This document shows positions 1 through 40,094 of a DNA stretch of 40,094 nt, in pieces. A program made the translations under genes and the position numbers. Each line of letters starts with the position of its first letter. Positions within the stretch are counted from its first letter, which is position 1. The DNA comes from a virus: positions 1-40,094 of the IMG/VR virus record IMGVR_UViG_3300042923_000412, one strand, 5' to 3'. The notes under the pieces were generated by a model. That model saw nothing but the letters and a program-made list of their open reading frames with translations, was not told the DNA's origin and ran no database searches.

Positions 1-52
1 GTATTTATTAGATAATTACTAATGCAGTGTTCTTGTAGATGCATTGCAAAAT

Positions 53-126
53 CGAGGCGTGGCTCAGTTTGGTAGAGCGCTGCGTTCGGGACGCAGAGGC
101 CGTGGGTTCGAATCCCGTCGCCTCGA
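53..126 (+). tRNA. tRNA-Pro (anticodon CGG)
   Basis: A full cloverleaf can be drawn. The acceptor stem CGAGGCG/CGCCTCG is perfect, the D arm is GCTC...GAGC, and the anticodon stem CTGCG/CGCAG encloses loop TTCGGGA, giving anticodon CGG (proline, codon CCG). The T arm has the usual TTCGAAT loop. No CCA is encoded. The gene lies at the extreme left, directly before a convergent phage integrase gene, the usual arrangement when a tyrosine integrase uses the 3' part of a tRNA as attB and restores it on insertion. It is host DNA or a host/phage junction. Confidence 0.96.
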
Positions 127-127
127 C
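100..127. other. Presumed prophage attachment site (tRNA 3' half)
   Basis: Inference from position only. The T arm and 3' acceptor strand of tRNA-Pro are immediately followed by the integrase gene, as at many tRNA-integrated phages. The partner site should be a second copy of part of this sequence at the other end of the prophage, outside this window, so the core length cannot be defined here. Confidence 0.45.
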
Positions 128-131
128 GACA

Positions 132-163
132 AAACCCTTGAATTATCAGGGGTTTATTTTTTT
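132..163 (+). terminator. Terminator after tRNA-Pro, overlapping end of integrase
   Basis: A 10-bp stem (AAACCCTTGA with TCAGGGGTTT, one G-T pair) and an ATTA loop are followed by A and seven Ts on the plus strand. The right arm contains the stop codon of the minus-strand integrase. The left arm is preceded by AAAA, so it may also work weakly for the integrase transcript. Confidence 0.75.
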
Positions 164-1330
164 GTGTTGCATTTCGTGTTGCATGAAAGTCGAAAATTCT
201 TTCATTGTTTCTTCATTTTCAGCTTTATCATAAAGCATCAACCAGGCTTTATACTTCTTTAGATCAATGCCATCGTCTTTAATTCCAAGCGCCTTTTCAA
301 AGAAGTTATCAATTGCTATATCTACTTTTTCACGTTCTTCTGAAAATGTGTGTGTATATATTCTCTTCATGACTTTGTCCGTTTTCCATCCTCCTCTCTC
401 CATAGCGTATTTATCAGGGATGCGGAGCAGTGCCATGACCGAGGCGTTCACATGTCGCAGATCGTGAAAGGAGATATGTGGAACCTTATTTTTCTCCAAA
501 AGTCTGTTCAAACGTTTGTATATGGTGTTGCCATTCAGGGTAACTAATACCTCGGTATCACTGTCTGTTTTGTCAATCAAGGACTGTATGTATTCGGGTA
601 TTTCATGCCTCCTGACGCGTGACAAGGTCTTTGCTTGGTCCTTCCTAAAGGGTTCATTATTTACATTTACAACAACCTCCTTAATTGTAATATAGCCATT
701 ACTTATAGAAGATTTCTTAAGGCCCAAGATTTCACTCATGGAAAATGAAAGCCACATAGCAAGAAGGACAGGCAGTTCTATTTCAGTATCTTTGACAACG
801 GCCATGATTACTTCTGGAGGTGGCAATTCTTTTATGCGGGTAACTAATGCTGGTAATTTGACAGTACAATCAAGATCTGAATGATATCTGTTTATCACAG
901 CAGTTAATAGTCCATATGAATTCTTAACAGTCTTAGGTGATACAGGCCTGGGGTTTTTAGTATTCTTACCGGAAGGTCTCTTGGCTTCCTTATTCACGGC
1001 ATTTTGTAGAATTTCTTTCGACAAGCTCTTAAGTGGTAAATCCATTATATCTTTATAGCTGTTCTTTTTTATGGTTTTATATCCCTGTATGGTTGTAGGA
1101 GATAGAACGGCATCTGAATTCATAATGTATTCATCTATTGCTTCTAAAAGCGTCATGTTGCGTGGTCGACTCTTTTTCTTTTTATTCAATGCAAATTCAG
1201 CAGCCAAGTATTCGGCTTCCTTCTTCGTATCCGCAGTGAAGGATTCATAATGCCGTTTCTTTGCAGCATCTGTATAATCGTAGACTAATGCGCGCCACTG
1301 ACCACTGGGTAGCTTCTTTGCTTTTGCCAT
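146..1330 (-). CDS. int: Tyrosine-family phage integrase, catalytic Arg I apparently replaced
   Basis: A 394-aa site-specific recombinase that would insert and excise the prophage at tRNA-Pro. The N-terminus (about 1-55) is an arm-binding AP2-like domain (GQWRA.VYDYTD), residues 60-150 a SAM-like core-binding domain, and 170-335 the catalytic domain. Visible catalytic residues are Lys234 (QAKTLS), His289 and Arg292 (HDLRH), Trp315 (GGW, the His/Trp position) and nucleophile Tyr325 (RIYTHT). The box I motif usually reads G-L-R-x-x-E, but here reads S-F-S-M-S-E, so the first catalytic Arg is Ser197. An unusual C-terminal extension of about 50 residues follows the Tyr. The ATG start has an AAGGAGG site. 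Family is certain; activity is open. Confidence 0.95.
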   Translation of the reverse strand: MAKAKKLPSGQWRALVYDYTDAAKKRHYESFTADTKKEAEYLAAEFALNKKKKSRPRNMTLLEAIDEYIMNSDAVLSPTTIQGYKTIKKNSYKDIMDLPLKSLSKEILQNAVNKEAKRPSGKNTKNPRPVSPKTVKNSYGLLTAVINRYHSDLDCTVKLPALVTRIKELPPPEVIMAVVKDTEIELPVLLAMWLSFSMSEILGLKKSSISNGYITIKEVVVNVNNEPFRKDQAKTLSRVRRHEIPEYIQSLIDKTDSDTEVLVTLNGNTIYKRLNRLLEKNKVPHISFHDLRHVNASVMALLRIPDKYAMERGGWKTDKVMKRIYTHTFSEEREKVDIAIDNFFEKALGIKDDGIDLKKYKAWLMLYDKAENEETMKEFSTFMQHEMQHKKINP

Positions 1331-1378
1331 TATATCTAATCCTCCTTAAAAATGGGCATAAAAAATACACCCAACATA

Positions 1379-1407
1379 TTGTTGATTTATGTTAAAGGTG
1401 TTATAAT
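1379..1407 (+). promoter_or_regulatory. Candidate promoter for a plus-strand small RNA
   Basis: TTGTTG, a 17-base spacer and TATAAT on the plus strand lie in the gap between two minus-strand genes. Nothing protein-coding starts downstream on the plus strand, but a hairpin terminator follows about 55-80 bases later. Confidence 0.5.
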
Positions 1408-1413
1408 AGGCTT

Positions 1414-1489
1414 GTTGAGGGCGATATTATAACCACCTGGTTATTCTATTGCATTTACCGTCTCTGTTCGTTGCAGGGGCGGTTTTTTT
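1414..1489 (+). ncRNA. Candidate small RNA of about 75 nt
   Basis: The region between the TATAAT at 1402-1407 and a strong terminator hairpin (1457-1483, about 10 pairs including G-T pairs, loop about TTCGTTG, then seven Ts) would yield a short untranslated RNA opposite the integrase leader. It also abuts the stop codon of the zinc-ribbon gene at 1488. The G/C-rich hairpin next to GCATTTACCG resembles, from memory, antitoxin RNAs of type I toxin-antitoxin loci in Clostridia, but I see no small hydrophobic toxin frame beside it. Transcription is inferred only from promoter and terminator. Confidence 0.4.
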
Positions 1490-2222
1490 ATTCAAATAAG
1501 GATCCATAGGATATATGTATGCCCTTTATCGTCTTTGGTTTACTGTCCATATCATATACCCAGAACTCATATATTCCACAATTAGAACACCTATAAGCTA
1601 CATTGGTATCTGTGATTTTTGTGTTAGAATACTTTTTTAGCCCAAACATAGGCAATATATTATTCTTATCTTCATAGGCGAATTCTTCTGTGATAGTTAT
1701 TCTTTGCAGCATATTATTATTAAACTTATATTCATATTTATTCTCATTATAATACAAGCTTCTGATGGGATATATCATTTCTTTTCCCAGTAAAGATTGG
1801 TAAGATTCATAATTCCATTCCTCGATGCTTTCAGGTTGGCCAAGCATCTCTATCAATTCAGCTTCCGATACCGTTCTCTCATTATCAATTATGAACTTTG
1901 TTGCATCAAACACGACATTAATAGGAGTGGGAGTTAAAGTAATCGGTCGATCACTATTTACGCTATCAACAACCTTATCCATATCAGGAATAATCGCTTT
2001 TAGAACATTGCCTATAACTCCAAGCATAACAACGATCACGAATAAAGTGATAACAGCTACTAGGCACCCATTCATTTTGCTTTTAGGTTTCGGACCATAC
2101 ATAAAAGATTGATTTCCGTATCCTTGAGTAATAGGTTGCGGAGCTTGAAGTCCACAGTTGGGACAAAAATTGCAGTTATGCACAATCCCACATCTAGGGC
2201 ATTTGGTATTTATATAATTCAT
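1488..2222 (-). CDS. Zinc-ribbon, single-pass membrane protein of unknown function
   Basis: A 244-aa protein starting with a short zinc ribbon (CPRC...CPNCG, residues 8-23), then a polar linker, one strongly hydrophobic segment at about residues 53-75, and a large domain of about 165 residues that should lie outside the membrane. A second Cys pair (CSNCG) sits near the C-terminus. Zinc-ribbon plus one-helix proteins like this are common next to lysogeny genes of clostridial prophages, but I know no established function. It starts with ATG after AGGAGG. It is transcribed with the lysogeny block and may be a lysogen-expressed surface or regulatory protein. Confidence 0.8.
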   Translation of the reverse strand: MNYINTKCPRCGIVHNCNFCPNCGLQAPQPITQGYGNQSFMYGPKPKSKMNGCLVAVITLFVIVVMLGVIGNVLKAIIPDMDKVVDSVNSDRPITLTPTPINVVFDATKFIIDNERTVSEAELIEMLGQPESIEEWNYESYQSLLGKEMIYPIRSLYYNENKYEYKFNNNMLQRITITEEFAYEDKNNILPMFGLKKYSNTKITDTNVAYRCSNCGIYEFWVYDMDSKPKTIKGIHISYGSLFE

Positions 2223-2258
2223 TAAGAGCCTCCTGCGTTATAATTAACATCAATTTCC

Positions 2259-2267
2259 ATTATAACA
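2259..2267 (-). promoter_or_regulatory. Extended -10 promoter element before the zinc-ribbon membrane gene
   Basis: On the minus strand this reads TGTTATAAT, a perfect extended -10 (TG-N-TATAAT), about 37 bases before the ATG at 2222. No good -35 is visible, which extended -10 promoters tolerate. Confidence 0.45.
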
Positions 2268-2294
2268 GTAGAGGATATATAATTCTACAATAAA

Positions 2295-2990
2295 TTACAA
2301 TCCTCCGTATAACCATTGACCTTCAGCAATCAACAAATCCTCGTCCGGATGTTGATAATGAGAATAAGACCTGCTAAGAGTAATACAATTTTTACATGCA
2401 ATATCTACAGAATTATAGATAGGAGCATCGCAATAAGCGCAGCGTTTAATATTATAAACAAAGCATTTGGCAACCTCACTATAAAAATGAGTGTACACCG
2501 CTTTATCAAATTCTTTCATTTTATGGTACACGGTCCAGCGGTGCCATCTACGATAGTCATCAAAGGCATATTGTGCAGCTTCGTTTGTTATATTAAAAAA
2601 TTTAGCTACGTTGATATAATTCTTGCATTGTGAATAGTGTATTGCCATTCGAGGAGCAAGAATATGCGATGCAAAATAATTAGCCTCAATTTCATAAGCT
2701 TCAGTAAAGGGTTCAACGTGCTTAAGTACGTAATGTGCTAACTCATGCATTAGCGTAAACTTAATTCTTCCGGCAGGCATAGTGTCGTTGTAGAAAACTA
2801 CGTTTTTAATTGTGAAGGCATCATTACTAAAATTAAAGCACTTTTCTTTGTTAATCGGTGTCTGTGATGAATAAGATCGGCACTTTAATTTGTATGCACT
2901 TAATAATTTATAACAGTCAAATGGAAATGAATATATATTGCATTGAGTATAAACATCAAGTATGGCGTTATGTATAAAAGTAAAGTCCAA
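2295..2990 (-). CDS. ImmA/IrrE-family metallopeptidase with C-terminal zinc ribbon
   Basis: A 231-aa zinc protease of the family that cleaves HTH phage repressors (ImmA with ImmR in ICEBs1; IrrE/PprI). The active site HELAH is at residues 82-86 and the third ligand region is E-A-N-Y-F-A at 102-107. The C-terminal part carries C184, C187, C199 and C202, a four-Cys ribbon that many ImmA proteins lack. The start is TTG, supported by AAGGAG nine bases upstream; that ribosome site overlaps the stop codon of the repressor gene, so the two are translationally linked. Expected role: inactivating the repressor at 3003-3536 on an inducing signal. Confidence 0.9.
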   Translation of the reverse strand: MDFTFIHNAILDVYTQCNIYSFPFDCYKLLSAYKLKCRSYSSQTPINKEKCFNFSNDAFTIKNVVFYNDTMPAGRIKFTLMHELAHYVLKHVEPFTEAYEIEANYFASHILAPRMAIHYSQCKNYINVAKFFNITNEAAQYAFDDYRRWHRWTVYHKMKEFDKAVYTHFYSEVAKCFVYNIKRCAYCDAPIYNSVDIACKNCITLSRSYSHYQHPDEDLLIAEGQWLYGGL

Positions 2991-3002
2991 AAAAATCGCT
3001 CC

Positions 3003-3536
3003 TTATAAATTTTCATCCTCTGAAAATAAGGATGAAATTAGGTCTATAGCCTCTTCTCTAGTTAACTTTTTACCATTTCTAGCCACCAAAGATTTAATAT
3101 CATCCTCGGTAGGTATGTATTTGTTAGTTTTTCTCTTTATAGGTACTACATTGTTTTCTATGTATTGAGGAATATACGTTAATTCCGAAACACGATTAAC
3201 TGCTTCGCTTTTACCTGCATTATTGAGCTGGTTAAATTCTGTTAATAATTGATTTTGAATAAAACTATCCTTGCTGCCATCGTTGATAAGGTTGCTATCG
3301 GTAGCCTTATCATCTGGCTTGGGTTTAGTTTGAATACTACCGTAAGCTAATGCTTCAGCCGATAAATTCAAAGCTTCTGTTATCTTAAGAACATTATTAA
3401 TATTAGAATTGATTATTCCTCTTTTTAAAATACTATCAAGTGTACTCCAGGGCATATCAATATTATCTGTAAATCTCTTTAAACTACCATACCTCTCAAT
3501 TATTATGTCTTTTAACTTGCTTTCAACGGTCTCCAT
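3003..3536 (-). CDS. HTH (XRE-type) prophage repressor
   Basis: A 177-aa protein with an N-terminal helix-turn-helix (about residues 5-65: ERYGSLKRFTDNIDMPWSTLDSIL then NNVLKITEALNLS) and a polar linker from about 68. The C-terminal segment (about 110-177) has no LexA/CI Ser-Lys autoprotease motif. It is divergent from the Cro-like gene at 3708 and directly upstream of an ImmA-type protease, so it is the probable lysogeny repressor, removed by ImmA rather than by RecA-stimulated self-cleavage. ATG start after GGGAGGGG. The promoter is probably TTGATT-N17-TATCTT at 3587-3559, with an operator copy over its -35. Confidence 0.88.
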   Translation of the reverse strand: METVESKLKDIIIERYGSLKRFTDNIDMPWSTLDSILKRGIINSNINNVLKITEALNLSAEALAYGSIQTKPKPDDKATDSNLINDGSKDSFIQNQLLTEFNQLNNAGKSEAVNRVSELTYIPQYIENNVVPIKRKTNKYIPTEDDIKSLVARNGKKLTREEAIDLISSLFSEDENL

Positions 3537-3558
3537 ATTACCCCTCCCTTATATTGAC

Positions 3559-3587
3559 AAGATATCATGTAATATACGAAAAATCAA
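3559..3587 (-). promoter_or_regulatory. Repressor promoter
   Basis: Minus-strand TTGATT, 17-base spacer and TATCTT, starting transcription close to the repressor ribosome site. The -35 lies inside operator-like copy 1 (3577-3589), which suggests autoregulation. Confidence 0.5.
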
Positions 3588-3692
3588 GATAAATTTATAA
3601 AAAATCATATTTATATCTAAAAATCGAGAAAATATTATTGACAATGTCGAAAAATCGTGTATCATAATAAGTGAAATCACGAAAATTCAAGA
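3577..3692. repeat. Four-copy operator-like repeat in the genetic switch
   Basis: Four related 13-base sites occur in the same orientation: CGAAAAATCAAGA (3577), CTAAAAATCGAGA (3617), CGAAAAATCGTGT (3648) and CGAAAATTCAAGA (3680). Starts are 40, 31 and 32 bases apart, close to whole helical turns. Copy 1 covers the -35 of the leftward promoter and copy 3 the spacer of the rightward promoter, so these are the likely binding sites of the repressor and/or Cro-like protein. Confidence 0.65.
3638..3665 (+). promoter_or_regulatory. Early lytic promoter
   Basis: Consensus TTGACA, a 16-base spacer and TATCAT, ending 42 bases before the Cro-like start codon. The spacer contains operator-like copy 3, so bound repressor would block it. 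It should drive the long rightward early operon. Confidence 0.75.
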
Positions 3693-3707
3693 AAGGAGGC
3701 GTACAAT

Positions 3708-3926
3708 ATGTATCATAACGTAAATATTGAAATGGTTAGAGCAAGAATAAAGCAGGGTGAATTAGCAAAGGAACTGGGTATAACTCAATCTACTTTATCC
3801 TTAAAACTTAATGGAAAATCCGAATTGAGTTTGGGCGAATGTATACATATTAAGAGGATATTAAGAAGTAATCTTAGCATAGAAGAATTATTTTCGTCAG
3901 AGGAGTTACGGCCGAGAACAGGTTAA
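3708..3926 (+). CDS. Cro-like XRE helix-turn-helix protein
   Basis: A 72-aa protein, nearly all one HTH domain: helices 2-3 are QGELAKELGITQSTLSLKLNG (about residues 17-37). It starts with ATG after AAAGGAGG and is the first gene rightward of the divergent switch, opposite the repressor, which is the classical Cro position. It probably binds the same CGAAAAATC operators and shuts off repressor synthesis on lytic entry. No other domain is present. Confidence 0.85.
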   Translation: MYHNVNIEMVRARIKQGELAKELGITQSTLSLKLNGKSELSLGECIHIKRILRSNLSIEELFSSEELRPRTG

Positions 3927-3982
3927 TACATAAGAACACAGGTTTAAGTTTATGTCAATGAGGGAAAAGAGGTGGAGGAGAG

Positions 3983-4177
3983 ATGCCCTTAGTATTAAAA
4001 ACAAAGAAACGTCAGAGAGCAGATGAAGCAGGCAGGATGGCAATTAAAGTTAGTGCCAAAACATATAACCGAATTCTTGAAGTATCAGAAGAGACTGGAG
4101 AATCAATGAAAGATATCGCAGGCAGGATGATTGAATATGCTTATGAAAACATTGCTTATGAGAGCGAAGATGATTAG
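3983..4177 (+). CDS. Small ribbon-helix-helix-like protein
   Basis: A 64-aa basic protein. Residues 19-58 (MAIKVSAKTYNRILEVSEETG then SMKDIAGRMIEYAYENI) read as one beta strand followed by two helices, the Arc/MetJ-type ribbon-helix-helix pattern found in many phage and plasmid regulators. ATG start with GGAGG close upstream. It sits in the early operon between two HTH genes, so a DNA-binding regulatory role is likely but inferred. Confidence 0.65.
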   Translation: MPLVLKTKKRQRADEAGRMAIKVSAKTYNRILEVSEETGESMKDIAGRMIEYAYENIAYESEDD

Positions 4178-4214
4178 CAATCAAGTAGACAAATAAGATT
4201 GGAGGTGATAGTAC

Positions 4215-4451
4215 GTGCCAAAGTTGAAAGAGTCAGAAGAAATACAGAAGGACAGACTGACAAGAGCCTACATAGCAAAGAATATGGAGCTGTACAACCT
4301 TAATGACGAGCAGGTTGCGACAAAGCTTAGATGTACAAAGCGTACGTTTCAGAATAAAAAGAAACGGCCTGAAACATTTACATTAGGTGAGCTTAGAAAG
4401 CTTTGCACTGTTATCAAGCTAAGTACAGAAGAAAAGGCACTTATTCTTTAA
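4215..4451 (+). CDS. Small HTH protein (XRE-like)
   Basis: A 78-aa protein with a helix-turn-helix-like core (MELYNLNDEQVATKLRCTKRTFQNKKKRP, about 25-53) and a following helix pair, typical of small phage activators/repressors. It begins with GTG, six bases after an excellent GGAGGTGAT site. It is part of the early operon; the specific target is unknown. Confidence 0.7.
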   Translation: MPKLKESEEIQKDRLTRAYIAKNMELYNLNDEQVATKLRCTKRTFQNKKKRPETFTLGELRKLCTVIKLSTEEKALIL

Positions 4452-4486
4452 GAAGGTAAAAGTAAATAGGAAAGGAGGTCAAACTA

Positions 4487-4603
4487 ATCAACTTAATTTT
4501 AGAGTATGCGACTAAAAATTCCATGTCGTTCAAAGAAGTTGAAAGCTGTGTGGATGAGGTTAAGGGTGTCTACTTATCAGACGGACTGATAAAAAGAAAT
4601 TAG
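4487..4603 (+). CDS. 38-aa peptide with apparent AUC start
   Basis: An AAAGGAGG site at 4471-4478 is followed, eight bases on, by an open frame beginning ATC-AAC-TTA-ATT and running 38 codons to TAG. The product (NLILEYATKNSMSFKEV then ESCVDEVKGVYLSDGL) looks like the very small helical peptides common in early operons of clostridial phages. There is no ATG, GTG or TTG at a useful distance, so the start is either rare AUC (or AUU at 4496), or a once-ATG codon has mutated. The strong ribosome site and sensible composition argue that the frame is or was real. Confidence 0.5.
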   Translation: MNLILEYATKNSMSFKEVESCVDEVKGVYLSDGLIKRN

Positions 4604-4636
4604 GCTGAAGATAGACTCCAGCCCAGAATCCCGTGG

Positions 4637-4855
4637 CTATCCTTTGTGACAAGGACGGCAACACCAATAACATCCATCAAATTTGTATGATGGATATGAA
4701 CTTTTTGCAGCTTCGATAGCATCGCTGCAAGATGACTTGTAGCCAATATATGTGCGATTTTGAGTAGCTGGTATGTATGAGCAACTTCCTGTATGAACCT
4801 CATGTCGCCCCTTGTCATCCGTGTTGTCATTAAAATAGTAATGTTCGTATGCCAT
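4637..4855 (-). CDS. Small Cys-rich protein on the opposite strand, unknown function
   Basis: A 72-aa protein (MAYEHYYFNDNTDDKGRHEVH...GCYWCCRPCHKG). Conserved-looking elements are D-x-K-G-R-H-E-V-H, a central NRTYIGY and a C-terminal Cys cluster (C63, C66, C67, C70 approximately) that probably binds zinc. From memory, similar small proteins occur in Clostridia near mobile DNA, but no function is known. It is transcribed against the early operon, has its own AAAGGAG site before ATG and its own TATAAT, and so looks like independently expressed cargo. Confidence 0.75.
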   Translation of the reverse strand: MAYEHYYFNDNTDDKGRHEVHTGSCSYIPATQNRTYIGYKSSCSDAIEAAKSSYPSYKFDGCYWCCRPCHKG

Positions 4856-4903
4856 TAGTATTTTCTCCTTTCATTAGTATTTCAGTCGCCAGCTGATAAG
4901 GAG

Positions 4904-4932
4904 ATTATACCATAAAATTACATAATATTCCA
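4904..4932 (-). promoter_or_regulatory. Promoter of the opposite-strand Cys-rich gene
   Basis: On the minus strand a perfect TATAAT (4909-4904) is preceded, 17 bases upstream, by the weak -35 TGGAAT. It lies about 50 bases before the ATG at 4855. Confidence 0.5.
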
Positions 4933-4953
4933 CAAAGAAAGGAGGACGGGCCT

Positions 4954-5064
4954 ATGAATTATGAAACTGTCACAGTCCAAGACTGCATAGATGCATATGA
5001 GTTACGCGGTTGGGGAGTAATCCTTATTGCTGGACAGGTAATCGATTTCGAAGGGAGACAGTAA
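4954..5064 (+). CDS. 36-aa early phage peptide
   Basis: Begins ATG after AAAGGAGG and encodes a short peptide (MNYETVTVQDCIDAYELRG, then WGVILIAGQVIDFEGRQ). The helix followed by a strand pair resembles the tiny proteins found in early operons of many Clostridia phages. Function unknown. It is followed four bases later by the next start codon, which supports co-translation. Confidence 0.65.
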   Translation: MNYETVTVQDCIDAYELRGWGVILIAGQVIDFEGRQ

Positions 5065-5067
5065 TCC

Positions 5068-5220
5068 ATGGCTAGGTATCGAAAGTGTAAAAGCTGCAGG
5101 CGTTCCTGGCAGATCAGTATTAAACAGAGAATACCACCAACCGGTTATATCTGTCCAAGCTGCAGTAAGAAAATAAGAAAAAAGCTCACCAGAACCCGCC
5201 AGTTCAAAGTGAGCGCATAA
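5068..5220 (+). CDS. 50-aa zinc-ribbon protein
   Basis: Encodes a very basic 50-residue protein with two CxxC pairs (CKSC at about 7-10, CPSC at about 31-34) and a Lys/Arg-rich tail (KKIRKKLTRTRQFK). This is a minimal zinc ribbon likely to bind nucleic acid or a host protein. It starts four bases after the preceding stop. Function otherwise unknown. Confidence 0.65.
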   Translation: MARYRKCKSCRRSWQISIKQRIPPTGYICPSCSKKIRKKLTRTRQFKVSA

Positions 5221-5266
5221 CAAACATCTTAAGTGCATAATAGCACAGAAATGGAGGCTTTGCAAT

Positions 5267-5674
5267 ATGGCAAAGGGAATCGTAAGAAAGATTGATGAAT
5301 TAGGCAGGATCGTTATTCCAATTGAAATTAGAAGAAGTTTTGAGGTTATGAACAGAGAAGCATTAACAATGAGCTTCGTGGGTGGTGTAATGCACTTGGT
5401 AAAAGCGAATGGAGAAGTATCATATTCCAAAGGATTGGATGAGCTTGGCAGATATACAATACCGATTGAGGTGAGAAGATCTCACAACTGGGAGATAGGT
5501 CAGGCTATGGATATCTACGTTGATGGTGGTGAAATCTGTATTCGCAAAGACGGTGAGTTTTGCGTTATCTGTGAGTGTACCAATGATTTGCACCCAGTTC
5601 CTAAGAAGGAAGCTATGGTTTGCGAGCAATGTGCTATTGCTGTCGCAGATATGGTTTTTACTAAGGATTTATAG
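5267..5674 (+). CDS. Tandem AbrB/SpoVT-domain regulator with C-terminal zinc finger
   Basis: A 135-aa protein with two consecutive swapped-hairpin AbrB domains: residues 4-47 (GIVRKIDELGRIVIPIEIRR) and 55-93 (KGLDELGRYTIPIEVRR), then a four-Cys module (C99, C102, C119, C122). AbrB proteins normally carry one N-terminal domain and dimerise to build the DNA-binding fold; two copies in one chain could form the fold within a monomer or a tighter tetramer. ATG start after TGGAGG. It probably regulates phage or host transition-state genes, since host AbrB/SpoVT binds similar DNA. Confidence 0.85.
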   Translation: MAKGIVRKIDELGRIVIPIEIRRSFEVMNREALTMSFVGGVMHLVKANGEVSYSKGLDELGRYTIPIEVRRSHNWEIGQAMDIYVDGGEICIRKDGEFCVICECTNDLHPVPKKEAMVCEQCAIAVADMVFTKDL

Positions 5675-5684
5675 GGAGGGATTT

Positions 5685-5933
5685 ATGGACCGGTTAGAAT
5701 ATGAAAAGGCAAAGAAACTCAGGCAGATTGCCGAAGCAAGAGAAACCACAGAGCCGGTAGCTGATTTTACAGTAAAGAAATTTGCTGATGGTCACATTAC
5801 TACGGCAGCATCCGGAAGCCTAATAGAGATAGCAGCTCTTCTATCAGCTGGGTTGCATGATATCGAAGCCACTAACCCTGGGGCAAGGAACGTATTTGAA
5901 ATAGCTCTTAAATTTTATTTGAAGGAGGGTTAA
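5685..5933 (+). CDS. Small early phage protein, unknown function
   Basis: An 82-aa protein beginning ATG after GGGAGGG, ten bases beyond the AbrB-like gene. It has a charged N-terminal helix (RLEYEKAKKLRQIAEARET), a central strand region (VADFTVKKFADGHITTAA) and a C-terminal helix (ARNVFEIALKFYLKEG). A longer frame extends upstream into the AbrB gene but has no ribosome site, so this internal ATG is preferred. No recognised family. Confidence 0.6.
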   Translation: MDRLEYEKAKKLRQIAEARETTEPVADFTVKKFADGHITTAASGSLIEIAALLSAGLHDIEATNPGARNVFEIALKFYLKEG

Positions 5934-5937
5934 GCCT

Positions 5938-6120
5938 ATGAGTTATTATCGTACCTGCCCGAGATGTGGAGCATCGTTAGATCCAGGTGAATCCTGTGAT
6001 TGTGATAAAAATAATATTTTTAAGGAGGAAATAAGTAATGGAAGTAATAGTGAAGATTCAGGGAACAGAGGGATTAGAAAAAGCGATACTACAGTTAGCT
6101 CAAGCAGTAGCAGGAAATAA
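5938..6120 (+). CDS. Small zinc-ribbon protein overlapping the next gene
   Basis: 60 aa starting ATG after AAGGAGGG. The first 25 residues are a clear treble-clef-like ribbon (CPRCGASLDPGESCDC). The remaining 33 residues are Ser/Asn-rich, low in complexity, and overlap the next gene by 83 bases in another frame, so the tail may be an accidental read-through after loss of an earlier stop. The N-terminal ribbon is convincing as a real gene; its role is unknown. Confidence 0.6.
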   Translation: MSYYRTCPRCGASLDPGESCDCDKNNIFKEEISNGSNSEDSGNRGIRKSDTTVSSSSSRK

Positions 6121-6520
6121 AGGAGGGGCAGAGCCATTTTCCCCTATGCCGCAACAATCCATTGGACAGGCAAATCAAAGTGCTCCGGTCCAACAGTATG
6201 CGCCGACGGCACAGCAATATACAATCCCCCCTATGCAATACGCAGTTAACCAAACACCTACCAACCCTGCTCAACAGATCCAACAGCAGTCCGATCAAAC
6301 GATGGTACCACCGCAACAGATGGTGCCGACTACCCATACCTCACAAGCATATACACAGGATCAGATCGCTGTGGCAATGACTGCTTTGTGTGATGCTGGT
6401 AAGGTACCAGCCGTTATGGGTATCCTTTCACAGTTTGGCGCTGAAACGCTAATGCAGGTACCTAAGGAGCAGTATTCTGCACTGGTAACCATGCTCCGGG
6501 GGGTAGGTGCGAATATCTAA
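6038..6520 (+). CDS. Early phage protein with Pro/Gln-rich linker
   Basis: 160 aa starting ATG after TAAGGAGG. It has an N-terminal helix (EGLEKAILQLAQAVAG), a long Pro/Gln/Tyr/Thr-rich disordered stretch (about 30-108), and a C-terminal helical domain (DQIAVAMTALCDAGKVPAVMG...). The stop overlaps the start of the DUF2800 nuclease by one base (TAATG). Its constant place just before the nuclease and ssDNA-binding protein suggests a replication or recombination accessory, with the flexible linker tethering two parts. Function unproven. Confidence 0.7.
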   Translation: MEVIVKIQGTEGLEKAILQLAQAVAGNKGGAEPFSPMPQQSIGQANQSAPVQQYAPTAQQYTIPPMQYAVNQTPTNPAQQIQQQSDQTMVPPQQMVPTTHTSQAYTQDQIAVAMTALCDAGKVPAVMGILSQFGAETLMQVPKEQYSALVTMLRGVGANI

Positions 6521-7713
6521 TGAAAGAAGAAAGGGACCACGCGCTGCTATCAGCATCCAGCGCCAAAAAATGGCTTAACTGCCCCCCTTCTGCGAGATTA
6601 GAGGACTTGTTTCTAGACGAGTCCTCCAAAGCTGCAGACGAAGGAAGTTTAGCCCATTCCATTTCGGAATTGAAGCTTAGAAAGACATTTGTAGAAGTAG
6701 CAATGACGGATAGAAGCTACAAGGCCAAGCTTAATAAGTTAAAAAAGGAAACACTGTATCAGGATGAAATGGAGAGGTATACCGACGCATATGTTGATTA
6801 CGTGTCAAAGATTGCATACTCTTTCCCGACTAGCCCCTATGTAGCAATAGAGAAGAAAATCGACTACAGCAACATTGCTCCGGAGGGGTTTGGTACCGCT
6901 GACTGCGTGATACTTTACGGGTCGGAATGCCATGTAATCGATTTTAAATATGGTAAAGGAGTACCCGTAAAAGCAGAAGCCAATCCGCAGTTGGCACTAT
7001 ACGCACTTGGTGTTTTACTCGCCTATAAAGCCTTCTATCCAATCGATAAAATTACTCTTCACATTGTACAGCCTAGATTAGATAACTTTTCTTCCTGGGT
7101 AACTAATGCTGCTGAATTAACTACCTGGTCAGAAATAGTGGTCAAGCCTGCAGCACTGCTTGCCTTTGAAGGTAAAGGGGAGTTTAAGCAAGGTACATGG
7201 TGTGATGATTGCTTCTGCAGAGCTGCAGCCACGTGTAAGCATAGAGCTGACACCAACATGGAGCTATTAAAATACGAGGGTGCAGAGCCGCCGAAGTTGT
7301 TATCTAATCTAGCGGTCGGTGAAATACTTGAAAAGGCCCAGTTCCTTGCAAAGTGGGTGAAAAAATTAGAAAATTATGCGCTTGATCAGTTGGTAAAGGG
7401 TAACGAGATTTACGGATGGAAAATCGTCGAAGGAAGAAGTAACAGAGTTATACAAGACATAGACGCTGCTTTTGAAGCGTTGGTTACTGCAGGTTATGAT
7501 AAGGCTCTTTTATATGAGAATAAACCACTTGCTTTAACAGCGGTGGAACAGCTAATAAGTAAGGAAGATTATGAAAGCGTGCTTTCAAAGTACATAGCTA
7601 AACCGCAAGGGTCACCTACGCTTGCGTTGTACGGTGATAAACGCCCTGAAATGAAACTTAAAACAACAGCTGCAGAGGATTTTGGCGGCGACAATCAGTA
7701 CAAGGAGGAATAA
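6520..7713 (+). CDS. DUF2800 Cas4/RecB-like PD-(D/E)XK exonuclease
   Basis: A 397-aa protein of the DUF2800 family, PD-(D/E)XK fold. Visible features are an N-terminal Cys in the ASSAKKWLNCPPSARL segment, the catalytic core GFGTADCVILYG then HVIDFKYGKG (Asp and D-x-K), the Q-aLYALG helix typical of RecB/Cas4 nucleases, and a distal Cys cluster (WCDDC.C......CKHR, about 227-240). The separated Cys suggest a Cas4-like iron-sulphur cluster. It probably resects phage DNA ends for recombination-dependent replication together with the ssDNA-binding protein immediately downstream. Confidence 0.87.
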   Translation: MKEERDHALLSASSAKKWLNCPPSARLEDLFLDESSKAADEGSLAHSISELKLRKTFVEVAMTDRSYKAKLNKLKKETLYQDEMERYTDAYVDYVSKIAYSFPTSPYVAIEKKIDYSNIAPEGFGTADCVILYGSECHVIDFKYGKGVPVKAEANPQLALYALGVLLAYKAFYPIDKITLHIVQPRLDNFSSWVTNAAELTTWSEIVVKPAALLAFEGKGEFKQGTWCDDCFCRAAATCKHRADTNMELLKYEGAEPPKLLSNLAVGEILEKAQFLAKWVKKLENYALDQLVKGNEIYGWKIVEGRSNRVIQDIDAAFEALVTAGYDKALLYENKPLALTAVEQLISKEDYESVLSKYIAKPQGSPTLALYGDKRPEMKLKTTAAEDFGGDNQYKEE

Positions 7714-7718
7714 TTTTT

Positions 7719-8588
7719 ATGAGTACAGTTACTACAGGAAGAGTTAGATTTAGTTTTATGAATGTATTTACACCAAGAGCACCTCAGGAGGGCGGGGAGC
7801 CCAAATATTCTGTAACACTCCTAATTCCTAAATCAGAGTATGCAACGATCCAAGCAATTCAACAGGCTATGGAAGCGGCAGTCCAGGAAGGGATTACAAC
7901 AACATTTGGGGGAAGCCGACCACCTAGGCTTAATCTTCCGCTGTATGACGGCGACGGTGTGAGACCTTCTTCGGGAGAACCATTCGGGGAAGAGTGCAAA
8001 GGTCATTTTGTTATGACCGCTTCCTCCCTTCAGCAGCCCTCGATCGTTGACGTTAACGTTCAGCCAATACTTAACCAAGCGGAAATGTACAGCGGTTGTT
8101 TTGGCAGAGCCTCTCTTCGTTTCTTTGCCTACAATAAAAACGGTAACAAAGGAGTGGGATGCGGGCTTGGTAACATTCAAAAACTTTCCGATGGCGATCC
8201 ACTAACGGGCCGTACTACGGCTGCAGATGATTTCGGGGGAGCAAATTCATATGGCCAAAATCAAGCAGCCCAATTTAAACCTCAATCCTATCAAGCCCCT
8301 GTGCAATCCCCAGGAGGATATGGCATACCACAACCGCCTGCTACGCAGTACCAGGATCCGGGGTGGTACACCCAAGGTGGAGTAATGCCGCAATCTCCGG
8401 CAGCGTATGGTACCCCCCAACAGCCCGCAGCTTCAAATAATTATCAAGCACAGCCATATCAGCAACCTAATGGGGCCTATGGTGCTCCTGTGCAACAACC
8501 GGCACAACAATACCAAGCACAATATAGTCAACCAATTAATCCTGTTACCGGATTACCCATGAACACCGGAGGAGTGATGGGAATTTGA
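7719..8588 (+). CDS. DUF2815 single-stranded DNA-binding protein
   Basis: 289 aa. Residues 1-160 match the DUF2815 pattern (GRVRFSFMNVFTPRA, then PKYSVTLLIPKSE, then RPSSGEPFGEECKGHFVMTAS), a phage OB-fold-type ssDNA-binding family that normally travels with a DUF2800 nuclease and a family A polymerase, as here. The C-terminal 120 residues are Gln/Pro/Tyr/Gly-rich and disordered, like the flexible tails of bacterial SSB that recruit partners. Its stop TGA overlaps the TTG start of the polymerase. Confidence 0.85.
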   Translation: MSTVTTGRVRFSFMNVFTPRAPQEGGEPKYSVTLLIPKSEYATIQAIQQAMEAAVQEGITTTFGGSRPPRLNLPLYDGDGVRPSSGEPFGEECKGHFVMTASSLQQPSIVDVNVQPILNQAEMYSGCFGRASLRFFAYNKNGNKGVGCGLGNIQKLSDGDPLTGRTTAADDFGGANSYGQNQAAQFKPQSYQAPVQSPGGYGIPQPPATQYQDPGWYTQGGVMPQSPAAYGTPQQPAASNNYQAQPYQQPNGAYGAPVQQPAQQYQAQYSQPINPVTGLPMNTGGVMGI

Positions 8589-10549
8589 GGACCTTGTCCA
8601 TCGACTTAGAAACATATAGTAGTGTAGATCTAAAAAAGTCCGGACTGTACAAATATGTACAGTCTTCGGATTTTGAAATTCTTCTATTTGCTTATTCTTA
8701 CGACGGTGAAGCCGTCCAGGTAATCGATCTTGCCCAAGGTGAAACAATCCCTATATCTATAATAATGGATTTAGGAAATTCGGAAGTAATAAAGAAAGCA
8801 TTCAACGCAGCTTTTGAGTTCTATAGCCTCAGTAAGTTTTTTGCGACTCATATAGATCAATGGCGCTGTACTATGGTCCACAGTTTATACTGCGGTTATC
8901 CCGGCAGCCTAGATGGCGCTGGTAAAGCTCTAAAGTTTTCCTCGGATAAAAGAAAAATGGCAGAGGGTAAGGCTTTGATTAAATATTTTTGTTTACCATG
9001 CGCCCCTACGAAGCGGAACGGTGGTCGAATAAGGAATTTACCGAAGCATGAACCTGCCAAATGGAATTTATTTAAGGAATATTGTAAGCAGGACGTTGTT
9101 ACGGAGATGGAAGTAGAACGTGCCCTTTTAGCGTATCCGGTACCGGATATGGAGTGGAGGCTTTGGCAGGTCGATCAACAGATCAATATCCATGGTGTAA
9201 CACTTGATATGAACATGGTAAACGGTGCACTGGCAATAAATGAATACATGGCAACCGAGCTAACGGATAAAGCAAAAGATATTTCCGGCCTTGATAACCC
9301 CAATAGCGTAGCACAGTTAAAAGCATGGATTGAAGCGCAAGCAGACATTGAACTGGAAGGACTAACAAAACAGACGGTAGCAGAGCTTCTCGCAAATAAG
9401 ACCGGTAGTGAGGAAGTGCAGACGCTACTGCAGATCAGACAAGAAATGGCGAAAGCCAGTGTTAAAAAATATAACGCTATGTTATCAGCTGTTTGCAGTG
9501 ATAATCGGGTAAGAGGGTTACTGCAGTTTTATGGAGCCAACCGTACCGGCAGATGGGCCGGACGTTTAGTACAGGTTCAGAACCTCCCTAGAAATTACCT
9601 GGAGTCATTAAATACCGCAAGAGAGCTGGTCAAGAATCAAAATATCCAAGCACTCAAATTGATATACGGAAATGTACCAGATACGCTTTCTCAATTAATC
9701 CGTACAGCGTTCATTCCGGAAGTTGGCCACGAATTTGCAGTAGCAGACTTTAGTGCCATAGAAGCTCGAGTGATCGCCTGGCTTTCCGGAGAAGAGTGGA
9801 GGCTTGATGTATTTCGTACTCATGGCAAAATCTATGAAGCTTCAGCTGCAGCGATGTTCGGGGTACCGATTGAATTAATAAAGAAAGGCAATCCGGAATA
9901 TGAATTGCGCCAAAAAGGAAAAGTCGCAGAGCTTGCGCTAGGGTACCAGGGGTCAAGTGGAGCACTAATTCAAATGGGTGCCTTGAAAATGGGGCTTGCT
10001 GAAGAAGATCTTCCGGATATCGTAAGACGTTGGCGGGGTTCCAATCGGCGAATTGTTGACTTTTGGTACAGTGTGGAGCAAAGAGCAGTTGAGTGCATAA
10101 AATATGGCGTTGTTTCATCCTTACCACACGGGATCACTTTTACCAGGGATGAGAATAGGCTCATGATCATACTTCCTTCTGGAAGAAAGTTATTCTATAT
10201 ACAACCTAGATTAATACCAAATGAGAGAGGTTTTGAGTCCATTTGGTTTATGGGACAGAATCAAACAAATAAGAAGTGGGAATCAATACAGACATACGGC
10301 GGTAAGTTGGTCGAGAATATTGTGCAAGCAGTAGCTAGAGACTGTCTTGCTTACTCTATTATTAACCTTCACGCTGCCGGTTATAAAATAAATTTTCATA
10401 TACATGATGAAGTAATAACGGAAATTCCTATTATGGGAACCCAAAGCCTTGATGAAGCTGTAAGTATAATGTGTCAAACAGCTCCCTGGGCGCAGGGCTT
10501 ACCGCTTAATGCGGACGGATTTACCGGAACATATTACAAGAAGGAGTAG
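8585..10549 (+). CDS. Phage DNA polymerase, family A
   Basis: 654 aa replicative polymerase. It has an N-terminal 3'-5' exonuclease domain (SIDLETYSS at residues 5-13; CKQDVVTEMEVERAL near 165) and a family A polymerase domain with motif A DFSAIEARVIAWLSG (about 388), motif B RQKGKVAELALGYQGS (about 441) and motif C IHDEV (about 606). All catalytic Asp residues are present. The start is TTG with GGAGGAG upstream, overlapping the preceding stop by four bases. It replicates the phage genome with the primase-helicase that follows. Confidence 0.96.
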   Translation: MRTLSIDLETYSSVDLKKSGLYKYVQSSDFEILLFAYSYDGEAVQVIDLAQGETIPISIIMDLGNSEVIKKAFNAAFEFYSLSKFFATHIDQWRCTMVHSLYCGYPGSLDGAGKALKFSSDKRKMAEGKALIKYFCLPCAPTKRNGGRIRNLPKHEPAKWNLFKEYCKQDVVTEMEVERALLAYPVPDMEWRLWQVDQQINIHGVTLDMNMVNGALAINEYMATELTDKAKDISGLDNPNSVAQLKAWIEAQADIELEGLTKQTVAELLANKTGSEEVQTLLQIRQEMAKASVKKYNAMLSAVCSDNRVRGLLQFYGANRTGRWAGRLVQVQNLPRNYLESLNTARELVKNQNIQALKLIYGNVPDTLSQLIRTAFIPEVGHEFAVADFSAIEARVIAWLSGEEWRLDVFRTHGKIYEASAAAMFGVPIELIKKGNPEYELRQKGKVAELALGYQGSSGALIQMGALKMGLAEEDLPDIVRRWRGSNRRIVDFWYSVEQRAVECIKYGVVSSLPHGITFTRDENRLMIILPSGRKLFYIQPRLIPNERGFESIWFMGQNQTNKKWESIQTYGGKLVENIVQAVARDCLAYSIINLHAAGYKINFHIHDEVITEIPIMGTQSLDEAVSIMCQTAPWAQGLPLNADGFTGTYYKKE

Positions 10550-10554
10550 GAGCT

Positions 10555-12984
10555 ATGCTAAATGACAGAAAAGTAAAAATCGCCGTGGCCAACAGTAGAA
10601 AAGCTACAAACTGGATAACCCAGGAGCTCCTTTGGTCGGCTATGGTACAGAAGCTTTCCGTACCAGAAAGGCATCCTGAAACACATGCAGAATATAAATC
10701 CTACCCGAAGTCAAAACAGGACGAATTAAAGGACGTAGGCGGGTTTGTAGGCGGCGAGCTGAAGGAAGGTAAGCGCCGTAACGGTCACGCCTTAAGTAGA
10801 CACTTAGTTACTCTTGATGCAGATAACATAGCTCCTGGTGGTACACAAGCAATTATAAATGCCGTAGATGCTTTGGGCTGCGGTTACGCAATTTATTCGA
10901 CTAGAAAGCATGAAGGTGCAGCTCCAAGGCTACGAATTATCTTTCCACTAGATGTACCTTGTTCAGCTGATGAGTATGAACCAATTGCTAGAAAAGCGGC
11001 TAGTTTTTTAAACCTAAGTATTTTTGATCCTACAACATTTGAACCGGTAAGACTAATGTACTGGCCAAGTATTAGTAACGACAGTGAGTATGTATTTGTT
11101 TATGGGGATAAGCCATTTTTAAGTAAAGATGGAATGCTAAGTTTATATACAGACTGGCGAAACGTTTCAGAGTGGCCAGAGCTTCCTGGTGCCGCAAAGA
11201 TTAGAGATAGATCCGCTAAGAAGCAAGGTAACCCATTAGAAAAGCAGGGTATCGTAGGAGCTTTTTGCAAAATCTATGACGTGCCTGCAGCAATAGATAA
11301 ATTCCTTATAGGTGTATATGAGCTGTGTGAGGGAGATCGTTTTACATATACAGAAGGATCAACTGTTGGAGGAGCTGTTCTCTATGATAACGGTAACTTT
11401 CTTTTCAGCCACCACGGAACGGATCCAGCAAGTGGAAAGCTGTGTAATGCATTTGACCTCGTTAGATTACATCTATTTCAGGATCAGGATGATGAAGCAA
11501 AGCCCGATACACCGGTAACTAATCTTCAAAGCTTTAAATCGATGTGCGAATACGCTTTAGGAGATCCTGAAGTATCTAAGATAGTAAGTATAGAACGCTA
11601 TGAAAAGGCCCAGGAAGAATTTACGGATTCAAGGTTTAACCAAGACCTAACGACAGAAGAAAAACCGAATATGGACTGGCTAGGAAAACTTAAATGTAGT
11701 TCACAGACGGGACTACCTAACAAGACGATTGATAATGTACTCATCATCTTAGAAAACGATCCTAAGTTAAAAGAGCGCTTCTATCATGATGAATTTGGTA
11801 ATAGAGCAATAGTTGCCTCCCCGATGCCCTGGGAAAACGGTAGCACAAAGAATTTTAAACAGAGAGCTTGGTCCGACGAGGACGACGCGGGCCTTAGGCA
11901 CTACATTGAGAAAGTTTACACGATCACGGGTAAAGAACGTATCTACGACGCCGTAGCAGTTTATGCTACAGCGCGAAAAAGGCATAAGCTAAAGGAATAT
12001 CTTGAATCTTTGAAGTGGGACAATGTACCCCGTGTAGACAGGCTTCTAATTGACTACTTTGGCACAGAGGATAACGAATACAGCCGTATGGTCATTCGTA
12101 AGACTTTAACAGCTGCCATTGCTAGAGTAATAAATCCAGGAGTGAAGTTCGATAGTATGTTAATTCTTTCAGGAGCACAGGGTGTAGGTAAAAGTACTTT
12201 CTTTAGCATATTAGGTAGGGAGTGGTATTCCGATAGTTTAGCAACCTTTGAGGGCAAGGACGCTTCTGAATTAATACAAGGGTATTGGATTGTTGAAGCG
12301 GGAGAATTAACAGGTTTTAATAAGTCAGAAATGAATGCAGTCAAACAGTTTTTAAGTAAGAGAACAGATATATATCGAGTGCCATACGGAAGGCGAACAG
12401 CTGAATTTCCTAGAAGCTGTATTATTGTTGGTACCACAAATGATAAAGAGTTTCTTAAGGACCGTACAGGTAATCGAAGGTTTTGGCCCGTAGATTTGGG
12501 TGTGCAGCAATCAGTTAAAAACGTTTTTAAACAACTACCAGAGGAAGTGGATCAGATATGGGCGGAAGCTTTTATGCGTTACCGGATTGGAGAAAAGCTT
12601 TACCTGGAGGGAACTGTTGCAGAAGAAGCAATGAGACAGCAAGAAGAGCATAAAGAATCAAATCCTAAGGAAGGTATTATTAAAGCGTTTGTAACAAGGA
12701 AAGTACCTGCGGACTGGATGAGAAGAGATTTAAGTGCAAGAAGAATCTTTTGGGGAAGTGAATTTAAGGACGAGGCTTCTTTAGTTGAACGAGATAGGAT
12801 CTGTGCTGCTGAAATATGGTGTGAGTGTTTTAATGGAGATCTTAAGCTTATGAGAAGATCTGATGCAGTTGAGATTAATGGTATCCTATCTGAAATAGTA
12901 GGATGGGAAAGAACGCAAGGGGCTTTAAAATTTGGTAATTTCTATGGTGCGCAAAAGGGATTTGTTAAAAGTTTTCAAAGGTAA
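10555..12984 (+). CDS. Primase-helicase: AEP-like N-terminus plus VapE/VirE helicase
   Basis: 809 aa. The N-terminal third has an archaeo-eukaryotic primase-like core (HLVTLDADNI about 84-93; STRKHEGAAPRLRIIFPLD about 116-134; DPTTFEPVRLMYWPS about 160). The C-terminal half is the VapE (virulence-associated E) P-loop ATPase: Walker A GAQGVGKST (about 540), Walker B IVEAGEL (about 580), then GTTNDKEFLKDRTGNRRFWPVD (sensor/arginine finger). Such proteins unwind and prime at phage origins. The repeat-rich region directly downstream is probably its origin. Five bases separate it from the polymerase. Confidence 0.93.
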   Translation: MLNDRKVKIAVANSRKATNWITQELLWSAMVQKLSVPERHPETHAEYKSYPKSKQDELKDVGGFVGGELKEGKRRNGHALSRHLVTLDADNIAPGGTQAIINAVDALGCGYAIYSTRKHEGAAPRLRIIFPLDVPCSADEYEPIARKAASFLNLSIFDPTTFEPVRLMYWPSISNDSEYVFVYGDKPFLSKDGMLSLYTDWRNVSEWPELPGAAKIRDRSAKKQGNPLEKQGIVGAFCKIYDVPAAIDKFLIGVYELCEGDRFTYTEGSTVGGAVLYDNGNFLFSHHGTDPASGKLCNAFDLVRLHLFQDQDDEAKPDTPVTNLQSFKSMCEYALGDPEVSKIVSIERYEKAQEEFTDSRFNQDLTTEEKPNMDWLGKLKCSSQTGLPNKTIDNVLIILENDPKLKERFYHDEFGNRAIVASPMPWENGSTKNFKQRAWSDEDDAGLRHYIEKVYTITGKERIYDAVAVYATARKRHKLKEYLESLKWDNVPRVDRLLIDYFGTEDNEYSRMVIRKTLTAAIARVINPGVKFDSMLILSGAQGVGKSTFFSILGREWYSDSLATFEGKDASELIQGYWIVEAGELTGFNKSEMNAVKQFLSKRTDIYRVPYGRRTAEFPRSCIIVGTTNDKEFLKDRTGNRRFWPVDLGVQQSVKNVFKQLPEEVDQIWAEAFMRYRIGEKLYLEGTVAEEAMRQQEEHKESNPKEGIIKAFVTRKVPADWMRRDLSARRIFWGSEFKDEASLVERDRICAAEIWCECFNGDLKLMRRSDAVEINGILSEIVGWERTQGALKFGNFYGAQKGFVKSFQR

Positions 12985-13225
12985 CTTTCTACTAAAAAGG
13001 TAACTGTCTATAATTGTAAAAGGTAACCAAGGTAACTTACGGTAACTTTCAAAAGTTACCCCTCAAAGCCTTACGGCATAAGGGTTTAAGGCTTGGGTAA
13101 CTAAGGTAACTTTCTTTTATATAATAATATAAATATAAAGGCAATAAGGGCACGTGTACCCCTGTGTACCCCTGTACGCGTATATATACATAGTAATATA
13201 GGGAATTAAAGTTACCAAAGTTACC
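12980..13225 (+). repeat. GGTAAC iteron array with A/T-rich segment: probable replication origin
   Basis: Ten copies of GGTAAC occur in 246 bases. Seven are direct (starts 12980, 12999, 13022, 13031, 13041, 13096, 13105), several extended to GGTAACTTTC, and three are inverted (GTTACC at 13055, 13211, 13220). Between them are nested inverted repeats (AAGCCTTA 13066 with TAAGGCTT 13087; CCTTA/TAAGG inside), a nearly pure A/T stretch at 13111-13140, and a tandem GTGTACCCCT at 13154 and 13164. There is no plausible gene. Iterons plus an A/T-rich unwinding element directly after the primase-helicase gene fit a phage origin. Confidence 0.68.
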
Positions 13226-13247
13226 GCCCGATATTTAGGAGGTCAAA

Positions 13248-13583
13248 ATGCTTGAAAAAGAGTTGGAAAAGAAATTTATAGAAAAGGTAAAAGCTGCAGG
13301 AGGAAAGGCGTTCAAGTTTGTCTCTCCTGGCAATGACGGTGTACCCGACAGGCTTGTTGTTTTACCTGGAGGCCGTATCGGATTTGTTGAGCTAAAGCGG
13401 AGAGGGAAGAAACCTACCAAGTTACAGGCGAAGCAGATTGAAAGATTAAAGGAATTAGGGTGCCTGGCTTGTGTACTTGATCGACCAGAGTCAATAGACG
13501 CAGTTATTTGTGCGATACAGCAAAACACAGACAATCAGAGGGAAATAGTTTGGGACATACTTAAAACAGGTGGATTGCTATGA
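13248..13583 (+). CDS. VRR-NUC domain nuclease
   Basis: 111 aa, the stand-alone VRR-NUC fold (PD-(D/E)XK type). The N-terminal Glu helix (LEKELEKKFIEKVKAAGG), GNDGVPDRLVV (catalytic Asp, about 29-38) and GFVELKRRGKK (E-x-K, about 45-54) are intact, followed by the QxxQxxrL-like helix. Phage VRR-NUC proteins are structure-selective nucleases acting on branched DNA and sit next to an SNF2-type helicase as here. ATG after AGGAGG; the last bases overlap the helicase start (ATGA). Confidence 0.92.
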   Translation: MLEKELEKKFIEKVKAAGGKAFKFVSPGNDGVPDRLVVLPGGRIGFVELKRRGKKPTKLQAKQIERLKELGCLACVLDRPESIDAVICAIQQNTDNQREIVWDILKTGGLL

Positions 13584-14953
13584 AGTTTGTTCCCCACGAT
13601 TATCAGCGGTACTGTATAAACCGGTTAATAGCAGAGAATATGCTTGGGCTATTCTTAGACATGGGCCTTGGAAAAACAGCAATTACTTTAACAGCCGTAA
13701 ACGATCTAAGATATAACCGTTTTCAGGTCAGGAAGGTACTGGTAATTGCACCAAAGAAGGTGGCAGAAGATACCTGGACAAGAGAAGTAGATAAGTGGGA
13801 TCACCTGAAGCTGTTACGTGTTATTCCGGTTCTCGGAACAGAGAAGAAGCGTATTAAGGCTTTAAATTCACCAGGAGATGTGTACGTGTTAAGCCGTGAT
13901 AATGTTCAATGGCTTGTTGAATATTATCGCAATAGCTGGCCGTTTGACATGGTTGTTGTTGATGAGCTATCAAGCTTTAAAAACCCTTCAGCTAAAAGAT
14001 TTAAAAAACTGTGCCTGGTACGTCCGCACATTAAACGGATGGTAGGATTAACTGGCACACCAGCGCCGAATGGCTTAATGGACCTATGGGCACAGGTATT
14101 TTTACTAGATTCAGGACAAAGGTTAGAGAGTACAGTGTCAGCTTACCGAGAACAATACTTTCAACCGGATCAGCGAAACAGAGAACGAGTATTCACATAC
14201 ATGCCAAAAATCGGAGCAGAGGACTTGATCAATCAAAAAATTAAAGATATTTGCATTAGCCTTTCTGCCAAGGACTATTTGACTCTTCCGGACCGCATAG
14301 ATAATGTCAGGTACATAAAGCTGGATGCGAAAGCGCAGGCGAGGTACGACGAGCTGCAGCGCGAAATGCTTCTTGAAATCGACGAGACTACAATCGATGC
14401 AGGATCCGCCGCGGTCTTATCAAACAAGCTTCTGCAGCTGTGTAACGGAGCTATTTACGACGAGGGCAGAAACGTTATTGAAATACATGATAATAAGCTA
14501 GAAGCTTTCATGGAGATTGTCGAGGCAGCGCAAGGTAAACCACTACTTGTCTTTTATAATTTTCAGCACGACCTGGCACGGCTACAAAAGATATTATCAA
14601 AAACAGGTCTTCGTATTTCAGAGCTTAGGAATCCGCAGAGTATTGATGCCTGGAATAATAAACAGATTGACGTGCTGCTTGCGCATCCAGCGAGTGCTGC
14701 GTACGGATTAAATTTACAAGCAGGAGGGAACATAATCGTTTGGTACGGGCTTACCTGGTCCCTGGAGCTATACCAACAAGCGAATGCGAGACTTTACAGG
14801 CAAGGGCAGACCGAGGCGGTTATTATTCACCATTTGGTTGTTGCAGGGTCTATGGACGAAGAGGTTATGGGAGCACTGGAGAATAAAAGGGTTACACAAG
14901 ATGATCTACTAAATGCCTTGAAGGCGCAGATTCGGAAAGTTAGGGAAGGGTGA
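13580..14953 (+). CDS. SNF2-family DEAD/DEAH helicase
   Basis: 457 aa superfamily 2 DNA translocase. Motif I is DMGLGKTAI (about 27-35), motif Ia VLVIAPKKV, motif II VVDELSSFK (DExx, about 126), motif III GLTGTPAPN (about 155), and motifs V/VI ...GLNLQAGG and QQANARLYRQGQ (about 398-409). It lacks extra nuclease or methylase domains. It is co-translated with VRR-NUC, a pairing very common in Firmicutes phages, suggesting joint processing of recombination or replication intermediates. Confidence 0.95.
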   Translation: MKFVPHDYQRYCINRLIAENMLGLFLDMGLGKTAITLTAVNDLRYNRFQVRKVLVIAPKKVAEDTWTREVDKWDHLKLLRVIPVLGTEKKRIKALNSPGDVYVLSRDNVQWLVEYYRNSWPFDMVVVDELSSFKNPSAKRFKKLCLVRPHIKRMVGLTGTPAPNGLMDLWAQVFLLDSGQRLESTVSAYREQYFQPDQRNRERVFTYMPKIGAEDLINQKIKDICISLSAKDYLTLPDRIDNVRYIKLDAKAQARYDELQREMLLEIDETTIDAGSAAVLSNKLLQLCNGAIYDEGRNVIEIHDNKLEAFMEIVEAAQGKPLLVFYNFQHDLARLQKILSKTGLRISELRNPQSIDAWNNKQIDVLLAHPASAAYGLNLQAGGNIIVWYGLTWSLELYQQANARLYRQGQTEAVIIHHLVVAGSMDEEVMGALENKRVTQDDLLNALKAQIRKVREG

Positions 14954-14957
14954 TGTC

Positions 14958-15203
14958 GTGGAAGAAAATTATTACGCACTGCTAATCTGCATACTGAAAC
15001 CGGTAACCATTGAACAGGGTTTTGACTTGTTGGAGGGGCATATATCCAATAGATACAATTTGGCTATAACAGGAGAGGATATTGAGGACATGATCCGAAT
15101 GAAACAGCAGGGTATGACTTATCGTGAGATTGGATCCTATTATGGCATAAGTGAAGAAGCTGCTTATCGAAGAATAAAACGATATAAGGCAAAGAAAGGA
15201 TGA
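14958..15203 (+). CDS. Small HTH protein
   Basis: 81 aa from a GTG start four bases after the helicase stop. The C-terminal half contains a helix-turn-helix of the sigma-70 region 4/resolvase type (EDIEDMIRMKQQGMTYREIG, then YYGISEEAAYRRIKRYKAKK). The N-terminal half is hydrophobic and helical. It may be a transcriptional regulator of middle genes; no closer assignment is possible. The next gene overlaps its stop (ATGA). Confidence 0.7.
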   Translation: MEENYYALLICILKPVTIEQGFDLLEGHISNRYNLAITGEDIEDMIRMKQQGMTYREIGSYYGISEEAAYRRIKRYKAKKG

Positions 15204-15382
15204 TACGTATGTTGAAAAAAACAGATGGAATTAATATCGATATAGAGAATTATCAAGGTATACCACTTCCAACGAAGCATGGAAGTGAAGTTTTTAATAG
15301 TCTCCCGGTAAAAAATAATAACGGGATAGTATCGAATCGGAAAGGTCCTGATAAGAGCAAGAAGGGAGCGCTAAAAACATGA
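15200..15382 (+). CDS. Small basic phage protein, unknown
   Basis: 60 aa whose start overlaps the previous stop (ATGA) and whose end overlaps the next start, so it is in a tightly coupled run of genes. The sequence is polar and basic (KKTDGINIDIENYQG, VSNRKGPDKSKKGALKT) without a recognisable fold. A second in-frame start candidate is the ATG four codons in. Confidence 0.55.
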   Translation: MIRMLKKTDGINIDIENYQGIPLPTKHGSEVFNSLPVKNNNGIVSNRKGPDKSKKGALKT

Positions 15383-15618
15383 AAAATACATTAGGTGATT
15401 TGAATAATCATTTATTTGCACAGCTGGAGAGGCTGGGTGATGAAGAATTAACAGGTGAAGAGTTGCATGAGGAGATTACGAGAGCGAAAGCGATTAATGA
15501 TGTGGCATCACGAATCATAGCAAATGCTAATACAGTCCTACAAGCAAAAAAAGCAACGCAGGATTTTCTTGAGGAATACGGTGTTGAAGGTAAATTGCCT
15601 AAGATGCTGGAGGGGTAA
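15379..15618 (+). CDS. Small helical phage protein upstream of HNH
   Basis: 79 aa, predicted all-helical and acidic: NTLGDLNNHLFAQLERLGD, then ELHEEITRAKAINDVASRII, then ANTVLQAKKATQDFLEEYG. This pattern is familiar from many Firmicutes and proteobacterial phages, where the family lies just before HNH endonuclease genes and is annotated only as hypothetical. ATG start with AAGGGAG. Function unknown. Confidence 0.7.
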   Translation: MKNTLGDLNNHLFAQLERLGDEELTGEELHEEITRAKAINDVASRIIANANTVLQAKKATQDFLEEYGVEGKLPKMLEG

Positions 15619-15619
15619 T

Positions 15620-16258
15620 ATGAACAGAATTTACACCGAGGAGCATAAGCAGTTTATCAGGGATCACGTAGCCAATAGACAGTTTCCAGAGCTTACAGAA
15701 ATGCTGAATATACATTTTGGCACTAACTTTGAAGAGTCAGCAATAAAGAGCTTGGTTTATAGACTTGGTCTTAGCAATGGGTTAAGTGGAGTGAACCTTA
15801 GCAAAGCTGGAATAGAACATCGTTTTCAGAAGGGACACATTCCAGCTAACAAGGGAAAGAAAGGTACTGGAGGATGGGAGCCAACGCAGTTCAAGAAGGG
15901 AAGCATACCGCCTAATCGAAGGCCAATAGGATCCGAAAGAATTGATTCAAAAGACGGATATACTTATGTGAAAATACAGGACGGGCACCTTAATAAAAAC
16001 TGGAAGCAAAAGCATGTATTACTTTGGGAAGAACAAAACGGACCTGTACCAAAGGGAAGTGTAATAATCTTCGGGGATGGTAACAAACTTAATTTTAATC
16101 CGGATAATCTAATCCTTGTTACCCGCGCACAACTTGCAAGACTTAATCAGTTAAAGCTGATTCAAGACAGTACAGAATTAACCAGAACGGGATTAGTAAT
16201 TGCGGATATAGCAAATAAGATTGGCCAGAGGAGGAAAAAGCACTCCGGTCAGAGCTGA
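15620..16258 (+). CDS. HNH endonuclease (homing type)
   Basis: 212 aa. Residues 1-55 form a helical DNA-binding region (YTEEHKQFIRDHVANRQFPEL). The middle has the NUMOD-like KGHIPANKGKKG and FKKGSIPPNRRPIG loops, and the C-terminal half is an HNH_3 motif: KHVLLWEEQNGPVPKGSVIIF, then GDGNKLNFNPDNL. ATG start two bases after the preceding stop with GGAGGGG. HNH proteins of this type are homing nucleases or terminase helpers. Placement away from terminase favours a free-standing homing or recombination role. Confidence 0.9.
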   Translation: MNRIYTEEHKQFIRDHVANRQFPELTEMLNIHFGTNFEESAIKSLVYRLGLSNGLSGVNLSKAGIEHRFQKGHIPANKGKKGTGGWEPTQFKKGSIPPNRRPIGSERIDSKDGYTYVKIQDGHLNKNWKQKHVLLWEEQNGPVPKGSVIIFGDGNKLNFNPDNLILVTRAQLARLNQLKLIQDSTELTRTGLVIADIANKIGQRRKKHSGQS

Positions 16259-16331
16259 AAAAAGTCTGCCCCGGACCGAAGTGCTGTGGATGAATTATTA
16301 ACATAAAAAGGGCTGCCATTATAGACAGCCC
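16239..16331 (-). terminator. Two tandem minus-strand terminators after the secreted-protein genes
   Basis: First, GGGCTG (16310) with CAGCCC (16326) is followed on the minus strand by five Ts (16309-16305). Second, GCACTCCGGTC (16239) pairs with GACCGAAGTGC (16275, one mismatch), followed on the minus strand by TTTTT. The second lies over the end of the HNH gene. Together they isolate leftward transcription of the two secreted-protein genes from the phage operon. Confidence 0.65.
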
Positions 16332-16347
16332 AGTATGGTACTTAATA

Positions 16348-16812
16348 CTAATATGTAGATCCGCTATAGCTCTGGACAGATATATCTGTATTTGCCGCAC
16401 GGATAACAACCATATAGTTTGCGTTATATGAGATTGGATTAAAAGTTTTTAAATAGAAATTCGAATACCCAGTAACTGTTTCACTGTGTACCAATTGAGG
16501 GCTTGATTCTAGTCTATAAATCAATACATCAAATGACCCACCTTGCGCTAAATTAATCTGAAAGGTAAAGGTACGGCCTGCTAGAACGCTCCACTGCTGA
16601 TTATTAGTAGTATCTTGAAGTATTACACCGTTACCAGGTGTTAAAAAGTATGGATCTGGTTGGAATTCAAACCACTTAAATGTCTCGACTCCTGTATCAT
16701 ATGAATAGAGCAATACAGGTGCTGATGTTGCAGCATAAGCGGTTGAAACAGGTGAAAGAAAAAGTAGGGCAGCAAAAAGAATTACGAGACTTTTTTTAAA
16801 AATTTTTTTCAT
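16348..16812 (-). CDS. Secreted protein, paralogue 1 (opposite strand cargo)
   Basis: 154 aa with a classical signal peptide: MKKIFKKS, hydrophobic LVILFAALLFLSPVS, cleavage after AYA (about residue 28). The mature part is beta-rich (PVLLYSYDTG, QQWSVLAGRTFTFQINL, FDVLIYRLES). The start is this ATG, eight bases after AAAGGTGG; a GTG inside that ribosome site would add four residues and is unlikely. It resembles the gene at 16910 in leader, signal peptide and opening strand. Encoded against the phage operon, so probably a lysogenic-conversion gene exporting a small protein. Promoter may be TTGACA at 16903-16898 (minus). Confidence 0.78.
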   Translation of the reverse strand: MKKIFKKSLVILFAALLFLSPVSTAYAATSAPVLLYSYDTGVETFKWFEFQPDPYFLTPGNGVILQDTTNNQQWSVLAGRTFTFQINLAQGGSFDVLIYRLESSPQLVHSETVTGYSNFYLKTFNPISYNANYMVVIRAANTDISVQSYSGSTY

Positions 16813-16909
16813 AGTATGTACCACCTTTCATCTGGACTAAATTGATATGGATGAATTACTGAATATTAATAAATAATAGGTTATTTAAACAATGTCATGT
16901 CAAGAAATT

Positions 16910-17356
16910 CTATTGATACCATGTACCATATTCATATAGTGCTATAGAGTTATTTGATAAATTTGTCACTCTAACCATGTATGATTCGGTTTTTGATGAA
17001 GGAGGCACGGTTAAATCAAAGGAGGAATTATTAAAATATCGAGTCATGATAAAGCCTACTCCAAACTGATACACTTCTACCTGTATGGGGCCCGTGGGGG
17101 CATAATTAAGCCAAATACCAAATGTTTTACCAGCGGGTATTTCCCAATATAATCCAGTGCTGCTTACGACGTCCGCTAAGTAAGCAATACTATTAGACAC
17201 TAAGAGATTATCTGATGGGGGGAATTCATACATTTTACCATCAGATGAACTATAGATAAGAATAGGGGTTCCAGCTGCTAAAGCAGTAGTAGTAGGCATA
17301 GCAATTAGAGCAATAGCTAAAAAGAGTACAGTGAATTTTCTAAAAAGTTTTTTCAT
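16910..17356 (-). CDS. Secreted protein, paralogue 2 (opposite strand cargo)
   Basis: 148 aa with signal peptide MKKLFRKF, hydrophobic TVLFLAIALIAMPTTT, cleavage after ALA (about residue 27). The mature protein opens GTPILIYSSSDGKMYEFPPSD, parallel to PVLLYSYDTG in paralogue 1, then a long beta-rich domain ending YEYGTWYQ. The upstream 20 bases (AAAGGTGGTACATACC/T ATG) are nearly the same as in paralogue 1, so the pair arose by tandem duplication with the leader. No catalytic motif or cell-wall anchor is visible. Function unknown. Confidence 0.78.
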   Translation of the reverse strand: MKKLFRKFTVLFLAIALIAMPTTTALAAGTPILIYSSSDGKMYEFPPSDNLLVSNSIAYLADVVSSTGLYWEIPAGKTFGIWLNYAPTGPIQVEVYQFGVGFIMTRYFNNSSFDLTVPPSSKTESYMVRVTNLSNNSIALYEYGTWYQ

Positions 17357-17368
17357 GGTATGTACCAC

Positions 17369-17475
17369 CTTTCTTTTTACTCGTATGTAGAATAGAGTTT
17401 TTAGTTACAGTAAAATATTACAATAAATACCATAATTATACAATAGTATAATATTACCAAATATATGGAGGTTTC
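17369..17475. promoter_or_regulatory. Divergent A/T-rich promoter region
   Basis: A very A/T-rich 107-base gap lies between the leftward secreted-protein genes and the rightward gene at 17476. On the plus strand TATAAT at 17447-17452 precedes the rightward gene, with a poor -35. On the minus strand TTGTAT-N17-TAATAT can be read. Both assignments are weak but the divergent layout requires promoters here. Confidence 0.4.
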
Positions 17476-17862
17476 ATGAGTAACATTAAAGACTTAATGG
17501 AAGGCCGTAACCAAGGAATGGCATTCGCTTTAAAGATAGCAAGAAAGGGCGGTATTGAAGCCCTGGAAAAAGAAATTAAATACCGGAATATTTCAGGGGT
17601 ATCACTGAATCTTACGCAGAAGGATATTCGTGAAGCTTCGAAGCTGGTAAGCATAAGAGCTACGGAAGTAGCAATTGCAATTAGCCTTGTAACACTGATG
17701 GACGAGTTTAAGATGAGCCGTACACAGCTACATAAGTTTAAAGCTGCCTTTGATGAATTGGTTTATAAGGCTGCTAACAGTGATCAATCAATAGATAATT
17801 TAAAAGAGCTTACGAACAGGATCTTTGAAGATACGGGTATTGAAATTTCAATTAAAGGGTAA
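17476..17862 (+). CDS. Helical phage protein, unknown function
   Basis: 128 aa, predicted mostly helical (DLMEGRNQGMAFALKIARKGG, ...LNLTQKDIREASKLVSIRA, ...MSRTQLHKFKAAFDELVY). ATG start after GGAGG. It opens the pre-late gene group and has the composition of a phage protein, but I recognise no family. It ends 99 bases before the next preferred start. Confidence 0.65.
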   Translation: MSNIKDLMEGRNQGMAFALKIARKGGIEALEKEIKYRNISGVSLNLTQKDIREASKLVSIRATEVAIAISLVTLMDEFKMSRTQLHKFKAAFDELVYKAANSDQSIDNLKELTNRIFEDTGIEISIKG

Positions 17863-17961
17863 AGACAATTAACAAATATTACCAATTATCAACAATATCC
17901 ACATTAGTACGTGGATAATTTACAAAAAATACCATTAATGACCATGAAGGGAGAATTTAAG

Positions 17962-18573
17962 TTGAGTAAGTTATTAGAGCAGTGGAATGAACACATAGTA
18001 AGAGGTAATCAGTTAAGCAGGGAACTGGAGGATATCGAGAGCATTCTTGAGAAATCTAAGGATGCAGATATCTGCTTCACATCCGGTTCAAACGGATCCA
18101 TTTTTATCAGGGTACTGTCTCCAGAGAAGATGCAGGAGCTTAAGGAAAATGCTGTGATAGCAATTATGCGAACAAGGGATGAGAAGATAGCAGAACTTGA
18201 AAAGCTTATGGGCCTTCGCAAACCTTCAACCATCAATCCAGAATTTGAAGCAGCCGTCCAGGGTATGGTTGAGTCGAATAAGAAGCCAGTACCAGTTATG
18301 CCTAAAGTCGATCCCATTGAGGAGAAACTGTCCAATATACTGGACAAGCAAGAGCAGAAAATCAGTGGAAAGCTTGAACTCAATATTCCGGATGTTAAAA
18401 GAATGTATCACGATGAGAATAAGTCTATGAAAGAAATAGCGGAGCACTTTGGAGTTACTAAATCAATAGTTAACAATTTCATAGCGCAGCATAATTTATC
18501 CCGTAAAAAGTTAAAAGATGATGGTTACCTAGATGCACAGGTCGAAGCACGTACCGGAAGGGAGCGGGCCTGA
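17962..18573 (+). CDS. Phage protein with C-terminal helix-turn-helix
   Basis: 203 aa from a TTG start preceded by GAAGGGAGA at a proper distance; GTG at 17911 or ATG at 17938/17944 would lengthen it but have poorer ribosome sites. The N-terminal region is coiled coil-like (LSRELEDIESILEKSKDADI). The C-terminal 45 residues hold a clear HTH (PDVKRMYHDENKSMKEIAEHFGV then TKSIVNNFIAQHN), like those in late-gene switch proteins. Probably DNA-binding and regulatory. Confidence 0.7.
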   Translation: MSKLLEQWNEHIVRGNQLSRELEDIESILEKSKDADICFTSGSNGSIFIRVLSPEKMQELKENAVIAIMRTRDEKIAELEKLMGLRKPSTINPEFEAAVQGMVESNKKPVPVMPKVDPIEEKLSNILDKQEQKISGKLELNIPDVKRMYHDENKSMKEIAEHFGVTKSIVNNFIAQHNLSRKKLKDDGYLDAQVEARTGRERA

Positions 18574-18760
18574 CACTGTTACAGCTGATCCTGCTGATTT
18601 TGAAAAGTGTCGAGTGTGCGGTACCCGTATTATTTTCTCCACTAAAATGACGAGATCTATGTGGCCTTATCAGTACAGACGTAGGACAGCCAAAGGCGTT
18701 GAAAGGGCTTATTGTTGTACCAGAGATCATTTCCATACAGGCAAGGCTAAAGACGCATAG
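18533..18760 (+). CDS. Small Cys/His protein, probable zinc finger
   Basis: 75 aa overlapping the end of the previous gene by 41 bases in another frame. It contains CRVCGTRIIF (residues 26-35), then WPYQYRRR, and C-terminal YCCTRDHFH, compatible with a small zinc-binding fold. The ribosome site is weak, so translation is probably coupled to the previous gene. Unknown function, in the block just before the late regulator. Confidence 0.6.
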   Translation: MHRSKHVPEGSGPDTVTADPADFEKCRVCGTRIIFSTKMTRSMWPYQYRRRTAKGVERAYCCTRDHFHTGKAKDA

Positions 18761-18774
18761 GAGGCGGAGACAGG

Positions 18775-19209
18775 GTGACGGAAATAGAGTTAAAACAGTA
18801 CCGGAGCTTATTAAGGGAAATTGATAACCAGGAGAAGCGTATAGGATTGTTGCTATCAAAAGAGGTACCGGTTGTCGCTGGTAAGGTAAAAGCTTCTGCC
18901 AAAAGGCATCCCTATACAGAGATCAGGGTTAATGTTCAGATGGAGGATCCTGTTATAGCTTCAGAGATTGATCAGTTGGTAATGCAGAAACGAAAGCGCG
19001 TAGAAGAGTGTTGGCGCCAGGTACGTAAGATTGAGGAGTTTATTGTAGGGATCCAGGATAGTGAGCTGCGACAGATCTTCGAGTATCGGTACATAGATGG
19101 AATGAAGCTGATAGATATAGGAGATGTCATGAGTCTAGACAGGAGCGTTATAGGGAGGAGAATACACGGGTTTTTAAGTTTGCCCACAAAACCCCAAAAC
19201 ACATGCTAG
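18775..19209 (+). CDS. Sigma-like late transcription regulator (ArpU/DUF1492-like)
   Basis: 144 aa starting GTG after AGGAGG. It has a coiled-coil N-terminus (LKQYRSLLREIDNQEKRIGLLL), a charged middle helix (VMQKRKRVEECWRQVRKIEEFI), and a C-terminal HTH of the sigma-70 region 4 type (RQIFEYRYIDGMKLIDIGDVM then SLDRSVIGRRIHGFL). Proteins of this build and position, last gene before the packaging block, are late activators (ArpU, RinA, DUF1492 groups). It should turn on the structural genes that begin at 21548. Confidence 0.8.
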   Translation: MTEIELKQYRSLLREIDNQEKRIGLLLSKEVPVVAGKVKASAKRHPYTEIRVNVQMEDPVIASEIDQLVMQKRKRVEECWRQVRKIEEFIVGIQDSELRQIFEYRYIDGMKLIDIGDVMSLDRSVIGRRIHGFLSLPTKPQNTC

Positions 19210-19283
19210 AATTTAAGATGCAAAGGATATCACTAGATAACTTCAATACGGCTGCCAGGTGTCAAAAGCCTGGTGGTCGTTTC

Positions 19284-19362
19284 GGGATTGTAGCTCAATA
19301 ACTTTAAGGTAGAGCAAACGCGGTGGCGCGTTTAGATGCAGGTTCGACTCCTGCCGGTTCCA
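19284..19362 (+). other. tRNA-like element with abnormal anticodon arm
   Basis: A cloverleaf can be folded. The acceptor is GGGATTG/CGGTTCC (several G-T pairs), the D arm GCTC/GAGC has a long 15-base loop, and the T arm GCAGG/CCTGC is perfect with consensus loop TTCGACT. The anticodon arm is irregular: AACGC/GCGTT encloses only six bases (GGTGGC), or AAACG/CGTTT encloses eight, with no U33. So it is either a degenerate phage tRNA or a tRNA-shaped RNA element. It lies just after the late regulator and before a terminator. Confidence 0.6.
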
Positions 19363-19403
19363 CTCTCCATTGACGGAGACCCCCATATGTATTCCCATTA
19401 TGT

Positions 19404-19441
19404 AAAAGGCACCTGACTTCATCGGTTTGGTGTCTTTTTTT
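19404..19441 (+). terminator. Terminator closing the early/middle operon
   Basis: The stem AAAAGGCACC pairs with GGTGTCTTTT (one G-T), loop of about 15 bases, and runs into a T tract. It ends transcription from the regulator and tRNA-like region and separates it from the cargo island. Confidence 0.75.
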
Positions 19442-19442
19442 G

Positions 19443-19471
19443 TTGTAATTTATTGGATAATAGATTATAAT
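19443..19471 (+). promoter_or_regulatory. Promoter of the 93-aa cargo gene
   Basis: TTGTAA, a spacer of exactly 17 bases and TATAAT, directly after a terminator and 29 bases before the ATG at 19501. An independent housekeeping-type promoter inside a prophage marks the gene as cargo expressed in the lysogen. Confidence 0.7.
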
Positions 19472-19500
19472 AGTAAAAAATACCTAGGAGGTAATAGTTA

Positions 19501-19782
19501 ATGAGCGAAGGAAATGAAGTAAAGAGAGTAACAGCATCGGAGTTAGAGGAACAAATTTTTGATAAGGAAGGTGTGCGGATAGTTATTCGTTCAGGTAAAG
19601 AGGAACGTTTTCCACCTTATAGCTATAAAAATAAAGCGAGTGCCACTATGAGCAAAAACACTTGGTATATGAGTAGGGTAAAGCCTCTATTAGGAGATAA
19701 AGAGGGAGAAATTATTGATGGTACAGGTGATATACCTCACGGCAGAACCCAAATGAAAAATATGAGAGATAGTTACAAATAA
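19501..19782 (+). CDS. 93-aa orphan cargo protein
   Basis: ATG start after CTAGGAGG. The protein is highly charged and mostly soluble (VTASELEEQIFDKEGVRIVI, EERFPPYSYKNKASATM, WYMSRVKPLLGDKEG). I recognise no family. It is enclosed by its own promoter (19443) and terminator (19792), so it forms a one-gene transcription unit placed between the late regulator and terminase, a usual site for prophage cargo. Confidence 0.7.
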   Translation: MSEGNEVKRVTASELEEQIFDKEGVRIVIRSGKEERFPPYSYKNKASATMSKNTWYMSRVKPLLGDKEGEIIDGTGDIPHGRTQMKNMRDSYK

Positions 19783-19791
19783 ACAATCATT

Positions 19792-19814
19792 AAAGCATCC
19801 TTCGGGGTGCTTTT
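19792..19814 (+). terminator. Terminator after the 93-aa gene
   Basis: AAAGCATCC pairs with GGGTGCTTT around a very stable TTCG tetraloop, then a T. It separates the 93-aa unit from the RexAB-like operon. Confidence 0.8.
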
Positions 19815-19942
19815 AAATTGTAAAATTGGTGCGAAATTGGTGCTATAATAAAGTAAAAAAGTACTATTGATAAAAGAACAAATGTTCGGTATAATGATTA
19901 TACCAAATATAAGCAAAAAGTGTCATATTTTACCCTTTTGTG

Positions 19943-19971
19943 TTGAATGTTATTTCCAGTTGGTGTATAAT
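19943..19971 (+). promoter_or_regulatory. Strong promoter of the RexAB-like operon
   Basis: TTGAAT, a 17-base spacer and perfect TATAAT. Transcription would start about 25 bases before the ATG at 20002. The promoter lies inside an apparent upstream extension of the reading frame, which shows that the extension is not the real start. Confidence 0.75.
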
Positions 19972-20001
19972 GTTGGAAAACATATTTTAGGGGGAGATAT
20001 A

Positions 20002-20931
20002 ATGGCCAATAGTAAAAAAGAGCGAAGTTTTTATTATTATGATATTTCACTATATTTTTTTGACACAGATAGGAATAAGTCAACACTCTTTACTGATCAA
20101 GAAAATGTTATGTATGATACATTTTCATTCATAAAAGAATTACAGGAGAAGATAGCAAGAAAAGAAATTGATAAAAGTGAATTAATGGTAAAAACTGAAT
20201 TTGATGATAGATTATTTGTTATAGTGGATAAACTAGAGGAAGATGAACCTATTGAATTTCGTATAGTACTATGCAGGGATGATGCATTGCCTTTTATAGA
20301 AAGAAATGGAATTTTAGAATTTATTAGCACATATGTTGCTGATAATGATTTTTCACTTGCGGAGATTACCCATTGCATTATATTTCCAAAAAGTGGTATA
20401 ATGGGAGCGGAATTTAATTTTTCAGGTGCACGACCTTCTTCAATTGCCTTTTATTTAAGTGAAAAGTGTAAAGATATTCATCATGTTTATTGCAAGGGGA
20501 AAATGGATCAAAATACATTAGACAAACTACTTGATAAAGAAAGTTTATCATTATTTAGTATTGCAATTAAGAATAATTCTCAAGCACAACATAAAATAGT
20601 TAAAAAAAATTCTGTATTTGCATTACCATTTTCAGTTATGCGAGATATTGATGTTATAGAATTTACTTTAAAAAGGCGGAAATCAAAGAAGAAAGATGGC
20701 TTTGAGTCTCCTCTTGGTAAAGATGAAATCAGGGACCTTTTAGTTGAGAGTAGAGAAGATTTTAAAAGTTTTAAAATCGGGCAAGGTGCTCTTAGTGATT
20801 CAATTGATTTATTGCATGATAAATTAGTTCATAGAACACGATCAATTCAAACAAAGGATAAGACTATAAAGCCAGAAAGTATGTACTTTGAAATTAGAAA
20901 GTTTTATAATGATGTAGTTAGTAAGGTATAA
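20002..20931 (+). CDS. RexA-like soluble protein of a two-gene exclusion module (candidate)
   Basis: 309 aa from an ATG after TTAGGGGGA; an upstream TTG frame contains the promoter and is rejected. The protein is soluble. From memory of lambda RexA (279 aa), the segment THCIIFPKSGIMGAEFNFSG.RPSSI.FYL parallels RexA FLFVEGDTIGFARTVFGPTTSDLTDFL (F, two Gly and Ser line up), and the later DIDVIEFTLKRRKSKK parallels RexA LDIVIKPKFKRDIKK. It is followed by a four-helix membrane protein, as RexA is by RexB. Possible role: sensing superinfecting phage and opening the membrane partner. Unverified; it could be another Abi-like family such as Kiwa KwaB. Confidence 0.6.
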   Translation: MANSKKERSFYYYDISLYFFDTDRNKSTLFTDQENVMYDTFSFIKELQEKIARKEIDKSELMVKTEFDDRLFVIVDKLEEDEPIEFRIVLCRDDALPFIERNGILEFISTYVADNDFSLAEITHCIIFPKSGIMGAEFNFSGARPSSIAFYLSEKCKDIHHVYCKGKMDQNTLDKLLDKESLSLFSIAIKNNSQAQHKIVKKNSVFALPFSVMRDIDVIEFTLKRRKSKKKDGFESPLGKDEIRDLLVESREDFKSFKIGQGALSDSIDLLHDKLVHRTRSIQTKDKTIKPESMYFEIRKFYNDVVSKV

Positions 20932-20951
20932 AAATAAAGGAGGCATGGCAA

Positions 20952-21404
20952 ATGAAAGTTAGCATTATAGATAGAGTTATAATCATTGTCGTGCCTATAG
21001 TTGTGTCGTTTTTTATATGCAAAATATTATCTATATACTTAATAAAAATAAACTATGATATAAATCAAATTGAGTGGGAAGAGTTTATGAAGTTTCTGTT
21101 AAATACTTGGGTAACATTGTTAGGCTTTTTGATAACGGCAGTTTCAATTTTACTTACATTTAATGGTGGACAAAAGTCTGATATTATAAAAGATAGCGAA
21201 CACTTTCCCACTATATTATTTTCTTATTTATATTTTTGTTTTTTGCTTTTTGTATTTTTAATATTTTTTGTGCCAGTATTATTTATTCAAATATGGAATT
21301 TTAACATACTGTTATTGCTTGTTTTCTCTGCGATTTGTACTGCTTTTCAATTGCTTATTAGTTTATATTTCTTGTTTGTAATCGTATGGACTGCGATTAA
21401 ATAA
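20952..21404 (+). CDS. RexB-like four-helix membrane protein (candidate effector)
   Basis: 150 aa, starting ATG after AAAGGAGG, 20 bases after the preceding gene. Hydrophobic segments lie at about residues 8-31, 49-68, 85-112 and 114-147, giving four membrane spans in a protein of RexB size (144 aa) and layout: one N-terminal helix, a polar loop, then WVTLLGFLITAVSILLTF followed by a charged loop and two long helices. Lambda RexB is a four-span membrane protein proposed to depolarise the cell when RexA is activated. The same role is inferred here. KwaA of the Kiwa system has a similar topology. Confidence 0.6.
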   Translation: MKVSIIDRVIIIVVPIVVSFFICKILSIYLIKINYDINQIEWEEFMKFLLNTWVTLLGFLITAVSILLTFNGGQKSDIIKDSEHFPTILFSYLYFCFLLFVFLIFFVPVLFIQIWNFNILLLLVFSAICTAFQLLISLYFLFVIVWTAIK

Positions 21405-21451
21405 TATACAAACAGTAATTTTATAACATTATTATAAACATAATATCAACT

Positions 21452-21480
21452 AAGGAACTCTTAACCGGGTTCCTTTTCTT
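21452..21480 (+). terminator. Terminator after the RexAB-like operon
   Basis: Perfect 7-bp stem AAGGAAC/GTTCCTT with a 10-base loop, followed by TTCTT. It closes the cargo island just before the packaging genes. Confidence 0.7.
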
Positions 21481-21528
21481 GAATCCAAGACAACACAATT
21501 GAACGGTTTTGGAGACCGTCGTATTACC
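21478..21528 (-). other. tRNA-Trp-like remnant (anticodon arm CTCCAAA)
   Basis: On the minus strand, GGTAATACG is followed by an anticodon arm ACGGT-CTCCAAA-ACCGT (anticodon CCA, Trp) and further on by a T-loop-like GGATTCAAG. The normal acceptor stem and 5' D arm are absent, so it is not a working tRNA gene. It may be a relic of a phage tRNA cluster or only a hairpin in the terS leader. Confidence 0.4.
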
Positions 21529-21547
21529 ATGTAGGAGGTGAGCATTA

Positions 21548-22090
21548 TTGTTAACAGATAAACAGAAGTTATTTGCAGATGAATACCTAATAGACCTTAA
21601 TGCCACCAGAGCATATAAGGCTGTTTATAAGAATATTAAGAATGATGATACTGCAGCTGTAAATGGAAACAGATTGCTAAGAAATGCTAAGGTTGCGGAA
21701 TACATTGAACAACGAATGAAGGACCGGGAAAAGCGAACGGAGATTACCCAAGATAAGGTCCTTTCAGAGCTTGCAGCTATAGCCTTTGCTAATGGTTCCG
21801 ACTTCGCTAAAGTGGTTGATGAACCTATGATTATAAATGGCAGCTATGTTATGGATCCGGATACAGGTAAGCTGAAAACATGGGAATCAGTTAAGATAAT
21901 TCCTACAGATCAGCTTCAGCCAGATAAGCAGAAGGCTATTGCTGGTATAAAGATGGGTAAGAACGGAATAGAGGTTGCAACCTGTGATAAGGTCAGGGCC
22001 TTGGAGCTTCTTGGCAAGCACCTGGGAATGTTTAAAGAACAGGTTACGTTATCTGGAGACCTTGGTGTAAAGATTGTGGATGACGTCTGA
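21548..22090 (+). CDS. terS: Terminase small subunit
   Basis: 180 aa of the Terminase_2 family. It opens LTDKQKLFADEYLIDLNATRAYKAVY, the hallmark N-terminal HTH that recognises the packaging site, with NGNRLLRNAKVAEYIEQRM next, an oligomerisation middle, and C-terminal TCDKVRALELLGKHLGMFKEQV. The start is TTG, with GTAGGAGGTGAGC upstream. It overlaps TerL by one base. It guides TerL to the concatemer. Confidence 0.95.
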   Translation: MLTDKQKLFADEYLIDLNATRAYKAVYKNIKNDDTAAVNGNRLLRNAKVAEYIEQRMKDREKRTEITQDKVLSELAAIAFANGSDFAKVVDEPMIINGSYVMDPDTGKLKTWESVKIIPTDQLQPDKQKAIAGIKMGKNGIEVATCDKVRALELLGKHLGMFKEQVTLSGDLGVKIVDDV

Positions 22091-23349
22091 TGAAGGAATT
22101 AAGAATATCTGAAATTATTAATCCCTGCTTCCATGAATTTTGGAGGGAATCAAAAGAGCATCGGTATTTAAGATATGTACTTAAGGGCGGGCGTGCTAGT
22201 GCTAAGAGTACACATATAGGCTTTAGAATTGTTATGGATATTATTAGGTATCCAGTATCAGCCTTGGTGGTCAGAAAGGTTGGTAATACCTTATCAGAGT
22301 CAGTATTTGAGCAGCTGAAAGAGGCTGCTAGCATCTTGGGAGTTAGTGAGTATTTTAAATTTAATATATCTCCATTGCAGATTACTTATCTGCCAAGAGG
22401 TAATAAAATTATCTTTAGAGGGGCAGATGATCCACAGAAAATTAAGTCACTAAAGGTTGCTAAGTTTCCAGTGACCATTCTTTGGATTGAAGAGCTAGCA
22501 GAGTTTAAGACCGAGGATGAAGTAATTACGATAGAGCAGTCAGTATTAAGAGCGGAGCTCCCTGAAGGGTTGCACTACTCTTTTTTTTATAGCTATAATC
22601 CACCCAAAAGAAAGCAAAGTTGGGTTAATAAAAAGTACAACACACATAACATACCTGGTAATACATTTATTCATCATAGCACATATAAAGATAATCCGCA
22701 TATATCTAGGCAGACAATTGAAGAGGCAGAGGAGCTTGAAAAGAAGGATAACTATAAATATCGGTGGATCTTTCTTGGCGAGCCTATTGGATCCGGTGTT
22801 GTTCCGTTCAGTAATCTGGTGTTCCGTGAGATTACTGACGAAGAGATAAGAACATTTGATAACATCAGGCAGGGGAATGACTGGGGATATGCAACTGATC
22901 CTTTGGCGTTTGTTAGGCTGCACTATGATAAGACCAGGAGAAAGATATTTTACACAGATGAATTTTACGGGGTTAAGAAGTTTAACCGTGAACTTGCTGA
23001 ATGGTTGAAAAAGAAGGGTTATGACAGGACCCTTACAACTGCCGATAGTGCGGAGCCGAAGTCTGTTAGTGAAATGAAGCATGAATACGGATGTAATTTT
23101 AAGGGTGCAAAGAAAGGTCAGGGCAGCGTTGAGTATGGTGAAACATGGCTGGATGATCTTGAAGAAATTGTTATTGATCCAAAGCGAACTCCTAACATAG
23201 CCAGGGAGTTCGAAAGTATTGATTATCAGACTGATAAAGACGGAGAACCAAGAGCGAAGCTTGAGGATAAAGATAACCATACAATTGATGCTTCCAGGTA
23301 TGCGCTTGAGGATGATATGAAGCGTGGAGGTATTCAGGTACTTAAATAA
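22090..23349 (+). CDS. terL: Terminase large subunit
   Basis: 419 aa PBSX-type packaging motor. ATPase: Walker A-like GGRASAKST (about 34-42) and Walker B TILWIEELAEF (about 128-138). Nuclease (RNase H-like): GNDWGYATDPLAFV, then TTADSAEPKSVSEM, and DNHTIDASRYAL supply the acidic residues. Length is typical of the Terminase_3 family. It cuts and pumps DNA through the portal encoded next. Confidence 0.96.
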   Translation: MKELRISEIINPCFHEFWRESKEHRYLRYVLKGGRASAKSTHIGFRIVMDIIRYPVSALVVRKVGNTLSESVFEQLKEAASILGVSEYFKFNISPLQITYLPRGNKIIFRGADDPQKIKSLKVAKFPVTILWIEELAEFKTEDEVITIEQSVLRAELPEGLHYSFFYSYNPPKRKQSWVNKKYNTHNIPGNTFIHHSTYKDNPHISRQTIEEAEELEKKDNYKYRWIFLGEPIGSGVVPFSNLVFREITDEEIRTFDNIRQGNDWGYATDPLAFVRLHYDKTRRKIFYTDEFYGVKKFNRELAEWLKKKGYDRTLTTADSAEPKSVSEMKHEYGCNFKGAKKGQGSVEYGETWLDDLEEIVIDPKRTPNIAREFESIDYQTDKDGEPRAKLEDKDNHTIDASRYALEDDMKRGGIQVLK

Positions 23350-23364
23350 AGGCAGGTGAGAAAG

Positions 23365-24768
23365 TTGGAAATAGAGGCAATTAAAAAACTGATTAAGAAA
23401 TATGCTCCGCAGCACACAGAAGCTGCCATGAGAAGTGAAATCGCTGAGAGATATTATCAAAATAAAAATGATATTCTTTTTATGGAAAAATCAAAAGAAA
23501 GCGAAGAAGCAGAGAGCCCCCTTCGTAATGCGGATAACCGAATCCCGTCAAATTTCCACGGGTTATTGGTTAACCAAAAAGCTTCCTACATGTTCACTGC
23601 ACCACCGCTTTTTGATGTTGGGGAGGATTCTTCTAATAAACGAATTACGGGAGTATTAGGGGACGAATATGCCAAGATGTGTAAGGATCTATGCATCAAT
23701 GCATCAAACAGTTCTGTTGCGTGGTTACATTATTGGAAGAACGAAAAGGGTGAGTTTGAGTATGGAGTAGTTGATTCCAAGCAGGTAATTCCGATATGGA
23801 CTAAAAGCCTGAAGAAGAAACTCATAGGGATACTAAGGATTTACCCTGATATTGATGATAACGGCGATGAATACATTATTTATGAGTACTGGACTGATAA
23901 GGAGTGTGAAGCGTTTCGAAGAAAGTCTTCGGATACAGTTGATGAAGGATTAGAAGAATACACGATGTTTACGACCTTTATTGAGGACACTCAAAGCAGT
24001 GAGCTATCGAGTTTGTTTAGTCATGATTCAGAAGCAGTACCCTTCATTCCTTTCTTTAATAACAATATAAACACTGACGATCTAGTAAATATAAAGAGGC
24101 TTATAGATACATACGATAAAGTGTTCAGTGGGTTTGTTAATGATCTCGAGGATATTCAGGAGATCATTTTTATTTTATCTGGATATGGCGGTACAGATCT
24201 GAAGGAGTTTGTTCAGGATCTGAAAAAGTATAAGGCAATTAAAGTGGATGCCGATGAGGGATCCGGAGTCTCTGCCCTCACAATTAACATTCCAGTGGAA
24301 GCAAGAGAGAAGCTGCTGACAATTACCAGGAAGGCTATTTTTGAGCAAGGCCAGGGCGTTGATACACAGCCTGATAGCTACGGTGATAAATCAGGCGAAG
24401 CGCTGAAGTTTATGTATTCGGTGCTTGAATTAAAAGCCGGGCTGATGCAAACCGAGTTTGAGCTTGCACTCGGAACTTTTATAAAAGTTATCTGCAGGTA
24501 CCTAGGGGTTAAAGGAGATTCAATCACACAGACGTGGACCAGAACGGCTATTAAGAGTGATTCTGAACTTGCAGAGATCGCGCAGAAGAGTTCTGGAATT
24601 ATCTCCAGGAGAACTATCGTCAAGCATCACCCATGGGTAGAAGATCCTGAAAAGGAAATGAAGCAAATCGAAAAGGAAGAAGCTTCTACGGAGGATGATA
24701 TGCTCAACCAGAACAAAGCTGATCTCCAAGCGAAAGTAGAGCAGGTGAGCGATAATGCCGAAGAGTGA
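23365..24768 (+). CDS. Portal protein (SPP1 gp6-like)
   Basis: About 467 aa. The family signature is RYYQNKNDIL, then NADNRIPSNFHGLLVNQKASYMFTAPP, then the long YIIYEYWTDKE and NINTDDLVNIKRLIDTYDKVFSGFVNDLEDIQEIIFIL segments of Phage_prot_Gp6. I prefer the TTG at 23365, with AGGTGAG just upstream, over the GTG at 23356 that lies inside this ribosome site. It overlaps the next gene by 14 bases. It forms the dodecameric head vertex. Confidence 0.94.
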   Translation: MEIEAIKKLIKKYAPQHTEAAMRSEIAERYYQNKNDILFMEKSKESEEAESPLRNADNRIPSNFHGLLVNQKASYMFTAPPLFDVGEDSSNKRITGVLGDEYAKMCKDLCINASNSSVAWLHYWKNEKGEFEYGVVDSKQVIPIWTKSLKKKLIGILRIYPDIDDNGDEYIIYEYWTDKECEAFRRKSSDTVDEGLEEYTMFTTFIEDTQSSELSSLFSHDSEAVPFIPFFNNNINTDDLVNIKRLIDTYDKVFSGFVNDLEDIQEIIFILSGYGGTDLKEFVQDLKKYKAIKVDADEGSGVSALTINIPVEAREKLLTITRKAIFEQGQGVDTQPDSYGDKSGEALKFMYSVLELKAGLMQTEFELALGTFIKVICRYLGVKGDSITQTWTRTAIKSDSELAEIAQKSSGIISRRTIVKHHPWVEDPEKEMKQIEKEEASTEDDMLNQNKADLQAKVEQVSDNAEE

Positions 24769-26500
24769 GAAGTATTGGCAAGACCGCCAAGAAAGAAAAT
24801 ATCTGGCCGGTGAGAAGAAAGTCAATGATTATTACAAGGGTCTTAAGAAGTCCTTCGAGATGGCAAAGAGAGATATTCAGTACGTTATTAATGGTCTCAC
24901 TTTAAGATACAGCCTTGCAAACAATATGACGTATGCGGATGCCATGAGAGCGTTGAACAGGAGTGAAATAGGTGAGCTGCAGGACTTCATAGATCGGGTA
25001 AGGGCAAATATGGGTAAATATGATCTTCAGCTTGAAAACATGTCAGTAAAAGCCAGGATAACCAGATATGAAGCTATGCTAATGCAAGTTGACGCCCTGG
25101 TGCAGCAACTGTATGCGGTTGAATATCAATACAAAGGGGAAGAGCTCCTGAAGGAAGTTTACGCTGATAGTTATTATCAGACTTGGTTTAATATTGATCA
25201 ATATCACGGCTTTCACCAGGAGTTCGCACAAATAAACCCAACTACTATTGATGAGCTGATACGATATCCTTTTGATGGAGCTGATTTCTCCACTCGTCTT
25301 TGGAAGCAAAAAGGGCACATGCTACAGCAGCTTAATGAGTCCATCACTTCGATGTTGATCCAGGGACGTAATCCTCTTACGATGACAAAAGAGTTTTCTA
25401 AGAAATTTGATACGAAAGAGTTTGAGGCGTACCGGCTCCTGCACACAGAAGGTTCCTTTATCATGGAGCAGGCTTCGCAGGCTGCTTATAAAGAGGATGG
25501 AGTTGAGAAGTATCGATGGCTTGCTACACTGGATATCAAGACGTGTGATCGATGTAGGGAAAAGGATGGAAAAACCTATGATGTAGATAAGGCTGTTGTT
25601 GGAGTGAATATGCCTCCTTTACATTCACTCGATCGTTGTACAACGGTACCAGCATATGACGACGATGATCTGACCCAGGAGAAAAGAGTTGCACGAGACC
25701 CAGTTACCGGAAAGGGGTATGAAGTACCTGCTGATATGAATTATGAGCAGTGGCACAAAGAGTTCATTGAGAGTAATCCGGAAGCCATACAAGCAGAAAA
25801 GAAATGGAAGAATCGGCAGTCTGACAAGCTTCAATATGAACGTTATAAGAATATATTGGGTGAGGATTACTTGCCGAAAACATTTGATGAATTCCAGAAA
25901 TTAAAATACTCTGGTGGCATTGAATATGGCATATTGAAAGCACAGGCGAAGGGCATGAGTTATTATAATAAGGCATTAATAAATGAGCCAGGGATCACGG
26001 AGCATGTTAAGAAAGTAGCTGAATCTACTGGTATGGATATTTTAGGATTAAAATACCGTATCAAATCAAGATCCTCTTTCCTTGAGAAAATTGAAAAAAA
26101 TTATAACCCGGATGGTAATGAATATGAGATCAAGGATATTGTTCGATACACCTTAGGAACTGATCCGGATAGTTTAGTAGATAAGACGCTTCAATCTATT
26201 GATAAGTTAGGACAGGAAGGATATAATACTGTTAGGATTAAGAATACTTGGGGTGTTGGTAGTTCTTATAACGGTATAAATACATTTATTAAAGATCCTA
26301 ACGGACAGGTATTTGAGATGCAGTATCATACAAAGGAGAGTTTTGATTTAAAAAACGGTGAGCTACATGAACTATATGAACGTCAGAGAAAGATTACTGA
26401 CGATGAATCAGAGGAATACCTAGAAATTGAAGATAAAATGATTGAGCTATCGAGCAAATTGACTTTCCCTAAAAACATTGAAAGGGTGAAAAACAAGTGA
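24755..26500 (+). CDS. MuF-type minor head protein fused to a RelA/SpoT-like toxin domain
   Basis: 581 aa, about twice a plain SPP1 gp7. Residues 1-150 are helical. Residues 190-300 are the MuF domain: RLLHTEGSFIMEQASQAAY, then WLATLDIKTCDRCREKDGK (C264, C267) and PPLHSLDRC. Residues 310-425 are a linker with LQYERYKNILGEDYLPKTFDEFQKLKY, a type seen before toxin tips. Residues 426-548 read as a RelA/SpoT synthetase: Y-R435-I-K437-S...K445, E-I-K-D461-I-V-R, S-S-Y505-N-G-I-N, F-E521-M-Q-Y-H-T. Spacing agrees with RelSeq R241/K243/K251/D264/Y308/E323. Known MuF polymorphic toxins and ToxSAS enzymes make a toxic pyrophosphokinase likely. Confidence 0.82.
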   Translation: MPKSEKYWQDRQERKYLAGEKKVNDYYKGLKKSFEMAKRDIQYVINGLTLRYSLANNMTYADAMRALNRSEIGELQDFIDRVRANMGKYDLQLENMSVKARITRYEAMLMQVDALVQQLYAVEYQYKGEELLKEVYADSYYQTWFNIDQYHGFHQEFAQINPTTIDELIRYPFDGADFSTRLWKQKGHMLQQLNESITSMLIQGRNPLTMTKEFSKKFDTKEFEAYRLLHTEGSFIMEQASQAAYKEDGVEKYRWLATLDIKTCDRCREKDGKTYDVDKAVVGVNMPPLHSLDRCTTVPAYDDDDLTQEKRVARDPVTGKGYEVPADMNYEQWHKEFIESNPEAIQAEKKWKNRQSDKLQYERYKNILGEDYLPKTFDEFQKLKYSGGIEYGILKAQAKGMSYYNKALINEPGITEHVKKVAESTGMDILGLKYRIKSRSSFLEKIEKNYNPDGNEYEIKDIVRYTLGTDPDSLVDKTLQSIDKLGQEGYNTVRIKNTWGVGSSYNGINTFIKDPNGQVFEMQYHTKESFDLKNGELHELYERQRKITDDESEEYLEIEDKMIELSSKLTFPKNIERVKNK

Positions 26501-26700
26501 AATACTATGTTTTAAAAGACCGTGAGCACAGAGGTACCATTGTCCGTTCAGAAGGCGGTAAAAGTTTTAAATATGATAAAGATCGAGGTTGGGTGAGGTC
26601 CGGAATAATGTCACAGTATTTCTTCCCTGATAGTCCAGTATATGAATCCTATGAAGAAATCACAGAGGAAGATGCAAATAAGTTAATATTAGCTATGTAG
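26497..26700 (+). CDS. Small protein coupled to the MuF fusion: candidate immunity protein
   Basis: 67 aa, starting GTG inside the stop of the MuF fusion (GTGA), so it is translated with it. The sequence (MKYYVLKDREHRGTIVRSEGG, RGWVRSGIMSQYFFPDSP, then acidic YEEITEEDANKLI) is a compact strand-rich fold ending in an acidic helix. I recall similar small genes after minor head proteins of clostridial phages, but without a stated function. The tight coupling to a toxin-like tip makes an immunity role plausible. That is inference. Confidence 0.65.
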   Translation: MKYYVLKDREHRGTIVRSEGGKSFKYDKDRGWVRSGIMSQYFFPDSPVYESYEEITEEDANKLILAM

Positions 26701-26701
26701 T

Positions 26702-26734
26702 AAACCATCTATCTATAACGGTAGGTGGTTTTTC
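26702..26734 (+). terminator. Terminator after the MuF unit
   Basis: AAACCATCTA pairs with TAGGTGGTTT (one G-T), loop of about 11 bases, then TTTC. It partly isolates the portal/MuF genes from the following cargo gene and scaffold. Confidence 0.65.
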
Positions 26735-26743
26735 GACATTATA

Positions 26744-26772
26744 TTTACATTAACTACCAATATTGGTATAAT
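26744..26772 (+). promoter_or_regulatory. Independent promoter of the 114-aa cargo gene
   Basis: TTTACA, 17-base spacer and perfect TATAAT, about 25 bases before ATG 26797. It occurs in the middle of the head operon and right after a terminator, so the following gene can be made when late transcription is off. Confidence 0.7.
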
Positions 26773-26796
26773 AGTGGTAAAGGAGGATTACGTATT

Positions 26797-27141
26797 ATGG
26801 CAAATAAAATATTAGCTGGTGATTATGCTGGAAAACCAATTATGTTCACAGCAGGCAAGCTGGCAATTGGAGTTAAGTTATTTAAGAATTTGGAGTTGAA
26901 CAAGAATACGGTTGAGTCATTCGAAGTGATAACGGATGATATAAGAAAATCCGCAGCAAGTGGTATTGCTCGAGGAGCAGTTGGAGGCGTTTTGCTTGGT
27001 CCAATTGGGATGTTAGGTGGAGCATTATCAGCTAAGAACAAAGGAACTTATCAGATTGCCCTACTATTTAAGGACGGAAAAAGAAGCTTAATAGAAGTTG
27101 ACGATAAGTTTTATAAAGAATTAATTAAAGTATTGTTTTAA
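26797..27141 (+). CDS. 114-aa PH-like cargo protein with Gly-rich segment
   Basis: Start ATG after AAAGGAGG; an upstream extension would contain the promoter. Residues 1-55 and 85-114 are strand-rich (ILAGDYAGKPIMFTAGKLAIG; TYQIALLFKDGKRSLIEVDD), like a small pleckstrin-homology-type fold. It is split by a hydrophobic Gly/Ala-rich stretch (SGIARGAVGGVLLGPIGMLGG) that may insert in or lie on membrane. It has its own promoter and terminator inside the head operon. It could be a lysogen-expressed immunity factor for the neighbouring toxin-like protein or unrelated cargo. Confidence 0.7.
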   Translation: MANKILAGDYAGKPIMFTAGKLAIGVKLFKNLELNKNTVESFEVITDDIRKSAASGIARGAVGGVLLGPIGMLGGALSAKNKGTYQIALLFKDGKRSLIEVDDKFYKELIKVLF

Positions 27142-27148
27142 ATTTATT

Positions 27149-27173
27149 AGCACTTACTTAGGTAGGTGCTTTT
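27149..27173 (+). terminator. Terminator after the 114-aa cargo gene
   Basis: AGCACTTAC pairs with GTAGGTGCT around loop TTAG (9 bp with one G-T), followed by TTTATT. Confidence 0.75.
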
Positions 27174-27203
27174 ATTATGTTTATAAATAAGGAGGCATAT
27201 GAT

Positions 27204-27242
27204 TTGAAGGTTGTTCTTTGCAAATCAAGTATAAGGTCGTAG
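27204..27242 (+). other. 12-codon leader frame before the scaffold gene
   Basis: AAGGAGG at 27189-27195 is followed at good spacing by TTG and 12 codons (MKVVLCKSSIRS, stop TAG). The stop lies in a hairpin (AGGTCGT 27234 with ACGGCTT 27247), followed by TTTATTT, so the arrangement looks like a leader peptide over an attenuator. It may instead be the vestige of a small Com-like zinc protein. The rest of 27243-27360 holds only short GC-rich hairpins. Confidence 0.3.
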
Positions 27243-27360
27243 AAACACGGCTTTTTATTTATGTCCGGAATGACGTAAAACTACAGCTACTCCGCTGGAG
27301 AATAACAGCAGAATCCCAATACCCGGAGAGCGGGAATAAAAATCTATGGAGGAATGAAAT

Positions 27361-27963
27361 ATGCAATGGCTATTAGATTTAATCGCAAAACACACAAAAG
27401 ATGGGGTACTTGATACGGATGCCTTAACAAAGGAAGTTAACGCAGAGTTTCCTAAGCACGCGGTACCTAAGGCAGATTTTAACGATGTAAATTCACAGCT
27501 AAAAACTGCGAATGATACCATCACTGATCTGAAAAAGAATAATACTGACAATGAGGCTCTTCAGGGCACAATTAAGGAACATGAGAAGACCATAGCTGGC
27601 CTGAAGACAGAAGGTGAGAAGACAAGAAGGGAATACGCTCTAAAGGATAAGCTCCGTGAGCAAAGTGTTGCTGATCCTGATTATCTCATTTACAAGCATG
27701 GTGGCGTTGATAAGTTTAACTTTGATAAGGATGGTAATCCGATAGGCCTTGAGGATACCGTGAAGCCATACAAAGAATCAATTCCGCACATCTTTAAGAC
27801 CGGTAATCAGCAAACAAATTATACTCCTGCTGGAGGGAGTGGAGGCACAGGGAAAAATCCTTTTGCAAAGGACTCGTTTAACCTTACAGAGCAGGGTAAG
27901 TTACTAAGAGACAATCCGGCACAGGCTAGGGAATTAGCCGCCGCGGCCGGATACAAATTATAA
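27361..27963 (+). CDS. Capsid scaffolding protein (GP20 family)
   Basis: 200 aa. It opens MQWLLDLIAKHTKDGVLDTD, contains a long coiled coil (about 45-105, NSQLKTANDTITDLKKNN, then TIKEHEKTIAGLKTEGEK) and a C-terminal helical tail with GTGKNPFAKDSFNLTEQGKLL. This is the phage minor structural GP20/scaffold family, always just before the major capsid gene. It guides assembly of the procapsid and then leaves it. ATG after ATGGAGG. Confidence 0.9.
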   Translation: MQWLLDLIAKHTKDGVLDTDALTKEVNAEFPKHAVPKADFNDVNSQLKTANDTITDLKKNNTDNEALQGTIKEHEKTIAGLKTEGEKTRREYALKDKLREQSVADPDYLIYKHGGVDKFNFDKDGNPIGLEDTVKPYKESIPHIFKTGNQQTNYTPAGGSGGTGKNPFAKDSFNLTEQGKLLRDNPAQARELAAAAGYKL

Positions 27964-27981
27964 GAATAGGAGAATGTAATT

Positions 27982-28965
27982 ATGCCTGATATTACAAGAG
28001 TACAAGATGTTATTCAACCGGAGGTATTCACTCCATATGCGATTAACAGAACTATGGAATTATCCACTCTGATTCAGAGTGGAATTGCTGAAAACAGCAC
28101 TGAATTTAATGATTTGGCGAGCGGGCCAAACTTAACTGCCAATATGCCTTTCTGGAACGACCTAGAGGGGGATTTAGAGATTATGGATGACAATGGAGAG
28201 TCAGAGCCTGGTAGCATCGGATCTGATAAAGACGTGGCGCGAAAACTAGGTTTTGTTAAATCCTACGGTGCAAACGCCTTAGCTTCTATGTTATCTGGTG
28301 ATGACCCTATGAGGGCAATTGCCGACTTGTTTGCCGCATACTGGAACAGACAATACCAAGGGGTATTATTATCGACCATGGACGGCATCTTTGCTGCAAC
28401 AAATATGACAGATAAGATCTATGATATTACCGGCAAATCTGGAGATGCGGCACTCATTAACGGTAAAAGCTTCCTGGATGCGAACCAGCTGATGGGAGAT
28501 GCCAAAGACTTATTAACCGGTATCATGATTCATAGTGCTACAGAAACTCATCTTGCAAAAAATGATCTCCTAGAATACAGACAAGATTCACAGGGATCTG
28601 TAAGAGTGCCGTACTTTATGAATAAGCGCGTTATCGTAGACGACAGTATTGCGTTTGATACATCAACTGGTGCATCTGAAGGATACTTATTTGGTGCTGG
28701 TGCGATAGCCTGGGGTAATGGGCACCATAAAGATATTAAAGAAACTGAACTTGTAAGAAATGGTTTATCGCTAGCCGGTGAGGACATCCTTGTTAATAGA
28801 CGATTATCTATCCTACACCCTCGTGGCGTTAAATGGGTTGAGCCGGCCGATGGATTATCTAAGAAATTCCCTAGTCTTGCTGAACTTGCAACAGGAACTA
28901 ATTGGAACCGCGTATACGATCCGAAGAAAATTCGTATTGTAAAGTTTATGTTCAAGATTAATTAA
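27982..28965 (+). CDS. Major capsid protein
   Basis: 327 aa, located between scaffold and head-tail connectors. It opens PDITRVQDVIQPEVFTPYAI, then MELSTLIQSGIAE, and includes AANMPFWNDLEG-type and DDNGESEPGSIGSDKDVARK segments, VKSYGANALASMLSGDDPM, and a C-terminal LSILHPRGVKWVEPADG. This pattern is typical of the coat proteins of clostridial SPP1/PBSX-like phages. It should have an HK97-type fold and make up most of the head. ATG after AGGAG. Confidence 0.93.
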   Translation: MPDITRVQDVIQPEVFTPYAINRTMELSTLIQSGIAENSTEFNDLASGPNLTANMPFWNDLEGDLEIMDDNGESEPGSIGSDKDVARKLGFVKSYGANALASMLSGDDPMRAIADLFAAYWNRQYQGVLLSTMDGIFAATNMTDKIYDITGKSGDAALINGKSFLDANQLMGDAKDLLTGIMIHSATETHLAKNDLLEYRQDSQGSVRVPYFMNKRVIVDDSIAFDTSTGASEGYLFGAGAIAWGNGHHKDIKETELVRNGLSLAGEDILVNRRLSILHPRGVKWVEPADGLSKKFPSLAELATGTNWNRVYDPKKIRIVKFMFKIN

Positions 28966-28970
28966 GGAGG

Positions 28971-29201
28971 ATGGATATGGGATTATATGAAGAAAGAGTT
29001 AAACGGCTCCATGATCATGTGATTGCGCATGAAAAAAGCTCCGACGATACAAGTAGTGTAACCGAGCTCACCAATAAGCAGATCACGGCAATGCTTGACG
29101 AAAAAGGCATTGCATATGATAAAAAGGCAAATAAGGCAACCTTACTGGCCTTACTCGAAAATGCTTCTGGTAACCAAAATAATTTGGAAGGCGCTGATTA
29201 G
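28971..29201 (+). CDS. HeH/LEM-domain small head protein
   Basis: 76 aa. Residues 25-68 (SVTELTNKQITAMLDEKGIAYD then KKANKATLLALLENA) are a HeH/LEM-like (Rho N-terminal type) helix-extended-helix fold that follows capsid genes in many Firmicutes phages. It is probably a small nucleic-acid or capsid-associated factor. Its last codons and stop are part of the terminator at 29188. Confidence 0.8.
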   Translation: MDMGLYEERVKRLHDHVIAHEKSSDDTSSVTELTNKQITAMLDEKGIAYDKKANKATLLALLENASGNQNNLEGAD

Positions 29202-29216
29202 TCAGCGCCTTTCTTA
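29188..29216 (+). terminator. Terminator inside the head operon with stop codon in the loop
   Basis: Perfect 10-bp stem AAGGCGCTGA/TCAGCGCCTT with loop TTAG, followed by TCTT. The TAG of the loop is the stop codon of the LEM gene. It should reduce transcription beyond the capsid genes, giving more capsid than connector protein. Confidence 0.8.
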
Positions 29217-29229
29217 AGGAGATGATATC

Positions 29230-29571
29230 GTGCTAACAGAGCAGTTAATATCAAAGGTCAAAGAGAATCTTAATATCACAGGTGATGAGAAAAATCTCAC
29301 TATATCCGACGTTATCCAGGAAGTTATGGACTTCTGTTATTTAACCGAACTTCCTGATTCGCTGGAGCCGTTTATCAGGAGGAAGGTTCAGGGTGTTATT
29401 AACTATGAAGCCGAGAACGGCACAGCAACCGTATTTGACGTTAAGAGCATAAAAGAGGGCGATTCATCCATCACCTATAATATCGATGAGAAAACCTCTA
29501 AAGAAACTATTTACGGGCTATCTGACAGGGATAAAAGCACTTTAAGAAGATTTAGGAGGTTGCCTCGATGA
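29230..29571 (+). CDS. Head-tail connector (DNA packaging adaptor)
   Basis: 113 aa from a GTG start after AAGGAGATGAT. It is helical (MLTEQLISKVKENLNITGDEKN, SDVIQEVMDFCYLTELPDSL, EPFIRRKVQGVINYEAENG) with a C-terminal FRRLPR. It has the size, helix layout and position of gp6/gp15-like adaptor proteins that dock on the portal. It overlaps the next start by four bases. Confidence 0.8.
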   Translation: MLTEQLISKVKENLNITGDEKNLTISDVIQEVMDFCYLTELPDSLEPFIRRKVQGVINYEAENGTATVFDVKSIKEGDSSITYNIDEKTSKETIYGLSDRDKSTLRRFRRLPR

Positions 29572-29897
29572 GCGTATTCGAACGATTATGGAAAGAACGT
29601 ATGGATATCTACCGCCATAATGAAGTAATAGTAAACAATGTCACGAAGTCAGAAGATCAGTTAATCGAAAGCAATGTCAAGTGTCATTACAGTGCTGGAT
29701 CTTTAGCTAATACCGAAAGTGAAGTACCTAGCCTGGTAAGCTCGCATAAGCTCTTTTGCAATAACAATAAGATTATGGCAGGTGATACGGCTATCGTAAC
29801 ACAGAGAGACGGTAATAAGGTGACTTTAACGGTAGGTGAGGGGTTCCCTTACTCTGGAGGTGCGCAGCATACCGTGAAAAGAGTTGAGACAGCATGA
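29568..29897 (+). CDS. Head closure protein
   Basis: 109 aa, beta-rich (MDIYRHNEVIVNNVTKSED, NVKCHYSAGSL, IMAGDTAIVTQRDGNKVTLTVGEGFPYSG). This is the pattern of SPP1 gp16/phage head-tail stopper proteins that plug the packaged capsid. ATG overlaps the preceding stop. Confidence 0.75.
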   Translation: MSVFERLWKERMDIYRHNEVIVNNVTKSEDQLIESNVKCHYSAGSLANTESEVPSLVSSHKLFCNNNKIMAGDTAIVTQRDGNKVTLTVGEGFPYSGGAQHTVKRVETA

Positions 29898-30385
29898 GTA
29901 GTAGTAATTATCGTAGGAATAAGGCAGCGATTGATCAGTACCGCAAAGAGCTTAAGGGAATGCTAGAGGATATTAAGGATATTGATATTAAGGTCCTTAA
30001 TAGGTCAGTAAATGAGGGTGTTAGGATGGCTAAAGAACTAACCCCAGTAGGTAAGGGTGGCGATATAGTAGATTTCACTACTAAGGACGGACAACGAGTT
30101 ACGTTTAAAGTTAGTAGTCCGCATATCGGGGGATTCATGAGGAAGAGTTGGCGGTCTGCCCCAGCAGTAAAAGCAAAGGCCGGAGGGGTCACCAAATCAA
30201 TGGTGAATTCAGCTGACTATAGCGAGTATGTTAATTACGGCCACCGCATTGTACAGGGTGGTGTAAATAAGGGATGGGTACCAGGACAGTTTATGTTAGA
30301 AAAGGCAATATCGCATACCGAGAAGGTCATGAAACGGGAGTTTGAAAAGGAAGTAGAAAGGGTGAGAAAAGAGCATGATAAATGA
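29894..30385 (+). CDS. HK97 gp10-like tail completion protein
   Basis: 163 aa. It has an N-terminal helix, VRMAKELTPVGKGGDIVDF, a central GGFMRKSWRSAPAVKAKAGG, then YVNYGHRIVQGGVNKGWVPGQFMLEKAI, the signature of the HK97 gp10/minor tail family that joins head and tail. It overlaps both neighbours. Confidence 0.88.
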   Translation: MSSSNYRRNKAAIDQYRKELKGMLEDIKDIDIKVLNRSVNEGVRMAKELTPVGKGGDIVDFTTKDGQRVTFKVSSPHIGGFMRKSWRSAPAVKAKAGGVTKSMVNSADYSEYVNYGHRIVQGGVNKGWVPGQFMLEKAISHTEKVMKREFEKEVERVRKEHDK

Positions 30386-30779
30386 AATAACGCAGGCAAT
30401 AGTTGATAAACTTGCAATGCTTTATCCAGGATATACCCTGTATACGGATGATGTTCCACAGAAGTTTAAAACCCCTAGTTTTTTGGTCTCGTTAATCTCC
30501 CATGATTATGCTAAATCCATTTTGGGGAACAACGGAACAGCAAACTTTGATGTAGCCTACTTTAGTGATAAAAAAGACCAGGATATAAAAAGCGATTGCC
30601 GTACTAAGGATATTAACCTAATGCGAAATATTGACCTTATTGGAGACTTTAGAGCAATTAGAAAGAGTACGCAGATAGTTGATAATGTACTGCATCTAAC
30701 CTTTACTGTGAAGTACTCCGAAATTGAAATCCAAGAAGGTATTAAAATGCAACAGCAACAAACTAATACAAGTTTATAG
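30375..30779 (+). CDS. Tail completion/terminator protein (DUF6838-like)
   Basis: 134 aa. MINEITQAIVDKLAMLYPGY, then YTDDVPQKFKTPSFLVSLIS and LRNID-like MRNIDLIGDFRAIRKSTQIVDN match the small protein found between gp10 and tail sheath in clostridial myophages. It should cap the tail tube and sheath. It overlaps the previous gene by 11 bases. Confidence 0.8.
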   Translation: MINEITQAIVDKLAMLYPGYTLYTDDVPQKFKTPSFLVSLISHDYAKSILGNNGTANFDVAYFSDKKDQDIKSDCRTKDINLMRNIDLIGDFRAIRKSTQIVDNVLHLTFTVKYSEIEIQEGIKMQQQQTNTSL

Positions 30780-30794
30780 AAAGAAGGGTGAGAC

Positions 30795-31841
30795 ATGGCA
30801 GGTACATGGACCAGTCAAAATAAGATTTTACCAGGCGCATATGTGAACTTTCTTACCAATGCCCCTTTAGCTATTACCCCAGGAGACAGGGGAACCGTGG
30901 TATTGTTACAAGAAATGAGCGTTGGCACCATTGGTAATATGTATACAATTACCGCAACCGATCCAAGCGAGTATCCGGCAGGTGTTACGGCCAGTGATAA
31001 GCTCCTTGTGAATGAAGCTTTAAAAGGTGCTAAAACAGTCATTATCTATAAGCTGCCAGCATCGCATGATGATGAGGATATTGAGGCAGCTCTAACAGCT
31101 CTTAAGACAGTTAAGTTTAACACTTTATGTTATCCTTATCCGGCTTCTTCACACGCTGCCAATCAGGCAGCTATCCAGGCATGGGTTGAAGCTATGAGGG
31201 ATGATGAAGGTGTTAAAATACAAGCTGTGCTTGCGGAGCACGTAGGAGACAGCGAAGCGGTTATCAATGTGGCAATGGGTGTTTTACTATCCGATGGCAC
31301 TAATCTTACACCAGCTCAAACCACGGCATGGGTGGCAGGTATGACAGCAGGTGCCAATGTTAATAAGTCTAATACAGGTCAAGGCTACGTTGGCGCTGTG
31401 GACGTTGTACCAAGAATGACTAAATCGGAGATGGAGGCAGCAATAACAGCTGGCAAGTTCATCTTTAAGGTAAATTCTGCACAGAATGTTACGGCTGTTT
31501 ATGATATCAATTCCTTAACTACTACAACAGTGGATAAGGGCGAAGTATTTAGAAAGAACAGAGTAATCCGTACTATTGATGGAATTAACAACGATATAAC
31601 CGAAATTTTCGAGAGTAATTATGTTGGTAAAGTTAATAACAATGATGATGGTAGGTCTATCTTAAGGTCTACATTGATTACATATTTTCTTGAACTGCAA
31701 GCCTTATCTGCTATTCAGAATTTTGTAGCTGAGGACGTTACTGTGTCAGCAGGAGTTAGTGGTGACTCTGTTGTAATTGATTGTCATATTCAGCCAGTAG
31801 ATAGCATTGAAAAGATTTATATTACCGTAAACCTATCTTAA
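30795..31841 (+). CDS. Tail sheath protein
   Basis: 348 aa, contractile sheath of the XkdK type. It opens GTWTSQNKILPGAYVNFLTN, then ITPGDRGTVVLLQEMSVG, with the typical GVTASDKLLVNEALKGAKTVIIYKL and the C-terminal SNYVGKVNNNDDGRSILRST, then EDVTVSAGVSGDSVVIDCHIQPVDSIEKIYI handshake strand. Its presence identifies the phage as a myovirus. Confidence 0.95.
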   Translation: MAGTWTSQNKILPGAYVNFLTNAPLAITPGDRGTVVLLQEMSVGTIGNMYTITATDPSEYPAGVTASDKLLVNEALKGAKTVIIYKLPASHDDEDIEAALTALKTVKFNTLCYPYPASSHAANQAAIQAWVEAMRDDEGVKIQAVLAEHVGDSEAVINVAMGVLLSDGTNLTPAQTTAWVAGMTAGANVNKSNTGQGYVGAVDVVPRMTKSEMEAAITAGKFIFKVNSAQNVTAVYDINSLTTTTVDKGEVFRKNRVIRTIDGINNDITEIFESNYVGKVNNNDDGRSILRSTLITYFLELQALSAIQNFVAEDVTVSAGVSGDSVVIDCHIQPVDSIEKIYITVNLS

Positions 31842-31860
31842 GAAAGGAGAACTAAAAATT

Positions 31861-32337
31861 ATGGCGGATAATTATACCAGGCTAGCTGACACCATATCCA
31901 GCAAAGAGGGGCGGGCCTATATAACTATTAAAGGGTCAAATAGGTTGTTATTTGAGATATCAAGTCTTAAGGCGCAACTGGAATTGAACGTACAAGCCCG
32001 GCAAATGCTTGGGCACAGAATGACACAGCACAAAGTAATCGGTGCCGAGGGAACTGGATCCATGACAATGTATTTTATGAACTCGGAAATGCTTAAATTA
32101 GCAATTGAATACATAAACAATGGAACTTATGGTGGCTTGACATTACAAGTTATAAATGAAGATAGCCAATCCACAATTGGAAAGCAGGATATAACGCTTA
32201 ACAACGTTCTTCTGAACACGATTCCAGTGGCAACAATTGATGATCAGTCGGATGACCCAATCACAATTGATACAGATTTTACATTTGATTCTATCACAGG
32301 CAACAGTTATTTTGATAAACCTATTAATTTTAGGTAA
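31861..32337 (+). CDS. Tail tube protein (XkdM-like)
   Basis: 158 aa: DTISSKEGRAYITIKGSNRL, then RMTQHKVIGAEGTGSMTMYF, and ITIDTDFTFDSITGNSYF. This is the XkdM/DUF2001 tail tube signature. Stacked hexamers form the inner tube within the sheath. It follows the sheath as in PBSX, and a terminator follows. Confidence 0.92.
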   Translation: MADNYTRLADTISSKEGRAYITIKGSNRLLFEISSLKAQLELNVQARQMLGHRMTQHKVIGAEGTGSMTMYFMNSEMLKLAIEYINNGTYGGLTLQVINEDSQSTIGKQDITLNNVLLNTIPVATIDDQSDDPITIDTDFTFDSITGNSYFDKPINFR

Positions 32338-32346
32338 ATATGAGTA

Positions 32347-32372
32347 GGGGGCCTTAATAGGCTCCCATTTTA
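32347..32372 (+). terminator. Terminator after the tail tube gene
   Basis: GGGGGCCT pairs with AGGCTCCC (one G-T) around loop TAAT, followed by ATTTTAATT. It probably lowers expression of the downstream chaperone and tape-measure genes compared with the tube. Confidence 0.65.
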
Positions 32373-32388
32373 ATTAGGAGGAAAATTT

Positions 32389-32790
32389 ATGAGTACATTA
32401 AAAGCATTTTTACACCCAGTTCAAGTATCAAACCAGGAAGTAGTTATATCAAATAGATTTATCGAAGACGGTAAGGTAGTACCCTTTGTAATTAAGCCAA
32501 TCACGCAGGAAGACAACAAACGGTTAATTACATTGTACACTAAGAAAGACAAGAAAGGCTCTGAATCCTTTAACCGTAATGAATACGTTTCTGCTCTTAC
32601 CGCAAGTGCAGTTGTGTTTCCAGACCTATCAAATGCCGAATTACAAAAAGCCTATGGGGTTATTGGCGAAACATCGTTACTGCACAAGATGCTGTTGGTT
32701 GGTGAATATGCAGACTTAGCGCAGGCTGTGCAGGTGTTAAGCGGGCTTGAAAAGGATATTAATGAGGATATTGAAGAGGCAAAAAACTAA
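32389..32790 (+). CDS. Tail assembly chaperone, short form (XkdN-like)
   Basis: 133 aa with the XkdN pattern (STLKAFLHPVQVSNQEVVIS, FVIKPITQEDNKRLITLYTKK, QVLSGLEKDINEDIEEAKN). It lies between tube and tape measure, the usual place of the chaperone that coats the tape measure. Its last sense codons are GCA-AAA-AAC directly before TAA, which form the slippery heptamer A-AAA-AAC for a -1 frameshift into the next frame. Confidence 0.92.
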   Translation: MSTLKAFLHPVQVSNQEVVISNRFIEDGKVVPFVIKPITQEDNKRLITLYTKKDKKGSESFNRNEYVSALTASAVVFPDLSNAELQKAYGVIGETSLLHKMLLVGEYADLAQAVQVLSGLEKDINEDIEEAKN

Positions 32791-32837
32791 TATTGCAAGG
32801 CGATGCAGAGTGTAATCTGGCTCACTTTGCCTTGCAA
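32781..32837 (+). promoter_or_regulatory. -1 programmed ribosomal frameshift signal
   Basis: Slippery heptamer A-AAA-AAC at 32781-32787 in the zero frame, then the stop TAA and five bases of spacer (32788-32792), then a perfect 9-bp stem TTGCAAGGC (32793-32801) with GCCTTGCAA (32829-32837). Heptamer, spacer and stem are all in the optimal arrangement for -1 slippage. Confidence 0.9.
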
Positions 32838-32978
32838 AAACTTCACATACTTCCATCAATACTGGCTACTATGGATACCCGAGAAAAAGCATTTGTATAT
32901 GCTAGTATCCAGTTGAGAGCAGAGGAAGAGAAGAAACAAGCAGCTAAATTAAAACCGAAAGGAGGTAGAAGAAGGTAA
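32787..32978 (+). CDS. Tail assembly chaperone, frameshifted C-terminal part
   Basis: After a -1 slip at 32781-32787, translation continues from CTA at 32787 for 63 codons, adding LILQGDAECNLAHFALQKLH, then LATMDTREKAFVYASIQLRA and a Lys/Arg-rich tail. The fusion is about 196 aa, like lambda gpGT. The frame has no good ribosome site of its own (a TTG at 32793 lies in the hairpin). The stop overlaps the tape-measure start (TAATG). Confidence 0.85.
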   Translation, partial: LILQGDAECNLAHFALQKLHILPSILATMDTREKAFVYASIQLRAEEEKKQAAKLKPKGGRRR

Positions 32979-34984
32979 TGTCTACGCTTAAGGCTACATT
33001 TATATTAAACGATGGGTATTCTTCTCGTATTGATAAGATTAATAAAAGAACCGATAATGCAGCAAAGAAGATATTGCAGGCCAGTGGAACAGCAGATAGG
33101 TTTAATTCAAAATTGAACGCCACCGGGGCAACGGCTTCTGGTGCTGCGAGCAAGATTGATAAGGCTGGTAGAGCCACACAAAACCTTAATAATAAACTGG
33201 CATCAACTGGACCAATTTCTTCTACCGCCAGCTCTGGACTAGGAAAGTTTATCAGCATGGCCGCTATGGTTGCTGGAGCGATAAAAGGCGCTGATATAAC
33301 TGACAACTATACTAATACCAATGCAAGGTTGAAATTAATTAATGATGGCCTCCAAACCCAAGAAGAGTTACAAAACAAAATTTTCGCAGCTGCTGACAGA
33401 TCAAAAGGTGCATATACGGATATAGCCGGAGCGATTTCAAAAATGGGTCTCCTCGCAGGCGACACTTTCGGGTCAAATGATGAACTTATTGGGTTCACAG
33501 AGTTGTTGCAGAAATCCTTTAAAGTCTCTGGTGCAAGTAACACCGAACAATCTTCCGCCCTTCTTCAATTAACACAGGCTATGGCTGCTGGGAAGCTCCA
33601 GGGAGATGAGTTTAGGTCCATCATGGAAAACGCTCCTATGCTTGCAGATGCCATTGCTAAATTTACAGGTAAAAGTAAGGGAGAGTTAAAGGAAATGTCC
33701 GCAGAAGGAACAATTACAGCGGATATCATCAAAAAAGCCCTGTTTGCAGCTAGTGACGATATTAACGCTAAATTTGCAGAGATGCCAATGACCTTTGGTA
33801 ACGTATGGAACAAGATAAAAAATGGCGGTATACGAGCATTTGAAAGCCTAATGAAAAGGGTTAATAAAATTATCAATTCGGATGGTTTCGAAGATTTTAC
33901 AGATGATATCATAAAAGGATTAAATTTAACTGCAAAGTTCGCAGGAATCGCCCTTAATGGTATGGAACGTATCTATAAATTCATGAATTCAAATTGGGAA
34001 ACCATAACAAACCTAATATTAGCAGGTGCAGCAGCATGGGGAGTCTACAGAACTGCTTTGATAGGTGTAACCGCTGTGCAGTGGATAGCTGCTTTAACTA
34101 ATCCTGTTACATTAGCTATTACCTTAGTTGCCTTGCTTGCAGCTGCATTTGTTTTGCTATGGGAAAAAAGCGCAGCATTTAGAGACTTTTGGGTTGAGAG
34201 TTGGTTAACAAACGCAAGGGTTATTATGGAGGCTTATAATTTTATTGCTGAAGCTTTTAACAACTTTAGGGACAATTGGAATCTGCTAATAGATACAATA
34301 TATTTGGGTGTATACGCCTTAGAAACAGGCATGAAAGCAGCCGTATTTATTACAGCTGCAGGCGTAAAGGGAATTATTAAGCTGTTAAGTAACTGGATAG
34401 ATACCATTGGTATAGCAGTAAAGGCTTACAATGCTGTTGCAAGTTTAACCGGTGGTAAAACAATAGATTTTGAAGTAACTGCAACTGATGTAAATAAGGC
34501 AATTGATACGGCTGCCGGAGATGCAGCAAGTAAAATAAGCGGTGCCTTTAGTGGAGTGAAAAGTACAATAGCTGGTGCTAAAATCGACAAGACCATAAAT
34601 CCTTTGGATGTAGATAAAGTTATGTCTGGCATGGACGCGATAGGCGCTAAAGTGAAGGACTTTACTGTATCAGGATGGCTAAAGGATGCCTTTGGAGAAT
34701 CTAAAAAGACTTTAGAAGATGTTCTTGGTGATGACAGTAACACGTTTACTGTAGAAGGAACTGGCGCTGATGGCAAACTCAAGGTCGATATGGCAGACGA
34801 GGACCTTAGATATCTTAGAGATATTGCAGAGAGGGACTATATTAATAAGATGAGCAATACAACACTTGCTCCTAATGTGCAGATTACCTTTGGTGATATA
34901 CACGAGACAGCGGATGTGTATGAAGTTGAGAACGAACTTAGAAGAATAATAAGAGAGCAAATTGCAGTAAGTGCGGAAGGGTGA
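32978..34984 (+). CDS. Tail tape measure protein
   Basis: 668 aa. The N-terminal region is a long helical Ala/Ser/Lys-rich stretch with the tape-measure domain (TEQSSALLQLTQAMAAGKLQ, then GDEFRSIMENAPMLADAIAK). Hydrophobic segments at about 345-400 (NLILAGAAAWGVYRTALIGV, LAITLVALLAAAFVLLW) could pass the host membrane during DNA entry. Length sets the tail at roughly 100 nm, using the usual 1.5 A per residue. No lytic domain is visible. Confidence 0.94.
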   Translation: MSTLKATFILNDGYSSRIDKINKRTDNAAKKILQASGTADRFNSKLNATGATASGAASKIDKAGRATQNLNNKLASTGPISSTASSGLGKFISMAAMVAGAIKGADITDNYTNTNARLKLINDGLQTQEELQNKIFAAADRSKGAYTDIAGAISKMGLLAGDTFGSNDELIGFTELLQKSFKVSGASNTEQSSALLQLTQAMAAGKLQGDEFRSIMENAPMLADAIAKFTGKSKGELKEMSAEGTITADIIKKALFAASDDINAKFAEMPMTFGNVWNKIKNGGIRAFESLMKRVNKIINSDGFEDFTDDIIKGLNLTAKFAGIALNGMERIYKFMNSNWETITNLILAGAAAWGVYRTALIGVTAVQWIAALTNPVTLAITLVALLAAAFVLLWEKSAAFRDFWVESWLTNARVIMEAYNFIAEAFNNFRDNWNLLIDTIYLGVYALETGMKAAVFITAAGVKGIIKLLSNWIDTIGIAVKAYNAVASLTGGKTIDFEVTATDVNKAIDTAAGDAASKISGAFSGVKSTIAGAKIDKTINPLDVDKVMSGMDAIGAKVKDFTVSGWLKDAFGESKKTLEDVLGDDSNTFTVEGTGADGKLKVDMADEDLRYLRDIAERDYINKMSNTTLAPNVQITFGDIHETADVYEVENELRRIIREQIAVSAEG

Positions 34985-34990
34985 TTTTAG

Positions 34991-35911
34991 ATGGGATATG
35001 CTGTATGGTTTGAAAAAGATAAAGTAAAAGATGTGCTGCCAGTCAATCCAGAAGAAATAGAAGTAACATCCACTCTTTCGGTAGAGAAATATAGTGTCTT
35101 AAAGTTGGGGAAAATAGCCATTCCTACGGGACTTGAGTTGAGCGAATATTCATTCGAATTCGAACTACAGAAAAAGCAAAGTCATTATTCCGTTATTGAT
35201 GGCAAATTTAAGGACTCGCAATATTTCTTAAATAAATTCAAGTTGTGGAGGGAGAAGTTAGTACCCATTAGGTTCGTTGCAGGTAGTGACAGCAAAGTAA
35301 AGGGTACCATTGCTAGCTTTAATAGCATGGTACTAATTGAAGAACTAACGATAATAGAAAAAGCTGGCGAAGAGGGAGATTACTACGTAAAAATAAGGTT
35401 GATTGAATATAAGGATTTTGCTAAGCGACCAGCTACTGAAATAATTAACGTCCTAACCACTACTAAGTCGATAACCCGTAAAAAGACAAGCGCTCCTGTG
35501 CCTGCTGTTAATCCCAAAAGTACTGGTTATTATGTTGTTAAGGCTGGTGATACCCTCTGGGCGATAGCAAAGAGAATGTACGGTGATGGGGCTAAGTGCA
35601 ATATTATCTTCAATGCAAACAAAGATAAAATTAAAACCCCAGGATTAATTAGAGTTGGATGGAAACTAAAAATCCCATTTGAAGATGAATTCAGTAAATA
35701 TTCCGCTCCTTTGTCTTCTACAGGAGAAGCAACAAAAACGGTACCTGTGAAAGCAACCTCGACTAAAACAGCATATGAACTAGGTGTAGAACAAGTTGAT
35801 AAATTATTAGCGGGTCTAGGTCGGCAAAGAGGGGCAGGACGTAAACCTCTTTATCAAGGAGGAACTACAGATAGCGGAAGGACTCATTCCTCTGGAGGAG
35901 GTAAGTTCTAA
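34991..35911 (+). CDS. LysM-domain baseplate/tail protein (XkdP-like)
   Basis: 306 aa. The N-terminal 150 residues form the XkdP/gp53-like tail domain (GYAVWFEKDKVKDVLPVNPEE). A LysM domain follows at about 178-232 (YYVVKAGDTLWAIAKRMYGD, then LIRVGWKLKIPF), which binds peptidoglycan, and the C-terminus is basic and disordered. It connects tube and baseplate and helps it engage the cell wall. It overlaps the next gene by one base. Confidence 0.92.
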   Translation: MGYAVWFEKDKVKDVLPVNPEEIEVTSTLSVEKYSVLKLGKIAIPTGLELSEYSFEFELQKKQSHYSVIDGKFKDSQYFLNKFKLWREKLVPIRFVAGSDSKVKGTIASFNSMVLIEELTIIEKAGEEGDYYVKIRLIEYKDFAKRPATEIINVLTTTKSITRKKTSAPVPAVNPKSTGYYVVKAGDTLWAIAKRMYGDGAKCNIIFNANKDKIKTPGLIRVGWKLKIPFEDEFSKYSAPLSSTGEATKTVPVKATSTKTAYELGVEQVDKLLAGLGRQRGAGRKPLYQGGTTDSGRTHSSGGGKF

Positions 35912-36852
35912 TGAAGATTGAATTAGCTATTGAAACAGAGTATGGTACCTATGAGATAGGAGAGCTAGTAAGTCGTATATCCTTTAATGACAGGCTTAAC
36001 GATGGTTGTAGTAAGTTGGAATTCTCTTGTGTCAATAATAGTCCAGGACTAACCAATGGAAATATTGTTCGCTTTATCTATGATAATATAAAATTTTATG
36101 GGGTTATATTTAAAGTTGGCTGGAATACAAAAGGCGAGATCACTGTTACTGCCTATGATCAGCTCCGGTATGCCAAGACAAAGGATACGATAATCTCAAA
36201 AGGAGAAACGATCACCAGCCATGCTAAAAAGATGTGTAACTATTTTGGTCTTACTGCTGGCGAGTTTGTAGATACAAAGTATGTGTTGTCGACAGAACCG
36301 AAGGATGATAAGACCTGGCTTGATATTATCTACGAGGACATTGGAGAGACGATGGAGAATACGGGGAAGAGGTATATGCTCCGGGATGAATTCGGCAAGA
36401 TATGTGTACGTGATCTTGAGGATTACAGACTGAATTTAATCCTTGGTGATGAAAGTCTTTGCTATGACTATAATTACGAGATATCCATCGATGATAGCAC
36501 CTATAATGTAGTCAAACTGGTAAGCGATAATGAGAAAACCGGTAAGCGAGATACCTATGTTGTCAAGGATAACAACAGCCTAAATAAATACGGCCTACTG
36601 CAATATTTTGAGGTCCTTGATAAAAATACTAATGCTGCTAAAGCAAAGGCGAAAGCAGATAAACTCCTGGGACTTTACAATAAAGAGTCCGAGACATTAT
36701 CCCTGGACTGCCTCGGTGATACTAATATCCGTGCCGGTTATAGCGTACGGTGTATGATAGATGATATTAGTCTGGATAGGTGGCTGATTGTTCAAACGGT
36801 AACGCATGATTTCCTGCCAGTGCACAAAATGTCAATTGAGGTGAGTATATGA
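35911..36852 (+). CDS. Baseplate hub protein (XkdQ-like)
   Basis: 313 aa, XkdQ/T4 gp27-like hub: SRISFNDRLNDGCSKLEFSC, NIVRFIYDNIKFYGVIFKVG, then ITVTAYDQLRYAKTKDTII, and TYNVVKLVSDNEKTGKRDTY. It forms the trimeric centre of the baseplate through which DNA exits. Stop overlaps the next start. Confidence 0.9.
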   Translation: MKIELAIETEYGTYEIGELVSRISFNDRLNDGCSKLEFSCVNNSPGLTNGNIVRFIYDNIKFYGVIFKVGWNTKGEITVTAYDQLRYAKTKDTIISKGETITSHAKKMCNYFGLTAGEFVDTKYVLSTEPKDDKTWLDIIYEDIGETMENTGKRYMLRDEFGKICVRDLEDYRLNLILGDESLCYDYNYEISIDDSTYNVVKLVSDNEKTGKRDTYVVKDNNSLNKYGLLQYFEVLDKNTNAAKAKAKADKLLGLYNKESETLSLDCLGDTNIRAGYSVRCMIDDISLDRWLIVQTVTHDFLPVHKMSIEVSI

Positions 36853-37094
36853 TAAATGAGATTAAGACTATTGTCCAAAATTATATCAATAATGCAAAAC
36901 TTTGCTGCTTAACAACGGGTACCGTAATAGAAGAAGGAATAAGAGTTAGCGATAAACTCACCCTTCCGATAGAGCTTGTAATCGGTAACTCAAAAAATTC
37001 TCTTGTTACTGGACAGAAGGTCCGACTACTTCGCGATCATGGTGGAAAGATGTTTTATATTCTGGAGGTGATTAACGATGAATCTAACAACTGA
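36849..37094 (+). CDS. XkdR-like protein (DUF2577)
   Basis: 81 aa: AKLCCLTTGTVIEEGIRVSD, KLTLPIELVIGNSKNSL, VRLLRDHGGKMFYILEV. The small beta-rich DUF2577 family is a hub-associated component in PBSX-like tails. It overlaps both neighbours. Confidence 0.86.
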   Translation: MINEIKTIVQNYINNAKLCCLTTGTVIEEGIRVSDKLTLPIELVIGNSKNSLVTGQKVRLLRDHGGKMFYILEVINDESNN

Positions 37095-37461
37095 TTTAGA
37101 GCTTTCAGAAGACATAGAGGCATCTAGGACCTATAAAATATTACCAGATAAAATACAAGGGTCTCTTGATGGTACAGAGGCAGTAAGGCAGGCTGTATAT
37201 AAGGTGCTTAATACGGAAAAGTATGAGTACCCAATATACAGCTTTAATTATGGCATTGAATTAGATGATTTAATAGGGCAAGACCCATCATATGTACAAA
37301 TCGAGTTGCAGAGACGTTTTAAAGAATGCCTGCTAGCAGATGATCGCATTAAAGAGGTTAATAACTTTGATTTCAAAGTATCAGGAGACAAAATGAAATG
37401 TAGCTTCGATGTTATAAGCGTTTTTGGATCAATTCCAATTGCAAGGGAGGTGAATATATAA
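37078..37461 (+). CDS. Baseplate wedge protein (XkdS/gp25-like, DUF2634)
   Basis: 127 aa: SRTYKILPDKIQGSLDGTEA, VRQAVYKVLNTEKYEYPIYS, then FNYGIELDDLIGQDPSYVQIEL. This is the DUF2634/gp25-like fold, which connects the hub to the baseplate arms and nucleates sheath assembly. It precedes the baseplate J gene, as in PBSX. Confidence 0.9.
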   Translation: MNLTTDLELSEDIEASRTYKILPDKIQGSLDGTEAVRQAVYKVLNTEKYEYPIYSFNYGIELDDLIGQDPSYVQIELQRRFKECLLADDRIKEVNNFDFKVSGDKMKCSFDVISVFGSIPIAREVNI

Positions 37462-38477
37462 TGTTTGAAGCATTTACGTATGAAGTTATATTGGAGGATA
37501 TGCTTAGTAGGGTTAGTAATGATATTGACAAACGAGAAGGTAGCATGATTTATGACGCATTAGCTCCTGTAGCTTTTCACATTGCTGATATGTACTTTAA
37601 TTTGGATACGTTCATTGACCTTGTGTCAGGCGATACGGCTATAGGGCCATTCCTTGATAGAGTAGCAACCGACCAAGGAATAACTCGAAAGGGAAGTACC
37701 TATGCAGTACGTGAGATTGTTACCACTGGCCCAGTTGCCATTGGTACTAGGTGGGGACTCAATGATACTACCTATACCATAACAGAATTGCTTTCTACAA
37801 ATACCTACAGTGCTACTTGTGAGCAGATAGGCAGCATAGGCAATATATATGATGGAGTGCTTGAAAATATAGACAATGTATCCGGCATAACTGCTAACTT
37901 AACAGAGGTTATTACATCAGGAGAGGATACAGAGACAGACGACGCATTAAGGGCGAGATTTATTGATAAGGTTAGGAGTTCCGGCACCAGCGGGAACAAA
38001 TACGATTATCGTAATTGGGCGTTAGAAGTGCCAGGGTGCGGAGATGCTAAGGTTTATCCCCTATGGGATGGAGAAGGTACCGTAAAGGTGCTTGTAGTTG
38101 ATGAAAACATGGAGATAGATATAACCCTACCTGCTAAAGTTTATACTTATATCGAAACAGTTAGACCAATCGGTGCAATCGTTACCGTAGATAATCCGTC
38201 TTCCTTAGCTATTAACATTACAGCGGATATAAACCTCGATGGTACCAAGACAATTGAGGATGTAGAAACGGCTTTTATTGCTTCATTAACGGAGTATCTA
38301 AGAGACACGGTTTTCGAGGTGTACAACGTGAGCTATGCAAAAATAGGCAGTATTTTATTATCTACTGCAGGTGTTGAGGACTATAGTAACTTGCTGGTAA
38401 ATGGTGTTATAAGCAATATCATAATTAGTGACACTGAAATGCCTATTTGTGGCACTGTAGGATTGACGGAGGTATAG
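37461..38477 (+). CDS. Baseplate J-like protein (XkdT)
   Basis: 338 aa Baseplate_J/gp47 family: MLSRVSNDIDKREGSMIYDA, LAPVAFHIADMYFNLDTF, then ATDQGITRKGSTYAV and the central ETDDALRARFIDKVRSSGTS, GNKYDYRNWALEVPGCGDAKV. It forms the wedge arms that trigger sheath contraction. TAATG overlap with the previous gene. Confidence 0.95.
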   Translation: MFEAFTYEVILEDMLSRVSNDIDKREGSMIYDALAPVAFHIADMYFNLDTFIDLVSGDTAIGPFLDRVATDQGITRKGSTYAVREIVTTGPVAIGTRWGLNDTTYTITELLSTNTYSATCEQIGSIGNIYDGVLENIDNVSGITANLTEVITSGEDTETDDALRARFIDKVRSSGTSGNKYDYRNWALEVPGCGDAKVYPLWDGEGTVKVLVVDENMEIDITLPAKVYTYIETVRPIGAIVTVDNPSSLAINITADINLDGTKTIEDVETAFIASLTEYLRDTVFEVYNVSYAKIGSILLSTAGVEDYSNLLVNGVISNIIISDTEMPICGTVGLTEV

Positions 38478-38478
38478 C

Positions 38479-39006
38479 ATGGAATTAATTGATCACTTAC
38501 CGCCTATTTACGATGGGAACACAACAATGCAAGAGCTACAAGGTATTTTAACCGCTGATATAAACGGTCTGTTATCTTCATTCGACACTACGATGGATGA
38601 ATGCTTTATTAACACTTCCACTAAGCTTTTGAGCCGATATGAGGATATCTATGGATTACAAGTAGATATAACTAAATCGGATGTTTTCAGACGGGAAAGA
38701 ATATTAGCTAAGATTAGAGGCATTGGTACAACCACAAAGAAAATGATTAAACAAACGGCTGCAGCTTATTCCGGAGGAGCTGTCGAGGTAATAGAGCACC
38801 CGGAAACAAATAGTTTTATAGTAAAATTTGTAGGTACTCTTGGAATACCTGGCAATATGGCAGACCTTACATTGACCATAGAAGAAATTAAACCTGCACA
38901 TCTGAGTTTTTCCTTTGCGTACACATATCGCAGATGGAGCGAATTAACAGCGCATTTATGGGGTGATGTTACAGGGCTAACTTGGTACGAATTATCAACA
39001 GAATAG
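38479..39006 (+). CDS. XkdU/YmfQ-like baseplate protein (DUF2313)
   Basis: 175 aa: MELIDHLPPIYDGNTTMQEL at the start, central KLLSRYEDIYGLQVDITKSD, RRERILAKIRGIGTTTKKM, and a C-terminal LSFSFAYTYRRWSELTAHLW. This is the YmfQ/DUF2313 family, the peripheral wedge tip that holds the tail fibres. It starts one base after the previous stop. Confidence 0.9.
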   Translation: MELIDHLPPIYDGNTTMQELQGILTADINGLLSSFDTTMDECFINTSTKLLSRYEDIYGLQVDITKSDVFRRERILAKIRGIGTTTKKMIKQTAAAYSGGAVEVIEHPETNSFIVKFVGTLGIPGNMADLTLTIEEIKPAHLSFSFAYTYRRWSELTAHLWGDVTGLTWYELSTE

Positions 39007-39015
39007 GAGGATAAA

Positions 39016-40094
39016 ATGCAGAATACAAGTAATTTTGGGCTACAAAAGCCCGAGCCGTTGATTGATAATGTAAATATAGATGTTATCAATGGCAACATGG
39101 ATACTGTAGACGTTGCACTAGGAAATACGGCTAAGTTTGAAAAAGCCGGAGGAACGGCAACCGCTATTACATTAACCGGGATTACTCTAGAAGATGGACG
39201 GAGTAAGAATTTTATAGTAAAGGCTGATAACAATTCAGTCGCAACTACTATAAACGGGAAACCACTTTATAAACCCGGAACAACTATAACTCCAAAACTA
39301 AAAATAGGAACGGCAGTCACAGCATGGTACGATCTTGCGGGTGACTGTTTTTTTATCAAGGCTAGTGCAGGTGGAGGAGGCACCGTTACAGCGAGTGATG
39401 TACTAGCACCTAAGACCTTCGTAAATGAGGACGGCGATGAGATTACAGGTATAGTGGTTAATCATGGCAGCATAGGTACGCAGAATTTAATATCTGAAGG
39501 AGCAGAATACACGATACCAGCGGGATACCATAACGGGTTAGGTAAGGTTAAGGCTGCAATTACTGGATTAATTGCATCAGTGATTAAAGCTGGAACAACT
39601 GTGGGTGGTATTTTAGGAACATTCACTTCCGATGCCACTGCAACAGCCTCACAAATACTAAGTGGCGTTACTGCTTATGTGAATGGAAGTAAAGTAACTG
39701 GTACAATAGTAAGTAAGGCTGCAGCCACTTATACACCTGGCACAACAGATCAGACAATAGCAGCTGGACAGTACTTAAGTGGTGCGCAAACAATTAAGGG
39801 GGATGCTAACCTATTAACATCAAATATACTTAAGGGTAAAACAATATTTGGTGTGACTGGCAAGGCGAGTGTAGTGGACACGGCAGATGCAAATGCAGTC
39901 GCAGCAGATATATCAAGTGGCAAAACGGGTTATGTTAACGGTAATAAAGTTACTGGTACGCTGGTGTCAACAAAATATGCAACGGGTACTGTATTAGCTA
40001 ACTCGACACCATCAAATGCCACTCTACAGGATGGTACAGTAATAAATGCTTATCAAGCAGCAGTTAGCGGATTGTCGTTTCTACCAAAAAATAT
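39016..40094 (+). CDS. Tail fibre protein, N-terminal part (runs off the window)
   Basis: An open frame from ATG 39016 (AGGAGGAT upstream) to the last base, at least 359 codons with no stop. Residues 1-115 form an attachment domain (LIDNVNIDVINGNMDTVDVA, then WYDLAGDCFFIKASAGGGGTV). A repetitive Thr/Gly/Ala-rich shaft follows with recurrent AYVNGSKVTGT (and GYVNGNKVTGT), ATATASQILSGVT and DQTIAAGQYLSGAQTIKGDA units. It is the host-recognition fibre, last in the tail cluster. Confidence 0.9.
   Translation, partial: MQNTSNFGLQKPEPLIDNVNIDVINGNMDTVDVALGNTAKFEKAGGTATAITLTGITLEDGRSKNFIVKADNNSVATTINGKPLYKPGTTITPKLKIGTAVTAWYDLAGDCFFIKASAGGGGTVTASDVLAPKTFVNEDGDEITGIVVNHGSIGTQNLISEGAEYTIPAGYHNGLGKVKAAITGLIASVIKAGTTVGGILGTFTSDATATASQILSGVTAYVNGSKVTGTIVSKAAATYTPGTTDQTIAAGQYLSGAQTIKGDANLLTSNILKGKTIFGVTGKASVVDTADANAVAADISSGKTGYVNGNKVTGTLVSTKYATGTVLANSTPSNATLQDGTVINAYQAAVSGLSFLPKN

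Follow-up and report, generated by a model that had tools for sequence, protein, structure and literature searches.

The virus sequence IMGVR_UViG_3300042923_000412 (40,094 bases, analysed at full length and called the window below) very probably makes its XkdN-like tail assembly chaperone in two forms by a programmed −1 ribosomal frameshift of the lambda G/GT kind. An earlier note on this DNA had proposed that such a shift joins two tail-chaperone frames. Comparative evidence strongly supports this proposal: the site is retained in 214 of 215 related junctions, the extension has been conserved as coding sequence, and selection on the stem goes further than the encoded protein requires. The slip site, the stop, the stem and the conserved extension can all be read from the sequences, together with selection on each of them. 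The kind of system is already known, and the details below concern its form in one large family.

The tail chaperone locus and its slip site

Integrase, terminase, SPP1-type portal and baseplate genes in the record mark it as a temperate contractile-tailed phage, and by its sequence the source is a contractile-tailed Firmicutes phage or prophage. A clostridial host is probable, since the nearest relatives lie in genomes of Sedimentibacter, Anaerocolumna, Anaerovorax and other clostridia. Besides the tail genes, a replication block at 6520-16258 encodes a DUF2800 nuclease, an Enc34-type ssDNA-binding protein, a family A DNA polymerase, a VapE-like protein, an SNF2-type helicase and an HNH endonuclease. 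The features of the tail region are:

30795-31841, + strand: contractile tail sheath (PF04984/PF17482)
31861-32337, + strand: tail tube protein, XkdM-like, upstream neighbour of the chaperone (PF09393, E=7.7e-37)
32389-32790, + strand: short form, predicted XkdN-like tail assembly chaperone, lambda gpG-like, 133 aa, C-terminus ...EEAKN
32764-32769, + strand: GAGGAT, candidate Shine-Dalgarno-like stimulator; its GAGG ends 13 nt before the heptamer
32781-32787, + strand: slippery heptamer A_AAA_AAC, zero-frame codons AAA AAC (from the sequence)
32784-32978, + strand: −1 frame extension, 64 aa, lambda T-like by position, predicted as fusion only
32788-32790, + strand: zero-frame TAA stop, abutting the heptamer without a gap (from the sequence)
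32793-32801, + strand: TTGCAAGGC, 5' arm of the putative stimulatory stem (MFE helix 32793-32803)
32829-32837, + strand: GCCTTGCAA, 3' arm of the putative stimulatory stem (MFE helix 32827-32837)
32978-34984, + strand: tape measure protein (PF20155 TMP_3, E=1.3e-50; phrog_1068, E=1.5e-130)

The open reading frame at 32389-32790 has a full-length match to the family PF08890 (Phage_TAC_5, E=1.5e-35) as well as a match to phrog_389 (E=1.4e-38), and a profile of its relatives matches the YqbN structure PDB 3klu (E=1.4e-19). On these matches we predict it to be an XkdN-like tail assembly chaperone. As in the lambda G/GT arrangement, the gene sits between the tail tube gene upstream and the tape measure gene downstream.

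The frame ends in GCA AAA AAC TAA (32779-32790), so that a heptamer of the X_XXY_YYZ type, as found in programmed −1 frameshift signals, lies in the zero frame. The earlier note had described this heptamer directly before the TAA, a perfect 9-bp stem with a 27-base loop five bases further on, and a −1 frame open through 63 codons up to the tape measure. The position of the site is exact to the base, the stem can be read directly from the sequence, and the codon number is correct when counting starts at the first codon after AAA. The motif itself is not significant, as the window has four copies of AAAAAACTRA when all frames and both strands are counted; the weight of the site comes from its frame, its position and its conservation. 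The two strands together carry 96 ORFs with 80 codons or more. When these are screened for a heptamer at most 10 codons from the stop together with a −1 extension of more than 26 aa, the chaperone ORF alone joins a slippery-type heptamer near its stop with a long −1 extension. Only one further long extension came up, next to an antisense AAACCCC, which is not a slippery site. An Rfam scan of 32500-33200 gave no match.

Conservation of the junction and of the −1 frame

A_AAA_AAC was found in frame in all 31 relatives collected first, which are 35-76% identical. The 17 loci from phage records cover Clostridioides, Geobacillus, Psychrobacillus, Streptococcus, Lactobacillus, Brevibacillus and Bacillus phages and faecal phage contigs; 16 of them also have it, and in these the stop lies at +0 or +3 nt and the −1 frame extends over 49-66 aa. 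We extended the survey to 215 distinct junctions from all loci collected, the phage records included, and grouped them by fixed spacing. An in-frame A_AAA_AAN followed by a −1 frame that is open for 30 aa or more is present in 214 of them, with C as the last heptamer base in 205, A in 7, T in 1 and G in 1, and the window carries the commonest form in the XkdN family, A_AAA_AAC TAA. The earlier note had named a disrupted heptamer in relatives with tails as evidence against the frameshift; we looked for such cases, and the near-complete retention of the site leaves the proposal standing.

The lone exception is phage EJ-1 (NC_005294). Compared with its near relative MismyG (2300-2330 in both loci, L123 versus L121), it has one additional A upstream of the heptamer, which merges both frames into a single ORF of 198 aa. 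This extra A may stem from an error in sequencing, or the fused allele may be natural, in which case it would abolish the two-product scheme. In two divergent relatives (L117 and L160), a run of nine A ends directly at the stop (AAAAAAAAA TAA/TAG), and at these junctions slippage may occur during transcription, instead of or alongside that of the ribosome.

Read from the slipped AAA, the predicted −1 product of the window is KLILQGDAECNLAHFALQKLHILPS...GGRRR (64 aa), and its TAA stop at 32976-32978 shares one base with the ATG of the tape measure gene (32978). This extension matches PHROGs 10943, 5646, 20560 and 33439. Against Pfam it gave no family, and its profile against the PDB yielded nothing but chance-like matches (a designed helical repeat, MNN9), so that we assign it no fold. 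An alignment of the extensions of 20 relatives contains 15 invariant columns, and the invariant residues begin at the slip codon itself (K1, I3, G6, D7). Across 228 close pairs, substitutions fall on the first, second and third −1 codon positions in 779, 376 and 2941 cases. Because they concentrate on the third position, the extension evolves as coding sequence, and the substitution pattern indicates purifying selection on it as a protein in this frame. A conserved open −1 frame thus continues from the site, as in known frameshift signals.

This pattern also bears on a re-initiation after the TAA, at TTG 32793 or ATG 32872, by which the −1 frame would be a separate small gene and the two proteins would be made independently. 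Stop/start coupling is common in phage operons, and a separate small ORF is annotated at this place in the Osiris, PBP180 and Abouo records. However, the −1 frame is conserved from the slip codon onwards, ahead of any possible start, and there is no conserved start codon near the stop. Neither would re-initiation need an invariant in-phase A_AAA_AAC, and we consider it extremely unlikely.

Putative stimulatory elements and the proposed mode of slippage

The heptamer is separated by the five bases TAATA from TTGCAAGGC, which is fully complementary to GCCTTGCAA. RNA folding lengthens this helix to 11 bp at −21 kcal/mol, with a z of −3.5 against dinucleotide shuffles, of which 1 in 200 was as good. 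A stem of 9-11 bp at 5 nt past the heptamer lies within the spacing of about 5-9 nt downstream that is looked for in a candidate stimulatory RNA structure. Because the region is coding, synonymous-codon randomisation served as the control for the stem in relatives. Against this control, the mean z over 81 clusters (<80% identity) is −2.07 (s.e.m. 0.21), and 54% of the clusters have a z below −2, with −2.38 for the window. In 73 sequences of the window's clade, pairing in the predicted register is 0.775 versus 0.678±0.012 with randomised codons (0 of 200 randomisations as high), and double changes in this register number 30, where 14.7±3.4 are expected. Five of six other registers are without excess, and one (sum 53) has a small excess without double changes. 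The strong stem is absent or weak at the same place in some subfamilies (PBP180 and KC5a types and relatives). In sum, these comparisons indicate that the stem is selected beyond coding needs, though it is not universal in the family.

A second element may act from the 5' side. Among 49 clade members whose residues match here, 45 use GAG for the Glu that lies 15-17 nt ahead of the heptamer, while the next two Glu residues towards the site have GAG in 2/45 and 9/49 and are mostly encoded by GAA. The GAGG 13 nt upstream is thus a possible Shine-Dalgarno-like stimulator, a candidate specific to the clade. The dnaX frameshift likewise has a Shine-Dalgarno-like stimulator 5' and a stem 3' of its site.

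For the proposed ribosomal frameshift, most ribosomes would read through AAA AAC and stop at the TAA that follows directly, releasing the 133-aa chaperone. A minority would be held by the stem, and perhaps also by the GAGGA element, so that tRNA-Lys and tRNA-Asn could slip back by one base in tandem from AAA AAC to AAA AAA; these ribosomes would bypass the TAA and append 63 further residues. The chaperone domain would then be common to both forms. By analogy to lambda gpGT, the extension of the long form would recruit the tail tube protein, presumably the XkdM-like product of the neighbouring gene, which would polymerise around the tape measure. We infer that the slippage is ribosomal rather than transcriptional, and the same holds for its efficiency and for the roles of both products.

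For transcriptional slippage, the long form would come from an altered mRNA in which RNA polymerase adds or drops an A within the A6 run. Such runs can slip, seven junctions have A7 or longer, and A-rich consensus motifs are common at several kinds of prokaryotic frame transition (PMC3711429). On the other hand, the run has nearly always exactly six A in one reading phase with C next (205/214), and phase and C matter for tandem tRNA slippage but not for the polymerase. In addition, an RNA stem at the distance of a ribosomal stimulator is under selection. The + strand of the window contains 33 runs of at least six A without surroundings like those of the slip site. We therefore regard transcriptional slippage as very unlikely; it fits the evidence less well than tandem ribosomal slippage, as does re-initiation.

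One published finding counts against tandem ribosomal slippage at this site: A_AAA_AAC induces far less shifting in E. coli than A_AAA_AAG does (PMC5009743). The weaker heptamer may be suited to a long form made in low proportion. Lambda gpG and gpGT are made at about 30:1, and neither product is found in the virion (PMC5009743). In tests of HK97-like tail chaperone frameshift genes, values of 6-7% were obtained (PMC3711429). The XkdN of phiCD508 was absent from virions by mass spectrometry (PMC11948020), which fits the expectation for an assembly chaperone.

The abutting stop and known systems

The contact between slippery site and stop codon had been called unusual in the earlier note, and here our data disagree. 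The zero-frame stop follows immediately in 166 junctions and one codon later in 48 (of 214; 166 of all 215), and at the cluster level in 68/81 and 13/81, respectively. In the window's clade, a single base toggles the stop, as the −1 codons CTA ATA give TAA at once, while the alternative CGA ATA A gives GAA TAA and thus a stop one codon later. Where the first −1 codon is of the CTN type (161 cases), CTA or CTG is used in 157, whereas in the rest of the same genes these two account for 46% of CTN codons, and CTA alone for 12%. By clusters the figure is 59/63 (p=1.8e-15, a guide only, since the sequences are related). Because CTA and CTG are preferred here, the stop appears to be kept by selection next to the site, and on these counts the abutting stop is the norm of the XkdN family. 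In contrast, the frameshifted genes of the SEA-PHAGES training set, most of them for tail chaperones, have a mean site-to-stop distance of 26 nt (PMC10885494), compared to 0 or 3 nt in the XkdN family, and the window is like its own family. As a side observation, the first −1 codon never ends in T in the 214 junctions (CTT 0/161, CGT 0/44), though both codons are common elsewhere. T at the third position would give TTA or GTA as the last zero-frame codon, so the short form may avoid ending in a hydrophobic residue.

In a termination-coupled variant of this mechanism, the selected stop would be a working part of the signal. Ribosomes past AAC would pause there with their A site on the stop codon; slippage would then compete with the binding of release factor, whose activity would set the ratio of short to long form. 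Both the CTA/CTG preference and the short site-to-stop distance relative to the training set are in line with this variant. However, 48 junctions, mostly from the window's own clade, have the stop one codon later with all else kept, and a clean C-terminus of the short form is a plainer reason for an early stop. Moreover, TAAT is expected to terminate efficiently and would not favour pausing. We consider the variant rather unlikely, and it is similarly doubtful that a fixed shift-or-stop decamer, A_AAA_AAC_TRA, operates with participation of the stop across Firmicutes contractile phages. Independent of this, the selected stop position and the single-base toggle in one clade offer a natural series on the effect of a stop codon on −1 slippage.

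With lambda gpG/gpGT and its relatives (reviewed in PMC5009743), the locus shares the order of tail tube, chaperone, −1 extension and tape measure, an in-frame XXXYYYZ near the chaperone end and an extension without its own start. It differs from lambda in the heptamer (A_AAA_AAC instead of G_GGA_AAG), the zero-frame stop abutting it, the contractile tail and a chaperone of another family (XkdN-like). Within the PF08890 family, which includes PBSX XkdN and B. subtilis YqbN (PDB 3klu), 214 of 215 junctions have the same site/stop arrangement and we found no difference. E. coli dnaX shares an A-rich heptamer (A_AAA_AAG), the 3' stem and the 5' Shine-Dalgarno-like stimulator, but it is a cellular gene in which the shift shortens the product, and it has AAG instead of AAC. 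SPP1 gp17.5/17.5* is likewise a Gram-positive phage tail chaperone with a putative −1 site (PMC6316719); it differs in its heptamer UUUUUUC and its non-contractile tail.

The heptamer itself is not new, since a tentative AAAAAAC site was seen in one Paenibacillus phage chaperone (PMC6003738) and A_AAA_AAC in the haloarchaeal virus HCTV-2 (PMC5009743). For the XkdN/PBSX chaperone, we found no description of a frameshift in the open literature, though Xu 2004, Baranov 2006 and Pell 2013 may mention one. For a large family of phages and phage-tail-like particles, the predicted frameshift gives a correct gene model in which a single gene has two products. In the annotated records that we examined, the short protein alone appears, sometimes under the name portal or hypothetical protein. 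In PP767789, MZ983385 and OL774875 the chaperone is labelled 'portal protein', apparently a misannotation.
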